Virus record (IMG/VR): IMGVR_UViG_3300021197_001203
Span: 44,316 to 108,315 of that record
Length of the DNA stretch: 64,000 nucleotides
DNA from: a virus
Direction: 5' to 3' (one strand)
Part shown: positions 1-64,000 of the stretch, piece after piece
Numbering within the stretch: position 1 is the stretch's first letter
Layout: every line of letters begins with the position of its first letter
Translations under genes and position numbers: made by a program
The notes under the pieces: model-generated
The model's database searches: none
What the model was told of the DNA's origin: nothing
What the model saw: only the letters and a program-made list of their open reading frames with translations

Positions 1-153
1 CATGGGATAATCCTCGTCATCATAATCATTACTGTCAATTTTGAACCATGATGGTGTTTTTTGATTCCACGGCAGGGGACCACCCTCATCATCGTGAGTC
101 CTCCCTTCGATTGTGTTTTTCACCAAATCCCATGCTTCATCAAATGCGGTCAT
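1..153 (-). CDS. Tagged late protein, 3' part cut by window edge
   Basis: Only the first 51 codons are visible, running off the left edge. The protein begins MTAFDEAWDLVKNT and continues with an acidic, proline-containing stretch. The start is an ATG one base downstream of the stop of the preceding minus-strand gene. The F-D-E-A-W-x-x-V-K motif at residues 4-12 recurs in four other minus-strand proteins of this window. No fold is recognisable; the role is unknown. By strand and motif it belongs with the late genes. Confidence 0.7.
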   Translation of the reverse strand, partial: MTAFDEAWDLVKNTIEGRTHDDEGGPLPWNQKTPSWFKIDSNDYDDEDYPM

Positions 154-154
154 C

Positions 155-442
155 TTACTCAATCCTTCCTCGATCCTTGTAGCACCCTTTACAAAAGGCA
201 TTACCTTGCTTTGATTCGTAGCTTATGTTTTCATCGTTAAACTCTTTACCGCACAGCTGGCATTCATTACCTGCATAGCCGCCCGGACCCATCTTGACAA
301 TGTTCCAAGCTCGGTCAAAAGATTTCTTTACGTCTTTCGCAGCATAACAAGGACACTTAGGCTCAGTCTTAGAGCATTTCATGATGCCCTGCTTCATACA
401 AGCACAAGGGTTAGACTTGGTGGCCCCGCAACAGCAGCCCAC
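155..442 (-). CDS. Cysteine-rich protein with internal FDxAWxxVK motif and zinc ribbon
   Basis: This 95-residue protein starts at a GTG directly after the TAA of the upstream gene. The first 35 residues are very rich in cysteine (CCC, CxC, CPC), then comes KKSFDRAWNIVKMG at residues 39-52, then a CxxC...CxxC pair (CQLC and CKGC) that should hold a zinc ion. The tag-like motif is internal here, so the Cys-rich head may be an added metal-binding module. It lies between two other motif carriers. Function is unknown; a small virion-associated protein is an inference from strand and motif. Confidence 0.75.
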   Translation of the reverse strand: MGCCCGATKSNPCACMKQGIMKCSKTEPKCPCYAAKDVKKSFDRAWNIVKMGPGGYAGNECQLCGKEFNDENISYESKQGNAFCKGCYKDRGRIE

Positions 443-847
443 TTACATCAAGCCTCGTAGCATATCCATGAGCTTAATTTTGTCAAGAGTCCCATAAATG
501 TCTTCACCTTCGTAATCACCCATGAAATCAGGGGCTAGTGGTTCGTATGGACCGCCTTCATAATGTCGGTCGAATAATTCAGACATATCAGGACGGTCTT
601 TCGTATATTGAGCGTAAGGACCCGCTTCGGTCCCATCATATCCTATATCTCGATAAACTTCAGGGTCTGACATCAACATTTCAATCATAGGAACCATACT
701 AGCTGGTACTTCCATAGTCACCATCCCTCCTTCTATGTCTTGGGCTATTGATTGTTGATCTGCAAAAACATCTTCATCTGTTCTGCTTAACTCTTTATTA
801 ACGACATTCCAGCTTTGCTCAAAAACAAAATCTTCGGCATCCGACAT
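443..847 (-). CDS. Tagged late protein, unknown function
   Basis: This 134-residue acidic protein is taken from the ATG at 847 (MSDAEDF), not from a longer reading that would begin in the A-rich intergenic repeats and encode an unlikely run of phenylalanines. Residues 7-16 (VFEQSWNVVN) match the F-x-x-x-W-x-V-V-K/N motif of its neighbours. The rest is rich in Asp, Glu, Met and Tyr with no recognised domain. It is the first visible minus-strand gene after the divergent region at 848-1703, whose left part should hold its promoter. Confidence 0.75.
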   Translation of the reverse strand: MSDAEDFVFEQSWNVVNKELSRTDEDVFADQQSIAQDIEGGMVTMEVPASMVPMIEMLMSDPEVYRDIGYDGTEAGPYAQYTKDRPDMSELFDRHYEGGPYEPLAPDFMGDYEGEDIYGTLDKIKLMDMLRGLM

Positions 848-884
848 ATCACACGCCACGGTACCATCGTTAATAGAATTGTCG

Positions 885-912
885 AAAAAAAATACCCCGA
901 AAAAAAATACCC
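885..912. repeat. A-rich tandem direct repeat
   Basis: Two tandem copies of a unit reading gaaaaaaaatacccc (second copy one C shorter) lie just upstream of the minus-strand gene that starts at 847. The poly-A runs read as poly-T on the minus strand. They may be bendable DNA in the promoter of that gene or slippage-derived; nothing in the sequence decides between these. Confidence 0.6.
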
Positions 913-1011
913 GAATATACTCCAAAAACACAGGTTTTTTCGATCAAAATGCCACCATGACAGCCCTGACAAAAAAATATCAGAAAAATCGCCGAGCTGC
1001 GTATGCGGTGA

Positions 1012-1042
1012 GGCGGGCGCAGCCCGCCAAAAAAAAAAAAAA
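1012..1042. other. GC-rich hairpin followed by A-tract
   Basis: GGCGGGC (1012-1018) and GCCCGCC (1022-1028) form a perfect 7-bp stem with a 3-base GCA loop, followed by 14 A residues. On the minus strand the T-run precedes the hairpin, so this is not a normal intrinsic terminator for either direction. In its setting it could be part of a replication origin or a protein-binding palindrome. Confidence 0.6.
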
Positions 1043-1061
1043 TATCGGCACCGAAGCCTAG

Positions 1062-1358
1062 CCATTGCTCAATGGGTGTGGCGGGCTAACCACCATTCAC
1101 CAATGCCATTGCCCAGCCCCATTCAATAGCTAAACCCATTCGATCAGACCAGCTTGAGAACACATTGGTGAATGGCTGGGCTGAAACGCCCAGCAACACA
1201 CCCATTCAAGCCTAAATCTAGGGCTATTGACGGCTATCTGAGGCCATTCACGCCCATCCAGCCCACCGTATATCATTCGGGCTGGTTGCATTGGTCAATG
1301 AGGCCACATTGACACGCCATTCACCCATTCGCCAATCCCATTGACCAATGCCCAGCCA
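1062..1358. repeat. Inverted-repeat/iteron array, origin-like
   Basis: This 300-base stretch is dominated by short words CCATTCA, CCATTG, CAATGG and GCCCAGCC in both orientations. Perfect pairs include CCATTCACCAATG (1093-1105) with CATTGGTGAATGG (1163-1175), CATTGGTCAATG (1289-1300) with CATTGACCAATG (1339-1350), GCCCAGCC (1111-1118) with GGCTGGGC (1174-1181), and the self-pairing CCATTG-CT-CAATGG (1062-1075). Such clustered iterons in the only long non-coding gap are typical of replication origins or multi-site operators. Its base content is visibly richer in G and C than the flanking genes. Confidence 0.6.
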
Positions 1359-1500
1359 AAGCGCAGATGTTCGTGATATAATGAAAGTGGGTTATTGGGA
1401 TAGGTGTCTTAGGTTGGCTGGACGAAAAGAGCATACTGCGGGCTTATCGAGACACGTATGACACGATGGACAGACACAATATACTACTTTTACAAAGAAC

Positions 1501-1535
1501 GATTTAATTATACTCTGATTTAGAGTATTATAGAG
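1501..1535 (+). promoter_or_regulatory. Candidate promoter upstream of first plus-strand gene
   Basis: AT-rich sequence with TTTAATTATA and AGTATTATAG, resembling archaeal TATA elements, overlaps a perfect 6-bp inverted repeat TACTCT (1511-1516) / AGAGTA (1522-1527). The word TTAGAGTAT found here also occurs in the leader upstream of 15542. If used, the transcript would have an untranslated leader of about 150 bases containing the hairpins at 1641-1682. Confidence 0.35.
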
Positions 1536-1633
1536 AGGCTGTCCAGTGTCCAACGTGGGTTTTGTCCTATGTTATCGATGTCTGTTAGAAACAGCCTAGA
1601 AAGGGGTGTTTAGGCTGGTTTGACCAACAGTGC

Positions 1634-1682
1634 TTAAGTAGGGTGTTCAACCCCGTAGGGGTATGTAGTCCGATGTGGCTAC
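1634..1682 (+). promoter_or_regulatory. Leader cassette 1: TATA-like element and hairpins
   Basis: TTAAGTAGGG (1634-1643) is followed by GGGT (1641-1644) able to pair with ACCC (1650-1653), and by an overlapping alternative CCCC (1651-1654) / GGGG (1658-1661). The two stems share the CCCC and exclude each other. A second hairpin, GTAGtCC / GGCTAC (1665-1682, one bulged T), comes before GGAAG (1691-1695) and the ATG at 1704. Related cassettes stand before the genes starting at 8603, 14256 and 15542. Confidence 0.5.
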
Positions 1683-1703
1683 GATTAAATGGAAGTGTAA
1701 AAT

Positions 1704-4700
1704 ATGAGTATGACAGAAATAATGAATGTAATGAGAATGATACTAGGCAGTCTATTGCCTAGCGTATTCGGCCAAAAGGCTGGATTAGAGATGACTGTAA
1801 TGAGTGAGGCTAGAATCGGTGAAGCTGCCGATCAATTATACCACACCGATTTAGTGCTAATACAACAAGAACTACGCACATTATCGCACGTTGTTATCAC
1901 CAATGAGTGGACTGGTGAACACCCAAAGAGAACCGATATGACACATGGTCTTGAAGCACAAATGAAAGTGGACAGATTAATCAAAGCGTCAGCAACACTA
2001 GAGACATACGCAAATGGCTGTGAATGTATCGAATGTAAGTTTGTAGTAGCAAAGGAGATGCCTAGCCTAAAGAATGTAGTATTAGGGACACCAGTGTCCT
2101 CATTCACATGGACAGGGACAGGTATGGTCGAAGAGGCCATTACACCTGACCCAGCACTAGAATTAGATGTGCCTATTACAGAAGATGAAATTAGGTATCA
2201 CATGAAGAAGTGGAACGGTGTAATACGGTCAACCTTCGTATGGCAACACAAAATGAATGCTGCTGAATTGATCGAAGATTTGCGTAAAGCGTCTTATCCT
2301 GCGGCTGGATATGAACCGACCTATGTTGGTGGTGGCAGTGATGCAGAACACGATTGGGTTGAGGCTAACTATAATTTCGATTCAGAATATGATAGAGAAA
2401 AGAATCGAATGAATGCTTCAATGGTAGTAGTGAATGAGGCTAGAACTGCAAATGGGTATAACCTCGATAGGGATAGGACAATACACGATGTTCAGCCAGT
2501 AGTTAAGTCAATGAAAGAAGTGGAGGGCTGGACACAAGAGATGCTCTATATTATTATCCGTGATAGCACAAACGCATCTGATCGAGTGGAGGCGGCTGAA
2601 ATGCTTGTTGAGCTAAAACAGAAGCAATTACACAGCTATCTGAAAGACAACCTAAAACCATCTGTCTTTAGAGCCGTGGATTTTGTTATTGGTTGTATGC
2701 CTAGCGACCTAGATTTGAACACGACAGTGGTGCAGGAATCCCGTGTTAATGATGAAGAACTTAGAGGCTTTCAAGACTATCGCATGGGTGCAACACATCA
2801 GGCTACTGATGGTCTATACTATGAGACACCATTAGATGAATGCCTGTGGCAGATTCTTGACCGAGAAGATGTGGAGGCTAATTGTGGCTTAGAAGAGGGT
2901 GAAATAACCGAAGCGGCTTGGAAACAATTTCTTGCGTTGCATAAGGATGCCTTCGCTAGTGCGGTTTGTGCGTTGGCTTCGGAATATTACAATGATTATC
3001 ATACACCAAAAGATGACTTGAGCGATACAGTAGTGCAGGAATCAAGAACTAGAATGTCATATATGTTCAAAGAAGGAGATGAATATCCAGTCTCAGTGGC
3101 AAATAAATCTCAAGCTCACAAAATGCTTGTTCATATGATTGCTCATGCTTCGGGGGACGGCACACCTATTGCTATCGTTGTGGCCAACACATATGCAGAT
3201 GAAGCCTTCGACATACCTATGGAAACTCCACATTCAGGAGATGAGTTATTGCATGGGACATATCAAGCAGTCAAAGAAGTTAGAGACGGACAGAGCGTTC
3301 ATGTTCAATTAAGTCGAGACGATGAAAGATTCGATCACACGACAGTAAAAACTAGCCATGTATGGGACAGGAGGACTTTGACTAATTCAGACATTAACAG
3401 ACTTAGAGAGCAATGGAATAGAGAGTTAGATGGTTTAGATTCAGACTCAAGATTCTTTCCTTATTCGATAACTGGTGCGAGGGCTGCTTCTAGCTTAATT
3501 GGCCAGCTTCTGACTAAAGCAGAAGATGATGATTATGGCGGTTCAGTAATGGTCAATGTTCTATGTGCCGAATACAAAGCAGAACAGGTGTTGCGTGTGT
3601 ATAATTTGAAAGATGAGTTTGGCGATCAGATTATGTCTCAAGCGGCTGGGTATAATCTCCCAATGACCGATGTAAGTCTGTTAGAGATGAGTCATTCAGT
3701 ACCACTCATTGGTTATCGTGAGGCTAAAAATACCTTTATTTCATTAGATGGAGGTCGCTGGAGTCTTTCATGGGCTATTACTGGTAGTTATGATGATATG
3801 ACTAATGAGTCGCCTAGAATAGAGATTAGCAACCATTACGTTATTGACAAATCAATTAGAGATTTGTGCGACCACATATTAACACGAAAAGACAGTGGTC
3901 GCTTACTAACCACAGGACAGGTAAAGTCTGATGTGTTAGTCAAAGCCACAAGTAAAGAAAACACATATCTTGTTTCAGACCACCAGTTAAAGATAGTCAA
4001 GAAGGATTTGGCTGACCTTCGATCAGCCGCACAGCTCTCGCTAGATGACACAGTAGTCCATGAGGTTAGATTGGACATACCTGATGAGCATTGGGACACA
4101 CTGATGGAGACATTACTACTAGATACTGAAACAATGGCAATAGAGCCGTCTGAGAGGGACAGAATACGTGAGGCTTTGGATAGTGTCGAGACAGTCAATC
4201 CTTTCTTTGATAGAGGTCAATTGCATTGTGGATTTGATGTTCTTAAGAATCCACTTTACAGAATATCTCTTGCTGATGCGATTAATGTATGTAAAGCAGG
4301 AGGATTAGTGTGGTTGGCTAATGAATCTCAAGATAACTATGGAGGGGAGGACAGCAGACACTATTCATACCCCGTTGAGAACCATGAAGACCTATATGAT
4401 TATGAAGATAGTGAAGAATTATTGATCGTATTAGAACCAATGTTTTACAATAAGCATGGTAATTTACTGGAGGGACATATACTACCTAATTCTAAAGATG
4501 GTGTATGGAAGGTGTCATTGACTCTAGCTAGAGATGCGAGACATAGATTAGCTGATGAAACACACTTCGATGAAGAGCATATTGAAGGCGAAATTAAGTC
4601 ATGGTTAGAGGACATAGACTACCGTGTCCTTGAGTGCGACATTATAGATGTATCAAACATCCCTAATGCTAACGATGGGGTCTATGACTTAGGTGATGCT

Positions 4701-5420
4701 GTAAAGAATCAATTAATGGCTGTCGAGACAGAAGAAGAGGTCAAAGAAATAGCGATTCTTTATCAGACCCGTCAAGCATGGTTGGATGGTTTCAGACACA
4801 AGAATGAGGAAGGTGAATATGAATTGCTTGAGCCTAGCACCAAAGAACAAATTGACGCTTTGTATGTCCCATTACCTAATTCAGTCGTTCTTGATGTGAT
4901 AGAGCAATTACAACCAGTATGGGGTTATCATTGGTCAAAGGTAGTAGGCAATCTTGATACTGTGTCTGATCAGATATTTCACATAATGAACCACGACAAT
5001 AGGAATCCATTGTCAGTCAGTTTCCATAAGCATGGTATAGACGGAGATAGAACCATGCAGAATTGGATGGGGGACAACGGACTGGGACATACATCAATGA
5101 GTATGAATGACGTGATAGCCTACCGACTTACAGACGGCTGGGTGTATCACAGTTGCAGAGCTTTAGGATGGGCGTGGTTGCCTGTTATTCATCAGGCTCA
5201 AGGGGCAGAGAATATGACTCGCTTTGAAAAGGTAAAAGCAATGATTAATCTTGATACAAACAGGATTCCGCTTCAAGAGGGAGAATTAGAATTGATTGAG
5301 GCTATGGTTAATGGTTTTAACCATCCCCGTATCAATGACTCATGGGGGGAACTCAATGAAGATGGAATGTTTTGGGCTACAAAAGCCATGGAAACTCTGA
5401 GTCATGAGGTGATCGAATGA
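1704..5420 (+). CDS. Large unknown protein with five spaced TVVxE(S/A)R motifs
   Basis: This 1238-residue acidic protein heads the long rightward gene block; I do not recognise its fold. The ATG at 1704 follows GGAAG by 8 bases. A short motif recurs at irregular spacing: VMSEAR (32-37), VVNEAR (242-247), TVVQESR (341-347), TVVQESR (442-448) and TVVHEVR (783-789). Flanking sequences are not otherwise alike, so these are not domain repeats; they look like linkers or cleavage sites in a polyprotein, giving pieces of about 210, 100, 101, 341 and 450 residues. Near the C-terminus KVKAMINLDTNR matches a motif in the metallopeptidase encoded at 14378-15427. The end overlaps the helicase gene by ATGA with the strong ribosome site GAGGTGATC. 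Confidence 0.8.
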   Translation: MSMTEIMNVMRMILGSLLPSVFGQKAGLEMTVMSEARIGEAADQLYHTDLVLIQQELRTLSHVVITNEWTGEHPKRTDMTHGLEAQMKVDRLIKASATLETYANGCECIECKFVVAKEMPSLKNVVLGTPVSSFTWTGTGMVEEAITPDPALELDVPITEDEIRYHMKKWNGVIRSTFVWQHKMNAAELIEDLRKASYPAAGYEPTYVGGGSDAEHDWVEANYNFDSEYDREKNRMNASMVVVNEARTANGYNLDRDRTIHDVQPVVKSMKEVEGWTQEMLYIIIRDSTNASDRVEAAEMLVELKQKQLHSYLKDNLKPSVFRAVDFVIGCMPSDLDLNTTVVQESRVNDEELRGFQDYRMGATHQATDGLYYETPLDECLWQILDREDVEANCGLEEGEITEAAWKQFLALHKDAFASAVCALASEYYNDYHTPKDDLSDTVVQESRTRMSYMFKEGDEYPVSVANKSQAHKMLVHMIAHASGDGTPIAIVVANTYADEAFDIPMETPHSGDELLHGTYQAVKEVRDGQSVHVQLSRDDERFDHTTVKTSHVWDRRTLTNSDINRLREQWNRELDGLDSDSRFFPYSITGARAASSLIGQLLTKAEDDDYGGSVMVNVLCAEYKAEQVLRVYNLKDEFGDQIMSQAAGYNLPMTDVSLLEMSHSVPLIGYREAKNTFISLDGGRWSLSWAITGSYDDMTNESPRIEISNHYVIDKSIRDLCDHILTRKDSGRLLTTGQVKSDVLVKATSKENTYLVSDHQLKIVKKDLADLRSAAQLSLDDTVVHEVRLDIPDEHWDTLMETLLLDTETMAIEPSERDRIREALDSVETVNPFFDRGQLHCGFDVLKNPLYRISLADAINVCKAGGLVWLANESQDNYGGEDSRHYSYPVENHEDLYDYEDSEELLIVLEPMFYNKHGNLLEGHILPNSKDGVWKVSLTLARDARHRLADETHFDEEHIEGEIKSWLEDIDYRVLECDIIDVSNIPNANDGVYDLGDAVKNQLMAVETEEEVKEIAILYQTRQAWLDGFRHKNEEGEYELLEPSTKEQIDALYVPLPNSVVLDVIEQLQPVWGYHWSKVVGNLDTVSDQIFHIMNHDNRNPLSVSFHKHGIDGDRTMQNWMGDNGLGHTSMSMNDVIAYRLTDGWVYHSCRALGWAWLPVIHQAQGAENMTRFEKVKAMINLDTNRIPLQEGELELIEAMVNGFNHPRINDSWGELNEDGMFWATKAMETLSHEVIE

Positions 5421-8284
5421 GCTGGAAAGTAATTGAGCTAGCCGACTCAACACCAGCACCTGCTATGGATGGTGATGAATCCTTTGACACTATGGGGGGT
5501 TATGCACATACAAGTCTATACGAACGTGCGGTCAAGCTGGGCGCATGGTGTCCTTCAACAAACAAAGACGGCTTCATGTGGTCCATTGAACAAGCTGAGA
5601 TATTAACTAAGACTCAAGTCGATTTAGTTAAATGGACACACTACGGAATACCTTGTCGTGTTTCGATCAATAGTGTTGCAGGTAGTGGTAAAACTACACT
5701 GATTGAAGGGATTGCCAAATTGATTTGTAATATGGGGCTAGGCAATCAGAAGATAATCATGACAGCCTTTAACACCCACATAGCAAAGGCATTAGGTGAT
5801 GTGGCTAAGTCTCTCAAGAAGAGTGGTCTAACAGGCTTCAAATCAATGGGTTATAGCAACACAGCCTCAGCTGGTGGTCGTGAGCTGTTATTCAAAATGA
5901 TAAGGGCTAATGGTATGACACCTATTCAGGATGACCAATACAAATACAGGAGTCTCAGTCGCCAAGTGTTTTCTGAGATAGCAGGAATGAAAGAGATGTT
6001 GATAGGCATAACAAGTCAGCATGAAGAGATTAAGAATCCAGTGGCTGGATGGATGAGTGGCACTAGGGCTATTGAACACCTAGTAAGTGCATCAATGGCC
6101 AGTGGGATAATTACAGAGACAGAAGGTAGTATTGATTCGATCAAGAAATTGATTACAAGTGAACACGGACAACGTGATGATGTAGTATTTCTAATTAGTT
6201 TCCTCGGTGTTGATGCAGTGGCTAATGCTGTTGAACAAGTCATAGAGAGGGCTATGGACACTTTGGTGTCAGACATAGTGTATAGAGCAGACAAGGATGC
6301 AGTAGTGCCTGATTCAGTCTCAGGCTACTATTCACGCAGGTCATTAGTATCAGTGGCCGAATTACTAGCCCAGCCCAATGGACACCAAATACACAGGCAG
6401 TTAGGTGTGGACTTTCCATACAGGAAAGAAGTGCCTAAACAGGTAATGAATCATGAGCTTGGTAGTTTAGCTAAAGTTCAGAATCGTGGTGGTGTATCAG
6501 GCACTTACAAAGTATTGATCGAAGATGTTGATGATGGGTCAGCTTGTTTTAGGTCAGCTAGCTATGCAGCATCTAATATTGTCATGGGTAGTGTTCAGGA
6601 CATAGAAACAAGGCTGGGAGTTTCGTTTCAATATGTCCCTCGCAATAATCAGGTTGTTCTTCGTAATTTAATCAGGACAGCCTCAGAAGACAACCAAGCA
6701 CCAGTGCCTGAATGTCAATACAGATACATTGTATCTAAGGACAGGGCACAAATATTGAAGGCTATTATTAACGAAGTATTAGGTGCAAAGAATGTCGAAT
6801 ATAGCAGTGAAGAGGTTCTTACGACAGGAGTCGCTACATCAGGCAGCAATGCCACTGTGCCTGTGTCGATGCAGGACTTTGTGTATGGTTGTGTTTATCA
6901 TAATCTAACCGACCCAGCACCAGCGGCTATGATAATGATTGATGAGGTGCAAGACTTTTCTCAATTACAAGGTAGGTTCTTACAGTGCTTTTCTAGTTCT
7001 AATACTTCTATGATTTGTGTGGGTGATGTTAGACAAAGCTTGTATCTATTCAATTTTGCTAACAGTAAAGCGACCAAGATGATCATAAATGATTTCAATT
7101 GTGATGTGATGCCTATGACTATTTGCTGGCGAAACAGTAAGAATGTAGTCTATGATGTTCATCAATTTGTCAATCAATGTATTGCTGAGGCGGGGGTTGA
7201 TGGTTATGATAAATACAAGTTATTGAATGCTGGTATGGGTGATTATTCAGCACATAAATGTCCTGATGCGGATTACTGGCCTGATGGTAAAAGGTCTGTT
7301 GTTATGCCAGCGCATTTGCTACCTTATGCGGCTCAATTAGGAGATATAGTGTCGTGTAGGATAAATGCGCCATTGGCTAAATTAGCTTTGAGGACGCTAG
7401 TGGATGGTGAAAAGAGTATTACATTACCCGCTGGTAAAAAGGGAATAGGTGAAGAGGTTATGTCAATAGTCAAGGGTGGCTTGAGATATAATGGGGCGCA
7501 TCAAGGATTCGGTTTGTTAAATGGTGATGAAGCTAGAGAATATCTCGATCATGATACAATAGAAAAGAGATATGATTCATACATGGACACTAACTATGAA
7601 GCGGCGGTAAAGAGGTGTGGTGGTGATTTGACAGCGGCTAAAAGTGAGGCTACTTATGTAAAGCTGGCCGATATTGCTGATGCAGCTCAGACGTTGCTTC
7701 ATGGTTATATTGACAGAAGAGGCGAAAGTGGGACAGCACCAATGGCTAAGTTTGAGGGTTGGTTGAACACTTTATGCGGTGAAACAGAAGGCAGGTCAGG
7801 TCATGATAATACTATCAGATTTGCATCGGTTCATAGGACAAAAGGCGCACAAGGCAAACAGGCATTCGTAATAACTGATCGAATAAACCACGAAGGTCAA
7901 TTGAAACCCACGTTTATGTTGCCACATTGCATGAATAATGCAGCCGAGGTCGTGCAGGAAATAAATGCAGCTTATGTAGCAGCAACGAGAGCCATTGATA
8001 GAGTGGTCTTTGTTTCCTTCTCTCAAGCACTAGCTGATAAATATCCAACATGGGAATCATTCAGCTTAGTATGGAATCAAGAGATAGAAGAAGGTCAGAA
8101 GGTTGTAGCAACACAGAAGATAATTGACCAAGATAACGAATATGGGGTCATAGCTAACACTGGCGATTCAGGAGAGGTTATCCATGTAGCTGAGGATGGT
8201 TTTCCTTGCGTTAGATTTGAAAGCGGTTTAGCTACCGATGTATCATTCGACCAAATAGTGGAGGCGAACAAGCACGATGAGTGA
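5417..8284 (+). CDS. UvrD/RecB-like superfamily 1 DNA helicase
   Basis: This 955-residue protein has the SF1A helicase signatures: Walker A VAGSGKTTL near residues 87-95, Walker B IDEVQD near 508-513, motif III GDVRQSLYLF near 535, motif V HRTKGAQGKQ near 805, and motif VI YVAATRA near 850. Such helicases unwind DNA 3' to 5' in replication, repair or recombination. It is longer than many phage UvrD proteins, with a long insertion between the Walker A region and the DEVQD motif. A small C-terminal segment after residue 885 looks SH3- or Tudor-like, as in UvrD/PcrA. It is translationally coupled to the preceding gene and overlaps the next by 8 bases. Confidence 0.9.
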   Translation: MSWKVIELADSTPAPAMDGDESFDTMGGYAHTSLYERAVKLGAWCPSTNKDGFMWSIEQAEILTKTQVDLVKWTHYGIPCRVSINSVAGSGKTTLIEGIAKLICNMGLGNQKIIMTAFNTHIAKALGDVAKSLKKSGLTGFKSMGYSNTASAGGRELLFKMIRANGMTPIQDDQYKYRSLSRQVFSEIAGMKEMLIGITSQHEEIKNPVAGWMSGTRAIEHLVSASMASGIITETEGSIDSIKKLITSEHGQRDDVVFLISFLGVDAVANAVEQVIERAMDTLVSDIVYRADKDAVVPDSVSGYYSRRSLVSVAELLAQPNGHQIHRQLGVDFPYRKEVPKQVMNHELGSLAKVQNRGGVSGTYKVLIEDVDDGSACFRSASYAASNIVMGSVQDIETRLGVSFQYVPRNNQVVLRNLIRTASEDNQAPVPECQYRYIVSKDRAQILKAIINEVLGAKNVEYSSEEVLTTGVATSGSNATVPVSMQDFVYGCVYHNLTDPAPAAMIMIDEVQDFSQLQGRFLQCFSSSNTSMICVGDVRQSLYLFNFANSKATKMIINDFNCDVMPMTICWRNSKNVVYDVHQFVNQCIAEAGVDGYDKYKLLNAGMGDYSAHKCPDADYWPDGKRSVVMPAHLLPYAAQLGDIVSCRINAPLAKLALRTLVDGEKSITLPAGKKGIGEEVMSIVKGGLRYNGAHQGFGLLNGDEAREYLDHDTIEKRYDSYMDTNYEAAVKRCGGDLTAAKSEATYVKLADIADAAQTLLHGYIDRRGESGTAPMAKFEGWLNTLCGETEGRSGHDNTIRFASVHRTKGAQGKQAFVITDRINHEGQLKPTFMLPHCMNNAAEVVQEINAAYVAATRAIDRVVFVSFSQALADKYPTWESFSLVWNQEIEEGQKVVATQKIIDQDNEYGVIANTGDSGEVIHVAEDGFPCVRFESGLATDVSFDQIVEANKHDE

Positions 8285-8543
8285 GGGGACACAGGACACA
8301 CCTGCATGGGCTAAAGCAGCTCTAAAGGTCAAAGGAGTAGGGGTTGGAACCCCTACCCCCGAAGACTGGGATGGTAGGTGTGATTCTTGTGGTCAATCAG
8401 GCGTTTGCCACCACCCTCATGATCAAGTCGTATGGCGACTTAATGAGAGTGAAGTGTGCTTAAAATGCAATCAATTACTACATGGTAGCCCCACAAAGGA
8501 TGAAGAGAGATGTGCTTCTTGTGGCCGACTATGGTGTGAATGA
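8277..8543 (+). CDS. Small zinc-finger protein
   Basis: The 88-residue product has three CxxC-type pairs (CDSC, CLKC, CASC) with added Cys and His residues (CHHPH, CE), enough for two zinc sites. Its start overlaps the helicase gene. No enzyme motif is present. It may be a nucleic-acid or protein adaptor; similar tiny zinc proteins fill this operon. Confidence 0.75.
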   Translation: MSEGTQDTPAWAKAALKVKGVGVGTPTPEDWDGRCDSCGQSGVCHHPHDQVVWRLNESEVCLKCNQLLHGSPTKDEERCASCGRLWCE

Positions 8544-8587
8544 TTAAATAGGGTGTATTCCCTAGAGATTGATGTCCTACGTGGACA
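8544..8587 (+). promoter_or_regulatory. Leader cassette 2: TATA-like element and two hairpins
   Basis: TTAAATAGGG (8544-8553) overlaps the perfect inverted repeat TAGGG/CCCTA (8549-8553 with 8560-8564). Nine bases on, TGTCC (8573-8577) and GGACA (8583-8587) enclose TACGT. GGAG follows directly, then the ATG at 8603. Order and spacing resemble the leaders at 1634, 14185 and 15492, and the text is especially close to the last. Confidence 0.55.
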
Positions 8588-8602
8588 GGAGTATGATGAG
8601 AT

Positions 8603-9484
8603 ATGATTAATGAACAAAATATAGAACAACAACAATACGATGAAAACTTGTGTATAGCTTGCGGCTATAAGTCGCTTGAATACTGTGATGACACTAGCTT
8701 AATGCCTAGTGAATATGCTAGAAGGATGATTTGCACGTCATGTGGTAAATCCACCGAGTTTTACGGTGAAGTCATTTGGACGCACTTAGAGCAGGATGAG
8801 AGACATGATGAGATTACAGACGACTGTGCTGACCTGATAATACAAGCGACAAAAGTAAACCAATTGATTAGTAATTGGTGTGAGCCTTTAGAAGAAGTAA
8901 TAGGGAGTTTTATTGGTTATGATCGAGAAGATTATGTGGCTTTAGATTCATTCGTAAATGCTGAATATTTTACCAAGTTTTTCAGTATCAAGAATATTGC
9001 CAGCTACTATGATGACACAAAATGGTCGCATGGACCCCATGTCCACCGTAATCGTGAGGATGGTAAAGTAGCAATGACTGATTTTATGGCGGCTACTTTC
9101 GGCAAGATAAGACTACTAGGTGTAGGGATAACCACCGAAGTCCTATGGAATTACTTATGGTTTCACACTGAAAACTACATAGAGACAAGATGTCAAGATG
9201 AGGATGATGAAGAGATTTATGAAGAATACATAAACTGGTTGAAAGGTTCTGTAAAACCAGCTTTATCGTTTATACATGAAAGAGAGTTTGCTTACGCATC
9301 TAACCTAGTGAAGAATAACACACATATGAATAGTAGCTGGGCAATTAAACACATGAAGCCGTTTAGCTTAATGCAACAAGCGATAGAATGTGCCATACGA
9401 GGGGACATAGAGATGTTTGAAGAGAATAGAAGAGAATTGAGCAATGAGTATTACGAAAGAAGGAACGGGGGGCGATATGTATGA
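8603..9484 (+). CDS. Unknown protein with N-terminal zinc ribbon
   Basis: A 293-residue protein. Residues 15-55 contain CIACGYKS...CTSCGKS, a zinc ribbon. The remainder is acidic and helical in appearance, with no catalytic motif I recognise. It follows its own leader cassette, so it may begin a transcript, and overlaps the next gene (9481) by ATGA. Function unknown; DNA or RNA binding is possible from the ribbon only. Confidence 0.75.
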   Translation: MINEQNIEQQQYDENLCIACGYKSLEYCDDTSLMPSEYARRMICTSCGKSTEFYGEVIWTHLEQDERHDEITDDCADLIIQATKVNQLISNWCEPLEEVIGSFIGYDREDYVALDSFVNAEYFTKFFSIKNIASYYDDTKWSHGPHVHRNREDGKVAMTDFMAATFGKIRLLGVGITTEVLWNYLWFHTENYIETRCQDEDDEEIYEEYINWLKGSVKPALSFIHEREFAYASNLVKNNTHMNSSWAIKHMKPFSLMQQAIECAIRGDIEMFEENRRELSNEYYERRNGGRYV

Positions 9485-9987
9485 GTAAAGCTGTGTCGAT
9501 CAGTCTTGAAGAGATGGATGCTTTTATGGAGGCTCAATTCTTTACTAGATTAGAGCCTGACCAAGTGGGGCATACTTGTTATGAGTGGGTCTATGAACAA
9601 GAGATGAATCATAGATATGCCCCAAACTGTAAGATTAGAATCTATTCAAGTATAGACCGTAATGGTGAATCAAGAGCTAAAGGTTCGGATGCAATAAGAG
9701 TAGTATTGACAGACCCTAAAGGCTATCCCTTCTGTAAAGCTTTCAAGCGTGTGCATAGAGTCAAAGGCTGGAGGCTTAACCTGTTAAGAAGATACGAGCC
9801 TGTGTTGCATGAGCCATGGAATTATACGTGGGCTGAGGAATACTGTTGTCCTAAGTGTAAGAACGGATTGCTAAGGACACGTTGGGGTAAAAAGGGTAGC
9901 TTCATGGGTTGTTCTAATTATCAATTGAGTAATCCCGATCCATGTAAATATACTGAACCCGTAATATTGCAGGAGGTATTACAATGA
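9481..9987 (+). CDS. Protein with C-terminal topoisomerase-type zinc finger
   Basis: A 168-residue protein. Its last 45 residues (CPKCKNGLL...KKGSFMGCSNY...CKYT) match the zinc-finger repeat found at the C-terminus of type IA topoisomerases, which binds single-stranded DNA. The N-terminal 120 residues are unrecognised and basic near the end. No topoisomerase catalytic domain is present, so this is an independent DNA-binding protein. It is coupled by ATGA overlaps on both sides. Confidence 0.75.
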   Translation: MSKAVSISLEEMDAFMEAQFFTRLEPDQVGHTCYEWVYEQEMNHRYAPNCKIRIYSSIDRNGESRAKGSDAIRVVLTDPKGYPFCKAFKRVHRVKGWRLNLLRRYEPVLHEPWNYTWAEEYCCPKCKNGLLRTRWGKKGSFMGCSNYQLSNPDPCKYTEPVILQEVLQ

Positions 9988-10208
9988 AAATAGACTTAAG
10001 CGAAACAAAACCTGTGTATGAATTACACATTTGGTATGATAAAACAGAACCACCATTAGGTGAGTTCGATGAGTTTGTAAAGTATGAAAATGCTAACGAA
10101 GCGATAGAAGCATATCACAAATTAGATTGTGCATACAAGATACTCATAGAGTATGCAGGTGATGATGGTGATGTGTTGTTGGAACACAGCAGGGGTGATG
10201 ACAAATGA
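9984..10208 (+). CDS. Small acidic protein, unknown
   Basis: A 74-residue protein with overlaps to both neighbours and the ribosome site AGGAGG about 7 bases before its ATG. It has mixed beta/alpha character and an acidic C-terminal half. No family recognised. Confidence 0.65.
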   Translation: MKIDLSETKPVYELHIWYDKTEPPLGEFDEFVKYENANEAIEAYHKLDCAYKILIEYAGDDGDVLLEHSRGDDK

Positions 10209-10744
10209 ATATATTTATCTTAGATGAAATACCAAGAATGGCGGCAAAATATCACTGTGATATTCACGTCAATAAAATGATATTAGAAACAACACAGATG
10301 TTATCAACGTGTTTAAGATTGAATGGTGCTGATGATGAGTGGATGATAGAAAGAGGCATTACTACCAAAGCAGGAACGCCATACAAAAAGACGCACCAAC
10401 ATCACCCAGCTGTGAAGTGGGCTTCTGAAACTAGAGATAATTTTGATTGGTTATCGGACTTAGGTTATTGGCTATTGATCGAATATCATTTTCGCTACGA
10501 CAAAACACACGGCTGTGAAAAACCTTTGATGAATATCATAAGATTAGACATAAATCAAAGTCATCTGATCAAAGAAGGTGAAATGACCGACTTTGCTCAA
10601 TGTATGCCCGATGAATACAAAGTCAAGGGTGATGCGGTAGCAGCTTATCGTGATTTTTACATCAATGATAAAGCTGGATTTGCTAAATGGAAACATAGCA
10701 CCCCGCAACCTGATTGGTGGCCTCATGAAGAGGTGGTGGCGTAA
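10205..10744 (+). CDS. Conserved phage-type protein, DxHVNKMxLE family
   Basis: This 179-residue protein belongs to a family I know from many phage genomes, usually of unassigned function. Recognisable parts are MNIFILDEIPRMAAKYHCDIHVNKMILE at the start (only the family pattern is meant), THQHHPAVKWASET near 60-75, and MPDEYKVKGDAVAAYRDFYINDKAGFAKW near the end. Conserved His, Asp and Lys residues suggest an enzyme or a nucleotide-binding protein, but no activity can be assigned. It shares 4 bases with the preceding gene and is joined by TAATG to the next. Confidence 0.8.
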   Translation: MNIFILDEIPRMAAKYHCDIHVNKMILETTQMLSTCLRLNGADDEWMIERGITTKAGTPYKKTHQHHPAVKWASETRDNFDWLSDLGYWLLIEYHFRYDKTHGCEKPLMNIIRLDINQSHLIKEGEMTDFAQCMPDEYKVKGDAVAAYRDFYINDKAGFAKWKHSTPQPDWWPHEEVVA

Positions 10745-11061
10745 TGGGATGGTGGCCATTAGACTTAGAAACAGGCAACATCAAGTGGGGTAAAACCCCA
10801 CCACATGATATGATGTGGGGTGATGCGGTTGCTGACGCTATGGACAGGATAATGGAAAATGCGTTAGAAGAAGCCATGGTTCAATGTAAGGCTATCTTTG
10901 AATCCTTAGAAGGCGAGCCAGTGATGACTCCTTTGGAGTTTTTATCGGGTATTGCCTTTTCATTGAATACTGTTGAAGAATATGCTTTCAGCCCAGCTTT
11001 CAAAGAAGCGTTGGGTGGTTATACATTACAAGTTAAATTAGTCAAAAAGGAGGATGAGTGA
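10744..11061 (+). CDS. Small conserved hypothetical protein
   Basis: A 105-residue protein that starts within TAATG. N-terminal WWPLDLETGNIKW followed by WGDAVADAMDRIMENA recalls short unassigned phage proteins with a GDxxADxMD pattern. The acidic tail (KKEDE) is encoded over the AGGAGG ribosome site of the next gene. Confidence 0.7.
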   Translation: MGWWPLDLETGNIKWGKTPPHDMMWGDAVADAMDRIMENALEEAMVQCKAIFESLEGEPVMTPLEFLSGIAFSLNTVEEYAFSPAFKEALGGYTLQVKLVKKEDE

Positions 11062-11062
11062 T

Positions 11063-11197
11063 ATGCCTATATGGAAAATATGTGCAAACTGTGGGATGCC
11101 TGACGGCGGGACGACAGAATGCTGGCGTGTTGAAAAGGGCGCAAGGGTTGTGTTTCCAGCTGGGCACAGCTTCTTCGATCAGGAGATGAAAAAATGA
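11063..11197 (+). CDS. Mini-protein with CxxC motif, 44 residues
   Basis: The ATG at 11063 lies 10 bases after AAGGAGG and directly follows the upstream stop. The product (MPIWKICANCGMPDGG...) has one CANC pair plus a further Cys at residue 19. The stop overlaps the next ATG in ATGA. The tight packing and ribosome site make it a likely real gene despite its size. Confidence 0.6.
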   Translation: MPIWKICANCGMPDGGTTECWRVEKGARVVFPAGHSFFDQEMKK

Positions 11198-11544
11198 CTC
11201 GGTATGAATACACTTGTTTAGCTTGTAATGAAACTGTTTTGTTGCGAGGCGAGCCTATGCACAATGACCTTTTGGAAAAGGGTCAATGTCCAGCTTGTGG
11301 ACATAGTGGCAGCTCTATATGGGATTACCGCTATCCTGAACGGACACCCTCTTTTGACCCGTGGAGTAAATGCCCTACTTGTAATAACAAACAAGGTTTA
11401 GCCCTCAAGGTCTTAGTGAAACATAATCCCGATTGGAGGGGCGTGGACAGATGTTTTCGTTTTTGCAGCCCTAAGTATGGTGGTTGTGGTGAAAAGTTCT
11501 TTGAAGATGGAATTGAAGGTATTGAAGGTGATGAAAATGAATGA
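11194..11544 (+). CDS. Double zinc-ribbon protein
   Basis: This 116-residue protein begins TRYEYTCLACNE, like the FmdB-type putative regulatory zinc ribbon, pairing with CPACG at about residue 32. A second set, CPTC near 60 with CSPKYGGCGEKFF near 90, forms another ribbon. Eight or more cysteines indicate at least two zinc ions. Role unknown; FmdB-like ribbons occur in many viral and cellular small proteins. Confidence 0.75.
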   Translation: MTRYEYTCLACNETVLLRGEPMHNDLLEKGQCPACGHSGSSIWDYRYPERTPSFDPWSKCPTCNNKQGLALKVLVKHNPDWRGVDRCFRFCSPKYGGCGEKFFEDGIEGIEGDENE

Positions 11545-11800
11545 TACAGAAAAACGCTGGGTAAAGTATGCACAAGAGCATTTAACGGGCAAAACAATCG
11601 TTTCAGTTAGATACCTGACCAAAGAAGAAGCAAAGGGTATGTATTGGACAGCTCAATGCCTTGTGATCACGCTAAACGATGGAACGGTGTTATTCCCTTC
11701 AAGAGATGATGAAGGCAACGGTGCTGGGACAATGTTCGGCAGAACAAGCAAGAATGGCGGTGCTGATTTGACATTTCCAGTTCTTCAAATCTATGACTGA
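11537..11800 (+). CDS. Small conserved protein, T-I-V-S-V-R-Y-L-T family
   Basis: The start at 11537 (MNDTEKRW) gives 87 residues and is preceded by GAAGGTG about 7 bases upstream; the longer in-frame reading lies over the previous gene. The core TIVSVRYLTKEEA...LVITLNDGTVLFPSRDDEGNGAGTMFG matches a small family seen in bacteria and phages with no assigned function (pattern recognition only). A compact beta-sheet fold is likely. Confidence 0.7.
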   Translation: MNDTEKRWVKYAQEHLTGKTIVSVRYLTKEEAKGMYWTAQCLVITLNDGTVLFPSRDDEGNGAGTMFGRTSKNGGADLTFPVLQIYD

Positions 11801-11809
11801 GGTGATTAA

Positions 11810-12013
11810 ATGAAAGATAATGAGTGGGGGACTAGGTTTTGGTCGCCTATGCCACAGCCGCCAAGAGAACCGCAGGATGAAGATGTAATGTCTATTCACT
11901 TGTGTCCTGTGTGTGAACGAAGATTAAGGCACCCTCAAGACCTAAAACTAGGGCTAAAAAAGGATAGTTTGCTACAATGTGATGGTTGTGGCTGGTGGAC
12001 TATTTTGAAATAG
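11810..12013 (+). CDS. Small zinc-ribbon protein
   Basis: A 67-residue protein with a proline-rich first third and CPVCERR / CDGCGWW pairs forming a zinc ribbon. The start follows GAGGTGATTA, an excellent match to the 16S rRNA tail. It is the last gene before the thermosome leader. Confidence 0.7.
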   Translation: MKDNEWGTRFWSPMPQPPREPQDEDVMSIHLCPVCERRLRHPQDLKLGLKKDSLLQCDGCGWWTILK

Positions 12014-12068
12014 TTTTGATCGAATCAATGTGAGAGGTTAATAATAACACGACAATCGGTCAGCCTAC
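12014..12068 (+). promoter_or_regulatory. Thermosome gene leader
   Basis: A 55-base gap with a perfect 5-bp inverted repeat TTGAT-CGA-ATCAA (12016-12028), then AT-rich GTTAATAATAACA that may act as a TATA-like element. GAGAGG lies about 30 bases before the ATG, too far for a normal ribosome site, so initiation may be weak or on a short-leader transcript. Confidence 0.35.
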
Positions 12069-13703
12069 ATGGGACGAGATGAACAACCAATATATGTATT
12101 GAATCAAAACATAGACCGCAAACAAGGCAGGACAGCACAGCGCAGTAATATAGCTGCGGCCAAAGCAGTAGCTGAAGCTGTTCGATCAACATTAGGGCCA
12201 AGCGGTTCTGATAAGATGTTGGTATCAGGAGAGGGTAAAAGCGTCATAATAACTAATGATGGTGCTACAATACTGAGAGAGATAGATTGCCAACACCCAG
12301 CGGGACAGCTTATGATTAGTGTCGCTGAAGTCCAAGAAGAAGTAGCTTATGACGGCACCACAAGCTCGGTTATAGTAGCAGGTAGTCTATTAGCTGAAGC
12401 TGAACAATTAATATCCAAAGGCATACATCCCACTACTATTTGTAAAGGTTTCAAGAGTGCTTCTAAGGTTGCGTTAGAAAAAATTAAGAGTCAGGCTAAA
12501 GATGTTGAAATGATGATGGAGGCTTCAGACCTTGAAAAAGAGGCGGCTCTGTCTATGATTGCTAAAACCGCATTAACTGGTAAATCCGCAGAGAGTGAGA
12601 TTGACCAAATAGCAGGATTAGCTATTGATTCAGTCATGAGAGTAGGTGGAGAGGGTAAAGCGGATTTGGATGACATTAAGATATTGACATTTTCAGGTGC
12701 TAGCTTTGAAGACTCACATATTTTAGATGGAGTGCTTCTTGAAAAAGAGCCAGTGCATAGTCAGATGCCCACATCAGCGAGTGGTAAAATATTGTGTCTA
12801 ACATCTGATATTGAAGTTAGAGAATTAAAACAAGAGACTACCCTTTCGATCACAGACCCAAACGCACTAGAACAATTTCTAGCTAAAGAAGAGGCGGCCT
12901 TGTTAGAGATGGTTGATGCTATAAAAGCGTCAAAGAGTAAAATTGTGCTGTGTAAAGGGGCTATTGATGAGTTGGCCCAGCACTACTTACAGAATGCAGG
13001 AATTATAGCTGTGAACCGTGTGAAAATGTCAGACCTTCAATTAGTTTGTAAATCCACAGGGGCAAAGCTAGTCAATTCTTTGAAAGATATTAGTCAGAAG
13101 GATTTAGGAGATGGTGCTACCGATGTAGTGGAGTATGGTGATCATAAATGCCTACACATATATGGCGAAAACGCCAACAATCCTTCACCTGTTTCAGCTG
13201 TTTTACGAGGTGTTAGCTCTCATACAGCCGAAGAGTTAGAACGAGCTTTTGATGATACTGTGGGGGTTGTTTCCGTTGCTTATATTAATAATCAATTTTT
13301 AGTGGGTGGCGGGGCATCATACATGGGTTTGTCAAAGGAATTGAATAGCTATGCAAAGTCTGTTGGTGGACGTGAACAAATGGCCGTTGAAGCGTTTGCT
13401 AGAGCATTAGAGAGTGTCCCAATAACATTAGCCGAGAATGCTGGTGCTGATGCCGTTGATGTTATGATTCAGTTGAGGCACGTTGTCGCTAATAATCCCC
13501 GTTCAGTTCACGGTATTGACATGAGTGGTAAAGTAAGTAATATTCTAACCGAGAAGGTCATAGAGCCAGCGATAGTCATCGAATCAGCAGTTAAATCGGC
13601 TACTGAAGCAGCTGTGTCTATTCTGAGGATTGACGATGTTTTGAGTATGAAGCCAGCTGGTGGGCCTATGGGTGGTATGCCTAGTATGGGTGGTATGGGC
13701 TAA
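12069..13703 (+). CDS. Group II chaperonin (thermosome subunit)
   Basis: This 544-residue protein is full length for a thermosome/CCT subunit, which forms an ATP-driven double-ring folding chamber in the cytoplasm. Visible signatures are TLGPSGSDKML near 41-51, NDGATIL near 66, DGTTSS at 95-100, GGGASYM near 415, and the usual tail ending in Gly/Met repeats (GGPMGGMPSMGGMG). The ATP-site motif normally GDGTT reads YDGTT, Tyr replacing the first Gly at residue 94, while the Asp is kept. Viral chaperonins of this class have been reported in marine archaeal viruses as far as I recall. It may fold viral tail or capsid proteins, or mix with host subunits. One base is shared with the next gene. Confidence 0.95.
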   Translation: MGRDEQPIYVLNQNIDRKQGRTAQRSNIAAAKAVAEAVRSTLGPSGSDKMLVSGEGKSVIITNDGATILREIDCQHPAGQLMISVAEVQEEVAYDGTTSSVIVAGSLLAEAEQLISKGIHPTTICKGFKSASKVALEKIKSQAKDVEMMMEASDLEKEAALSMIAKTALTGKSAESEIDQIAGLAIDSVMRVGGEGKADLDDIKILTFSGASFEDSHILDGVLLEKEPVHSQMPTSASGKILCLTSDIEVRELKQETTLSITDPNALEQFLAKEEAALLEMVDAIKASKSKIVLCKGAIDELAQHYLQNAGIIAVNRVKMSDLQLVCKSTGAKLVNSLKDISQKDLGDGATDVVEYGDHKCLHIYGENANNPSPVSAVLRGVSSHTAEELERAFDDTVGVVSVAYINNQFLVGGGASYMGLSKELNSYAKSVGGREQMAVEAFARALESVPITLAENAGADAVDVMIQLRHVVANNPRSVHGIDMSGKVSNILTEKVIEPAIVIESAVKSATEAAVSILRIDDVLSMKPAGGPMGGMPSMGGMG

Positions 13704-13966
13704 TGCCTATACGTGCAAATAAAACATTAAGATTAAGAAACAAATTAATTGCATTCTTAAAGGTGCGAGGCACTGCTTCTTCAAGGCAATTGCTCGATCA
13801 CTTCAACTCAACGACAAGACAAGGCTCAACCATGAATAGCATGACAAACGTGCTAGCAAAAGACCCTAGATTCAAAATAGTAGGACATACCAAAGTATCA
13901 AAGTTTTCAGGTAAATACTCTATGCTAGTGTGGGGTCTTTCAGGTGAAGAAGAAGAAGAAGAGTGA
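13703..13966 (+). CDS. Winged-helix DNA-binding protein
   Basis: The 87-residue product is basic at the N-terminus and has a helix-turn-helix pattern (FLKVRGTASSRQLLDHFN...SMTNVLAKDPRFKIVG) followed by a wing-like strand pair and an acidic tail of six Glu. It overlaps the thermosome stop by one base and is likely co-transcribed. A regulator role is inferred from the fold. Confidence 0.65.
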   Translation: MPIRANKTLRLRNKLIAFLKVRGTASSRQLLDHFNSTTRQGSTMNSMTNVLAKDPRFKIVGHTKVSKFSGKYSMLVWGLSGEEEEEE

Positions 13967-13970
13967 TACG

Positions 13971-14042
13971 TTGTGCAACGTGCATCATTTGAGAGTCAGA
14001 AGAGAAACTAAGTGTAGGTTATGTGGTAGGTCATATTCATGA
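13971..14042 (+). CDS. Possible 23-residue zinc mini-protein
   Basis: An open frame from TTG at 13971 (or GTG at 13980) to TGA at 14042 encodes CNVHH...CRLCGRSYS, a plausible single zinc site. It overlaps the next small ORF by ATGA. No ATG start is available and it is very short; translation is uncertain. Confidence 0.3.
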   Translation: MCNVHHLRVRRETKCRLCGRSYS

Positions 14043-14143
14043 GAAATAGAAGAGCTTGCAGGTGGTGTGGAGGCAAGGTCGATCACAACCATGATAGGAA
14101 ATATAGGTGTGAAAATTGCCCCCCAAAATGGAACGCACGATAA
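14039..14143 (+). CDS. 34-residue zinc-finger mini-protein
   Basis: It starts with ATG overlapping the TGA of the preceding small frame. The product is MRNRRACRWCGGKVDHNHDR followed by KYRCENCPPKWNAR, with CRWC and CENC pairs separated by 16 residues: a complete minimal zinc finger, strongly basic. It is likely to bind nucleic acid. Confidence 0.55.
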   Translation: MRNRRACRWCGGKVDHNHDRKYRCENCPPKWNAR

Positions 14144-14184
14144 AACAAAAAATGCCTCGCAGTATCACGTTTAGCTGACCTAAG

Positions 14185-14236
14185 TATTATAAGGGGTGCC
14201 CCCCCTCATAGGTAATGTAGTGGACACGGGGCCACT
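14185..14236 (+). promoter_or_regulatory. Leader cassette 3: TATA-like element and two hairpins
   Basis: TATTATAAGGGG (14185-14196) is followed by the stem AGGGG/CCCCT (14192-14196 with 14202-14206), then, 12 bases on, AGTGG/CCACT (14219-14223 with 14232-14236), then GGAG and an ATG. The order of elements repeats that of the cassettes at 1634, 8544 and 15492. Confidence 0.5.
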
Positions 14237-14255
14237 GAGAATGGAGATGAAGAGA

Positions 14256-14381
14256 ATGACAACAGATAAAACGGAATGTAATGGTAAAGAATGTATGTGC
14301 GGCACTAAATCATCAGGTGAGATGATAGTGCCTATTGGACAGGGACACAGCTGGTGTCTTGATTGTGGAGGGATTGTATGA
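14256..14381 (+). CDS. Small zinc-ribbon protein
   Basis: The ATG at 14256 has GGAG nine bases upstream; in-frame ATGs at 14241 and 14247 are alternatives. The 41-residue product has CNGKECMCG and CLDCGG, giving a zinc site, with HSW before the second pair as in common phage mini-proteins. The stop overlaps the metallopeptidase ATG. Confidence 0.6.
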   Translation: MTTDKTECNGKECMCGTKSSGEMIVPIGQGHSWCLDCGGIV

Positions 14382-15427
14382 GCCACATGAAACATGAATC
14401 ATGGATGATCAGATTGGACAACAAAGCAGTTAATAAAATGGAGTTAGTAAAACACTTCTGTCTAAATATAGACTGGGATTCGATTGTCGATCAAGCGTAT
14501 GACTGGTGTAAAGAGAATCATTACTTAGGTCAGCAGCCTACACTTATGGATGAATTGCCTAAAGTAAAGCAGACAGAATATAGCTCAAATAAAAGAATGG
14601 CCGACCTATGGTCTAATACTGAATCCTCATTAAGAAGTCAAGCAATACTTAGAAGACAGCCAGTAAAAGTAGGCGGTGGATTCATTGTGCGATTTAGTGG
14701 TAATGGGTCAAGAGCTGGCCCTCATTACGGTTGCACACTTGGGACTAATTGGGTATCGACAAAGGCAGGTGTTGATACAATAATCCATGAGCTGGCGCAT
14801 ATAGCTCATCTAGGACGTTATCATAAAGCAGTGATTAATGGACGGGCTAGGCCACACGATATATTTTACAATAGGATTATGCTGACTGCTATGGACGCAG
14901 CGTTTGGTTTGACTAAATCATGCACTGACCCCATTTACATGGGTTATTCTGTTGGTAATGGCTATGCGCCAACATCAAAGGTAAAAGGAATGATTAATCT
15001 TGATACAGACAGGATGAAGCCATTCATCACAAGAGAAAACTTTGATTGGTTGGATGATCGAGAAGAAGCAAAACAAATCAAGGCGGCTAAACCAAAGAAA
15101 CAACGAATTACAAGACAAACAGGTGAAGGGACATACGAAACTAATTGTGGTGATATTGAAATTACCAATGTTGGTGGCTACGGCTATACTTGTTATGAGA
15201 TTGAAGCACCAAACGGATTCAATTGGTGTGGTGCCCATTACAAAGAAGTTAATACAATCAAAGAGGCGTATTCCTACCTAGGCACGTATGACAAAGACAA
15301 GGGACGATACACAGGTGATGAGCTAGAACGATGCGAGGCTGGTTGTGATTGTGAATGGGACGTTGTTGATAGCGAGCATTACAGTTCTGTCCGATCACTT
15401 GATGGTCTAGCGTCATTGTTTGCATAG
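14378..15427 (+). CDS. HExxH zinc metallopeptidase-like protein
   Basis: This 349-residue protein starts at the ATG overlapping the previous TGA. IIHELAHIAHLGRYH near residues 134-148 is a zincin active site (two His ligands and the catalytic Glu), with a later RPHDIFYNRIM helix that may supply the third ligand, a layout like SprT/WLM-type or gluzincin proteases. Its downstream segment SKVKGMINLDTDR shares 12-13 residues with the C-terminal part of the 1238-residue protein encoded at 1704-5420. The last 100 residues are an unknown beta-rich domain with several Cys. It is probably an intracellular protease, since no signal peptide is seen; the substrate is unknown. Confidence 0.75.
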   Translation: MSHMKHESWMIRLDNKAVNKMELVKHFCLNIDWDSIVDQAYDWCKENHYLGQQPTLMDELPKVKQTEYSSNKRMADLWSNTESSLRSQAILRRQPVKVGGGFIVRFSGNGSRAGPHYGCTLGTNWVSTKAGVDTIIHELAHIAHLGRYHKAVINGRARPHDIFYNRIMLTAMDAAFGLTKSCTDPIYMGYSVGNGYAPTSKVKGMINLDTDRMKPFITRENFDWLDDREEAKQIKAAKPKKQRITRQTGEGTYETNCGDIEITNVGGYGYTCYEIEAPNGFNWCGAHYKEVNTIKEAYSYLGTYDKDKGRYTGDELERCEAGCDCEWDVVDSEHYSSVRSLDGLASLFA

Positions 15428-15541
15428 AGGTATTGGGTGAATACCCTATATGAATTAATTAGGCAGTAAGTTAGAGTATCAAACTGCTGTATTAATATAG
15501 GGAACCTACCCCTGAGAGGATTACCACTACGAGTGGGAGTA
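15428..15541 (+). promoter_or_regulatory. Leader cassette 4 and preceding spacer
   Basis: The spacer opens with GGTATT-GGGTG-AATACC (15429-15445), a perfect 6-bp stem that could end the preceding transcript. Further on TTAATATAGGG (15492-15502) precedes the stem AGGG/CCCT (15499-15502 with 15510-15513), then GAGAGGATTA, then CCACT-ACG-AGTGG (15524-15536), GGGAG and ATG. The second half aligns well with cassette 2 at 8544-8603. Confidence 0.55.
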
Positions 15542-16519
15542 ATGATTGAGATGACGAGAAAGATATTGAAAGAGAAACTTGAAGCACAGCTAGAAGGAAT
15601 GCTAACACCCGAAATAGGGCCATTATTAGAAGTGGCCGGATCGCTATGTAAGGAGATATGGCATGAAAAAAATGGTGTCTATCTTGATGCCGATGACCGT
15701 AAGGTCAAGCAGCAAACAAATGATGTATTGGCGGTAGTCGATTCAGTCAGCCATATTGAAATCAAATTAGGCAATGGTAAAGTATTATCATTTGGCAATG
15801 CTAAACCTGACAAACCAGCTATGACTATACCTTACGGCATGAGTGATAGAATCAATACAGCAGCAATGCCTAAAGATTGGTTGCCTATGGCTCTATACCA
15901 ACACTTAGTCGATGTATATGAAGGAGACACTACCTTTGCACAGGATGTTGCAGATTATCTGAATAAATGTATTGACGCAGCTACTGAGATTAGTGAAGAG
16001 GGTAGGCTTTCGATCAACAAGAAGAAACTACCGACTCCTTCAGCTACTGTGTTTACACAAGGTTTAGTGGAGTCTCACAAAAGAATGTTCAAATCAAAAA
16101 CCAAAGGTTCAACAGTATTCAATCTGACTTGTAGTATTGAAGATATTCAAGACGACCAGCCACTTAGAATACCACCACGATTAACGGGATTCATATCCCC
16201 TAATATCATAGAAACTCCAGTTGCGCCACCAATGACTTCAAGGCCGCACACTTTACAGTCAGAAGCAACGGAGGACAAGGAGGCAGACGAAGGTGGTATG
16301 TCTGTTTCCGACCACTTGTTCAATGTGCTGGGTAATGACCCACTAACTAAGGGCATGATCAGAAAGGCGATAGCTGATAACGTCCCTGAGCCGATGTGGG
16401 TGGCTGAATTAGATAAGCTGGTCAAAGAGGGTATCATAATCAAGGACGCTAGTGGTGGGCCTAGAAGCACAAAATATGTGGTGGTTTCACCTATTCCTGA
16501 TTTGGAGGTGATCGAATGA
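15542..16519 (+). CDS. Unknown protein with C-terminal winged helix
   Basis: A 325-residue protein. The ATG at 15542 or 15551 is preferred over an upstream GTG that lies within the hairpin. Residues 1-230 are unrecognised. A linker rich in Pro, Thr and Glu follows, then residues from about 255 (DHLFNVLGNDPLTKGMIRKAI...ELDKLVKEGIIIKDASGG) form a winged-helix domain. It heads a transcript unit and may be a viral DNA-binding regulator or replication factor. Its last codons contain GGAGGTGATC, the ribosome site of the next gene. Confidence 0.7.
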   Translation: MIEMTRKILKEKLEAQLEGMLTPEIGPLLEVAGSLCKEIWHEKNGVYLDADDRKVKQQTNDVLAVVDSVSHIEIKLGNGKVLSFGNAKPDKPAMTIPYGMSDRINTAAMPKDWLPMALYQHLVDVYEGDTTFAQDVADYLNKCIDAATEISEEGRLSINKKKLPTPSATVFTQGLVESHKRMFKSKTKGSTVFNLTCSIEDIQDDQPLRIPPRLTGFISPNIIETPVAPPMTSRPHTLQSEATEDKEADEGGMSVSDHLFNVLGNDPLTKGMIRKAIADNVPEPMWVAELDKLVKEGIIIKDASGGPRSTKYVVVSPIPDLEVIE

Positions 16520-16899
16520 AGGCAAATGGTATTCCTGTCAAAGAGGCATACATTTTGAGAGCTTCAGGCGAGCTAGATTATACTCTCTTGTCTGAAGAGG
16601 ATTGGTTTGAAGAGGTTTCAATCATATTAGGAGGAATGGTTGAGCCTGTAAATTATGTTAGAGAACACATAGGTGAAATGTATGTAAATGAAGAAGGCAT
16701 ACCTTTAGGACTCCAACCTAATCTTTTAGCTATGTCATTATTTGACCGACAGCCTTTCGGAAACACAGTGTTTAGAGGTAATGTTGTCTTGATGAGAAAA
16801 GGCATGAATGCTGATGTTAGAAATAACATAGACCTACTGATCGCATCAATGGAAATACAAACAAAAGAATGGTTCGATGTAAAGGAGGAAGAGGAATGA
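16516..16899 (+). CDS. Hypothetical protein
   Basis: A 127-residue soluble protein with an ATGA overlap to the upstream gene and the best ribosome site in the window (GGAGGTGATC). The C-terminal VKEEEE run is encoded over the GGAGGAAGAGG ribosome site of the following mini-gene. No family recognised. Confidence 0.7.
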   Translation: MKANGIPVKEAYILRASGELDYTLLSEEDWFEEVSIILGGMVEPVNYVREHIGEMYVNEEGIPLGLQPNLLAMSLFDRQPFGNTVFRGNVVLMRKGMNADVRNNIDLLIASMEIQTKEWFDVKEEEE

Positions 16900-16976
16900 A
16901 TAATTACGAATGTTCATGTTGTGGTCATATATGGGCTGATGATGACGGACAACCATGTGGATGTGGTGAAGAATGA
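16896..16976 (+). CDS. 26-residue rubredoxin-like mini-protein
   Basis: The product MNNYECSCCGHIWADDDGQP ends CGCGEE. Cys pairs CSCCG and CGCG could bind one zinc or iron, as a minimal rubredoxin-type knuckle. It starts at ATGA with AGGAGGAAGAGG directly upstream and overlaps the next gene the same way, strong support for translation. Confidence 0.6.
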   Translation: MNNYECSCCGHIWADDDGQPCGCGEE

Positions 16977-17119
16977 GCGACACAGAAAAGACTTGTTGTG
17001 AATGGTGTAGTGAAACTATCTCATCTAAAAAAGATGAGAGACGCATTAGAGGGGAGACGATTTGTAAGGATTGTAAAGATGGTTGGAATGAGCAACCTGC
17101 TGATGGGGGGTTTTGGTAA
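16973..17119 (+). CDS. 48-residue zinc-finger protein
   Basis: ATGA overlap start. CCEWC (residues 8-12) and CKDC (31-34) are separated by a basic segment (KKDERRIRG), a single zinc knuckle with nucleic-acid-binding character. It is joined to the following gene by TAATG. Confidence 0.6.
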   Translation: MSDTEKTCCEWCSETISSKKDERRIRGETICKDCKDGWNEQPADGGFW

Positions 17120-17364
17120 TGAGCAAGGCAACAGAATATGCAATATTAGTATGGGATGTGAAGCCCGAAGATTACCCCTTTCTCGGTTGTATAGACAGGG
17201 AGTTCAACGTGGACACTCTTGATGAGGCAAACAAAATCTATGAAGGTTTAACGGATGTGTTTGCTAAGGAACTACATCACTATTACGAATACAAAACACA
17301 TGGGTTCATGTCTAGTTCTAACTGTCTAATGTCATGGGCGATTGAAGGAGATGATGATGAATGA
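17119..17364 (+). CDS. Small hypothetical protein
   Basis: The start is the ATG in TAATG rather than the upstream TTG, giving 81 residues. Alternating beta and alpha segments are followed by a GDDDE tail. No family recognised. It overlaps the next gene by 4 bases. Confidence 0.65.
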   Translation: MSKATEYAILVWDVKPEDYPFLGCIDREFNVDTLDEANKIYEGLTDVFAKELHHYYEYKTHGFMSSSNCLMSWAIEGDDDE

Positions 17365-17588
17365 GCAAAGAAGATTATTACATGAGTAATGAACACGGTG
17401 CGGCTCTTTACTTGTTTGCTGGTGCAGGAGATTTAAGATTCGTAATAACGCCTAGTGGTGATGGACGCATTGAATTGAGTCAGCCTAGAAAACATATTCA
17501 ATTTAAGTTAGATAACTCTCAAATCACTATGATGACTAAATATCTTAATGAAGAATACGAGAAGGTGTATCAGGAGGAATCAGAATGA
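17361..17588 (+). CDS. Small hypothetical protein
   Basis: A 75-residue protein with ATGA overlaps at both ends. The pattern GDLRFVITPSGDGRIELSQP...FKLDNSQITMMTKYLNEEY suggests a small beta-sheet plus helix. No family recognised. Confidence 0.65.
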   Translation: MSKEDYYMSNEHGAALYLFAGAGDLRFVITPSGDGRIELSQPRKHIQFKLDNSQITMMTKYLNEEYEKVYQEESE

Positions 17589-18007
17589 AGTTTATGATAG
17601 AAGTTGAATTGTCAAAGGAGGACATTTGGGGTCAGCTTGTTGGGGCTTTAGAAGGAGGGAGTAATTATTGGATCGATTATGTTGAAGAACAAGTTCCTAA
17701 AGATTTCACCCATGTAAGCTCATCTGAAGTGCCTTATAGTAATCAAGAAATAGATTACCACACTAAGAATCAAACCTATTCATATACAAGTCAGCTGCCG
17801 TTATTAGGTGGTTCATTTACAGTTATAGAGAGAGGTTATGACCACAACCCGAAAGTGGTCAATGCAGAAAATATCCTAGCTGGCCTAAAAAAAATGGCTG
17901 AAAAATCACCAAGACACATGAAAGATTTGATCGAGGAAACATTCGACTCAACAACCAGTGATGTATTGCTACAATACACTGTCTTTGGAGAGGTTATCTA
18001 TGGGTAG
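17585..18007 (+). CDS. Conserved phage protein of unknown function
   Basis: A 140-residue protein. Landmarks include GALEGGSNYWIDYVEE near 20-35, GGSFTVIERG near 80, LAGLKKMAEKSPRHMKDL near 100-118, and a terminal TSDVLLQYTVFGEVIYG. I know this layout from unassigned proteins in diverse bacteriophages and haloviruses. It is probably a compact enzyme or binding protein; no catalytic motif can be named. Confidence 0.75.
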   Translation: MKFMIEVELSKEDIWGQLVGALEGGSNYWIDYVEEQVPKDFTHVSSSEVPYSNQEIDYHTKNQTYSYTSQLPLLGGSFTVIERGYDHNPKVVNAENILAGLKKMAEKSPRHMKDLIEETFDSTTSDVLLQYTVFGEVIYG

Positions 18008-18233
18008 GACTCGTATAGAGTATAATAGAAAACCACGTTCAAGGTCGCAAAGAAGAGCAAACTTAGTTTGGAGTGGGGCTAGAATGGTATTTGGTTCGCC
18101 TCCTGATTCTATGACTATCATAAAAGCTGGTCAAGGCAGAAGCACTGAATGGATAATAAGAAAGAATGATAAAAAGATAGAGTTGTCAGGAGACAGTAAA
18201 GCGGCTTATCAGAAGCTGATGGAGATGATATGA
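18000..18233 (+). CDS. Small basic protein
   Basis: The ATG at 18000 overlaps the upstream stop (ATGGGTAG). The 77-residue product begins with a very basic stretch (GRTRIEYNRKPRSRSQRRAN), then a mixed domain. Nucleic-acid binding is plausible. It overlaps the next gene by ATGA. Confidence 0.6.
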   Translation: MGRTRIEYNRKPRSRSQRRANLVWSGARMVFGSPPDSMTIIKAGQGRSTEWIIRKNDKKIELSGDSKAAYQKLMEMI

Positions 18234-19042
18234 TGAAGATAGTAAGGTCATTCCCTAGCTCGCTACCTACTGAATTATTAACTCAATTTTATCGTGTAAG
18301 AAACACGATCAGAGTTGGGGGCGACTTAGTAAGTGTAGCTGGTGAATCGAAAGTCTCAAGATTTCCATACAAAGACGCAAGGTTCCCTATGTGGTCTAAA
18401 GAAGGCATTGAATCAATGTATGATTATGGGCAACATACAGTTTCTTCTAACCCGTTTTTTGTAGGCGGGGTTGAATATCTTGAAGAGCCAAAGGAACCAA
18501 TACATTATACTAATAAAGAAGTATTAGGATGGATAGAATCAGAATATCCTATTCATAATGTTTGGGATGAAGGGGAGATAATTGCTTTATTACCCGAAGT
18601 CGAAATACCCCCTCTTTTCTTCAACAGGGGGCAGATGTATGCAGCGGTTAATATGAATGGCGAGCTGGGGGTTGTCTGTCGTTCTGTGCGTGATTCTTAT
18701 GTTATGATAGACTTTGATGACACCTGTTTAGATGACTTCAAGATTGCAGCTTTAACATCAGGCTGGCAGTGTATAGAGTATGAAACCCATCTATTAAACG
18801 ACCCTCCAGTAATCAGGGCTAATTTATCAGGTCATCACGATTTGAAATATTTCCCAAGAGTCGATGACGGCCATTTTGATCAGAAAACCTTTGCATTTTG
18901 GGTGGGTTCCCGTTGTAAATGGTGTGGCTCATCATCCCTAACACCTCCGTTCTTAGGCGAAAGAGGGTGTGTTGCTTGTAAAACAGTCGGAGAGGATAAC
19001 GTATCTAGTGATAACTTCATTAATCTAAATGATTTAGTGTGA
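18230..19042 (+). CDS. Unknown protein with C-terminal zinc ribbon
   Basis: A 270-residue protein. Residues 1-225 are not recognised. The end carries CKWCGSSSLTPP...GCVACKT, a zinc ribbon. ATGATG at the start allows either Met. It lies in the overlapping run of small genes. Confidence 0.65.
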   Translation: MMKIVRSFPSSLPTELLTQFYRVRNTIRVGGDLVSVAGESKVSRFPYKDARFPMWSKEGIESMYDYGQHTVSSNPFFVGGVEYLEEPKEPIHYTNKEVLGWIESEYPIHNVWDEGEIIALLPEVEIPPLFFNRGQMYAAVNMNGELGVVCRSVRDSYVMIDFDDTCLDDFKIAALTSGWQCIEYETHLLNDPPVIRANLSGHHDLKYFPRVDDGHFDQKTFAFWVGSRCKWCGSSSLTPPFLGERGCVACKTVGEDNVSSDNFINLNDLV

Positions 19043-19405
19043 GTGATTAAAGGCAGCACTACATTCAGATCGCTTAAGATGAACGATAAAAGGCTCAAGG
19101 CAATAAGCATAGAGAGAAGATACAGGGTGTTTCATTCGGCATGGACAGATATACTGAGAGAGCTTAGAGCTGAAAGAGGGGCTTTGTTAGGCAGCAGTGA
19201 ATATGATGACCAATTAGCTATGCAGAAGGCTGTTAGCTTAGATTTGATCGACCAAAGAATACAAGACGCTGAAACATGGATGACAAGATACCAAAATGAG
19301 AGAGAGGATAATTACAGGAAACTGAAATGGAATGCACGAAAGCTCATCAATGAGATAAAGACCATGACTGATAATGAATTGGAGGCAGGGCACCATGAAA
19401 TCTAA
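19043..19405 (+). CDS. Basic coiled-coil-like protein
   Basis: A GTG start at 19043 directly follows the previous stop and gives 120 residues; an ATG at 19079 would give 108. The sequence is nearly all helix with heptad-like Leu/Ile spacing, many Arg, Lys and Glu, and no Cys. A coiled-coil accessory or DNA-associated protein is possible. Its 3' end overlaps the next mini-gene by 11 bases. Confidence 0.6.
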   Translation: MIKGSTTFRSLKMNDKRLKAISIERRYRVFHSAWTDILRELRAERGALLGSSEYDDQLAMQKAVSLDLIDQRIQDAETWMTRYQNEREDNYRKLKWNARKLINEIKTMTDNELEAGHHEI

Positions 19406-19553
19406 AGTTAAGTGTAGTAGCAGGTGTCTCGATCCAAGAGGTAAACCAATTTATATGATTCGTGGTCCTGAAAAGTGGATGGTTATAGAATCAAGAAAAG
19501 CACCAACTTTAGTGTGCCCTGCTTGTAGGGGGTGGACATTTGAAAGAGTTTGA
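19395..19553 (+). CDS. 52-residue zinc protein
   Basis: The ATG follows GGAGGCAGGG. The product has CSSRC near residue 7 and CPAC near 41, one zinc site, in a basic protein. It overlaps both neighbours. Confidence 0.55.
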   Translation: MKSKVKCSSRCLDPRGKPIYMIRGPEKWMVIESRKAPTLVCPACRGWTFERV

Positions 19554-20067
19554 AGATGTGTCCAATCATCAAATTGAGTGGTGCGATAGACTTTGGACAT
19601 CACTAAAGATAGACGCTAGCTGGACATTACCTAGTGTTGGCATCTATATCAAAACAGGAACCTACGAATTAACCTTGAATGAATTATTCTTTTCAAAACC
19701 AACGCCTGACGCTTTTGGCATGAACGCATTTGATACGCACGATTGGGTTATTTACGTGGCAGGACTTTTGAATTGGAATGTAAAAACCGAGATTGTAAAA
19801 GCCCATGACTGGGATGGGAACGAAGTTGAAATGTGGGACTCATCGAGGGTAGGTGAAGTTGATGTATGTTCTAAAAAGTGTGGTGCGGTAATACGAATTG
19901 AACCTTATGTTGCAGGAAACCATTACACACAGATTGACGACAAAGGTGTTTGTCCTTGTTGCGATCAAATAGGTTTTGAAAGTCAGTGGTTTAATTGTTG
20001 GGTAGTGGTCGATGATCGAGCTGCGAGATTGAAGATAGAAAACAGCTGGATAAAAGAAGAGGAATAA
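19540..20067 (+). CDS. Hypothetical protein with zinc-binding C-terminal half
   Basis: A TTG start preceded by GGGGGTGG fits the coupled arrangement and gives 175 residues; a GTG at 19558 is an alternative. Cysteines CSKKC near 108 and CPCC near 139 probably bind zinc. Many Trp residues are present. No family recognised. The IKEEE tail overlaps the next ribosome site. Confidence 0.6.
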   Translation: MKEFEDVSNHQIEWCDRLWTSLKIDASWTLPSVGIYIKTGTYELTLNELFFSKPTPDAFGMNAFDTHDWVIYVAGLLNWNVKTEIVKAHDWDGNEVEMWDSSRVGEVDVCSKKCGAVIRIEPYVAGNHYTQIDDKGVCPCCDQIGFESQWFNCWVVVDDRAARLKIENSWIKEEE

Positions 20068-20069
20068 AT

Positions 20070-20363
20070 ATGGTCAATAAACACGATTACAAAAGCAAAA
20101 TACATGAAGTTGTGCAAACTTCTTGCCACATGGGTCAGGAATTACATTTGACTACATCTAATGCTTATGGTAGTCGTGTCTTGAATCTTAGGATGAATAG
20201 AGTGGTGCCTAGTAAAACAGGTTATACTGGCTACACAAAGGTTGGTGTATTTATGACAAGAAAAGAAGCTACTCAGTTAAGGGATGCTTTGATTGATTTG
20301 CTAGCTGATGATATAGCGTGGGATGAAGGGGAGGATGAATGGAATGAAATGGAACACAATTGA
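20070..20363 (+). CDS. Small hypothetical protein
   Basis: This 97-residue protein has a beta-rich core (ELHLTTSNAYGSRVLNLRMN...VGVFMTRKEATQLRDALIDLL) and an acidic tail. The fold resembles small unassigned phage proteins. It overlaps the next gene by 20 bases. Confidence 0.6.
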   Translation: MVNKHDYKSKIHEVVQTSCHMGQELHLTTSNAYGSRVLNLRMNRVVPSKTGYTGYTKVGVFMTRKEATQLRDALIDLLADDIAWDEGEDEWNEMEHN

Positions 20364-20808
20364 TGATTTTTTAGAATATCACCACGACATAATTAGGAAA
20401 TTGACCGAGGGCTGTTTTAGAGAAACTTATCTAAGAGACAAATACTATAATAAAAACACAAAGGAAATTGAAACTGAAAGAAAAAAATTAGACATTGACA
20501 GCATAACTCGGTTATCTTTTGAATTATGGAAACAAAGTCGTGTCTTTAGTAATAGACAAGTATTCCCTTTGTGTTTTGATTGTTGTTATTTGATCATGAA
20601 AGCAACAGGCAACAAGGTTTCAATAACTGAATTAGAAATGGTAGGGTTAGAAGCCGTAGGCAATCCAGTGTCGGCTCTTAAATGGCGTAAAGAAAGATGG
20701 TTTGAATCAGAAAAGGGCAAACAAGCTATTCTGAATGTGTTGTCAGATGGTGATAGCTCACACCCCTCATTCATACTAGAGCTGTATGAGGATTTAATTG
20801 AAAGGTGA
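20344..20808 (+). CDS. Hypothetical protein
   Basis: The ATG at 20344 is preferred because GGAGG (20330-20334) lies nine bases upstream. The 154-residue helical protein has CFDCC near its centre and no recognised family. It is followed after 4 bases by the ligase-like gene. Confidence 0.6.
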   Translation: MKWNTIDDFLEYHHDIIRKLTEGCFRETYLRDKYYNKNTKEIETERKKLDIDSITRLSFELWKQSRVFSNRQVFPLCFDCCYLIMKATGNKVSITELEMVGLEAVGNPVSALKWRKERWFESEKGKQAILNVLSDGDSSHPSFILELYEDLIER

Positions 20809-20812
20809 TACA

Positions 20813-22255
20813 ATGTTATCTTTCAGGGGCTTTGCTGAATCGTGGAGGGTGCTTCACCCAAGTTTGGGAAATGCTCGCAATAAAGATGTCTTGATCGCAA
20901 ATAACCTAAAGGCAACCATGTCTAATCAATGGCCTGTAATATATTTATTCTATTCACCGATTTCTGAAAAAAGGTTATCAGACGAAGATTTCAGAGAGAT
21001 TTATTACCTACTAACAGGGGCATATCCCTCAGAAGTAATGGAAAATCCTGACTTAATACGATTGATTAGTAAATTATCAGAGACACAAATCACTACTGTT
21101 TCAGTGTTGTCAGCGTATATGCGTATTGAAAGAATAATACAGAACAAGGACAATGAAGTTAGAGCTGAGTTATTAGTCCCTATGTTTAGCGCAATTAACG
21201 AAAGGGACTTGTGGGTCTTTTTAGCCCGATTAAGTGTTAAGGGGGGTGCTACTAAACGAAGAGATATAATTTCAGGGTTGGCCTTAGCTAACGATGAAAG
21301 GTTCCATCATGTCAGGTCTTCTGTTAATCTGTCCGGCTTAAAACGCACCGTGTCTCTCATTTCATCAGGGTCTTTTGATTACAACGCTGTCAGGCCACGC
21401 CTAGGCGTTCCTATGATAATACCAAGTCCATCTTACGAAAAAGACCCCTCTTCAATATCTTTTACTAAATGTTATGCCGAAGAAGTTGAGGGGGCATGGG
21501 TGTCTATCCACAAAACAGCCGCAGGGACTACTTTTGGCTATACTTCGTCCGGTGAAGAGCTTCCTGATGAGGACAACCAATCTTCACTTAACGCATGGGC
21601 TGAGGCGGCTGGTTTGCCTACTGGCATATTCCTATGTGATTACGCTGAAATGAGAGAAACGCAAGTTATGGTAATTGACTGGCTAACCCCCAGCGACCCA
21701 AAGATGCCCTTCAATAAGAGACATGAATATTTGCTCGATCATGTGGATTCATGGGCAATGAAAAAGTTAGTGCCATTAGACGACCCTTTAGATTCGATAG
21801 CTATCACAGGTAATAAAAGGCCGATAATAATAAGAAATGCAAGGGGCATTATTTCTTATGAGAACACGCCTGATGAGGTTGTATTAATCAAAACAGAAGA
21901 AACTCCTAAAATATTCAGGGTCATATCAGGCAAAGTAATACAATCTCAGACAGGCTCACCACCTACTATAATATGGGCAATATCAGCTAGAGATGGGCTG
22001 GGCTATTACACGGTGGGCGACATGGAAACCGAAAACCAAATTGCAGACCGATATATCAAAAGACACATAACGTCTAGTTTCAAGATGTTAGAAGGCGAAT
22101 TGATAAGGATTGATGTCCCTTGTTTTGTCGAAGTCGAAGTTATGTCAGCTGGGTGGGGGGATTATGGTCCTTATATTGTAGGCCGTATAGTCAAAGGTAG
22201 CCCCACTTCAGGTATATCGAATGTAGTAGGTATTGAGGAATTGGGATGGATTTAA
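20813..22255 (+). CDS. Divergent ATP-dependent DNA-ligase-like protein, catalytic Lys apparently lost
   Basis: This 480-residue protein, with ATG 20813 and AAGGTGAT upstream, has the layout of archaeal ATP-dependent DNA ligases: a helical N-terminal domain (FRGFAESWRVL start, repeat-like helices to about 190), then a nucleotidyltransferase-like core. Where ligases have E-x-K-x-D-G followed by the VHK strand, this protein reads AEEVEGAWVSIHK near residues 223-235, so Lys is replaced by Glu. A motif IIIa-like segment MVIDWLTPSDPKMPFNKRHEYLL follows near 286-308. An OB-like C-terminal region is likely. If the alignment is right it cannot form the usual Lys-AMP intermediate and may be a DNA-binding pseudoenzyme. 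The family call is moderate only. Confidence 0.4.
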   Translation: MLSFRGFAESWRVLHPSLGNARNKDVLIANNLKATMSNQWPVIYLFYSPISEKRLSDEDFREIYYLLTGAYPSEVMENPDLIRLISKLSETQITTVSVLSAYMRIERIIQNKDNEVRAELLVPMFSAINERDLWVFLARLSVKGGATKRRDIISGLALANDERFHHVRSSVNLSGLKRTVSLISSGSFDYNAVRPRLGVPMIIPSPSYEKDPSSISFTKCYAEEVEGAWVSIHKTAAGTTFGYTSSGEELPDEDNQSSLNAWAEAAGLPTGIFLCDYAEMRETQVMVIDWLTPSDPKMPFNKRHEYLLDHVDSWAMKKLVPLDDPLDSIAITGNKRPIIIRNARGIISYENTPDEVVLIKTEETPKIFRVISGKVIQSQTGSPPTIIWAISARDGLGYYTVGDMETENQIADRYIKRHITSSFKMLEGELIRIDVPCFVEVEVMSAGWGDYGPYIVGRIVKGSPTSGISNVVGIEELGWI

Positions 22256-22623
22256 GCAATGACCAAAAAGATTTGATTGTCTTTGCCTCTAGCATAAGAG
22301 GGGGTATTGTTTCCCGAAGAAGCAGTAAAAGACGATGTGGTTATGAAATTAGAGTCGAATTAAATATTAAAAACACCTCTGACAGAAACATTGTCGCTAA
22401 GGTATTAGATGGTTTAGGTGTAAAACATAGAAAAACTTACACTAATTCAGATGAAATAGATAAAATAATGAAACTGATCGAGGGGTTAGAAGGACTTTCC
22501 GATACAACACACGGCTTGAAAATGGTGAATCGCCTTAATGGTGTGCTAAAACAGCCTGAAACCCATGATGAAGTCATACTAGCTTTATCGCTAATACAAA
22601 CACATTTGGAAGTGAGAGGTTAA
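22246..22623 (+). CDS. Hypothetical protein
   Basis: A 125-residue protein overlapping the ligase-like gene by 10 bases. The pattern of a basic N-terminal strand region followed by NIVAKVLDGLGVKHRKTY faintly recalls a half LAGLIDADG fold without its catalytic residues; I do not rely on this. Function unknown. Confidence 0.6.
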   Translation: MDLSNDQKDLIVFASSIRGGIVSRRSSKRRCGYEIRVELNIKNTSDRNIVAKVLDGLGVKHRKTYTNSDEIDKIMKLIEGLEGLSDTTHGLKMVNRLNGVLKQPETHDEVILALSLIQTHLEVRG

Positions 22624-22676
22624 AGGTAAGACCTATCTCCCACAATCTCCCGAACAAAAAAACCGAGGTATCAAGA

Positions 22677-24008
22677 ATGACTTACAAAGATGAATTAGAA
22701 TTGACAGCACAAGAACGTGGACAGAATGCAGAAGAGGTTGAAGCCTCTTTTACAGACTGGCTTAAAACTCATTTAGGTGAGTTATGGGCAGCAAATGGCG
22801 GGTCATTAGAAAACTGGCCAGCTGTGGATTTAGCAGATGTATTCCAACAATATTACTCAGCATCATCAAGAAGGTCAGGTTCAAGCGGTGGCGGGAAAGG
22901 CGACACATGGGTTGGAATGGTAGTAGGCTACAACGGAGTAAGAGACAATATGAGAGTCCAGCGTCAGGCGGCTATTGATGCGGCTGAGACTAATTTAAGT
23001 GCTACACTAAAACATGGCTTTGTGCATAATAGTAAGAATATTGGAGTAGGTAGGGTGTTCTATGACTCAGGTAGCTGGGTTGCTGTAAATGCAGATGATC
23101 ATCGTATTCATACTGAAGAAGGTGTGCAAGAACCGTTGCCTGATTGGGTAATCCCTATTAACAATGGTATGTCTAATATATGTCTTCTTAGAGAGGACCG
23201 CAAACCAAAAACTGCTTACATTTGGAAAAGGTCGTGGATTTTCGTGGGCAATAAGTTAGACGATTTCATGACAAATGGCCCACTAAAGCCTATGTCATTA
23301 GAATGTTCTTTTGATGCAGCTAAGGTTAAACTAAAGATGAATGTGCCTATACTTTTCAAAGCCGAAGAGAAGGCTGCGTGGAATAATGAGAAGGTGATGA
23401 ATCTTGAAGCGAATATGATAGACCCGAATTACGGCCTTGACTGGATTCCTGATGAACAATTAGGTAAAGCACAAGCAATGTTTTCGCCCGATCAATATAT
23501 CGCACAATTCCTACCAGTGGTTCCTTTAGAGGATTACATGGATTACCACGATAACGCTCAAGATAAGATACAGCTAAGAAATGGCGGAGAGATTGGGCCT
23601 ATCTTTGCGGTTATGGGTGAAGTGGATTATATACAGTCTGATGGACGTGATGACCCTTACGCAGAAGGTGGTTTCAAACACCCTATTGTGTTATCTAATC
23701 AGAATCTAAAAAGAGAGAACCCTTCTAATTCAGGCATATGGATTAATTTAACAGCGGCTCATGTAAATGACCATCAAGCTCACAAAGTTAAGAAAGCCGA
23801 TGGCTGGCATGATTACCAACAGGGGTCAAGAGTATGGTGCGTTGTCCAAACAAGGACATGGATCGGAAATGATGGTTCTATTGGCTACAATATGGAAGGG
23901 TTAAATGTTTATGCTTTACCACTACGTTCTATTGTTTCAGCTACGCCAACAGTAGCAACAAACGATGTATCACAATTTGATGGCTTCCATGAGGGGGAAT
24001 GGGAGTGA
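22677..24008 (+). CDS. Possible OB-fold single-stranded DNA-binding protein
   Basis: This 443-residue protein lies directly upstream of, and overlaps, a Sak4-like ATPase gene; in phages that position often holds the single-strand DNA-binding protein. Residues 60-75 are a Ser/Gly-rich linker. The last 130 residues (GPIFAVMGEVDYIQ...GIWINLTAAHVND...SRVWCVVQTRTWIGNDGSIGYNMEGLNVYALPL) show a strand pattern compatible with OB folds. No zinc motif as in archaeal RPA is visible. The assignment is inferred from context and pattern. Confidence 0.45.
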   Translation: MTYKDELELTAQERGQNAEEVEASFTDWLKTHLGELWAANGGSLENWPAVDLADVFQQYYSASSRRSGSSGGGKGDTWVGMVVGYNGVRDNMRVQRQAAIDAAETNLSATLKHGFVHNSKNIGVGRVFYDSGSWVAVNADDHRIHTEEGVQEPLPDWVIPINNGMSNICLLREDRKPKTAYIWKRSWIFVGNKLDDFMTNGPLKPMSLECSFDAAKVKLKMNVPILFKAEEKAAWNNEKVMNLEANMIDPNYGLDWIPDEQLGKAQAMFSPDQYIAQFLPVVPLEDYMDYHDNAQDKIQLRNGGEIGPIFAVMGEVDYIQSDGRDDPYAEGGFKHPIVLSNQNLKRENPSNSGIWINLTAAHVNDHQAHKVKKADGWHDYQQGSRVWCVVQTRTWIGNDGSIGYNMEGLNVYALPLRSIVSATPTVATNDVSQFDGFHEGEWE

Positions 24009-25216
24009 GTGGAACAGGATTTTTTGACTCATTTGAGCCTGTTGATACCAACAGTGAAGAAGGTGCATTGAATAAGAAAAAGGTTCCAGCACCTACTGTT
24101 TTATCAAAAGGTTTCAAGCCTAACCCAACGCCTCAAAGGAAAACTCCCGATGAACATCTAATGCCTCCAACGCCCCCACCATTACCGAGTAAGGGGGCTT
24201 TAGGTAATACAAACCAGCCAACCGGAATAATGCAACAACAGCCAGTCCCTCCTAGTAAGAGGACACGCAGTAATAACCCAGCATGGCAACAGATAGATGC
24301 GGCTAGAGGCAGGGCTTCTAGTAGCCACAAACATATCCTTCTAGGGATAGCTGGTCCCCCAAAATCGGGTAAATCAGGTATGGTATTAGATTCTTTAACC
24401 GATCAGGAAAAAGAAAATGGTGCTGAAATACACCATATTGACTTCGATGCAGGAGGCGAAAGCACAAAGGCAGCACATCACAGTGGTTCAAAAAACATAG
24501 TCGTATTGAATCCGTGGGTTATGAATGATAAGCCCAGCCGTGTTCCTTATGATTTCCCTGCTACTTATCAGATGACGATTGATTATCTGAAGGCAGCTAT
24601 TGAACAAGCTGATTACCAAATGGCTTATTTTGAAGAGCATGGTAAAATGCCAACTCCTTATCTGAAAACAGTTTGTTTCGATGGGGCTGACCACTGGTTG
24701 AATATATGTGAGACTACAATGAAAGTGGATGACCTTCAATTAGGTGTGGATGGAATTGCTACTTCAGGAAAAGCGACAACCACTAAAATAGGCAGATTCA
24801 ATTGGAACATTCGTAAAAACAGATATAACTCCGCTTTGACAGCGTTGCAGGAATTATGCAGAAGAGGTATTCATTGTTATTTGATCACGCACATGAAGTC
24901 GGCTTACGATTCACAGGGTAATGAGTTAATAGGTGCTGATACCCCTAATTGGCTCAAGGACACCGAAGGCTGGTTGCAGCAAATGGCTGTCGTGGAGTTA
25001 GAAGAGGAACGAAATGAAAGAGGCGAATTGACGGGTGTCACTGAAGCTTCAGCTATCCTTACACAGAACCGCACTAGCTTGAAATCTTACGGTAGGGTCA
25101 AACTATTCCGTAAGGACAACGAAGGTGGCGAATGGTATGGTTGGAAGGGCTTACGAGATGGAACATTTGAACATCCCGAAGATGTAAAAGACGATAGCGA
25201 AACTTCTTCGGAATGA
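23999..25216 (+). CDS. Sak4-like RecA-fold ATPase (recombinase)
   Basis: A 405-residue protein. After a Pro/Gln-rich disordered leader of about 100 residues, GPPKSGKSGM (119-128) is the Walker A motif, HIDFDAGG near 144 follows, and TVCFDGAD near 224 is the Walker B. This matches the phage Sak4 / AAA_24 branch of RecA-like ATPases, which promote single-strand annealing and strand exchange with an SSB partner. It overlaps the upstream possible SSB gene by 10 bases and the downstream PP-loop gene by ATGA, forming a recombination module. Confidence 0.75.
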   Translation: MGVSGTGFFDSFEPVDTNSEEGALNKKKVPAPTVLSKGFKPNPTPQRKTPDEHLMPPTPPPLPSKGALGNTNQPTGIMQQQPVPPSKRTRSNNPAWQQIDAARGRASSSHKHILLGIAGPPKSGKSGMVLDSLTDQEKENGAEIHHIDFDAGGESTKAAHHSGSKNIVVLNPWVMNDKPSRVPYDFPATYQMTIDYLKAAIEQADYQMAYFEEHGKMPTPYLKTVCFDGADHWLNICETTMKVDDLQLGVDGIATSGKATTTKIGRFNWNIRKNRYNSALTALQELCRRGIHCYLITHMKSAYDSQGNELIGADTPNWLKDTEGWLQQMAVVELEEERNERGELTGVTEASAILTQNRTSLKSYGRVKLFRKDNEGGEWYGWKGLRDGTFEHPEDVKDDSETSSE

Positions 25217-26190
25217 TCGTAATGTCAGCTGAGACTGGTGTCGTCTGTTTTTCAGGGGGCAAAGATAGCACTGCTATGATGATTGAATTGCTCAAGAGGT
25301 ATTACGAAGAAGGGGACACTGAGCTGCCTGTGACACGCATTATATTTGCAGATACTGGTTTTGAGTTTCCCGAATTGATAGCGTATTTGAAGAAAATAGA
25401 GGTTTATATTCAAGAGAGATTCGATCCTGAACTCAAAGTGGAGTTTGTCAAATCTCCTAGAACATGGGAGGATTGGTTCTATGGTGAAATAACTAGAGGG
25501 CACAATAAAGGCAAACAACGAGGGGCACCATTACGTGCCTACCCTTGTTGGTGGGCTAGAGAGTCTAAGGTTCAGCCCTTACAAAGAGCCACAAAAGATG
25601 CCGACATTGTTTATGTGGGTATAGCTAAGGATGAAGAACACAGGACAAGGAATAGTGGGAAACACGGCAAATCGGGTAAATCACATACAGAAGACCCTAG
25701 AAACGCACGTAATCGTTATCCTTTGGTCGAATGGGGGTGGACTGAGCAGGATTGTTTTGACTATCTCGATGACTTAGGTATTATGAATGAGCTTTATGTT
25801 AATTTTACAAGACTGGGGTGTTTCCATTGTATCAAACAACCAGCCGAATCATGGTGGGGGGTTTATCGTGGTTATCCCGATCTATGGGAGATAGCGAAGC
25901 ATTGGGACAAAGAGAGTATAAAGATTACAGGACACGGTTTGAGGTCTATGAAAGTAGGTGATGGTTGGTCTTTAGAAGAAATGGAAGTCCGTTTCAAAGA
26001 TGGCTGGGTGCCTAAGAGTAGGACTAAGTTTGATTGTAATTCATGTGATGCTGTGCGCTTTGTTGCAGAAGGGCAGATGTCGTTAGAAGATTTTAACGAT
26101 GATAACGCACATGAAAGAATGGGACTGATAGATGAAGAAACACCAGCGTGTGATATTGTATGGGGTAAAGAGGATGAAGCTTCAGCGTAG
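25213..26190 (+). CDS. PP-loop PAPS-reductase/sulfurtransferase-family enzyme
   Basis: A 325-residue protein whose N-terminus, FSGGKDSTAMM at about 13-23, is the PP-loop that binds ATP or PAPS, followed by IFADTGFEFPE, typical of the phosphoadenosine phosphosulfate reductase family. C-terminal CFHC and CNSC pairs could hold metal. Viral members are often near DNA-processing genes; DndC, which helps put sulfur into DNA, is one relative of this fold. Here it sits between a Sak4 ATPase and a RecB-like nuclease, so nucleic-acid modification is more likely than sulfate assimilation. That functional choice is an inference. Confidence 0.8.
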   Translation: MIVMSAETGVVCFSGGKDSTAMMIELLKRYYEEGDTELPVTRIIFADTGFEFPELIAYLKKIEVYIQERFDPELKVEFVKSPRTWEDWFYGEITRGHNKGKQRGAPLRAYPCWWARESKVQPLQRATKDADIVYVGIAKDEEHRTRNSGKHGKSGKSHTEDPRNARNRYPLVEWGWTEQDCFDYLDDLGIMNELYVNFTRLGCFHCIKQPAESWWGVYRGYPDLWEIAKHWDKESIKITGHGLRSMKVGDGWSLEEMEVRFKDGWVPKSRTKFDCNSCDAVRFVAEGQMSLEDFNDDNAHERMGLIDEETPACDIVWGKEDEASA

Positions 26191-27133
26191 GCCGCCAAGA
26201 GCATACCCTGTCCCAAATCGTGAAGGTTTGACATCTTCTTACAATTGGAACCCAGCTATGACAGACAGGGTAATTTTGAGAGTATCGAAGTCATCATTAG
26301 GGGCTTACAATTTTTGCCCTCAACAATATTTTATTAAATATATTTTAGGAGTTAAAGAACCACAAAACGATAACATGGTTAGAGGTAGTAATGTCCACGA
26401 TGCGACTGAGGACTTTTACAATGACGTTAATGTAAGTTATGCAGCTTCTATGCGTTCTTATGGGTATGATCGAGTTTTAGAATACTTCAAAGGATTCATA
26501 CCTGACTCTAATCCCGAAAGAGGACTTTTTGAGTTGGGTGAACAAAAACACCTAGAGATACTCTTTGAAGCTGAAGCTAAACGATTTATGACCTGCGACC
26601 CATTGCATTTTCTTCCAGTGGGAAATGAAGTCACTTTAGATGCGGTGGTCGAAATAGAAGGGGTATTGGTTCATTTAACTGGTATAGTGGACCGTATCTT
26701 TATGGATGAGAATAACGACATACATATTCACGAATTGAAGACAGGAGTTTGGAAACACAAACCCTCAAAATTACTTGGTATGCAGAAAGAAATGGCGTAT
26801 TACGTTTATCTTATGACTCAAACCGATCATGAAAAGTTGGGAGGTATTAATGCGGCTTACTGGGGCTGGGACCATACTGCTGGATTATTGAACCAGTACG
26901 ATGATAGAGTATATCGGTTTATAGAAATAGTTCAAGCTGACGCAATTAGAGAAATGATGAATGACTTGAGGGATTTAGTTAAATCCCATAAAAGATATAA
27001 CGGATTGGAACGGGATGACATATCATTCCCATTGAAAGACATCGGGGCTGTGCAATATATTTGCGAACCGTGGTGTCGTTTGAAGGGCTATTGCTCACGA
27101 TACAACCGTGTTGCTATGTATGAGGAAGAATAA
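26174..27133 (+). CDS. RecB/Cas4-like PD-(D/E)XK nuclease with probable Fe-S cluster
   Basis: The ATG at 26174, preceded by GGGGTAAAGAGG, gives 319 residues; an upstream ATG at 26132 is possible. SKSSLGAYNFCPQQYFIKYILG is the usual RecB-family opening with the first cluster Cys. GIVDRIF near 172 and HELKTG near 186 supply the D...ExK active site. CEPWCRLKGYC near 297 supplies three more cysteines, giving the Cas4/AddB four-Cys pattern for a 4Fe-4S cluster. It is expected to be a DNA exonuclease producing single strands for the Sak4 recombinase. Confidence 0.85.
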   Translation: MKLQRRPPRAYPVPNREGLTSSYNWNPAMTDRVILRVSKSSLGAYNFCPQQYFIKYILGVKEPQNDNMVRGSNVHDATEDFYNDVNVSYAASMRSYGYDRVLEYFKGFIPDSNPERGLFELGEQKHLEILFEAEAKRFMTCDPLHFLPVGNEVTLDAVVEIEGVLVHLTGIVDRIFMDENNDIHIHELKTGVWKHKPSKLLGMQKEMAYYVYLMTQTDHEKLGGINAAYWGWDHTAGLLNQYDDRVYRFIEIVQADAIREMMNDLRDLVKSHKRYNGLERDDISFPLKDIGAVQYICEPWCRLKGYCSRYNRVAMYEEE

Positions 27134-27135
27134 TT

Positions 27136-28233
27136 ATGGCCAGTATGTTTGATGGTTTCCCCCGTGAAGTGGATATGCGTGTCAGGAAGGTCATTCATTC
27201 AAAAGAAGAGTTTCAAAGATACGTGTCTAAAACAAACGGTAAAGCTAACATGACAATAACCGTTTATCCTTTTAGAGAGACAAAACCAAAGGGAAACCGC
27301 TGTGAATACAATACCGCCATAATACCCCATTTTGTTATTGACCTCGATAAAGGTCGTGCTATTGATATGTTAGGAATGACTGATGAAGAAGCAGGACAGC
27401 GATGTGCCGAGGACACTTGGAAATTATCTTCGCACCTATTAAAAAATAATTGGAAACACTGTGTATTCTTTAGTGGTGGTGGCTTTCACATATGGTGTCT
27501 TTTAGATAAGACATATCGTTTACCCCCTGATGAGCTAAGTAAATTGTTATTTTCAGGGCGTATGCAAATCAACAAATGGGTTAAGGAAATGGACTTGGTT
27601 TCTCTTGATCCAGTAGTCTCCTTCAGACCTGATCGACACATAAGAATACCAAATAGCTACAATGTAAAAAGAAAGCTGTGGAGTATTCCTCTAAGTTTAG
27701 GTTCACTCTCAATGGGTTGGGACCACATTACCGAATTAGCAGAAAAACCCTCTCACGGCATGATACCTATGGGAAATGAGGGTATGCCGTTGGAGATAGT
27801 GGACACGGAAGACCAACAATATAAGATGTCAGGGCTGACAGGTTTTTTTGGAAAGTTTGACGCTGCGGCGATACGGGTTGAGATGAAGAATGTCGAAGGG
27901 ATTCCCATGTTGCCCTGTCTCAAAGCGGCTTGCTGTGAACAGGGGTCTAACCCTCCGCATCAATCCCGTGTTTATCTTATGATGTATCTCTTAGATTATT
28001 TCAGAAGGTTCGCTAGACCTGCTCATACTAGCAACATAACAAATAACGATGCTGTGCTTAAAGCACACGCATTTATCGAATCTTTAGAGTGGTCTGATTA
28101 CAATCCTAAAATCACAAGACAGATGTTAAACCACGGTGCCGCACGTTATTATCAAACACCCTCCTGCCCGAAACTCTTTGCTGAGAGTTTATGTGTAGGA
28201 CGCTGCCCGTTTTATGATGGGAAAGGGACGTGA
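27136..28233 (+). CDS. Archaeo-eukaryotic primase (PriS-like)
   Basis: A 365-residue protein with the AEP core: HFVIDLDKG near 66-74 (metal-binding Asp pair), FFSGGGFHIWC near 112-122 (nucleotide-binding SGxGxH loop), and RIPNSYNVKRKLWSIPL near 170 (third motif region). The C-terminal part has PCLKAACC and CVGRCPFY, possibly a cysteine cluster similar to large-subunit or PriCT-type modules. It makes primers for viral replication. It lies two bases after the nuclease gene. Confidence 0.85.
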   Translation: MASMFDGFPREVDMRVRKVIHSKEEFQRYVSKTNGKANMTITVYPFRETKPKGNRCEYNTAIIPHFVIDLDKGRAIDMLGMTDEEAGQRCAEDTWKLSSHLLKNNWKHCVFFSGGGFHIWCLLDKTYRLPPDELSKLLFSGRMQINKWVKEMDLVSLDPVVSFRPDRHIRIPNSYNVKRKLWSIPLSLGSLSMGWDHITELAEKPSHGMIPMGNEGMPLEIVDTEDQQYKMSGLTGFFGKFDAAAIRVEMKNVEGIPMLPCLKAACCEQGSNPPHQSRVYLMMYLLDYFRRFARPAHTSNITNNDAVLKAHAFIESLEWSDYNPKITRQMLNHGAARYYQTPSCPKLFAESLCVGRCPFYDGKGT

Positions 28234-28557
28234 ATGAATATGTCAGACGAATTAAATGAGATTAGAATGAAAAAAGCTAGAGAATTGATGGGGCTTCTTG
28301 AGAAGACCGAGAACAGTCAAGAAGACGAGGAAAAAATGGCAGAATTGAAGGCTATGATGCCGTGGTCATTCAGGGTCAATATAGAAAATGGATTTACTGA
28401 AGTGCTACACAACTTTCATGATGATGACGAAGAGCCTAATGTTGTCTGTATAACTGTTGACCCAGCCTTTGCAGACATGGTGACTGAAATGTTAAACCGA
28501 GCTTGGTTATTCCAGCAAGCTAACCCTGAACATTTAGGAGTTGAAAACGATGAATAA
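28234..28557 (+). CDS. Acidic hypothetical protein
   Basis: A 107-residue protein directly following the primase stop. Its N-terminus (MSDELNEIRMKKARELMGLLEK) resembles the helical start of PDCD5-like archaeal proteins, but the rest does not match. It is strongly acidic and ends NDE, overlapping the next ATG. Confidence 0.6.
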   Translation: MNMSDELNEIRMKKARELMGLLEKTENSQEDEEKMAELKAMMPWSFRVNIENGFTEVLHNFHDDDEEPNVVCITVDPAFADMVTEMLNRAWLFQQANPEHLGVENDE

Positions 28558-28783
28558 GATTAGGCTCAATACCGATAGCGGCTACACTACTATTGATTTG
28601 CACAAAGTCATGGCGATTACCACCATAGTGACTAGCGACCCACTGATCAAAGTGATGGGCAGAACAGCTATGGTAAAAATGGATATTCATATGATTGGTG
28701 GGACTATTTTTACTACTAAAGAAATGGACACAGCCGAGGCTGCAAAAGTCACTTCGCAATGGGCAGGTGATGAAGATGAGTAA
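28550..28783 (+). CDS. Small hypothetical protein
   Basis: The ATG at 28550 overlaps the upstream stop (ATGAATAA) and gives 77 residues of mainly beta sequence with a short terminal helix and GDEDE tail. It is possibly an SH3- or PH-like small fold. No family recognised. Confidence 0.6.
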   Translation: MNKIRLNTDSGYTTIDLHKVMAITTIVTSDPLIKVMGRTAMVKMDIHMIGGTIFTTKEMDTAEAAKVTSQWAGDEDE

Positions 28784-29096
28784 AATCGACAAAGCGATTG
28801 AATGGTTGGAAAAACGATGTGCAAAACATCCCCCTAATGATTATCAATTTGTTAATTTTATTAAAGAAACATTGAATCAAAGTAAAGGGGTGATAACACC
28901 TCACGCTTGTTGGTTCTGTAATGGTAATCTGATATGGGGCGGCGACCATTCGTTTGAAGACTATGGGGTATTAGTGGACGAAGAAACTGGCAAGGGGGAT
29001 GGGGTAATAGCCAATTTACAATGCAGTGATTGTGGGGCATCAGCATTTTTCTTAACCGCCCCCGATGAAGGACACCAACAACCGGAGATATTCTGA
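28776..29096 (+). CDS. Zinc-ribbon protein, CWFC...GGDHSFEDYG family
   Basis: The start at 28776 (MSKIDKAIEW) gives 106 residues. After a 45-residue helical head come CWFCNGNLIWGGDHSFEDYG and CSDCGASAFF, a zinc ribbon of a type I know from many phage small proteins. It overlaps both neighbours. Its job is unknown. Confidence 0.7.
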   Translation: MSKIDKAIEWLEKRCAKHPPNDYQFVNFIKETLNQSKGVITPHACWFCNGNLIWGGDHSFEDYGVLVDEETGKGDGVIANLQCSDCGASAFFLTAPDEGHQQPEIF

Positions 29097-29284
29097 TGAG
29101 CGAAGAAGAGTATGAATGGGTTGATGTTGAAAACGAAGAGGATATAACTTGTATTCACCCTGAATGTAAGAGAGAGGTTTCAGTCAATTCAGGCATACAT
29201 GGTATGTGTGAGCATCATTATGCGGAGTGGTATAACGGCTACGCTAGGGCTTACGGATGGACGGAGATCGAGATTGATGGCTAA
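29096..29284 (+). CDS. Small zinc-binding protein
   Basis: A 62-residue protein with CIHPEC near residue 19 and CEHHYAEW near 37, a Cys/His zinc knuckle with an aromatic C-terminal helix. It overlaps the ERCC4 nuclease start by 8 bases. Confidence 0.6.
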   Translation: MSEEEYEWVDVENEEDITCIHPECKREVSVNSGIHGMCEHHYAEWYNGYARAYGWTEIEIDG

Positions 29285-29981
29285 GATATTGTTTATTGAT
29301 AACCGTGAGAAATCGGGGTTAGAAGATTTGGTCAAAAAGTATTGCGACAAAAAAGGTTTAATGCACCAAACCAAACAAAATCTAATCACGGACTATGCTT
29401 TCAATAGTGTAGGTATAGAAGCTAAGAGTGTCCAAGATTACATGAGTAGTATGATGTCAGGGCATTTAGAGCAACAGCTACAAAATCTTGATGACAATTA
29501 CAATCAAGGGATATTATTAATTTGGGGGACTCTTGACCAGTATCTAGCTCAAGCTGTTAAAAGTGGCCGCAAGATACCATATGGTAGGGCGTGGTCATCG
29601 TGGATTGGTTCTTTAGCACGTTATAGTATAGATTTTGACGTGAATATTATTACTTTACCTGACCGATCAAGTGCAGCTAGATATATTTGTAAGAGATTTG
29701 AGAAAGACGGAACATTAAGGTCTTCATCGACTTACAGGGTATTAAGAAAAACATCTTCTGAAGATATGAGAGTGGATGTTCTTAGGGCGGCAGGGGCTAG
29801 TGCTACTATCGCTAAAAATCTATTAGATGAGTTTGGGTCAATAGCTGAAATCTCTTCGTTGCCAATAAATGAAATGACTACGCTTGCTGGTTTAGGTAAA
29901 ATACGGTCTGAAAAAATAAGTCGTGTATTGAACAGCGAAGAAAAAGTCGTCAGTGAAAAGGTGAAAATGTCTCGTTCATAA
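29277..29981 (+). CDS. XPF/ERCC4-type structure-specific nuclease with HhH domain
   Basis: The ATG at 29277 gives 234 residues. FIDNREKSG (6-14) matches the VDxRE part of the ERCC4 active site. The second part, normally GxxxERKxxxD, reads GIEAKSVQDY near 46-55, with Ala replacing Arg. A tandem helix-hairpin-helix follows (AAGASATIAKNLLDEFGSIAEI...LAGLGKIRSEKISRVL). This is the short archaeal XPF/Mus81/Hef nuclease architecture without a helicase. It should cut branched DNA such as stalled forks or recombination intermediates. Confidence 0.85.
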   Translation: MAKILFIDNREKSGLEDLVKKYCDKKGLMHQTKQNLITDYAFNSVGIEAKSVQDYMSSMMSGHLEQQLQNLDDNYNQGILLIWGTLDQYLAQAVKSGRKIPYGRAWSSWIGSLARYSIDFDVNIITLPDRSSAARYICKRFEKDGTLRSSSTYRVLRKTSSEDMRVDVLRAAGASATIAKNLLDEFGSIAEISSLPINEMTTLAGLGKIRSEKISRVLNSEEKVVSEKVKMSRS

Positions 29982-29996
29982 TGTAAGAGGTTAAGA

Positions 29997-31478
29997 GTGA
30001 TAACTATTACCCAAGTCTCCGGTGATACTATGCTACTCAGAAACGAACAAGACACAACACGAAAATGGAGTGATTATTCCCTTGTTTCATCACCTTATGA
30101 TGGCAGCAAGTTCATTCGGCAATACATAGACCGATTCAATACCGTATCATTCTTCAATGAATATGCAGGACTGATGTCATACTTTTTTGTTATGGGTCAG
30201 ATACTTGCACCATACATGAGAATGCCTATTCATGGTATCTTTATTGATTGCCGTTTTCACTTGTATTGGATTCAACCATCTAGGTCAGGTAAATCAGTAG
30301 CTTACGAGTTTATATCTAAGATTCTGAAGCTTTGTGAAATTGATACAGAACAATTTAGTGCTGGTTCAGACGCAAAGTTAATCGGTTCTGTTATCGAAAA
30401 GGCAGTTTTTGATGAGAAGGGTGTAGCCACTGGCAAAACAGAATATGAAACCGTACCGGGAATATTGAACGGCTACAAGACGCTTTTATTCGATGAGGCT
30501 AGTGTTCTTCTCAACGATCAGAAAGCTTACTTCAGCGATAAGATTCTTTACTTACAGCAAGCAATGGCCCCAATCGGTTCTGAGACAAATGTGCTGGTAA
30601 AGCATCTAGTCTCAGGGACAGTAAGGACACCTTCGGGGGTATCACTATGGATGACTACTTATCCTCCAAAAGATATTATGCACCACGTTCTTGAGAAGGG
30701 TTTCTTTCAACGTGTATTCTTGTATCAGAATGATGTCACTGTTGAAACAAGACAGACCACAAGTGAACACCGATTGAGTGGGGCTTATGTCCCAGTGCCT
30801 GACCGTCTTTGGAAATATGAAGACCTAGCAAAATACTTTTTAGACATCAGAGACGAAATAAAAGGTAGGTTGTTTGAGGCAGCAGGTATAACAGAAGAAG
30901 AATGGGGGCAGCTATCAGACGGTGAAAGAGAGGACATAGCAATACGCCATTCTTACGACCTGTTCACAGTAGGACCGTCTTATCATGCGGCTTTGTTGAA
31001 TGCTGATGATAACTACTATGCCTTAATCAAATCTGTTGCGAATGATGACATTAGAGAAACTGCAATGAGCTTTTTACCTAACACTGAAAACTATACTATT
31101 ATTTTGAGTAATCTTATTGCAGCTAGTATGAAGTCCACCGTTATAACGGCAGAACACATCAACATGGCTCATGAAATAATCTATGATAATCTTCACAACC
31201 TCATAATATGGTTAGAACAGAAACAAAGTGTAGCCACTAAGAAGAGAACACAGGCAGAACAACATTCATGGAGAGAATCATTCAACAAATGTGTAAAGGC
31301 GTTGCACCCTAAGACAGCTAGAGAAGTTGTGAAGAAAGCAGAATTAGAACAAAGATATGCTCAGGCTAATCAAGTAAGTGTCAAGACAGCCAAGAGGCGT
31401 TTGGATAAGTTGATCGGCAATAAGACAGCCGAGAGATTCATGAAAGGCCGTGTGGCTTATGTTGCTATGAATTGGTGA
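29997..31478 (+). CDS. P-loop ATPase with C-terminal winged helix, candidate replicative helicase
   Basis: The GTG at 29997 has AGAGG seven bases upstream and gives 493 residues; an ATG at 30030 is the alternative. PSRSGKSVAYEF near 94-105 is Walker A and TLLFDEAS near 163-170 Walker B. The segment SGTVRTPSGVSLWMTTYPP may contain sensor 1. The last 60 residues (HPKTAREVVKKAELEQRYAQANQVSVKTAKRRLDKLI) look like a winged helix, as in MCM or Orc1/Cdc6. Next to primase and nuclease genes it is a good candidate for the replicative helicase or its loader. Confidence 0.65.
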   Translation: MITITQVSGDTMLLRNEQDTTRKWSDYSLVSSPYDGSKFIRQYIDRFNTVSFFNEYAGLMSYFFVMGQILAPYMRMPIHGIFIDCRFHLYWIQPSRSGKSVAYEFISKILKLCEIDTEQFSAGSDAKLIGSVIEKAVFDEKGVATGKTEYETVPGILNGYKTLLFDEASVLLNDQKAYFSDKILYLQQAMAPIGSETNVLVKHLVSGTVRTPSGVSLWMTTYPPKDIMHHVLEKGFFQRVFLYQNDVTVETRQTTSEHRLSGAYVPVPDRLWKYEDLAKYFLDIRDEIKGRLFEAAGITEEEWGQLSDGEREDIAIRHSYDLFTVGPSYHAALLNADDNYYALIKSVANDDIRETAMSFLPNTENYTIILSNLIAASMKSTVITAEHINMAHEIIYDNLHNLIIWLEQKQSVATKKRTQAEQHSWRESFNKCVKALHPKTAREVVKKAELEQRYAQANQVSVKTAKRRLDKLIGNKTAERFMKGRVAYVAMNW

Positions 31479-31482
31479 TTCT

Positions 31483-32193
31483 ATGTTAGGAAACAGATTA
31501 GCAACATTTATGCAAACAGAAAAGATAATCTCATTTAGAGTTTTTAGCTCATATGATGATGACAAGGATTACACCGACCTTGATAAGTTTCATATTGATG
31601 CTGCTGTTTTCTTCGATGGCAGAACATTCTATGTATTCACTGATGTTGTGAATGAATTAATACATAAGGGGTATAAAACTCAAGTCAGATCAAGAAAAGA
31701 AATGGGTGCTTGGATAAAAGCTTTGGATCATGAAACTACATTAGTAGGTTTTAATTCTAACAAGCTACAATACCAGCTACTACTCAAAGCATACGATATA
31801 CAATTCAAAACAATTGACTTGATGGATTCAATAGGACTCGCTGCTGCCTCTTACTATGACACTTCTAAACCACGCTTTACACTTAGAGAATGTTCTCGGT
31901 GGAATAGTGTCAAACAAAGTATATTGCCTCACTACACTTGGATGTTCACTACAATTGAATTGTTCGATGAATGGTATAGTGAAAGATTTCGTAGTGTTGC
32001 TAAGAATCTAGCAGCTGAATGCGAAATGATAGCAAAGCTAGCACACCGTATCAGGAAGAGAAAACAAGTACGCTGGCTAGATAGGGTGTCAGGAAAAGGT
32101 GTTGCGATACCTATGGACTTCTATGGTCAAATCATACCTAGAGGTTTTTTCAAAGGGGCTAAAGATGACCCATCTCTTGAAGGTAGCGAATAG
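31483..32193 (+). CDS. RNase H-fold 3'-5' exonuclease-like protein, possibly degenerate
   Basis: The 236-residue sequence has LVGFNSNKLQYQLLLKAYDI near 88-107 and IDLMDSIGLAA near 112, the second-motif pattern of YprB/DEDD-type exonucleases, then a helical C-terminal part. The first motif (D-x-E on strand 1) is not clear: the strand reads AAVFFDGRTFYVF. It may be a proofreading-like or structural relative. Its 3' end overlaps the end of the convergent minus-strand gene by 35 bases. Confidence 0.5.
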   Translation: MLGNRLATFMQTEKIISFRVFSSYDDDKDYTDLDKFHIDAAVFFDGRTFYVFTDVVNELIHKGYKTQVRSRKEMGAWIKALDHETTLVGFNSNKLQYQLLLKAYDIQFKTIDLMDSIGLAAASYYDTSKPRFTLRECSRWNSVKQSILPHYTWMFTTIELFDEWYSERFRSVAKNLAAECEMIAKLAHRIRKRKQVRWLDRVSGKGVAIPMDFYGQIIPRGFFKGAKDDPSLEGSE

Positions 32194-33943
32194 TATCAGG
32201 ATGCACGATGTTGCTTAATTGATCGATAGTAGTCACGCCACCTTTGTCTAAGAATCGTTGCACGTTATGGTTAGGGTTTTCTAAATGGAACGCTGTTTCC
32301 GGTTGCACAGGAGGTAATGCCCCCAGTGCTTCTTCAGTAGCCCTACCAAAGTCTGTACCCATTTGGAACGGTATAATTGATTTAGCGTGATATGCGGGTA
32401 CTGATACTTTTTTCCCAGTGATTGGATTAATGTAGCTGAAACCTCTTGTTTGTTGTGTACCACGGTTTGACCCTTTAGGTGCAAAGGCATATCCAGCACC
32501 CGAAAGTATGCTGCCCATCGTCCTTACTTTTCCTTCACGATTCCCAAATTGAAAGCTATCCAATAATGCGTCTCTAGGTTGTCTAGTTAATGAATTACTT
32601 TTCATGCCTTTTTTTGAAAACTTTCTCATACCCTCTAATAATATTTCATCTAAGAAAGCTCTAGGCACAGGAACAGATGAACTTCTAAGTTGAGGGACGC
32701 TAGAGAAATCACTGTATTTTGCTTTAGTATTAAACAACACGTCTTTTCTAGGGTCTTTAGATATTTGTCCTATTCTTGGTCTAGGCACCCACCCTTTAGG
32801 AAACCTACCAAAAAAATCTGTTCTCTTTAACGGTGGAAGATTCGCAGCACCATACCTCAATTGTTCACCTGTATTCCCTGCATATTTTATTGATGTCTCT
32901 AAGGGGTCTAAACCAGTCCCAGTAATAGGTGATCGATTTTGGGCTATACCGAAGAGAGAGGCTACTGGGTCAGAATAAGATGCGTGATTGACCGAAGCAA
33001 AATCAGGTAATATTTTACTGTATGTCATCGGCATAAATCTAGCCATCCCCGTAGGGTTTTCAAGAATACTAAACATATCGGGATTACGGCGTGTCATCTC
33101 TTCAACTAATTTGAAAGTATCACGGAATAATTTTGCAGTTCCTTTATTAGACCCTCCAAAGTTTTTCTTTTTACCAGTAATAGGGTCGGTCCTCCAATCA
33201 GGCATTTTTGGTTTCCAATTACCAGCTGGATTTTCATCAGTCGATTCTCCCATCCACGCTGGGGCTTCATTTGTAGTGCCTCTAGCCTCTAGTGCTTCTC
33301 TTTTCCCTTCTTTATTATATCCCTCCGGTTCGTGCCATTTACTACCTACGGCAGCAACACTCATATCAACACAGGTAGGACTACCGAATAACACATCAGG
33401 CATACGACCACCAAAATGATCTTCGATTTCATTTACAGATAAGTCCTGTATATCAGATAAGAACGTAGGGGTTATACCCATTTGCTTACTGTCAGGGCCA
33501 CCCGTTTTACCCCAATCAGACGTTGCCCCTGTATGTCCTCTTCGATACATATCAGAACCCCAGCCACCCGGCAAAACCTTTTCTCCACCTACTCCTGAAA
33601 ACAATTCCATTGACATAAGTTCCTTTTGTTTAGGGGACATATTAGGACGCTCAGGTGCTAACACTGCTACACTCAATTCTTCTTCAGATGCTTTCGCAAT
33701 ATGTTTGCGGCTACCTCCCGCGCCCAGCTGCCTACGCATTGTAGGTCTAACATTACCCCTTGATTTGTTTCTTGAGTATCTTCTTTGAGTCTTTGCTCGT
33801 TTATTCTTACGGCTCTTATTCCAAGCTCTAGCTTTAGCTTGTCTCTCAGCTCGGCCACTTATTGTATTGCGTGAATAACCAGTGAACTTACCCTTGTCCT
33901 CATTCTTGGTCATCTCCCAAGCCTCATCAAAAGGATCAGTCAC
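32159..33943 (-). CDS. C5-cytosine DNA methyltransferase-like protein with N-terminal late-protein tag
   Basis: This 594-residue protein begins MTDPFDEAWEMTKNEDK, the tag motif shared with other late proteins, followed by a very basic region (residues 25-85). ELFSGVGG near 112-119 matches C5-methyltransferase motif I, GSPTCVDMS near 187-195 motif IV with the catalytic Cys (usual form PCQ, here TCV), and ILENPTGMARF near 292-302 the ENV/ENP motif. The large remaining part would hold target recognition. It should methylate cytosine in DNA, but the altered motif IV leaves activity open. It lies last in the late block and may be carried in the virion; that is inferred from the tag. Confidence 0.65.
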   Translation of the reverse strand: MTDPFDEAWEMTKNEDKGKFTGYSRNTISGRAERQAKARAWNKSRKNKRAKTQRRYSRNKSRGNVRPTMRRQLGAGGSRKHIAKASEEELSVAVLAPERPNMSPKQKELMSMELFSGVGGEKVLPGGWGSDMYRRGHTGATSDWGKTGGPDSKQMGITPTFLSDIQDLSVNEIEDHFGGRMPDVLFGSPTCVDMSVAAVGSKWHEPEGYNKEGKREALEARGTTNEAPAWMGESTDENPAGNWKPKMPDWRTDPITGKKKNFGGSNKGTAKLFRDTFKLVEEMTRRNPDMFSILENPTGMARFMPMTYSKILPDFASVNHASYSDPVASLFGIAQNRSPITGTGLDPLETSIKYAGNTGEQLRYGAANLPPLKRTDFFGRFPKGWVPRPRIGQISKDPRKDVLFNTKAKYSDFSSVPQLRSSSVPVPRAFLDEILLEGMRKFSKKGMKSNSLTRQPRDALLDSFQFGNREGKVRTMGSILSGAGYAFAPKGSNRGTQQTRGFSYINPITGKKVSVPAYHAKSIIPFQMGTDFGRATEEALGALPPVQPETAFHLENPNHNVQRFLDKGGVTTIDQLSNIVHPDTIRYLQEMGHL

Positions 33944-34581
33944 TGGACATCACCTACATTTAACATCAATTCAGGGTCAATGTCTAGCAGCTGTTCTTGA
34001 TCGTACTGCCCTCTTAAGGGCATACCTTGTAAAATAAGCTGTCTTTGCATATCAGGGAAGTAATTTGATGATAGTTCAATAGGGACAGGGACGTTTCCTA
34101 AGAGTTGAAGTATAGCCATCATCCTGTGTCTGCCTTCATGCCCCACAATATCTCTTGATTGAGACACTTTGCCCAAAGTAGTATCGTTATTTGATGCAAT
34201 TCTTAGATTGGGGATATAAGTAGGCTTGCCCTCTTTCATTCCCTGTATAATATTTTCTGTACGAGGGTTTTTTTGTTTCTTCTTCTTATCCCACCACATA
34301 TAGTCCTGTAATACGCTGCCGTACATTTGTTCACCTTTATGATTCCCTTTTATTGGAGAGGTGAGCCTGAGATAGTCCTGTGGCTTCATCATGGTCTTAG
34401 TATGGTAGCTTCCAAAAACCGGACTCCCCCCCATCGGATAATAATTCGTTTCTCCATCTATGCCGGGTTCTCGCCAGCTTCTGCCCTTGTCGTTTTCTTC
34501 TTTATCCCAAAACTCCGTAGGGCCGACTTTGTATGTAGCCATTTTGACTAATGCCCAACCATGTTGAAAGGCATCGCTCAT
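33940..34581 (-). CDS. Tagged late protein with ParB-like GHEGRHR motif
   Basis: The ATG at 34581 forms an ATGA overlap with the upstream gene, giving 213 residues starting MSDAFQHGWALVKMA, the tag motif. The second half has VGHEGRHRMMAILQLLGNVPVPIEL near 144-168, the signature strand-loop-helix of ParB/sulfiredoxin-like domains that bind nucleotides and sometimes act as nucleases. It sits between a zinc-ribbon protein and the methyltransferase. A nucleic-acid role in the virion or early infection is possible. Confidence 0.65.
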   Translation of the reverse strand: MSDAFQHGWALVKMATYKVGPTEFWDKEENDKGRSWREPGIDGETNYYPMGGSPVFGSYHTKTMMKPQDYLRLTSPIKGNHKGEQMYGSVLQDYMWWDKKKKQKNPRTENIIQGMKEGKPTYIPNLRIASNNDTTLGKVSQSRDIVGHEGRHRMMAILQLLGNVPVPIELSSNYFPDMQRQLILQGMPLRGQYDQEQLLDIDPELMLNVGDVQ

Positions 34582-34775
34582 GTATGCGCCTTTGTTTTCA
34601 ATCCTTTTTTGAGTTTGGGGTTTATTTTTTTCCACACCGCATCACAAATAGGACATTCCCATAAGAAAATCCGGTCTCTCGATCCTGCATAAAATCCGTT
34701 TATACGGATAGCCAATACTCGATTAGAACACTCAGGGCAGTCTTGACTTATCTTATCCTGATAGTGATTGACCAT
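34578..34775 (-). CDS. Small zinc-ribbon protein
   Basis: A 65-residue protein with CPECSNR near 14 and CPICDAVW near 44, a zinc ribbon, and a basic tail (KKINPKLKKGLKTK). Overlaps at both ends (TGATG, ATGA) show tight coupling in the late operon. Confidence 0.7.
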   Translation of the reverse strand: MVNHYQDKISQDCPECSNRVLAIRINGFYAGSRDRIFLWECPICDAVWKKINPKLKKGLKTKAHT

Positions 34776-35941
34776 CAGGTATGCCCCGCATGAGTGTAGG
34801 TGACTAATATTTTATCAGCCCCGCCAGTCTCAAAACCACCACCATTGTCGTCAGGTATGGTTATCGCAGTGCCCGCAGTATTGACATAGAAATCACCAAC
34901 GGGTGCGCCACCACCTTGAGCTGATTGGATTAAAATACCATCACGCAATTTTTCTCCTGCCCCTGTGTCCGAAGCATCATAAGAATGAATCTCAATAAGA
35001 TACAAAGTGGAGTCATCTTGTGATTGCAGCGGCTTAAAAAGAATGTCCGTTCCGAATGTAATAGTTTTTGCAGCAGCCGGATTCCAATCAAATATCTTTT
35101 TTGAAGTACGGTGTGTAGGAGTTAGTTGGTACACTCCACCCCCTCCTGCATATTCTCCTACACCTTTATCTGATTGGAAGAAAAGGTGTGTCTGATCAAT
35201 GCCGTTTGGCGTTCCTGATAACCCTCTAGGGTTTCTAGCAAATAAGAAACCTAAATCTGAAACAGGCAGGGTGCCGTTTTGACTACCTGCTATGAAATCG
35301 TTGGCTGGGTTGGAACCGTTGCTTGCATGATTACTTAAAGCCGAGATTGGATAAGGGCCGGGGCGAATGAATACTCTTTTGTCATTACACTTCGCAATAG
35401 CAACGCCGCTGTTGTAAGTTAATCTGCATGAAGCTAATACGATAGTGTGTTTAGCTAGATGACCTGATGGGCTTTGTGGATAAACACCAGTTGCAGTATT
35501 CACTTCGTCTCCGTAAATATAACCTATGAAACCTGCTTTGGTAGGGTCAACATAAACTAACAACATTCTTTCGTAGCCACTACCAGTCAAGGTAGGAACC
35601 GAATTGCCGTTATACGGGAAAAAAGATGCAGTGCCTCCAGCTGTAATATCTTTAGCAATACTAGATACTTCGTAAAACATACCATCTAGTAAAACAGTAC
35701 CAGCTGCAACTGTAATAGTGGTGCCGCTAAATGAGGTGGCACAATTGCCATTAACATAGGACAACCTATTAGAATTAGAGCTGTGATAATCATTTACGGT
35801 GATTGGTACTACCCCGTTCATCAAAGCCCTTTCATTAAAATTAGTTAGTGTGGGGCTTGTCAATACATCTCCATCGAGCAAACCATCTTCTTGGTCAGAC
35901 CCCGTTTTCTTCTCATGTCCTTCACCTAAACTCGCCATCAT
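34775..35941 (-). CDS. Virion tail/baseplate-associated protein, unknown family
   Basis: A 388-residue Gly/Ser/Thr-rich, beta-looking protein typical of tail accessory proteins. The first 100 residues resemble phage fibre N-terminal domains (SNRLSYVNGNCATSFSGTT...VAAGTVLLDGMFYEVSS), followed by a strand-rich middle and end. It is coupled to the 113-residue protein upstream and the zinc ribbon downstream. Confidence 0.6.
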   Translation of the reverse strand: MMASLGEGHEKKTGSDQEDGLLDGDVLTSPTLTNFNERALMNGVVPITVNDYHSSNSNRLSYVNGNCATSFSGTTITVAAGTVLLDGMFYEVSSIAKDITAGGTASFFPYNGNSVPTLTGSGYERMLLVYVDPTKAGFIGYIYGDEVNTATGVYPQSPSGHLAKHTIVLASCRLTYNSGVAIAKCNDKRVFIRPGPYPISALSNHASNGSNPANDFIAGSQNGTLPVSDLGFLFARNPRGLSGTPNGIDQTHLFFQSDKGVGEYAGGGGVYQLTPTHRTSKKIFDWNPAAAKTITFGTDILFKPLQSQDDSTLYLIEIHSYDASDTGAGEKLRDGILIQSAQGGGAPVGDFYVNTAGTAITIPDDNGGGFETGGADKILVTYTHAGHT

Positions 35942-36279
35942 CTCACCTCGATCAACACATCAACCTTAATCTCATTAGTTGCGTCTTTGGTTATTGGCAT
36001 AAATGTAGCCCTGTATGCAGGGGTGTCCAATGCCGTATCTCCCGTCAAAACTAATTCCTTAATTGATTGAGAAGATACAAGTTGGTTATCAAACGTAGCG
36101 GAAATAGCCAAAGTGCGGTCATCTATTCTTCTTACGTTTGGTGTCACACTCATCTGAGGATTACCCGCACCGCCGTCCCTACTAGACGAATCGCCACCAC
36201 TAGAACCCAATGTTATTTGAGATACTAAAGTGGCTAAGTGGTCTGTAAGAGCAGATTTTAATGTATCGAGAATAGGCAT
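35938..36279 (-). CDS. Small tail-associated protein
   Basis: A 113-residue protein with a helix (PILDTLKSALTDHLATLVSQITLG), a Ser/Gly/Asp linker, then a beta domain. Such layouts occur in adaptor proteins between baseplate and fibres. It is joined by TAATG to the giant gene upstream and by ATGA to the next. Confidence 0.6.
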   Translation of the reverse strand: MPILDTLKSALTDHLATLVSQITLGSSGGDSSSRDGGAGNPQMSVTPNVRRIDDRTLAISATFDNQLVSSQSIKELVLTGDTALDTPAYRATFMPITKDATNEIKVDVLIEVR

Positions 36280-39200
36280 TATTTCACCACATAATATATT
36301 GATTTGGATTCGCCCATCGGTAAAGCCCGCTTGCCACCATCACGCACTCCTACCTTACCCATCCCATTAGTGTGTTTCGCACCAATTAAGAATCCACGGT
36401 TGTTTGTTGAACGTATTGATATACGATGGACTGCCTTTATTTTAACACTACCCGATATTGCTAGCTCTATCAAATCTATTGTTTCAGAGGCTGAATCATC
36501 TGCTGGTGCTGTATTACTTGTGAATGCTTGTAAGTCTGATAATAATCCTTCAATCCCCTTATCATATTGCCCTATGACAAAATTACTTTCTAGGTTAGTA
36601 TAATCGTGTTCAGCCTCAAAGACGGCATATTCACCTCTAACTTCATGTATCGGTAAATTAAGATTTATGATCTCACCGGGGGCAATATTTGTGCTAGACA
36701 TAACACCCTTCAATTCTATAACAGGGCTTTTATTTTCAGTTCTCGCCAATATAGCCTTAGCTAATTTCATCGCTTCCTGTTTTGTTTTCAATCCCGGTAT
36801 CTCTTGACGTAATGTTTTTGCTAAACCTGTTGTAGCACCTCTCCCCGCTTCGTCCCTCATTCTTTCAGGGTCTTTTATGGCAACATATACTCGTTCATTG
36901 TTCGCTAGTGTATCTCCAGCAACAATTACTTCATTTGGAGAGTCAATCATTTTACTTACACCAACAGCTCTAACCGGATTACTGACATTGATCGTTGAAC
37001 CCTTGTTGTTGAAAGTAGCTCTTGAATAAATTAACCCTCCATTTCTTTCATTGACAAGTTGCCTCCCATCCAATTGTGAAAGATTTCTTATAGCCTCCAT
37101 GATGTTAATTCCTTTTGTTTTTCTAGCAACAAAAGTATTAGAATGGTCATTGATTAATCTAAGTGATGGATGAGCATTTAAGGAAGAAGAAACCTCCTTA
37201 TCATTTGCTGTTAATGCAGATGTAGGTGTCACGTTATAACCAGCTAATTCGGACCCAGCATCATCTAATAGCATCAAAGCTGCATCTGATGTTCTGACAC
37301 CCACAAAACCATATTGCCCTAAGACTACCCCACTCTCTAAATCAATTCCATTATCGCCCAAACTATCTCCTTTGATATTCTTAAATCGTAGTGAAGTGGT
37401 GTTTTCTTCAGTAGTAATGTCTGCGATTCTTAACCTAACACCTTGACTATCGAATAGATATGGCGGGGAAAATGTCTCACTAAGTTCCCTACCGTCAACT
37501 CTAATTTTTTGAATACCTTTGTTCTGATTGGTAATTGCAGATATGTTTTTTCCATTAGAAATATTAAATATTCTCTGACTGACCATTATGAAATCTGAAG
37601 GGTCGTATTCTAACAGCCCTCTGTATGAAAGCGAAGTTTGTTTTACCACTGAAAGCGTAGCATCAAATCTTTTCCAAGTATCAGTTTCTATTTTACCCAA
37701 AACCAATGCGTTATCTGCTAATGTGGGTATAGTGACATATGGTAATGTTAATGCCCGCCTGTCGGATAATGAAGTAGGACTTGACTCGGTTGTGTAGTGA
37801 AGAGTCTGTCCTGTTAAGTCGGTGATGCCTGTATTGTTTGCAGATAGTGTCAATCTATTCCCTGATTTAGCGGAGTAAGTAAGTTTACCTTTTGAGACTA
37901 CAAACAATGTACCACTGTTAGGTAGCAAAGAAGCATCATCGATCACGATGTAGTTATTGCTACTTATTGTATATTGTGATTTAACCAAAAATGTGGGGTA
38001 TGTCCTCATCATAGAATCTAATGTTGTATGCGTGGCTTGGTCTTCTAACCCTTGTTTAGCAAAGTCGCCCCCTATGCCTGTACCATCAACATAGTATCTA
38101 ACTTGTGTTTGATGAAGTTTCTCGCCGCCACCGGGGTGAGGGGTTTGAGAATATCTAGGCTCGATTTCAGGATTAAAACCACCGTCAATAGTTTTCCTAG
38201 CTGCATCTGATTTGAAAAATTGTAGCATTGATGAAGACGGTATAAGGTGGTATGCAGCATCATATTCATTAGCATCAGGCCAGTCAATGCTTAACGTGCC
38301 TTCAGCCGTACTCACGAATCTATTATTTCCTAAGCCTTTAGACACATTAGCTTCAAACACACCATAGCGGCCATCTCTAGTAAATGGCTGATGAGCTAAT
38401 TTTTCGGTGTTAGTGGTTTTACATCTAGCCCCATTTAGCCAACCATCTTGAAGTAAGTCAGATGCAAAACCAAATAGCTTCAATGGCCTTACTGGTCTAA
38501 CTATGTAATCAACTGCTTTGCGTCTTGGATGTGATGACATAGCATTTCCGCTAGTCCCATGTACCTCAGTGGACATGACTCCATCTTTTTCTCTATTCAA
38601 ATATGATTTACGAAGAATATAGACACCACCCCAAGCTGGCAGATCGGCAGAACCTCTTACCGTCCAAGAATCAAGAGCATGAGTCTTTGCATATACTAAC
38701 GGGACATAATCTATTGTGGCTAATGTAGGGGCTATAACCGCACTGCTTCCTGCATTGCTGAGGACAATTGTAGGATTGCTTGTGAAACCTAACCCCCCAT
38801 TGGTCATTGTTAGAGATATTACGGGGCCAGTTGTGCCTACTACTGCAACACCGGAACCGTTAGAGGGGCTGGTTTCCACGTAATTCCCTCCTAAATCCTG
38901 AACTTCATATGTTAAAGAAAGCGTATGTGCAGCTAAGAAATTAGCACCTGCACTTGTTATACTAATCCCCGTGACAGTCAATTGACCGTTGACGGTTAAA
39001 GCAATTATGGCTTGTGTTGCTGTGATTCCACCAACCGCATTACTATTGATTCTGACTCTATAAGTTGTGGTTTCGGCATTCGACATACGAAGGCTATTCA
39101 AAGTGAATCCAGTTATTGTTCGGCCTACTAGATAGGTACCCGCAAAACCACTACCGCCCCCTCCTGTTGCGGTTAGATTGCCATCAGAATAACCAGTACC

Positions 39201-42200
39201 AGCAGCGGAAATAGCCAGTGAAGCTACCGCAACGCCTCCACTCCCTTTAGCATCATCACTATCGGGAGACCATGTAGGTTGAGTGTATTCATTTGCGAAA
39301 GTAGTATTACTACCCGCACCACCATCAAGTGTGTACCCTGACTTTGACAATTGTGCTTTATTCACCCAAGAAGGTGCCACAGGGTAATGTTGCCCCACAA
39401 TTAAATCAGAGTGTAATGATGCTGCTTTCGTTCCTATAACTTGATACTCAACACTTTTATTTTCTAGTATCTCGTTTTGTGTATCTATGATCAAACCCAA
39501 TCTTGGTTCGGTTCTTGATTGCACTTGTCTATGTTCTGCAATTTCTGAAAGAGGAATAGGTTTTAGCTCAGTAGTTGCATTGTTTGATGAATTATATTTT
39601 GCACTACCCCAACCAGTCGTGGGATAATGTGTTTGTTTTTCACCACCGCTTGCTGCTAATATCCTCATAGCTGAATGGTCGATTGCTGAAGCATTTGTAT
39701 GCAAAGCATTTCCTTTTAGATGGAAAAATGCTGCGCTGCTATTGCCAAAATTAGTTGCCGCATTATTAGCTGTCGTAGTCACTGCGGCATTAGATTGAGA
39801 TTGATTGTAAGAGGCCGAGCCAGTATATTGATACAAGTCTATAAGCGGGTCTGAACCCTTGTTTTGGGGCTGTGCTTTCAACGGGGCTTCTAAGTAATCA
39901 GTGTCCCATAACCCAGCAGGGAATGAAGTGGGCAGCGTCATACCTCCTGACTCTAGTTTGAGAGTAGCACCTATCCCAATAGGAGTTTCAGATTTACTCA
40001 AAGGCAGATTCGATCTTCTCACATTATTTGAAAAGGGCGTAGCTTCAGATGTATGGCCACTCATTATCAACCCAATAGGTGTTGATCTTTCAACGCCATT
40101 GTAATCTTTATCGAAAAACCACGAAGCACCGTGGTCTGTTTGGTTTGGCAATACTTGAACTGAATCATGCACCCCCCCATCAAAACGTCCTTTACCATAT
40201 ATTGGCTGATTGTTTGACGTTGATTCATTCGGGTCTCCCGCCAACATATCTAAAGCATCTGAAGCTGTTCTAATTCCCCAAGCACGTATAGGCAATCTCC
40301 TACTCATATCATATGCGACCATTGAATCAATTACTGACACATATTTAGAATATGAGACTCCATCAGCATCGACATCGTAAGATATGGTACCCGCAGTTCT
40401 TTCAGGGTTCACTCCATCCCCTATACCTTCACCTCTTGAATGCCTTACGTTATCATATATGGTCTGTAATCTCAAAGTCCCCTGCGGTTCTCTAATTGTA
40501 GTATGCCCCATCAATACCGAGTTCGCACTTCTAAGACCTAATGTAGCCCCATGCCCCCCAGCGTTCAAACCATTGTAGCCATAATTCTGAAGCCATTGAG
40601 TGACATATAGTCTTTCTATCGGGTCTGCGTTTTCAGCTTGTGCTGCGGTGGGGTGATGTGAAAAGTTTCTCAGATACAAACCCCTGACTGGTGGATATTG
40701 TAATGCCCGTGGCATCCCAGCTTCTCTATACCTAAAAGTCATAAAATGTTCTCTTGAAGTGCCGAACACTGCTGGATGGCTATACTCAGCCAACCAATTA
40801 CACAAAAATGCGTCAGGCGTTGCACCCGTTCCGGTGTCTGCTGCCTTCAACAATCCTCTGTCTGCATTTGTGGCCGTTATACCACCACCAGCTGAAGTTC
40901 TAGCGGCTAAATTGAGGTATTCAGGGTCGTGACAAATTAATGGGGGAACCGTTGCTAACTCAGTACCTATTCGCCCTACTGCTACCCCTTCTTCTCTTCC
41001 TGAGACAAAATAATTAGAAGAGCCAGCGTAAATTATAGGAGGAATTGGTTTGCCTCCTGCAAGAAGATAATCTCCAAGAATAAATCCGTTTATAACGAAC
41101 TCATTGGCTACGTTATATTCAGCAGAAGGTAGGGTATTGTCAAAAGTTAGCTTGGTAGGCCCAGCTACCGTCAAAGCCGTATCTCGACTTGGAACCGCCC
41201 TCCTTACAACGTGCCCCACGCCCATTTTTTCAGTATGTTCTTGACCGGGTGCGATCAGATAGTCTATCTTGTCTCTAGGTACGATGCTGCTGTAAGTTGT
41301 TTTGACATCAGGAAGTCTATACCCCTTTATTTCGTCTAAAGGCATACCATCTGCTGAAAATGACCCTGTGGAGTAATCATAATTTGTTTGTCCTTTTGTG
41401 TCAAGAGTGTCTAATTCGTAAATCTGATTAGTTTGACCTGCTTTGCCCGAACCAAAACCATGATGTTTATGTTCGCTCTCAGCTTCAAACAAAAGAGAAT
41501 AAGAGGAACCGTGTGAACGGTGCAATTGCTTTCTAAGAGCCATTGGTGTACCCCTGTGCATTAAAGGAGACACAAAGCTATGCCCTTGCCTACCAAAACG
41601 TATTCTATGGTGGGGGTAGGGGTAGCCTGATTGAACACCGTTAGCAGCCTGTGTAAGCACTGAACCCCTCTCAGCGTGGTCTGTTATCCTATGAGCCGTA
41701 TAGAGGCGTGTAGTGCCGCTTGGAACGGCCCCAGCAGTAGTATGCGGCACTAGACCTTGTTTCGTGGCTAGATCGGGATGCAATAGCCTTTGACAATGAA
41801 ATACTAACGTGCGGTCATGTGTATCAAACTGTGAAGCCTTATTTGCTGCCTCCGCGATACCGGGTGTACGAGGGTCAGGTGCTGAAAGACCACCAAGCCC
41901 CCAAGTCATGTTAGAATAGGCTTGAACTCTATCGTGCCCACTTCTTACGAATATTTCTCCCGGTATGTCTTGGGGGTCGGGCAGCTGAATCTCCAAATTA
42001 GGGGTTAATTTACCATCAGTAGTCGAAGGGCCTGTTATTTCTTCACCAGTAATGGGGTCTTCTCGGACATTCTTTGTCTTCATGTCTTTGATTACTACCC
42101 CCCACGGTGAACCCCCGGATATAGTAAGCACATTTCCTTGATCATCTTTTGTCAACAAATCTTCAAAGACCATATGTTCGTTAGGTATCTGCAAACCTTT

Positions 42201-43553
42201 GACTTTGTTAGTTGAGTTTAGAGACTTAGCTGAGAATATGGGGCGGGGTACATACTTGTCGTTATCATATTTCACACCTTGAGCCACGAAATCTCCAACA
42301 TATGAGATAGAGCTAATTTCGTCAAGAGAATGTTTGACCATATTTGAAGTAGTTCCGGTTGTTGCTTTGTAGCCGTTTTTCAAATGTAGCACATCTCCGC
42401 TAGTCATTGGGACCTTCGTACCATATTCTAAAGACGCTAATTTCACATTGGATGAACCAGTAGTATCTTCTTGGGCTTTTGTAATTCCACGAAATGAAGG
42501 AGACGTGACTGTAAAGTCGGGAGGGGGTATTTCAGGTAGGTCGCAAGAATTGAGACCTTCTATGCTGAAACGAACATACCCATGTCCTGACGTATGTGCG
42601 ACAGCTGTCGAACCTCTTGAATCGTAATTCGTGGCTGGTAGCCCCATGTTCCCTCCATCCATCGGCTTTGCAGCTAATAGCCAAGTAGGTACGCTTTGAC
42701 CTAATCCTTGAATGATCGGGCCAGCGTTAGCACCAGCCCAGTAGCCACCAGCTGTATTCGGAGTAGTTTCTTCCCAACCTAGAACTATCGTATGTTTCTC
42801 AGGTTCTCCAGTTATGGTGAAAGTTGCGCCACTCAGCACATCGGGGTTGGTAAAGTCGGTTCCTACCTGCGTTATATCGCTTGACATATTTTCAGTAATG
42901 GTAAAAATCGCCCTAGAAGTCTGTCCTGTGGCGATATTTATTATTCTTTTAGGGCCATAGACCACTCCTGATACATTAGTATAATTTAATGTTATACCGC
43001 TTGAATGGTCGCCATCAGTGTATGTTAAGGTCCCAGTAGTAGGTAAATCTGACGGGAAACCTTTGCCAAATGCACCCGCAAAATCAACGGTTAGTAAGTT
43101 TGCACTGCTAGCCCACTTAGCGGTGCCGCTGTATGTCGGTTTGCCTGACATTCTAACATATCTAGCTTTTAGATAACGAGTTTCACTGTGGTCTCCTACC
43201 TGTTTTACCCTCCGGCTATTTATCTTAGCAGCAATATATCTAGTAGCTTCCTCAGTCCCTAAATTGTAAGTATATCCACTGTGCGCTGCGCCAATAGTTT
43301 TCAGATCAACGACTATGACGTTATCAGCTTCAGAAGGTGCAGCTGCCGTAGCAAGAGGCGTTCTAACAATAACAGTCAATCCTTGTTTCCAACCACTTGA
43401 ATTAGCACCATACGTCCAATCGGTGACATCATCATTGTATTCAGTATCAGGGTAGGTAATGTGCATCGCAAAGAATCCACTTTTAGGATAACCCGATGAA
43501 CTAGCCAATGGTTGGACCTTAGCAGGGTAAAGTTGTTTTTCATATCGTACCAT
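36279..43553 (-). CDS. Giant baseplate hub / tail fibre protein (2424 residues)
   Basis: The ATG at 43553 is chosen because AAGGGGGAG stands six bases upstream and the codon lies in a TAATG junction; a longer reading to 43577 is possible. The C-terminal 450 residues end in LVNERNGGLIYSR...LAKAILARTENKSPVIELKG...IAPGEIINLNL, the pattern of tail hub (gp44/Tal-like) proteins. Earlier parts contain YTDG/GxGYxxG repeat strands (SLAISAAGTGYSDG, SLTMTNGGLGFTSN near 1480-1650) and long beta-rich regions. It is among the largest viral tail proteins and probably links the tail tip to receptor contact. The coding region is in the tail gene position after tape measure and Dit-like genes. Confidence 0.7.
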   Translation of the reverse strand: MVRYEKQLYPAKVQPLASSSGYPKSGFFAMHITYPDTEYNDDVTDWTYGANSSGWKQGLTVIVRTPLATAAAPSEADNVIVVDLKTIGAAHSGYTYNLGTEEATRYIAAKINSRRVKQVGDHSETRYLKARYVRMSGKPTYSGTAKWASSANLLTVDFAGAFGKGFPSDLPTTGTLTYTDGDHSSGITLNYTNVSGVVYGPKRIINIATGQTSRAIFTITENMSSDITQVGTDFTNPDVLSGATFTITGEPEKHTIVLGWEETTPNTAGGYWAGANAGPIIQGLGQSVPTWLLAAKPMDGGNMGLPATNYDSRGSTAVAHTSGHGYVRFSIEGLNSCDLPEIPPPDFTVTSPSFRGITKAQEDTTGSSNVKLASLEYGTKVPMTSGDVLHLKNGYKATTGTTSNMVKHSLDEISSISYVGDFVAQGVKYDNDKYVPRPIFSAKSLNSTNKVKGLQIPNEHMVFEDLLTKDDQGNVLTISGGSPWGVVIKDMKTKNVREDPITGEEITGPSTTDGKLTPNLEIQLPDPQDIPGEIFVRSGHDRVQAYSNMTWGLGGLSAPDPRTPGIAEAANKASQFDTHDRTLVFHCQRLLHPDLATKQGLVPHTTAGAVPSGTTRLYTAHRITDHAERGSVLTQAANGVQSGYPYPHHRIRFGRQGHSFVSPLMHRGTPMALRKQLHRSHGSSYSLLFEAESEHKHHGFGSGKAGQTNQIYELDTLDTKGQTNYDYSTGSFSADGMPLDEIKGYRLPDVKTTYSSIVPRDKIDYLIAPGQEHTEKMGVGHVVRRAVPSRDTALTVAGPTKLTFDNTLPSAEYNVANEFVINGFILGDYLLAGGKPIPPIIYAGSSNYFVSGREEGVAVGRIGTELATVPPLICHDPEYLNLAARTSAGGGITATNADRGLLKAADTGTGATPDAFLCNWLAEYSHPAVFGTSREHFMTFRYREAGMPRALQYPPVRGLYLRNFSHHPTAAQAENADPIERLYVTQWLQNYGYNGLNAGGHGATLGLRSANSVLMGHTTIREPQGTLRLQTIYDNVRHSRGEGIGDGVNPERTAGTISYDVDADGVSYSKYVSVIDSMVAYDMSRRLPIRAWGIRTASDALDMLAGDPNESTSNNQPIYGKGRFDGGVHDSVQVLPNQTDHGASWFFDKDYNGVERSTPIGLIMSGHTSEATPFSNNVRRSNLPLSKSETPIGIGATLKLESGGMTLPTSFPAGLWDTDYLEAPLKAQPQNKGSDPLIDLYQYTGSASYNQSQSNAAVTTTANNAATNFGNSSAAFFHLKGNALHTNASAIDHSAMRILAASGGEKQTHYPTTGWGSAKYNSSNNATTELKPIPLSEIAEHRQVQSRTEPRLGLIIDTQNEILENKSVEYQVIGTKAASLHSDLIVGQHYPVAPSWVNKAQLSKSGYTLDGGAGSNTTFANEYTQPTWSPDSDDAKGSGGVAVASLAISAAGTGYSDGNLTATGGGGSGFAGTYLVGRTITGFTLNSLRMSNAETTTYRVRINSNAVGGITATQAIIALTVNGQLTVTGISITSAGANFLAAHTLSLTYEVQDLGGNYVETSPSNGSGVAVVGTTGPVISLTMTNGGLGFTSNPTIVLSNAGSSAVIAPTLATIDYVPLVYAKTHALDSWTVRGSADLPAWGGVYILRKSYLNREKDGVMSTEVHGTSGNAMSSHPRRKAVDYIVRPVRPLKLFGFASDLLQDGWLNGARCKTTNTEKLAHQPFTRDGRYGVFEANVSKGLGNNRFVSTAEGTLSIDWPDANEYDAAYHLIPSSSMLQFFKSDAARKTIDGGFNPEIEPRYSQTPHPGGGEKLHQTQVRYYVDGTGIGGDFAKQGLEDQATHTTLDSMMRTYPTFLVKSQYTISSNNYIVIDDASLLPNSGTLFVVSKGKLTYSAKSGNRLTLSANNTGITDLTGQTLHYTTESSPTSLSDRRALTLPYVTIPTLADNALVLGKIETDTWKRFDATLSVVKQTSLSYRGLLEYDPSDFIMVSQRIFNISNGKNISAITNQNKGIQKIRVDGRELSETFSPPYLFDSQGVRLRIADITTEENTTSLRFKNIKGDSLGDNGIDLESGVVLGQYGFVGVRTSDAALMLLDDAGSELAGYNVTPTSALTANDKEVSSSLNAHPSLRLINDHSNTFVARKTKGINIMEAIRNLSQLDGRQLVNERNGGLIYSRATFNNKGSTINVSNPVRAVGVSKMIDSPNEVIVAGDTLANNERVYVAIKDPERMRDEAGRGATTGLAKTLRQEIPGLKTKQEAMKLAKAILARTENKSPVIELKGVMSSTNIAPGEIINLNLPIHEVRGEYAVFEAEHDYTNLESNFVIGQYDKGIEGLLSDLQAFTSNTAPADDSASETIDLIELAISGSVKIKAVHRISIRSTNNRGFLIGAKHTNGMGKVGVRDGGKRALPMGESKSIYYVVK

Positions 43554-46500
43554 TACCACTCCCCCTTTGCTGCCCATATTGCGGCTGCTTCAGTAGCTGT
43601 AAGGGCGTGATTGAATACCGCAAGATTAGATAGATAACAATTCCATAGATAGTGGTCAACCGCATTTGTCATGGGGTTAGTTATTCCGTTAGTCCCATCT
43701 GTTGTACCCACTGACATTACAGCAGTCACAGCTGATGAAGTAGGGTTTGCGTATGTCCCCTGATATTGATTTGTCAAAGTATAATTTGCCCCATTATCTG
43801 TGGAGTTAGCAATATCTCTTAGAGCCGATAATCCGATCAAGGTCATGTTTGTTGCGGCAGTAGTGCCCAAAGCTGAAGGTATTGTCGCAGCCACTACTTG
43901 GGACGGACTCATCCCCGTATCTTTTGTGTTTCTTAAAAATGCTGAAATTGGCGCACTGCTATAATCTGTTATATTTGTTAGATTGCCTATGTTCTGTTGC
44001 CCTGTTAAAGTAGCCTCACCGCCTTGATAACCTGCCTTTCCAAACTTTAAGTAAGATTCGTTAGCCAAATAGAATGAAGCTGTGCTTCCACTTTTAGTCA
44101 CAATAATATTTGTCCAAGCGTCTCGGTCTATCCTTAGCCCCAATCTTGTCACATCATTAAAATGGATAATCTGAGTCCCGTCTGCTTCACACGCTATCAA
44201 TCCAAAATTGACATATTGGTCTGCCGAGGAATGACTGCTGTTTTGACCGCCAGCCATAACTAATCCCCAAAAACGTCCTCCTGAATCTCTCCCAGTAATG
44301 ATCGGACCCGATGCCGGGTTTCCTGAAGTGGAGGCATTATTGCACTTGAACCAAACGCTAATAGAAAAATCTCCACGGCAATCGAAATCTTTCATAGGCC
44401 CATATTCTGCTTCAACGCCACTATTATAATTGTAAAGAGCTAGAGCTTGGTCGTTTCCAAATAACATCCCTTTGTCTGTATTGTCAACAGAATAAGCAGG
44501 GCCGTTAGTTAGAGTAAAGTCCCCCCCAGTCCCGGTGACTCTTACTGGAGACCCATACAAATCTTCGGTCATAACAGAAGCACTTTGACTTAGAGTGCCT
44601 GAACCAATTGTTTGATTCATACGCATATACAACCTACACCCGTCCTTAACTTCACCATTGTCAACTATTAATTTATGATGAACACCTTGTAGTGTATTGT
44701 CATTGATCGTATCATTATTCGTTATGTCTGTAAAATCCAGTATTGCAGTGGCCGTACTAACTTCATGAAGATTCTGAAAACCACTAAAACCCGTTGGCCC
44801 CTTAGAATAATGATGTTTGTAATCGTCACTATAATCATTAGCAGTACCATCGCTTACATCAAGAACAACGCCAGTATGCCCACCCCCGAAGAACACTATC
44901 CCCTCGCTATCAATTCTCGGCCAAAGGATTTCAACGTCAATGTCTCCTATCCTATCTGAACCATCAAAAAATTGATTATAGAACGATTTCGGGTCATTAC
45001 GTGCAACAATGTTGTGAATGAAGAAACAGTTTTCCCCGGTATCAGGGCCGATATATTGACTGATATAATCAAAATCAGCAATACGTCCATTCACACTTAA
45101 TATCCCTTTATTTATAGACGAAGTAAGCTGGCTAGTTCTTTGGTTCCAATCCTCAGCTTTCAATGATACAGCCAATGAAGTGATTGTGGAAGCGTAAGAT
45201 GTAGGTTTAACCATTTCATCATTTACCGAATCCGCTGAACCGTCAGAGTTCTTAGTAGTAGGTGCTGCTATGGTTTTAACTACGAATCTCCCGCCTAGTC
45301 CATCGTAAGTTCTAATATTGCCATCAGCATCTGTTATCGAACCGTGAGGTGCGCCCCTGAATGTGGATATAGGAACATAGCTTTCCCCGTCTTCACCTAT
45401 TGGCATCGGTGCTGGGAATGAATTAGGAAGATACGCCCTACTATTAGTTGCTAGTAGCCCTGCATACCCTGTGACTGATGCTGGCTTATATGGATAAGGC
45501 GTTCTATTTGAAAGATGCACAGCAAAGTTTCTTCCTGTCGCACCGGGAACTGTGCTATGAATTACAATACTACGTCCACGTTCTCCCTCCCTGCTTTCAG
45601 TATTTGCACCCTCAAAGGCCCTAACATATCCCATATGTGTCCCTGTATCTGAACTTGTGCTACCAGTGAATAATGCTGGCGGATTAAATGCACTGTCTCC
45701 TGTGCTATTCTTTGCTTGTGGATGGGCAGCCATATTTATAATCCGAATAACCTCATTGACACATTGTTCAAAATCGTCCATTTTCAATGCTATATCTGAA
45801 AAATCTATTTCTAACGGGCGAGTATATTCTAAAGAAGTGCCATCTGTTTTTTTACCCTTCAAAGCTAAATGAGAGGTTTTACATATAATAGGGGGGACTA
45901 ACGGCCTATCATTATTTGATTCGTAAAGTTCTAACACGTCAAAATCAAACGCCTCCATATTAGGCCCGTCTTTGATCAAGTATCGTTTTGGGTTATTCGG
46001 GTCAACTTGAATAGCATTTGCTGTTTTACCAAATAGATGTCTAACAGCGGTTGCTATTTCAGTGGCTAACAAGGGGGCTACTAGATCGAATAGATAATTT
46101 ACATCAGAAGGAGTACCATAAGCAGTATTGTATTGAGAAATTACATCCGTGAGATTAGCTATACATTCGCTATCAACAGCAGTTCCTCCGTTTATCGGCA
46201 CATATCCTCCAAGAGTCACTACCGCCCCATCAAACTCAAGAGTGTTATAATTTTGAGCTGCTAAAGTTAATGGGTGCCATACATGACTTGTATCTATAAC
46301 TAATACATTTGTTGAGGAACCATGAATAGATGCTTTGGCTAATACCCCTAAACCATCATTTAACACACCCTCTCCAATAGTAATATAGAAGTTTGAGTCA
46401 TTACAATATGATGCTTCGCCTCTTTCACCTGTGGCTTTTAGGAATGCACTGTAATCATCAACGGTTAAGTTTGGTGAAGACCAACCCGTTTGGACAGCTT

Positions 46501-49500
46501 GGACAGAAGGACGCTGACATCGTATTAGATGTACCATTCCTGCCGTAAGAAAATCCCAGTATTGTTCCGTTATTTCAACTGATGCTACCTCGCTATGTAA
46601 GCCCCAATCAATCGCATATCTTGATTCATGCTCTTTCATTTGTGGCCTATTCATGGCTGTCATAGTAGTATCAACAGTCATCTTAAATCTTTTATTACTC
46701 GATATAGGGGTCCTAGAATCATTACCTTCTTTTTCTATTTTATCGACATCATAAAACATTGAGGGGAATAAAGGGATTTCCGTCAACGCTCTTGTTGATG
46801 CGTAATATGTTGAAGCTTGTTTATCATTACGCACAGAGTTATTACCGCTGCCTACTATTCTATCCTTCCATCCGGGGAATAACGGGTGTTCGTCATATAC
46901 TGGTTGAATGTCTATACCCCCTTGCCCAAGCCCTCCTAATGTCAAACTTACAGAAGGAGTCCCAAGATCGCCAATTTCTTTAACAGGTGTGCCTTGACTC
47001 AAATCAAAGTCTCTTTCTGCCCTACTATCGGAAATATCCATCAATATTGACCTGCCTCTTAGAGCTAAAAAGGAACCCACTTCAGACAGCGTAGGGCTAA
47101 CTTCTTCAATGCGCCCTTTCATAAGAGTCAACTCTAATGTAGCAATAGAAGCATTTTTTGTTCCATCTGATGAAACCATTATGTCGTCTAATGACCCAAA
47201 GCGGCTTCTTTTTGTTGGATGTACCAGCACATAACTTTCATCCGCTTTTATATCATTATCAACTACATCAAACCCTAAAAGATTTGACTTTCTAAATGAT
47301 GAAGGAGTTTGTTTATTTGAGGTATGGGTCTTTAGATTTCGTTTCCCTATGTTTTCGATTACCATTGTATGATATTCAGAATTACTAGAAGCATCCGGGG
47401 TATTAGTGCTGGGCACCGCCTTTGGCCTACCATACCCTCTTATGCTGGTGCCTAAAGACAAAACACAATCCTCTATATTGATGAATGGAGAGGGTGTGAT
47501 GTCCCCCGTGGGATTAGACGACAATATATTTCCTTGAATTGGTCTATTAAACGAAGCACTACTAACGCTCACAAGACCGCCGGGTGCGGTAATCTTCAAC
47601 AGAACCTCCTTCGTATTGGAGGGCGTGTTAGTATAGGGGACTCTGAGGTAATCCGCAATAGTCCTATTGTTGAATACCGCTGAACCATTTGGAACTGTTT
47701 TTTTCACCACCAAATAACCCTTATTCCCAATAGCATGAAATGGATTAAACTTAACATTAATTCCTGACCTTAAATTGAATCCGGTCCCAGCTACAACCTC
47801 TCCTGTGAGGTCAATAGCATCATAATAAACAAGTATCTTCTTTGGCCCTCCAGCTGAAACCAATACGCTAGGTGATTCGATCACAGCAATACGTGGTTCT
47901 TTCTCAGGAGTTAAATGACGGATATAAGAATCGTTTGTAGGCACACCGCCCACAATAGATGCGGTATGGTTATCGTCAAGACCCTTTAACAAAAATGGTT
48001 TAATGTTTTCAACCGCAATAGCCACTATCTCATCACGGGTCGAGGATGACATATTATTTGCCGAATCAAAATAACCTACCCCATCTTCAGTGACTATTCT
48101 GTTAAAGGGTGCGTTATCTGCTTTCAACGCCATAACAGTATTAGATGTGTTGACCACTCTTTCTATCTCGCCCGTAAATACGGTTTCAGTGACTTTAACA
48201 ATATCATTCTGACCGATTATAGAATCAACATGAATATCCTCGCTAATGTATTCAAACGTGTTCGCAATACCCTGAACTGTCTGTTTTACCGTTTGTTGTT
48301 TAGGTATCGGCAATTTCTTCAGATAGAAATCACCTTCATACAAACTGTATGATGTCACGCCCCCCATAGCCGGATAGCTATCCGAGGGTTCTGATAATAC
48401 AGTCCCATCCCCTAAACCAGTCATCCTACTCTTGGGCGACACAAAGTACGCATCGTGGTTATACGATGTTAAATCTGAAAACCTTTGACCTTGAGTAAAT
48501 AAATATTTAGTAAACGTGTCGCTAGCTCTTGTGCGTTGTTGTGAAATTGTGCTGACACTTTCATTACCTGTATCAATCAACAAGTCGGTCTTACCAATCA
48601 TAAACCAAATAGGTATATCTGCTGATCTTGGGAATAAAGGATTTTGAGTAATAGGTAGGTTATCTCTCCCCCCACTGTATGTAGTCGAAGAAGCACTATT
48701 CGCTAAAATAGTCGAAGTCGCAATCAATTTATTATTAGCAAAGTCAATACCAGTAATCCTCACTCTTTCAATATTATTTGCAGCAATCATCGGGTTATGG
48801 TCAACTGCTGCCGAGGTGGATGTAGCTACGTCATCAGCCCATCTTATCCTTCTGCTTGCAGGACTGGTGATAACTCCAGTTAAGGGATGTGTCCCTGAAT
48901 GATTGAATATTGCATTGAGGGTTGTTGATGATACACCATCAAAATACTCTCCGTCAGTCAAATCTAAAGTTCCGACAGACCATGTTTGATTTGCTATGTC
49001 TTTCAATTCAACGCCAGTCATAAGAGAAGCTAGTTTTTCCAATGCGGTATAACGGTCAACACTTGAATTAGGATTTGAGGGGTAATCTCTCAGCTTGAAA
49101 CTATTGCCGCTAAATGTATGCGCCATAGCCACCATTGGTATAGGCATCAAGCCGTCATGAGTATCAGGGCCATCCCTGCCCTGTGTCAAAACCGCAGCTC
49201 TAGCATTATCAAAGAAATATATATCGGGGGATTCGTAGTCATCTTCAAACAACCAAAGGCCCAGTGTTGAATCTTGTTTTGTTAAAGGTGCAACATTCGG
49301 TTCAATAATCCCCCTACTCACTCTAATAGATTCGATCAGGCCCCTGTATTCGCCTCCCTGCCCACCTATGAATAAGTCTGACGAGTTTTGAACCACATAG
49401 GGGGTATCGCCGCCGAAGTTAATTTCACCTACTAAATCCCCATTGATATAACACCGCATATACTCCTGACCAAACTGAGCTGTGATCATCACAAGAGGCT

Positions 49501-49951
49501 GCTCACCTAAAGTCAACTCTTGAGGTTTGTGTCCTCCATCTGCAAATGTCCCTGAATTACTCTCAATTGATACAGGGATATTATAAGATGTTTCTATACG
49601 ATACGTTTGTTTGTCAGATATAACATCGAATACAAGAGGGCCATTTGTAAATGGTTTACCATAACTTAGTTTGAATTGTCCCGGTTTATCTAGTATCACA
49701 CCTCCATAATCAGGTATGATAAATGCGTCAACTGTGAACTCGGTTCTAAATGAGTTTAATGGGTTAGACATTTGTTCTTCGTGCATTCTGCCTATTTTGG
49801 TAGCATTACTTTTAGGGTTCTTGGCTGTTGATTCAAAAAGCGGGTGCCGTATATCTTTACCGGATTCTTTGAACTTACCAGTAGGGACAATTAGGCCATC
49901 AGTCAAACCGTTCAGTCTTAGTGCCCTGCCGTGATAACGAATAATCCCCAC
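43553..49951 (-). CDS. Giant adhesin with LamG-type domains at both ends (2132 residues)
   Basis: A GTG start follows AAGGGGG by about eight bases. Residues 1-230 show a concanavalin A/LamG sandwich pattern (FTVDAFIIPDYGG... YMRCYINGDLVGEINFGG... GLIESIRVSRGII). A second LamG-like domain covers roughly 1776-2132 (FSISVWFKCN... WTNIIVTKSGSTASFYLANE... LSNLAVFNHALTATEAAAIW). Between lie about 1500 residues of beta-rich structural sequence. LamG folds bind sugars or proteins, so this is a receptor-binding or baseplate-decorating protein. It overlaps the hub gene by one base. Confidence 0.75.
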   Translation of the reverse strand: MGIIRYHGRALRLNGLTDGLIVPTGKFKESGKDIRHPLFESTAKNPKSNATKIGRMHEEQMSNPLNSFRTEFTVDAFIIPDYGGVILDKPGQFKLSYGKPFTNGPLVFDVISDKQTYRIETSYNIPVSIESNSGTFADGGHKPQELTLGEQPLVMITAQFGQEYMRCYINGDLVGEINFGGDTPYVVQNSSDLFIGGQGGEYRGLIESIRVSRGIIEPNVAPLTKQDSTLGLWLFEDDYESPDIYFFDNARAAVLTQGRDGPDTHDGLMPIPMVAMAHTFSGNSFKLRDYPSNPNSSVDRYTALEKLASLMTGVELKDIANQTWSVGTLDLTDGEYFDGVSSTTLNAIFNHSGTHPLTGVITSPASRRIRWADDVATSTSAAVDHNPMIAANNIERVRITGIDFANNKLIATSTILANSASSTTYSGGRDNLPITQNPLFPRSADIPIWFMIGKTDLLIDTGNESVSTISQQRTRASDTFTKYLFTQGQRFSDLTSYNHDAYFVSPKSRMTGLGDGTVLSEPSDSYPAMGGVTSYSLYEGDFYLKKLPIPKQQTVKQTVQGIANTFEYISEDIHVDSIIGQNDIVKVTETVFTGEIERVVNTSNTVMALKADNAPFNRIVTEDGVGYFDSANNMSSSTRDEIVAIAVENIKPFLLKGLDDNHTASIVGGVPTNDSYIRHLTPEKEPRIAVIESPSVLVSAGGPKKILVYYDAIDLTGEVVAGTGFNLRSGINVKFNPFHAIGNKGYLVVKKTVPNGSAVFNNRTIADYLRVPYTNTPSNTKEVLLKITAPGGLVSVSSASFNRPIQGNILSSNPTGDITPSPFINIEDCVLSLGTSIRGYGRPKAVPSTNTPDASSNSEYHTMVIENIGKRNLKTHTSNKQTPSSFRKSNLLGFDVVDNDIKADESYVLVHPTKRSRFGSLDDIMVSSDGTKNASIATLELTLMKGRIEEVSPTLSEVGSFLALRGRSILMDISDSRAERDFDLSQGTPVKEIGDLGTPSVSLTLGGLGQGGIDIQPVYDEHPLFPGWKDRIVGSGNNSVRNDKQASTYYASTRALTEIPLFPSMFYDVDKIEKEGNDSRTPISSNKRFKMTVDTTMTAMNRPQMKEHESRYAIDWGLHSEVASVEITEQYWDFLTAGMVHLIRCQRPSVQAVQTGWSSPNLTVDDYSAFLKATGERGEASYCNDSNFYITIGEGVLNDGLGVLAKASIHGSSTNVLVIDTSHVWHPLTLAAQNYNTLEFDGAVVTLGGYVPINGGTAVDSECIANLTDVISQYNTAYGTPSDVNYLFDLVAPLLATEIATAVRHLFGKTANAIQVDPNNPKRYLIKDGPNMEAFDFDVLELYESNNDRPLVPPIICKTSHLALKGKKTDGTSLEYTRPLEIDFSDIALKMDDFEQCVNEVIRIINMAAHPQAKNSTGDSAFNPPALFTGSTSSDTGTHMGYVRAFEGANTESREGERGRSIVIHSTVPGATGRNFAVHLSNRTPYPYKPASVTGYAGLLATNSRAYLPNSFPAPMPIGEDGESYVPISTFRGAPHGSITDADGNIRTYDGLGGRFVVKTIAAPTTKNSDGSADSVNDEMVKPTSYASTITSLAVSLKAEDWNQRTSQLTSSINKGILSVNGRIADFDYISQYIGPDTGENCFFIHNIVARNDPKSFYNQFFDGSDRIGDIDVEILWPRIDSEGIVFFGGGHTGVVLDVSDGTANDYSDDYKHHYSKGPTGFSGFQNLHEVSTATAILDFTDITNNDTINDNTLQGVHHKLIVDNGEVKDGCRLYMRMNQTIGSGTLSQSASVMTEDLYGSPVRVTGTGGDFTLTNGPAYSVDNTDKGMLFGNDQALALYNYNSGVEAEYGPMKDFDCRGDFSISVWFKCNNASTSGNPASGPIITGRDSGGRFWGLVMAGGQNSSHSSADQYVNFGLIACEADGTQIIHFNDVTRLGLRIDRDAWTNIIVTKSGSTASFYLANESYLKFGKAGYQGGEATLTGQQNIGNLTNITDYSSAPISAFLRNTKDTGMSPSQVVAATIPSALGTTAATNMTLIGLSALRDIANSTDNGANYTLTNQYQGTYANPTSSAVTAVMSVGTTDGTNGITNPMTNAVDHYLWNCYLSNLAVFNHALTATEAAAIWAAKGEW

Positions 49952-49963
49952 AATATAGCCCCC

Positions 49964-51250
49964 TTATAGACCAATCAACTGTTCGGCAACACTCAGGGTC
50001 ATATTGTATGACCAATACCCGTCTCCTGCATTGTAAGTAGGAACTACTGACATAAGAACCGCAGGGATAGCGACTCCCTGTTCTAAAAATGGATTAGGGC
50101 GTGAAATCTTATTATCGACTACAATTGTAGGGTCATAATCAGATGTGTTTTTTTCCGAACTATAATCCGTACCGGGGCCAGCAGGTATTACATATTGTCT
50201 TAACACACGATGACCTAATGCGTTGCTAGCTATTGATTCGTAAGGAACTCTAACACCTACTATGTATTTTTTGACTACTGCTGCTTCGTTAATTCGTAAA
50301 AACTTTGAAACATCAAACGAAGACATACTGTCGGGAAGGTCGAGAACATCACCTGTTAATGTTGCCGGAGATATTAATGCCCCCCCTGCTGATTGGTTGG
50401 CTAGGTTTAGTAAATCTTGAACCTTATCGCCCATTGAGAGTTTCACACTTGATGCGCCACCTGTCATACTACTGGTGACAAATGCTTTGTCCCATTTCTG
50501 AAGTGAGCCAGCGACTAATGCGTAAGTATTCGTGCCGTCTCTTTCACCCTTCTGAACGGACACCGAAACATCGCCGTTTACACCTACTGTCTTATTTTTA
50601 ATACTGATCAATTCGCCTGAATATACTGCATTGACATCTCCTGTCTGATGGTAATATGAATTATTCATTTGTTGCCCATTGGATGCAGACACGTCAAAAG
50701 CGGTGGTGAATGCGACTGTTGCCGTGTTTTCTTTGATCGAAGCTGAAGCCAAAGCATTCCTTATGGTTGTTGAAAGTGTGCCTGTATTTGTAGTGGAAGA
50801 TATATCCACTCCTATCAAACTTTCAGTAGCCACAACAGAGGTAGTGGTTCCGTTAGCTAACCTAATTTTTGTCGTTTCGCCTAAATCCGCATCAACCTGT
50901 CCTATTGATTTGAAAGCAATCTCCACACCGTCTAAATCGGTTTTTACCGCCGACCAAGAACCTGTCACTACCGCATATTGCCCATACCATGTTGAGCTTG
51001 GAATTGTACCAGCTGATCTTGAGAGGTCTATTGTGAAAGCTGAACCATTTCCTGCAACCTCTCCCTCATCATCACTGATTATCCCATCAATACTAATTCC
51101 GATTGTAGCAACATTCATATCTAAAGCAAATCTTTGAGCTATAACGGGCAAGGGAGTCACAGATGTTTCACGTTTAACATCAAAAGTAATCATGTTTGCA
51201 TCTAATTCAATTACAGAACTATCCCTACGGATTAATTGTATTTTAGGCAT
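49964..51250 (-). CDS. Distal tail-position protein (Dit-like role)
   Basis: A 428-residue beta-rich protein directly downstream of the tape measure gene, where tailed viruses place the distal tail protein. It opens PKIQLIRRDSSVIELDANMITFDVKRETSVTPLPVIAQRFALDMN, a short beta stretch like tail-tube-fold N-termini, and ends in YWSYNMTLSVAEQLIGL. The role is inferred from gene order. Confidence 0.55.
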   Translation of the reverse strand: MPKIQLIRRDSSVIELDANMITFDVKRETSVTPLPVIAQRFALDMNVATIGISIDGIISDDEGEVAGNGSAFTIDLSRSAGTIPSSTWYGQYAVVTGSWSAVKTDLDGVEIAFKSIGQVDADLGETTKIRLANGTTTSVVATESLIGVDISSTTNTGTLSTTIRNALASASIKENTATVAFTTAFDVSASNGQQMNNSYYHQTGDVNAVYSGELISIKNKTVGVNGDVSVSVQKGERDGTNTYALVAGSLQKWDKAFVTSSMTGGASSVKLSMGDKVQDLLNLANQSAGGALISPATLTGDVLDLPDSMSSFDVSKFLRINEAAVVKKYIVGVRVPYESIASNALGHRVLRQYVIPAGPGTDYSSEKNTSDYDPTIVVDNKISRPNPFLEQGVAIPAVLMSVVPTYNAGDGYWSYNMTLSVAEQLIGL

Positions 51251-51251
51251 A

Positions 51252-52859
51252 TTATATCACTCCCCTACCGAAACTATTACCCCTAGACCTTGACCTAAAA
51301 GCCCTTTGAACTTCTTTACTTACTTCTCTAGCTATTTCACGGGCATTTCCCCCGCCGGACACATTTATTGCTAGATTCATCGTGTCTCCTTCACTGCCGC
51401 CACCCATGCCGCTTAGTGTGACTGGTATAGACTGACCGTCAGGCAGAGGAACCACCGCTTCAGTTCCGTGTAGTGTGACTGGGTAGCCACTTGTTGGACC
51501 GGATGCAATACCTCCACTAGCAAACAGTAAATCTTTTGCTTTTCCACCCAATCCTCCTACGTCTTTCATCCAATCAGGCATACTAGGCATATTGCCCTCA
51601 ATCCAATCAAAGGCTCTTTTTGCACCACCTGTTAAACCATCATAAAAATCATTACCAAGACTGGAAAAACCATCCGCTATCCAAGAACCAAAATCCGCCA
51701 TCGCACCAATGAAAGCAGCCCCAAGATCAATTATTCCATTAATTAGTGACATTATAAAATCTGATACTATTTTCTTAATACCGTCCCATATTTCAGCCAT
51801 TTTACCCATGATAGTCCATTCGCCACTAACATAGGAGGCAACTCCTTCAAACGCCCATATACAAAGGTCTAGGAAACCGATTATAATTACTGCTATTACT
51901 TTGAATACAAATGTGACCACTTTCATAATAAGCCCAAAGGCCCAAAGGAATATTTTTACAACGGGTCCACCAACGTATGCAAGTATTTTAGCGAATAGAA
52001 CCAAACCTTCACCAATTACTATAACAAATATAGGCAAAAGCATGGAAACTACCTCTCCTATTTTTACGAATACATCAATCAATCCACTGTTAATACAAAA
52101 ATCAACAAAACCAATAAATATTGTATTTATCAAACCAAATACACTAGCAAAACTGATACCAAACACACCTAATATTTCTTTAATATAGACAAATGTCAAA
52201 ACAAATGCAAGTCCCAAATTAGTGACCATTCCAATTATCGTATCAAAATGCCCAGCTTCATTCATATAAACAAGGAGGCCCACAAACGACCCTAGTATTA
52301 CCTCAAACGAATCAGCAGCTGCAACTGCAAAGTTCATGAGGAAACCAATTATACCGAATATTACCATTTTAGCCATATCTAACATTGGCTGCCAGTTCAT
52401 GCCCCCTACAAGCCCAGCAACAGTTTCCAAATGCCCCATCACTCCTTCTAATGAACCTTTTATAGATTCTAAGCCGCCAAAGAACTCAGGGAAAATAGCG
52501 GTCCCACCAGCAACAGACCCTCCAAAATAAATTAATGCAGCAGCCGTTAATGCAAACAAACCGATCAAGAATAAAATAGTAGTAGCCATTGCTTTGAGTA
52601 TAGTAAAGAGTATAGTCAAAGGACCCAATGCTACTTCAGTAGCCTCTCCTAATTCCTCCACTACTTCTGTTGATTCACCAAATACTTCATTCCACAATTC
52701 GCCCCACTGCTTTAATTTTATTATAGCTTTTAGTAAGTCTTTGCCCAATAATTTTTGTAATCCTTTTGCTATGAGGGCTTGGCTTTGCATCCCCTTAGTC
52801 ATTTTGGTGATGTTTGTCATTCCAGTTGCTATTCCAGCATTAAGGTCAGCCACTGTCAT
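51252..52859 (-). CDS. Tail tape measure protein
   Basis: A 535-residue protein with several long hydrophobic segments (about 75-115, 155-185, 195-290, 300-345) and a C-terminus with GGIASGPTSGYPVTLHGTEAVVPLPDG, a signature I know from many tape measure proteins. It sets tail length and takes part in DNA entry through the host membrane. At about 0.15 nm per residue it would fit a tail of near 80 nm. It starts inside the end of the chaperone gene (14-base overlap). Confidence 0.85.
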   Translation of the reverse strand: MTVADLNAGIATGMTNITKMTKGMQSQALIAKGLQKLLGKDLLKAIIKLKQWGELWNEVFGESTEVVEELGEATEVALGPLTILFTILKAMATTILFLIGLFALTAAALIYFGGSVAGGTAIFPEFFGGLESIKGSLEGVMGHLETVAGLVGGMNWQPMLDMAKMVIFGIIGFLMNFAVAAADSFEVILGSFVGLLVYMNEAGHFDTIIGMVTNLGLAFVLTFVYIKEILGVFGISFASVFGLINTIFIGFVDFCINSGLIDVFVKIGEVVSMLLPIFVIVIGEGLVLFAKILAYVGGPVVKIFLWAFGLIMKVVTFVFKVIAVIIIGFLDLCIWAFEGVASYVSGEWTIMGKMAEIWDGIKKIVSDFIMSLINGIIDLGAAFIGAMADFGSWIADGFSSLGNDFYDGLTGGAKRAFDWIEGNMPSMPDWMKDVGGLGGKAKDLLFASGGIASGPTSGYPVTLHGTEAVVPLPDGQSIPVTLSGMGGGSEGDTMNLAINVSGGGNAREIAREVSKEVQRAFRSRSRGNSFGRGVI

Positions 52860-53220
52860 CTTCAGGCACCCTCATGTCAGCATTGACAAGGTCGAAAAAG
52901 TCATCGAGATTGTCTGCATCACTGGTAGTCCGTATAACCCTACCGTCTTTATTGTTGCCTCCGTTATACCGTTTTTTCATATCTTTTGTTTGCTTTTCTG
53001 TTTGTTCTGCCCTTTCTTCCTCAACGGCTCTTACAAACATATAATCTAGTATAACACGGTCATAGGGTTGGTCATCCCAAGAATGAGGGGGACAATTGAA
53101 ATGTTGACCCAAGACATACCTTATTGTTTGAAAAGTCAACAAATTATTTTGTTCGGAATTAAAAGGATTTACTTCCCCATTTGATTGAATATATTTTTTC
53201 AAGTCAGGGAAGCTTATCCC
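52846..53220 (-). CDS. Tail assembly chaperone, frameshift extension (gpT-like)
   Basis: This frame has no ATG; its only nearby initiator is TTG at 53202, and it stays open upstream through the end of the preceding gene. It is best read as the -1 frameshift extension of the gene at 53214-53567, joined at CCCTTTG (53220-53226). The extension is about 124 residues with a helical start and a Lys/Glu-rich middle. In lambda-like phages the equivalent gpG-T fusion binds the tape measure protein, whose gene follows here directly. Confidence 0.65.
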   Translation of the reverse strand, partial: GISFPDLKKYIQSNGEVNPFNSEQNNLLTFQTIRYVLGQHFNCPPHSWDDQPYDRVILDYMFVRAVEEERAEQTEKQTKDMKKRYNGGNNKDGRVIRTTSDADNLDDFFDLVNADMRVPEDDSG

Positions 53221-53567
53221 AAAGGGTCTGCTTCACCGCCGACAGCAGCCATTATGTCTGATAGCTGAGGCAATAATTGTGAAATCTTTTTACCGACTTC
53301 AGGCTTTAGATTAACCAAGTCGTATTTTGATAATTTAGGGCTTGTATCAGTAATGCAGGTCGCAATTACAAATCTCCAGTAGCCGCCGAAGTCTAATTTT
53401 GGTATTATCTCTTCACCAACCATATTAAAATCCACGAACTTTGACATGGCTTCTTGCTGTTGAACCCAAGAAAGTGGTTTGATCCATACGGATAAATTAC
53501 CTTCTTCGGTCACTATGTCATGCTGCGTTGATGCGTTGCTAATTACGAATGGATTATTCTGTTTCAT
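53214..53567 (-). CDS. Tail assembly chaperone (gpG-like)
   Basis: A 117-residue protein from the ATG at 53567 (GTG at 53576 gives 120). Residues NLSVWIKPLSWVQQQEAMSKFV are like the conserved start of tail assembly chaperones, and it lies just upstream of the tape measure gene. Its last codons contain the slippery heptamer C-CCT-TTG in the right phase, four codons from the stop. Full-length fusion with the next frame would be about 240 residues. Confidence 0.7.
   Translation of the reverse strand: MKQNNPFVISNASTQHDIVTEEGNLSVWIKPLSWVQQQEAMSKFVDFNMVGEEIIPKLDFGGYWRFVIATCITDTSPKLSKYDLVNLKPEVGKKISQLLPQLSDIMAAVGGEADPLG
53220..53226 (-). other. Programmed -1 ribosomal frameshift site CCCTTTG
   Basis: On the minus strand the codons read GAC CCT TTG GGA TAA, giving the X-XXY-YYZ heptamer C-CCT-TTG in the zero frame. 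A slip of one base back gives CCC TTT then GGG ATA AGC, entering the second chaperone frame with no stop. The zero-frame stop comes one codon later. Site, phase and position before the tape measure gene match the lambda G/GT arrangement. Confidence 0.7.
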
Positions 53568-53940
53568 TTGTTTCACTCTCGTCCGTTTCTGATACTAATG
53601 ATTGTGCGCCCCCCGGTACACCATCATCTTCTGTTGTTGATAACCCTTCAGGGTGAGCTGCATCCCATCCCCTCAAACGTGTTATCAAATCTGATTTATT
53701 GCCATATACTGGTTCTGACCTAGCTGATAACAATACACGAAGATCGACAACAGTTAATTCGTCATAACCATCATCAGGTAATACTTCTTCGGTTTCTGCT
53801 AAAGCTATTGTAGGTAATACACCAGTTAATACCACATTTTCAGCACCTAAACCCCCTGCGGAAGTAATTTCAGATTCAGTTATTGTCCAATTGAGTGGTA
53901 CTCTTGTAGTACCCACAGTCACATATCCAGTTAGTTTCAT
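53554..53940 (-). CDS. SAP-domain protein in tail gene cluster
   Basis: The ATG at 53940 is chosen because GGAGAG lies seven bases upstream; it gives 128 residues. Residues 60-95 (DELTVVDLRVLLSARSEPVYGNKSDLITRLRGWD) match the SAP motif, a two-helix DNA-binding element. An N-terminal beta region precedes it and an acidic Ser/Thr/Glu tail follows. A SAP domain between tail tube and tail chaperone genes is unusual; it may contact the viral DNA end or act as a protein-binding helix pair. Confidence 0.7.
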   Translation of the reverse strand: MKLTGYVTVGTTRVPLNWTITESEITSAGGLGAENVVLTGVLPTIALAETEEVLPDDGYDELTVVDLRVLLSARSEPVYGNKSDLITRLRGWDAAHPEGLSTTEDDGVPGGAQSLVSETDESETNETE

Positions 53941-53980
53941 TGTCAGTCTCTCCATTATATTTTATTCTTAAGTATTCCCT

Positions 53981-56179
53981 TCATAGTAAGAAGTAAGGCG
54001 AGGTTTCGCTTACTTTCATGTGCCTGACCACCAATGCAACATCGGCAGTCACAGGTCCTTTATCATTAGGAATATCGTGGTTTGCACTTTCAATGGTATA
54101 ATCCTCTAGGGTGATAGTAGCTGTCTGCCTAGTCGCATGGCCCCCCGGTTTAGTCATTGTAATAGTAATATCATTTGTGTTTCTATGGTGTCGGCGTGTC
54201 CTCAGCTCTTCCCAAAGTCTGTCATCTTCAACTAATGCTTTGAAGGTAAATGTGTATTCTCTCGCTGCCTCACTTATTTCCAATGGGGTTTGTGTTGCCC
54301 CGTGTTGAACCTGATCATTATCCGTGGTTGTTCCTTCATATCCTCTAATATAATACTGGCTTTGTAGCCCATTTGAGATTTGAAGGTTAAACTCGGTGCC
54401 TCTTAAGACTGGCCTTCCAAATACCTCCACACTTATGTCTTGGAATAAATATGGTTTCTCGCCGTCAACAGCAATACCACTCATTTTTCTAGTGGTAGCT
54501 GTATTAGCTGTGTTGTCAAACATTCTATGAGGGGTCAGGGTATTAGTGGTCTCAGTATAATGTCTTGATGCGTCATAAGAAATATCAATTTTTAATTCTC
54601 CTTCAGTATCTGCTTGAACCGTAGCATTTGTAGCTTTACAACCACCGTATAACCGAAGTAATTGGTTTGCATCAGTAGCCGAATCTGTCTGCCTGAAAGA
54701 CTGTTCTAACGTAAATGAAGGTAGCACATTATGGCCAAAGATAGTATGTTCCACACCAAATTGTAATTCTTTGTCTGATGCTTTGATATGCGGGCTACCG
54801 TGTTTTGTATCATCTTGGTAGTATAATCTTTCAACACCGCAGCTAGTTTTTGTATGGTCGAACATAAATGCTTCTTCAACATAGATATAACCTTCATCTC
54901 CGCTATTAGCCGAACCCACCCCGATTACCCTGCGAATCTCATGTTTGTGGATTTGACGTGCAGTGACTGTTGTATCTTGACCCGGAATTGTAAATACATC
55001 GTTATCCACGATCTGAACATATACATTCCCACTAAGATAACCAGCCCATTTAGCCGCATTAGTGGCACCGAGGTCAATTCTATGGTCTCCTGCTGATATA
55101 TCAGTCTCAACTTCCGCTAAGAGATATACAGCCATGTCCACGGTTTGCGCTCTTGCTAATGCCCCGGTTGTAATATCTATGCAACTTGATAAGACCGTAC
55201 CGCTAGCCCCTCCGTAATGGCCATAAAGTGGCTTTCCTGCTGCGGATAAAACTTTGAATATTCCTTTAGTGCCGACATTCTCAAAATGAGTATTGTAAGC
55301 TGAAGTTTCAAACGTAATGTCAGTGCCAGCATCTGCAACAGTTTCTTGACCTAACAAGAAATTGCCTGTTGCGGTGCCGCTTGTCGTGACCAAACCACTG
55401 ATTGCAGTGATTCCTGTTCTCACGGTACTAGCCCCGTAAAGCTGGGTTGCGTATTTTGCGTTTGCTGCGACTACCTTTATGTTCAACGGCAACTGACCGA
55501 TAATCGTGTTTGCTACTGTCGAATAAGCATATTCGCCTTGACTCAATGCGGTGTGTCCACCCAATGCGTACTTTAGCCATCTGATTGTATGTGCATTAAC
55601 TTGTAGTGAACCGCCTGAAAGCTCTTCTCTCCCGCTGGTGATTATATTGACATCTCTCCCTAATCCAATGACGTGTTGTTTTCTAACATCTATTTTTGGT
55701 TCAGGTATTTTCAATTCGTTCAACAAACCAATAAACTGGTCTGTTTTTACTTGTTGAGTATCTTTTGTCATACTTGATTCAAAGGTGGGTAGCCTATAAC
55801 CGTCTATGACCAAATTGTCTGATGCGACAGCAGCTGTACCAGCCGCTGAGACTAAAGCAGGTTGAACGGTTATTGTGCCATTATCTGTATTATTAGCCGT
55901 AATGTAATAAGTGCGTCTAGTGGTAGCGAAATCGTCAGCGGTGAAATTGCCTCCACCTTCGATCTTTAAGGTGCAACCAACAAGAATATTGTCAGGTAGC
56001 TCTAAATCTCCGTTTGCGTCCACCCAATAATTATGTTGTGACATTGTGATGAGGCTGGTGTTTCCAGTGGTTGATGTCAATGTAAAGGCAGTTTGAGTGT
56101 CGTTTCCATTTGCTCTTAGCCCTGTCTCTTTACCGAATGAGACTTCAGCCAAGTCTCCCTTGAAAAGCTTGTTCGCCAT
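53981..56179 (-). CDS. Probable major tail tube protein (large form)
   Basis: The 732-residue product from ATG 56179 (a TTG at 56188 is possible) lies just upstream of the chaperone genes, where the tail tube gene normally sits. It is beta-rich, with SGREELSGGSLQVNAHTIRWLKYALGG near 195-220 and a C-terminal region (YTFTFKALVEDDRLWEELRTRRHHRNTNDITITMTKPGG... TADVALVVRHM) typical of tube proteins. At this length it probably carries extra surface domains in the middle (230-420). Confidence 0.6.
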   Translation of the reverse strand: MANKLFKGDLAEVSFGKETGLRANGNDTQTAFTLTSTTGNTSLITMSQHNYWVDANGDLELPDNILVGCTLKIEGGGNFTADDFATTRRTYYITANNTDNGTITVQPALVSAAGTAAVASDNLVIDGYRLPTFESSMTKDTQQVKTDQFIGLLNELKIPEPKIDVRKQHVIGLGRDVNIITSGREELSGGSLQVNAHTIRWLKYALGGHTALSQGEYAYSTVANTIIGQLPLNIKVVAANAKYATQLYGASTVRTGITAISGLVTTSGTATGNFLLGQETVADAGTDITFETSAYNTHFENVGTKGIFKVLSAAGKPLYGHYGGASGTVLSSCIDITTGALARAQTVDMAVYLLAEVETDISAGDHRIDLGATNAAKWAGYLSGNVYVQIVDNDVFTIPGQDTTVTARQIHKHEIRRVIGVGSANSGDEGYIYVEEAFMFDHTKTSCGVERLYYQDDTKHGSPHIKASDKELQFGVEHTIFGHNVLPSFTLEQSFRQTDSATDANQLLRLYGGCKATNATVQADTEGELKIDISYDASRHYTETTNTLTPHRMFDNTANTATTRKMSGIAVDGEKPYLFQDISVEVFGRPVLRGTEFNLQISNGLQSQYYIRGYEGTTTDNDQVQHGATQTPLEISEAAREYTFTFKALVEDDRLWEELRTRRHHRNTNDITITMTKPGGHATRQTATITLEDYTIESANHDIPNDKGPVTADVALVVRHMKVSETSPYFLL

Positions 56180-56259
56180 GTTTACCAATTATTGCTACGT
56201 GAAGCAATCGTCTATAACGATACGCATTGAAAGCAGCGTTTTTACTCCTTAAAACAATA

Positions 56260-56520
56260 TTATTCTTCTTCGGATGCAGGTTCGTCAGATACTTTGCCGA
56301 TTGAATCCCTGATAGCAATTGAATTATTTATTTCCTGAATATCCGCCAAAAGGCGTGTTCTTGCTTGGTCAACACTATTGAAGAAACCTTCCATTGACCT
56401 GAGAATTACGAGACGGTCTGCTGAGACAACTTCGCTTCTTTGTAGCATAGTGAGTAATTGTTCGGCAGTCACCGTAGTCGATTTTTGTTCTTGCTCTTCA
56501 TCTGCGTCATCTTTGGACAT
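56260..56520 (-). CDS. Small acidic coiled-coil-like protein
   Basis: An 86-residue protein with acidic ends and a helical core (TAEQLLTMLQRSEVVSADRLVILRSMEGFFNSVDQARTRLLADIQEINNS, described by its heptad-like hydrophobics). It is possibly a tail assembly factor. No family recognised. Confidence 0.6.
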   Translation of the reverse strand: MSKDDADEEQEQKSTTVTAEQLLTMLQRSEVVSADRLVILRSMEGFFNSVDQARTRLLADIQEINNSIAIRDSIGKVSDEPASEEE

Positions 56521-56572
56521 ATTAGCCCGGTATCGCAGCTCGTTCTTAAAGTTGTCAGTAATGACAGTTATC

Positions 56573-57148
56573 TTACGGCCAATTCCAACCGTTTATTTCA
56601 TCGGCATAATCGCCGTATTTATTGTTAATTCGGGTGACGTATTCATCGATTGGCTCATCATGAGTAAGCCAAGTATCGAACCAAGCGAAGTCCCAATGAC
56701 TGTCTTCGGGTATTTCCCAAGTATTAACGTCTGCATGGATCAATGTAAATCGGTCATCCTTTGCACAGTGTTCCCAAACCAAATCAATAACATCTTGTTC
56801 TTTTTCAATAATGGTGACACTTGTAATATCGTCTGAAGCCAATAAAGGTATATTGACCATACCAATCCCTAATCCTCCGATCAAGACATCTCCTGTTCTT
56901 TGAGTCACCCAAATATGTTCTTCACATTCTCTTGTTGTATCTTGCATTATATTGAGCTTGGCGTTTTGAGGGCCATAAGCCTCAAACAAAACAGTATATG
57001 TCCCATCGGGTATATTTGCATATTTACAATAAGTCTGCCAAGATAAAGGGCTTGTTAGCTCTGTATCAACTCTTTGATAATCTAATATCTGTATAGAAAA
57101 ACGCCCTGATTCCCCTTCGGGTATTCCTGATACCTCCCACCTACTCAT
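56573..57148 (-). CDS. SAM-dependent methyltransferase-like protein (spermidine-synthase fold)
   Basis: A 191-residue protein. Residues about 86-100 (GDVLIGGLGIGMVNIPLL) form the SAM-binding glycine loop, VTIIEKEQDVIDLV the acidic end of strand 2, FTLIHADVNTW strand 3 with Asp, and WDFAWFDTW strand 4. This is the class I Rossmann fold seen in spermidine-synthase-like methyltransferases. The first 75 residues are a separate small beta domain. It lies among tail genes, so a virion protein or small-molecule target is possible. Confidence 0.7.
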   Translation of the reverse strand: MSRWEVSGIPEGESGRFSIQILDYQRVDTELTSPLSWQTYCKYANIPDGTYTVLFEAYGPQNAKLNIMQDTTRECEEHIWVTQRTGDVLIGGLGIGMVNIPLLASDDITSVTIIEKEQDVIDLVWEHCAKDDRFTLIHADVNTWEIPEDSHWDFAWFDTWLTHDEPIDEYVTRINNKYGDYADEINGWNWP

Positions 57149-57152
57149 AGTA

Positions 57153-59105
57153 TCACGGAATCTCTATATTCACTTTAAGTTGCGTGGCTGTGGTACTGCC
57201 TGAGTTATTAGTAGCAGTAGCATCCACATCAAAATGAAACCCATCTCCCGAATCACTCATCAACAAATATCCTCTTCCGCCTGAATTGTGAGTAGCAACG
57301 GCTTCTTCAACTATCCCACCCGACCCCGTACAATCTTGAGTTGTTGATGGTGCGCCATTTGTTCCGACACTCGCAAGTGCGCTAAAGGTGTCTTGATTTA
57401 CAGTAGCACCGCTTAGATTCCATGCGTAGCTAGTAGCCCCTGATGCACGAATGAATCCTCTTACATCCCATTTTAGAACACCACTATTATTCAATAGAGC
57501 ATGATTATAATCCACGTTGTAATACATATCTAATGTCACCTGATTGCCTGAAAACGCAGACCCATCCGATATAGGGTCTGTCGCCATAGGATTTTGACCA
57601 CTACTACCAAGCGTAGTCAATTCAACTTTAATCGCATTATTGTAATTGCCGCTAGAGCTAGTCGCTATACTTACTCCGGTAGGCGCACTTGCATTGTTTT
57701 GTGTGGTTTCATTTACTATACTAGAAAACGCACCATTACCCGCCGCATTAACCGCTAATACTTTGTAATAATAAGTGCTATTTTGAGTTAAACCTGTATC
57801 GTTAAATGTTGTTCCTGTTGGCGTTCCGACTGAAGAATATGTGCCTCCGCTTGATGTAGCCCTATGGACTTGATAGCCCGTTTCAGTACCCGATGGATTG
57901 TTCCAAGACAAGTTTATTTGAGTATTAGACTGAGCTGAGGCCGACAAACCTGTGACTTGCCCCGGTAAAGTAAAAGCATTTACTTCACTTGAAAAGGCAC
58001 TATTTCCATCATCATTTGTTGCTTTAATTTTGTAATAATAACGTGTGCCTTGACTCAAACCTGTGTTGTTATATGATGTAGCGGTGACACCTGACGCTAT
58101 TTCTGAAAAACCACTACCCGATGAAGCAGATCGAAATATTTTGTAAGAATCTGCACCCGAAGCCGCAGACCAGCTAAGATTTAATTGTGAAGTGGAGGCT
58201 GTGCTTACGGCCAAGTTAGCCGGAACATCAGGAACATCGGCCAAATTAATTCTATCCACGTCATCATCATTTTCTCCTACAAGGAACATATAAGTCCAAT
58301 CGTCATCAAACCAAATGCCTCCGCCTGTGCTTTCACTTGATGCGAATGACCCACTTGAAGAATGAAAAGATGCTGTTGAAACATCAAAGGCAGTAGTCAT
58401 ATTATATTTATGAGCTTTATCTCCTGAGTTATCATATACGACAAAAGCATAACCATCTGTTGAAAAATGAACCCCTGAAGTGACGGTTGACTTAGCTGAA
58501 ATATCGAATGATTGATTGAAGCTCGCTGTATTTAATGCGTAAGCGGTTGATAAATCGTATTCATAAATATGGTCAGGCGCATAACCTACAACATACATTT
58601 TCGTACCATCGTTTTTCATGTACCCATCATACATATTGGTTGTTTGAGAACTTACGCTAAATGTTCCTGAAACGTGGCTTCCTGTGCTTAAATCGTAAGG
58701 TGTTGATAAATCCCATCTATCAACAGTATTCCTCCCAAATGTAATTAATTTTGACCCATCATCTGCAAAATCAATTCCTCCAATTAATACTTCATAAGTA
58801 CCAATACTCAAATGATCTGAAGCTGTGTTTGATACTGATGCTGTTGAAACACTAAAATTAGTGCTTAATGGGTATTCAATCACATAATCGTTAAATGTTC
58901 CCGCCATAGAACCAACAAAAAGAATTGAACCATCGGGTTTCAAACCAACACCGTGAGCGTGAGTAGTTTTATTCCCTAAGTCGTATGTCTGATCGACAGC
59001 AGTATTACCTATCCCATCCAATGTTTTAGCCCATATGGTGGGGTCTGCTTCGTTAGCAGTTTCATATTGTTGAATGCAGCCAATCAGACCTTTCATGTAT
59101 GTCAT
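57153..59105 (-). CDS. Tail fibre protein with beta-propeller and two FN3 domains
   Basis: This 650-residue protein has a repeated N-terminal pattern of about 40-50 residues (HGVGLKPDGSILFVG..., GIDFADDGSKLITFG..., GVHFSTDGYAFVVY...), typical of a seven-bladed propeller, to about residue 285. Two fibronectin type III domains follow (about 291-375 and 380-465; LNLSWSAASGADSYKIFRS and INLSWNNPSGTETGYQVHR). The last 180 residues are a beta domain. It is probably a host-surface recognition protein. Confidence 0.75.
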   Translation of the reverse strand: MTYMKGLIGCIQQYETANEADPTIWAKTLDGIGNTAVDQTYDLGNKTTHAHGVGLKPDGSILFVGSMAGTFNDYVIEYPLSTNFSVSTASVSNTASDHLSIGTYEVLIGGIDFADDGSKLITFGRNTVDRWDLSTPYDLSTGSHVSGTFSVSSQTTNMYDGYMKNDGTKMYVVGYAPDHIYEYDLSTAYALNTASFNQSFDISAKSTVTSGVHFSTDGYAFVVYDNSGDKAHKYNMTTAFDVSTASFHSSSGSFASSESTGGGIWFDDDWTYMFLVGENDDDVDRINLADVPDVPANLAVSTASTSQLNLSWSAASGADSYKIFRSASSGSGFSEIASGVTATSYNNTGLSQGTRYYYKIKATNDDGNSAFSSEVNAFTLPGQVTGLSASAQSNTQINLSWNNPSGTETGYQVHRATSSGGTYSSVGTPTGTTFNDTGLTQNSTYYYKVLAVNAAGNGAFSSIVNETTQNNASAPTGVSIATSSSGNYNNAIKVELTTLGSSGQNPMATDPISDGSAFSGNQVTLDMYYNVDYNHALLNNSGVLKWDVRGFIRASGATSYAWNLSGATVNQDTFSALASVGTNGAPSTTQDCTGSGGIVEEAVATHNSGGRGYLLMSDSGDGFHFDVDATATNNSGSTTATQLKVNIEIP

Positions 59106-59109
59106 TTAA

Positions 59110-62100
59110 TCACCCTATGTATATCCACTTTTGAGCTACTGGGCAAATGTAGGTTCTAGCGGTTTCATCTGCCATAGCAGTGTGGGCAGTCCAGTTTGTA
59201 GCAATATCATTTGATGTACCCAAGTCGGGCGTTGCCGCACCATTTGTGTTATTGATGATCACAAACTGTTGACCTACTTCGGCAGTAGGAGGTAATTCAA
59301 GTGTTCCGCCAGTCCAATAAATGGTCTTGCCTGAATCAGCATCACCCAATACCGTGTTGGTACTAACTGCTTTGATAACGGTCTTGTAGCCTTGTAAGGT
59401 GCTTGTGAATGTTTTAGCACCTGTAAATGATTGAGTACCTGCTAAGGTAGCATCACCTGTATTAGTAGTATAACCATAATCTTCAATCTTTTCTTTGATT
59501 GCGCCTGATGACATCAAGTGGTCGTCAGTATCAACGAACTCACTACCTATGTCTATATCGTTAAAGGAATGGCCGCCCAAAGTTATTGAGGCGGGTGTCA
59601 CAGCCCCCGTCACAGTTATTGAATCCACAAATGTATCTTTGAATCTTAGACTTGTAGTACCCAAATCAACATCACTATCAACAGGTGGATAAATTGCACC
59701 ATCTGTAATATATAATTGGTCGTCTTGATTAGCCATTAGTCTGAGTTGATTCGCGCTATGGAAATACTTTATTCCCCCTGCATATTGGTCTGACCCATTG
59801 ATGAAAAAGATAGCATCATTATTCACATTTCCATTACTATCCTTTTTGAAATTAAGACGGCCATACAAAGAAGAAATATCTATGTCGCCTGTTTCATCAA
59901 GTGTTCCTGTTATTGTTGGAGTTGCTATTGTCGGTGAAGTTAGAGTTTTGTTAGTCAAGGTTTGTGTTCCTGTTAATGTCACATCACCTGTACCATAATT
60001 GTAAGACTCAATCTTTTCTCTGATTGCACCTGATGACATTAAATGGTCGTCTGTATCGACAAACTCAGTACCTACATCTATGTCTGCAACCGCATGACCG
60101 CCAAGTGTAATAGAACCTGCTGTTGTAAAACCACCCGCAGTAATAATGCCTGTTGTTGTATCATTACCGTTATTGACTAAGAAAGCATCATCCACATTAA
60201 ATGTAGTACCACTCAATGAAATGTTAGTCCCTGCTGAATAAGTAGTGTTTGTTGCAGATAAAACCCCGTTAGCAGCTGTAAGGTTAGTCCCTGCTGTTGC
60301 AGCGATTAAATCCACAATAGATTCTTTCTTGGTGGCCCCAGTAGCACCCCCATCAAGGAATAAAACGTAATCAGAGGCAACGGCCACCGCTGCTTCAGTA
60401 GCTTCAGACAGATCGACATTGAATGTAGTGCCTGACAAGTCAAGAAGTGTACCAGCTGTATATTCGGTATTGGTATTAGTCGTAAATGTAAGACCGTTTT
60501 GCATATATGTCTTCAACCTAGACATTGTTGCTTTTCTGTTGGTCCCACCTGCCCCGTCATCAACTATCATCAGGTCTGCATCAGCCAATGCTGCACCAAT
60601 ATCAGTCATACCGTCTATATCCAAATTGATAGTCACGGTATCAGTCGCACCGACAACAGTTGCTAAACCAACACCACCAGCAATATCGAATGTATTACCG
60701 TGTGCTATTGTTTGGTTCGTACCCGAATCAGCAGTTAATGTAAAAGTGGTTAATTGATTAGTATTAGTGTTTGTAGGGGTCGCCCATTCACCATCTTTTC
60801 TCAAAAACGTATCGCCATGAGTAGCGGAACCAGCAAGTACCAAACCAGCTGCATAACTGTTGCCTCCACCCATGATGGAATAAACAGTATTAGTATCGGT
60901 TGCATTGATATTAGTGCCGCTAATTGCTAAATTACTGTTAGGTGTAGCGAATGCAATAGCCCCTGCTGAATCATCCCAAATTAGAATCCTATCAGCACCG
61001 GGGTCAGACAATGACTCTATACCAAGATGAGATAATGCAAGCCCATTTGTTGCCTGAGAAAGCCCAGCACCAGCGGCAACACTGAATGTAGTGCTACTAA
61101 GAGCAATCCCATTCCCAGCTGAATAGGTGGTATTTGTGTTAGTATCAGTAGCAGACAGAACTCCATTAGATGCAGATAAATTATTACCAGCCATAGCTGC
61201 AACTAAATCAGCAATCGCCTCCTTCTTTGTGGCCCCTGTTCCCCCTCCGTCAAGGAACAAAAAGTAATCATCAGCTACTGCGACAGTAGTTTCCGTAGCT
61301 TCGGATAAATCCACATTGAATGTAGTTCCGCTAAGATCAAGAAGTGTGCCAGCAGTATATTCAGTATTGGTGTCGGTGTTTGCATCATTGATCCAAGTAA
61401 AACCGCCAGTTGCCGCATTATAACTCAATACTTGATTGTCGCTAGGACTGTTAGACACTTTGAGATTTGCTTCATCCACCACATTATCTGCAATTGTTAA
61501 TGAGGTAGCACCTGTGACTTCACCCGTATGTGCTGTATGGCTAAAGGTCGTACTAGATAGAGTGATACCCGTACCAGCACTATATGTTGTATTCGTATTA
61601 GTATCGGTTGCATTAATATTAGTCCCACTTGAAGTAATATTGCTGTTCAAAGTAAACCATGCTAATGTTCCAGCTGAATCATCCCACCCCAATACCCGGT
61701 CTGCATTAGGATCGCTAAGAGATTGTAGGCCCAAGTGAGATAACGCCAGCCCACTAGATGATTGAGATAAACCAGTTCCCGCCGCTACACTAAATGTGGT
61801 ACCGCTTAAAGCAATACCATTTCCGGCAGAATAAGTAGTATCTGTATTAGTATCAGTAGCGGCAATAGTCAAGTTTGTACCGCTGGGTGTTAATGTGATG
61901 TTAGAACCTGCTACAAACTTAATGTCTTGGGTGCCGCTTGACGCACCACTTTTAGTTAATCTAAGTATAGTATCATTAGATGAATCAACAAAAGATGATG
62001 TGAATATATTCTGTGTGTTTGTGTCAGTATTAGTATCTGTTGAAGCAATGGTCACTGCCCCTCCGCTTTCAGTAATGGTCACATTACTACCTGCTGTAAA

Positions 62101-64000
62101 CGCTAAAGTTTCAGATGAACCAAGAGTATTGCCCCCTGCTGTTATTGTTCTAAAAGTGTTAGTATCAGTAAGTGATATTGTTCCGCTTGCATCGGGGAGG
62201 ACTATTGTTCGGTCAGCAGTTGGGTCAGTTATATCCAAAGTAGTTTCGTATGCGTTAGTTGTATCTCCTTCAAAAATTAAGTTTGAGCCGCCGTTATTCA
62301 CTTTATTGAACTTATAACCTGCTGAACTAAACTCCATTGTAGCAATAGCATTGTTGTCGCTACCTGTGAATGAAAGACTCGCACCACTACTTGCTACTGC
62401 CCCTGTCTTAACTGCGAAATTAGTTGATGTGCCGCCTACTAATTGAATACTATTAGCAAGAGTGACATTACCCGCGGCAGACGCAATTGTCACAGTATCG
62501 CTGGATGCGTTTGTAGTTAATGCGATATTAGTCCCAGCTGCTAAAGTTAGAGTATCAGTAGCCGAATCTGCCACTACGTTAGATTGTCCTGAAACTGCAA
62601 TTGTTTTGAATGCCTCACCCGCACCACCGGACGCAGTTGTGTCGATCTCGTCTTGAAGGTTATCTATTGTCACATATTTCCATGACGAAGCCGATTCATC
62701 CCAAATAGGCATTCTATCGTCTGCGGCAATAGTGCCCTCATCTATGCTAGTGCCATCAGCAGGGTCGGCCATACTGAAAGTTGTCCCACTAAGAGCCAAT
62801 CCGGTTCCAGCAGAATATTCAGTATTAGTATCGGTAGCAGCAATAGTTAGATTCGTGCCACTGGGAGTTAATGACACATTGGAACCAGCTACAAACTTAA
62901 TATCTTGAGTGCCGCTACTTGCACCACTCTTAGTCAATCGAAGTATTGTATCATTAGAAGAATCGACAAATGATGATGTGAATACATTTTGTGTATTTGT
63001 ATCTGTATTAGTATCTGTCGAAGCAATTGTGACCGCACCCCCACTCTCAGTAATAGTCACATTAGACCCTGCGGTAAATGCTAAAGTTTCAGTAGCACCT
63101 AATGTATTTGACCCCGCCGTAATTGTTCTAAATGTGTTTGTGTTAGTATCTGTTGCATTTACGTTAGTGCCACTTATCGCCAAATTACTATTAGGAGTAG
63201 CAAATACGATAGCACCAGCAGAATCATCCCAAATTAACAATCTGTCTGCACCGGGATCGCTTAAGCTCTCTATCCCTAAATGACTTAGGTTCACTGTCAC
63301 TGTATCTGTATTGCCAACCGCTGTTGCTATTCCCGTCCCACCAGCAACGTCTAATGTATTGCCGTGTGCGATAGTTTGGTTGGTGCCCGAATCTCCTGTT
63401 AATGTGAATGTAGTTAATTGATTTGTATTAGTATCACTAAGCGATATTGTTCCGCTTGCATCAGGCAATACGATTGTTCTATCCGCACTAACTGTTCCTG
63501 CTTTCAATAATATCTCATTGTTGTTTGCAGCACTGCCTTCAAATTGAACCCCATTGGATGTTGATACTGTTTCCACGTTATTGGTAATAGTTGTCCCAGT
63601 GACAGTAAGGTCGCCAGCAACCGTCATATCATGATTTACTGCAATGGTCCCGCTACCGTTAGTGCCCAATGAATAACTAGCTACATCGTTTAATAAAGCG
63701 GTGATTTCAGATGCTGTTTGATCTGCGGTTGCACTTGCTTCTATTGCGTCAAGTTTCGATTTCAATGTATTCGTAAAGTTGTTTTGTGTAAGCCCGCCAT
63801 CGCCTACTGAATACTCAGTATTAGTATCAGTAGCAGCAATAGTTAGATTTGTGCCGCTAGGTGTTAAAGTCACGTTGGAACCAGCTACGAACTTAATGTC
63901 TTGAGTACCACTTGACGCACCACTCTTGGTTAGCCTAAGTATTGTGTCATTAGAAGAATCAACGAATGATGATGTGAATACATTTTGTGTATTTGTATCT
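59110..64000 (-). CDS. Giant repetitive tail fibre, 5' end beyond window
   Basis: The frame is open to the right edge, so at least 1629 residues; the GTG near 63873 is internal. It is Asn/Thr/Ser/Gly/Asp-rich, with recurring units such as SSFVDSSNDTILRLTKSGAS, GADRLLIWDDSAGAI, GTLLDLSGTTFNVDLSEAT and DTNTNT linkers. Near the end are two FVDTDDHLMSSGAIREKIE units. The last 80 residues form a different domain ending in CPVAQKWIYIG. Repeats of this kind are typical of trimeric phage fibres with a C-terminal tip. Confidence 0.8.
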   Translation of the reverse strand, partial: DTNTQNVFTSSFVDSSNDTILRLTKSGASSGTQDIKFVAGSNVTLTPSGTNLTIAATDTNTEYSVGDGGLTQNNFTNTLKSKLDAIEASATADQTASEITALLNDVASYSLGTNGSGTIAVNHDMTVAGDLTVTGTTITNNVETVSTSNGVQFEGSAANNNEILLKAGTVSADRTIVLPDASGTISLSDTNTNQLTTFTLTGDSGTNQTIAHGNTLDVAGGTGIATAVGNTDTVTVNLSHLGIESLSDPGADRLLIWDDSAGAIVFATPNSNLAISGTNVNATDTNTNTFRTITAGSNTLGATETLAFTAGSNVTITESGGAVTIASTDTNTDTNTQNVFTSSFVDSSNDTILRLTKSGASSGTQDIKFVAGSNVSLTPSGTNLTIAATDTNTEYSAGTGLALSGTTFSMADPADGTSIDEGTIAADDRMPIWDESASSWKYVTIDNLQDEIDTTASGGAGEAFKTIAVSGQSNVVADSATDTLTLAAGTNIALTTNASSDTVTIASAAGNVTLANSIQLVGGTSTNFAVKTGAVASSGASLSFTGSDNNAIATMEFSSAGYKFNKVNNGGSNLIFEGDTTNAYETTLDITDPTADRTIVLPDASGTISLTDTNTFRTITAGGNTLGSSETLAFTAGSNVTITESGGAVTIASTDTNTDTNTQNIFTSSFVDSSNDTILRLTKSGASSGTQDIKFVAGSNITLTPSGTNLTIAATDTNTDTTYSAGNGIALSGTTFSVAAGTGLSQSSSGLALSHLGLQSLSDPNADRVLGWDDSAGTLAWFTLNSNITSSGTNINATDTNTNTTYSAGTGITLSSTTFSHTAHTGEVTGATSLTIADNVVDEANLKVSNSPSDNQVLSYNAATGGFTWINDANTDTNTEYTAGTLLDLSGTTFNVDLSEATETTVAVADDYFLFLDGGGTGATKKEAIADLVAAMAGNNLSASNGVLSATDTNTNTTYSAGNGIALSSTTFSVAAGAGLSQATNGLALSHLGIESLSDPGADRILIWDDSAGAIAFATPNSNLAISGTNINATDTNTVYSIMGGGNSYAAGLVLAGSATHGDTFLRKDGEWATPTNTNTNQLTTFTLTADSGTNQTIAHGNTFDIAGGVGLATVVGATDTVTINLDIDGMTDIGAALADADLMIVDDGAGGTNRKATMSRLKTYMQNGLTFTTNTNTEYTAGTLLDLSGTTFNVDLSEATEAAVAVASDYVLFLDGGATGATKKESIVDLIAATAGTNLTAANGVLSATNTTYSAGTNISLSGTTFNVDDAFLVNNGNDTTTGIITAGGFTTAGSITLGGHAVADIDVGTEFVDTDDHLMSSGAIREKIESYNYGTGDVTLTGTQTLTNKTLTSPTIATPTITGTLDETGDIDISSLYGRLNFKKDSNGNVNNDAIFFINGSDQYAGGIKYFHSANQLRLMANQDDQLYITDGAIYPPVDSDVDLGTTSLRFKDTFVDSITVTGAVTPASITLGGHSFNDIDIGSEFVDTDDHLMSSGAIKEKIEDYGYTTNTGDATLAGTQSFTGAKTFTSTLQGYKTVIKAVSTNTVLGDADSGKTIYWTGGTLELPPTAEVGQQFVIINNTNGAATPDLGTSNDIATNWTAHTAMADETARTYICPVAQKWIYIG
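59490..64000 (-). repeat. In-gene direct repeats of the giant fibre
   Basis: Module 1 (SSFVDSSNDTILRLTKSGAS to the following AATDTNTEYS) occurs near 61860-62060, 62820-63010 and 63830-64000+. Module 2 (LSHLGIESLSDPGADR...IWDDSAG...SGTN) occurs near 60885-61035, 61610-61750 and 63145-63300. Module 3 (LLDLSGTTFNVDLSEAT...FLDGG.TGATKKE) occurs near 60240-60470 and 61140-61370. Module 4 (FVDTDDHLMSSGAI.EKIE) occurs near 59490-59560 and 60020-60090. Copies are similar at DNA level with many silent changes. Confidence 0.75.

Follow-up and report, generated by a model that had tools for sequence, protein, structure and literature searches.

Two neighbouring genes on the minus strand, at 32159-34581 of the window (the whole stretch of 64,000 nucleotides that was analysed, covering 44316-108315 of a virus record 108,315 bases long), encode a ParB-like and a C5-methyltransferase-like protein that start with the same short peptide, here called the tag. 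Their coding regions share 4 bases, and the pair closes the run of tail genes. The features are as follows:

33940-34581, minus strand (or to 34635 with an upstream GTG): gene for the tagged ParB/Srx-like protein, 213 aa with a GHEGRHRM segment, reading MSDAFQHGWALVKMA from the ATG at 34581
34537-34581, minus strand: tag copy MSDAFQHGWALVK-MA, N-terminus of the ParB-like protein
32159-33943, minus strand: gene for the C5-methyltransferase-like protein, 594 aa, reading MTDPFDEAWEMTKNE from the GTG at 33943
33899-33943, minus strand: tag copy MTDPFDEAWEMTK-NE, N-terminus of the C5-methyltransferase-like protein

The first-pass annotation had placed one N-terminal peptide on both proteins; both copies are present on the minus strand and chance similarity is excluded, and the claim was in fact understated, as these are only two of about 18 copies in the 108-kb virus. 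The names given to the two proteins fare unequally. The methyltransferase label rests on a match to PHROG 116 (DNA methyltransferase, E 8e-5) and one to the C5 methylase family PF00145 that stays under the Pfam cut-off; no close homologue was found when sought by peptide patterns. The ParB-like label is weak, its sole basis being the conserved GHEGRHRM segment; domain and profile libraries gave no match to this protein, and a structure model (pLDDT 40) was too poor for use. In a homologue (L020:10282-11259) the ParB-like domain is preceded by an internal LMK↓M junction rather than the tag (the arrow marks the junction), so that LVK↓MATYKVGPTEFW of the tagged form stands against LMK↓MARHRIGPTEIW. 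The 594-aa protein consists of the tag, a basic domain (GKFTGYSRNTISGRAERQAKARAW...) and the C5-methyltransferase-like domain. The basic domain, GKFxGYSxNxxxGRAERQAKRxxW, lies at 33720-33900 of the window on the minus strand and is found in other viruses (L192 and L196 relatives) as an independent tagged protein of about 90 aa; it is possibly an internal DNA-binding head protein.

In the whole record the tag has the consensus M-T-A-F-[DE]-x-A-W-x-[LIV]-[VLA]-K, which across related loci continues with [AM]. A degenerate DNA pattern for F..AW..h[VTA]K matched 15 times in the 108,315 bases, always on the minus (late) strand, and the reversed pattern did not match at all; the count of about 18 includes diverged copies. 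A run of adjacent tagged genes lies directly ahead of the packaging and head genes of the record, and further tagged genes adjoin the terminase gene. Three copies lie at the left edge of the window:

1-153, minus strand: tagged protein truncated by the window edge, MTAFDEAWDLVKNTIEG...
155-442, minus strand: tagged zinc-binding-like protein, with the tag FDRAWNIVKM after a short Cys-rich leader
443-931, minus strand: probable diverged tag with an insertion, MSDAEDFVFEQSWNVVNK, on a body homologous to a tagged family

Elsewhere the window encodes a group II chaperonin (thermosome, PF00118, 12069-13703), a PAPS reductase-family protein (PF01507, 25213-26190) among the replication-strand genes, and on the plus strand a 1238-aa protein of unknown family (1704-5420), which around residue 850 has a segment in common (E 2e-12) with a tagged body from another locus (L014).

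The major capsid protein (MCP) is 32-33% identical to those of the haloarchaeal viruses HCTV-1, HVTV-1 and HCTV-5, a relation already known for magroviruses (PMC8651126). Magrovirales are recognised by an MCP related to that of Druskaviridae, a genome of about 108 kb, head and replication modules in opposite orientation and a Poseidoniales host (PMC12999244). A family B DNA polymerase is a further mark of the order. The virus studied here meets the criteria for MCP, size (108,315 bases), opposite modules and host link; a single-cell genome of Poseidoniales includes a 106-kb contig with an MCP 87% identical to that of this virus, and there too tagged genes lie beside the portal gene. The tag-bearing viruses are accordingly Magrovirales-like, and the single-cell genome links them to Poseidoniales. 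Hosts of magroviruses are among the most abundant archaea of the surface ocean, and most proteins of these viruses have no assigned function.

A strict form of the tag (ATG-Thr-Ala-Phe-Asp-x-Ala-Trp-x-h-Val-Lys) was found in 57 stretches of viral contigs and a looser form in 101, with no match to the reversed strict pattern in the same contigs and none to the strict pattern in 84,980 bacterial and archaeal genomes (257 billion bases). In the loci that were fetched, there are 341 cases of the protein motif lying no more than 7 codons from a start codon, and a single case of the reversed motif. To avoid a choice based on the tag, 46 related records were selected by MCP alone. The tag is present in 36 of these, with 223 matches, 220 on the MCP strand and 3 on the opposite one, and no match to the reversed pattern. 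Tagged genes thus run in the direction of the head genes, which speaks of strand only and not of the timing of expression. The strict tag is missing from ten of the 46 records; two long ones among these have relaxed copies, two in one record and a single one in the other. HVTV-1 has no tag. A text search of 5.4 million papers for the tag letters and a literature search for an N-terminal motif in Poseidoniales viruses gave nothing relevant, and the motif is not described anywhere in the literature searched.

The proteins that carry the tag are diverse. The 339 complete ones fall into about 143 body clusters, of which 86 have a single member; this count is approximate because single-linkage clustering mixes some families (e.g., ADP-ribosyltransferase (ART)-like proteins with HExxH proteins). 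One cluster (36) looks like an antisense artefact. Domains among the cluster representatives include D12 and other DNA methyltransferases, a ParB C-terminal domain, an HNH/EndoVII-like nuclease, GP88, DUF6321, DUF5872, HTH and numerous zinc ribbons. A match to ASCH is weak, and GNAT-like and HExxH motifs were recognised by eye only. Three tagged proteins with an HExxGH-like motif (L020:5123-5650, L041:8349-8876 and L025:1042-1536) are candidates for zincin-like peptidases. A D12-type N6-adenine methyltransferase at L004:94-1587 has no recognisable tag, and its relatives (L037:3993-5660) are tagged. The largest cluster includes an ART-like family (Y-H-G-T), whose profile finds RNA 2'-phosphotransferases and DarT among PDB entries; in a structure comparison its folded model (pLDDT 75) is closest to ART-fold proteins, albeit at modest TM-scores. 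In this model the tag forms a separate short helix of residues 3-11. Most tagged ORFs are short and apparently single-domain, with few fusions (L003:12752-15088, L020:10282-11259). The former (record bases 32752-35088) encodes a 778-aa protein that begins tag-like (DSLFEKSWK) and has an internal tag, FEDAWGLVKA, ahead of a GP88 domain; in relatives the GP88 part is a separate, N-terminally tagged protein. Tagged genes are clustered and mosaic, with turnover between genomes.

The last residue of the tag is Lys in 310 of 315 proteins and Arg in the other 5 (the search motif allowed only K or R), and the tag ends in hydrophobic-hydrophobic-Lys (hhK). The same signature surrounds the prohead protease of these viruses, a Peptidase S78 (PF04586, E 4e-10) encoded between the portal (PF04860, E 6e-11) and MCP genes in the gene order of L002. 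In all 30 non-redundant proteases, [FWY]hhK stands immediately ahead of the S78 domain, Y[TS]hhKM immediately past it and N[KQ]xhhK within a variable linker, which in 28 of the 30 has two Lys motifs; the background frequency of [VIL][VIL]K is 0.34 per 100 aa. Similarly, bodies without the tag are often fused to other upstream proteins precisely at hhK, as in the pairs LMK↓SDEKGDNAP (tagged) versus VVK↓SDEKGDNAP and IVK↓MPRTLE versus LVK↓MPRTLE. Lys occupies P1 in 35 of 71 such untagged-body junctions against a background of 5.7%, with the caveat that BLAST extension slightly favours a matching Lys. A tag with an insertion before the Lys still keeps hydrophobic-Lys. The L/I-X-E motif of T4 gp21 is not met, as it is Lys that tag and protease sites conserve. 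From this conservation it is inferred that the end of the tag is a cleavage site of the S78 protease, although no cutting has been shown and the hydrophobic residues ahead of the Lys could be explained by a helix pattern alone. A conserved MCP segment, TDLLK↓ADSP, is a possible cut site in the MCP itself; HVTV-1 has K102-A-D at this position and another K-A-D upstream.

A rival reading is that the tag is not cut at all. It might be a docking helix for the procapsid core that is never removed, the tagged proteins being structural or core components and not injected effectors. The spacing of F, A, W and [LIV] would fit such a helix, as would the modelled helix of residues 3-11 and the presence of portal-tail-like and small basic proteins among the tagged set. 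Against this, the Lys signature survives where the remainder of the tag is lost (VVK↓, FLVK↓, LMK↓) and recurs around the protease, and many of the bodies are enzyme-like (ART fold, methyltransferases) and vary between genomes. An uncut helix is therefore considered unlikely, and a removable address is preferred.

Where such an address would lead is indicated by the portal protein. Most related viruses have a portal with some 110 residues of C-terminal tail, in many of them preceded by [LIFM][FLM]K↓R; the portals of the rest stop before this tail. Each of the 13 distinct short portals has a tagged gene next in line, as a rule overlapping by 4 bases, but only 2 of 40 long portals do. A search with a profile of the tail found, besides the portals, 16 separate tails (one extra match, a portal fragment, was left out), of which 15 are tagged and one has the near-tag F..AWSVVEK. 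When separate and fused tails are aligned (47% identity, E 4e-24), the Lys of the tag falls on the Lys of the portal (Lys↓Arg). An untethered tail therefore has the tag in place of the portal. The portal tail, the last 110 aa or so of L002:16922-18715, thus behaves like a piece of cargo that can be exchanged and brings a Lys junction of its own. The portal may have been split in few evolutionary events, so that 13 of 13 overstates independence, and kinship among the viruses inflates these counts. Portal tails of this kind are expected at the head-interior side, and the simplest reading is therefore that the tag brings proteins inside the procapsid. The same observations bear on the suggestion that the tag directs proteins not to the virion but to a viral factory or a nucleus-like compartment within the cell. 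An N-terminal label on many proteins would suit this; replication genes on the opposite strand, however, lack the tag (only 3 of the 223 matches are off the MCP strand), and its presence on separate portal tails points to the head interior, which makes a factory address very improbable.

Conservation of the tag drops after position +10, about 2 residues past the Lys, and at conserved residues the synonymous codons vary freely (TTT/TTC, GCT/GCA/GCG, AAA/AAG), which argues for selection on the peptide. The idea that a DNA-level element (a translation enhancer or recombination cassette) has been spread by gene shuffling, with a peptide of no role, draws on the clustering, mosaicism and turnover of tagged genes, but can hardly be upheld given this codon variation, the internal tag copies and the tolerated insertion before the Lys.

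The tag is thus, as judged from sequence, a clade-wide, protein-level and strictly placed element on unrelated late-strand proteins, with a Lys signature common to tag and protease, and interchangeable with covalent linkage to the portal. It is probably a capsid-targeting signal of Magrovirales-like archaeal viruses that also contains a site for the maturation protease. The F..AW half would form an amphipathic helix docking late-made proteins to the inner core or scaffold of the procapsid, an inferred step whose receptor is unidentified. During head maturation the [LIV][VLA]K end would be cut by the S78 protease of the virus. As DNA fills the head, the freed cargo may stay with it, and it may then be ejected with the DNA into the next cell. 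The predicted cargo comprises ART-fold proteins, DNA methyltransferases, ParB-like, ASCH-like and zinc-binding proteins, and small basic proteins that probably bind DNA. Presence in the virion, packaging, cutting and ejection all remain unproven inferences; for these viruses, neither virion proteomics nor N-terminal sequencing or expression data could be found.

The first-pass annotation had proposed that the tagged proteins are packed in the virion and delivered with the genome. A packing tag is supported by its genome-wide, protein-level and nearly late-strand-only occurrence on about 143 body clusters. Further backing comes from its presence on separate portal tails and absence from fused ones, and from the hhK shared with the protease and the junctions. 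Late homologues without the tag, which were to count against the idea, do exist, and the D12 methyltransferase of the studied virus is one of them. This objection carries limited weight: most homologues of tagged bodies retain the tag and many of the others are instead fused, at that Lys, to a different protein, while some are plainly without it.

It is tempting to go further and regard the tag as the basis of a modular delivery system, in which one universal, protease-removable address peptide serves a rotating set of about 10-20 effectors (ADP-ribosyltransferases, methyltransferases, ParB-like and basic DNA-binding proteins) injected against Poseidoniales, with the portal tail as interchangeable cargo. 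This is considered fairly probable. If the tag is a packaging signal, virion cargo can be picked out of any genome or fragment of this kind from the sequence alone, the cargo is likely to consist of effectors of host takeover or counter-defence, and the tag also predicts the protease cut site. It would then be the first common capsid-targeting peptide described for an archaeal virus, within the literature searched.

Several known systems resemble the one proposed here. Polyvalent proteins of phages and conjugative elements are predicted to be co-injected with DNA (PMC5512222). Their domains overlap with those of the tagged proteins (ART, ParB/Srx, DNA methyltransferase and, by eye, HExxH), but they combine many domains in one polypeptide, whereas the tagged genes mostly encode one domain and a common label. 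In phage P1, an N-terminal signal sends the anti-restriction protein DarB into the head, its first 30 residues being enough for a reporter, and the Dar proteins have no recognisable common N-terminal motif (PMC9024508); in the magrovirus-like viruses, on the other hand, one motif heads all the predicted cargo. Ejection proteins of phiKZ and SPN3US have N-terminal propeptides that the prohead protease removes by cutting after Glu; most are longer than 100 residues and were contrasted by the authors with the short capsid-targeting sequence (CTS) of T4 (PMC5694885). Removal of an N-terminal propeptide and processing of inner head and portal proteins would be alike, and the tag differs in its shortness and its Lys end. 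The closest parallel is the CTS of T4, carried by internal proteins IPI-III and cut by the gp21 prohead protease, with targeting residues ahead of processing residues; T4 also packages and ejects Alt, an ADP-ribosyltransferase (PMC9026906). In both cases a short N-terminal peptide sits on proteins with unrelated bodies, and the virus encodes its own prohead protease; for the tag, a targeting half followed by a processing half is inferred. The tag differs in sequence, in a putative cut after Lys by an S78 protease instead of at L/I-X-E by gp21, in the number of putative cargo genes per genome (about 10-20 versus about 4 in T4), in belonging to an archaeal virus and in including the portal tail within the proposed cargo set. 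By this analogy, the best reading is that the tag would work like the T4 CTS, with a different sequence and protease specificity and a much larger set of cargo.
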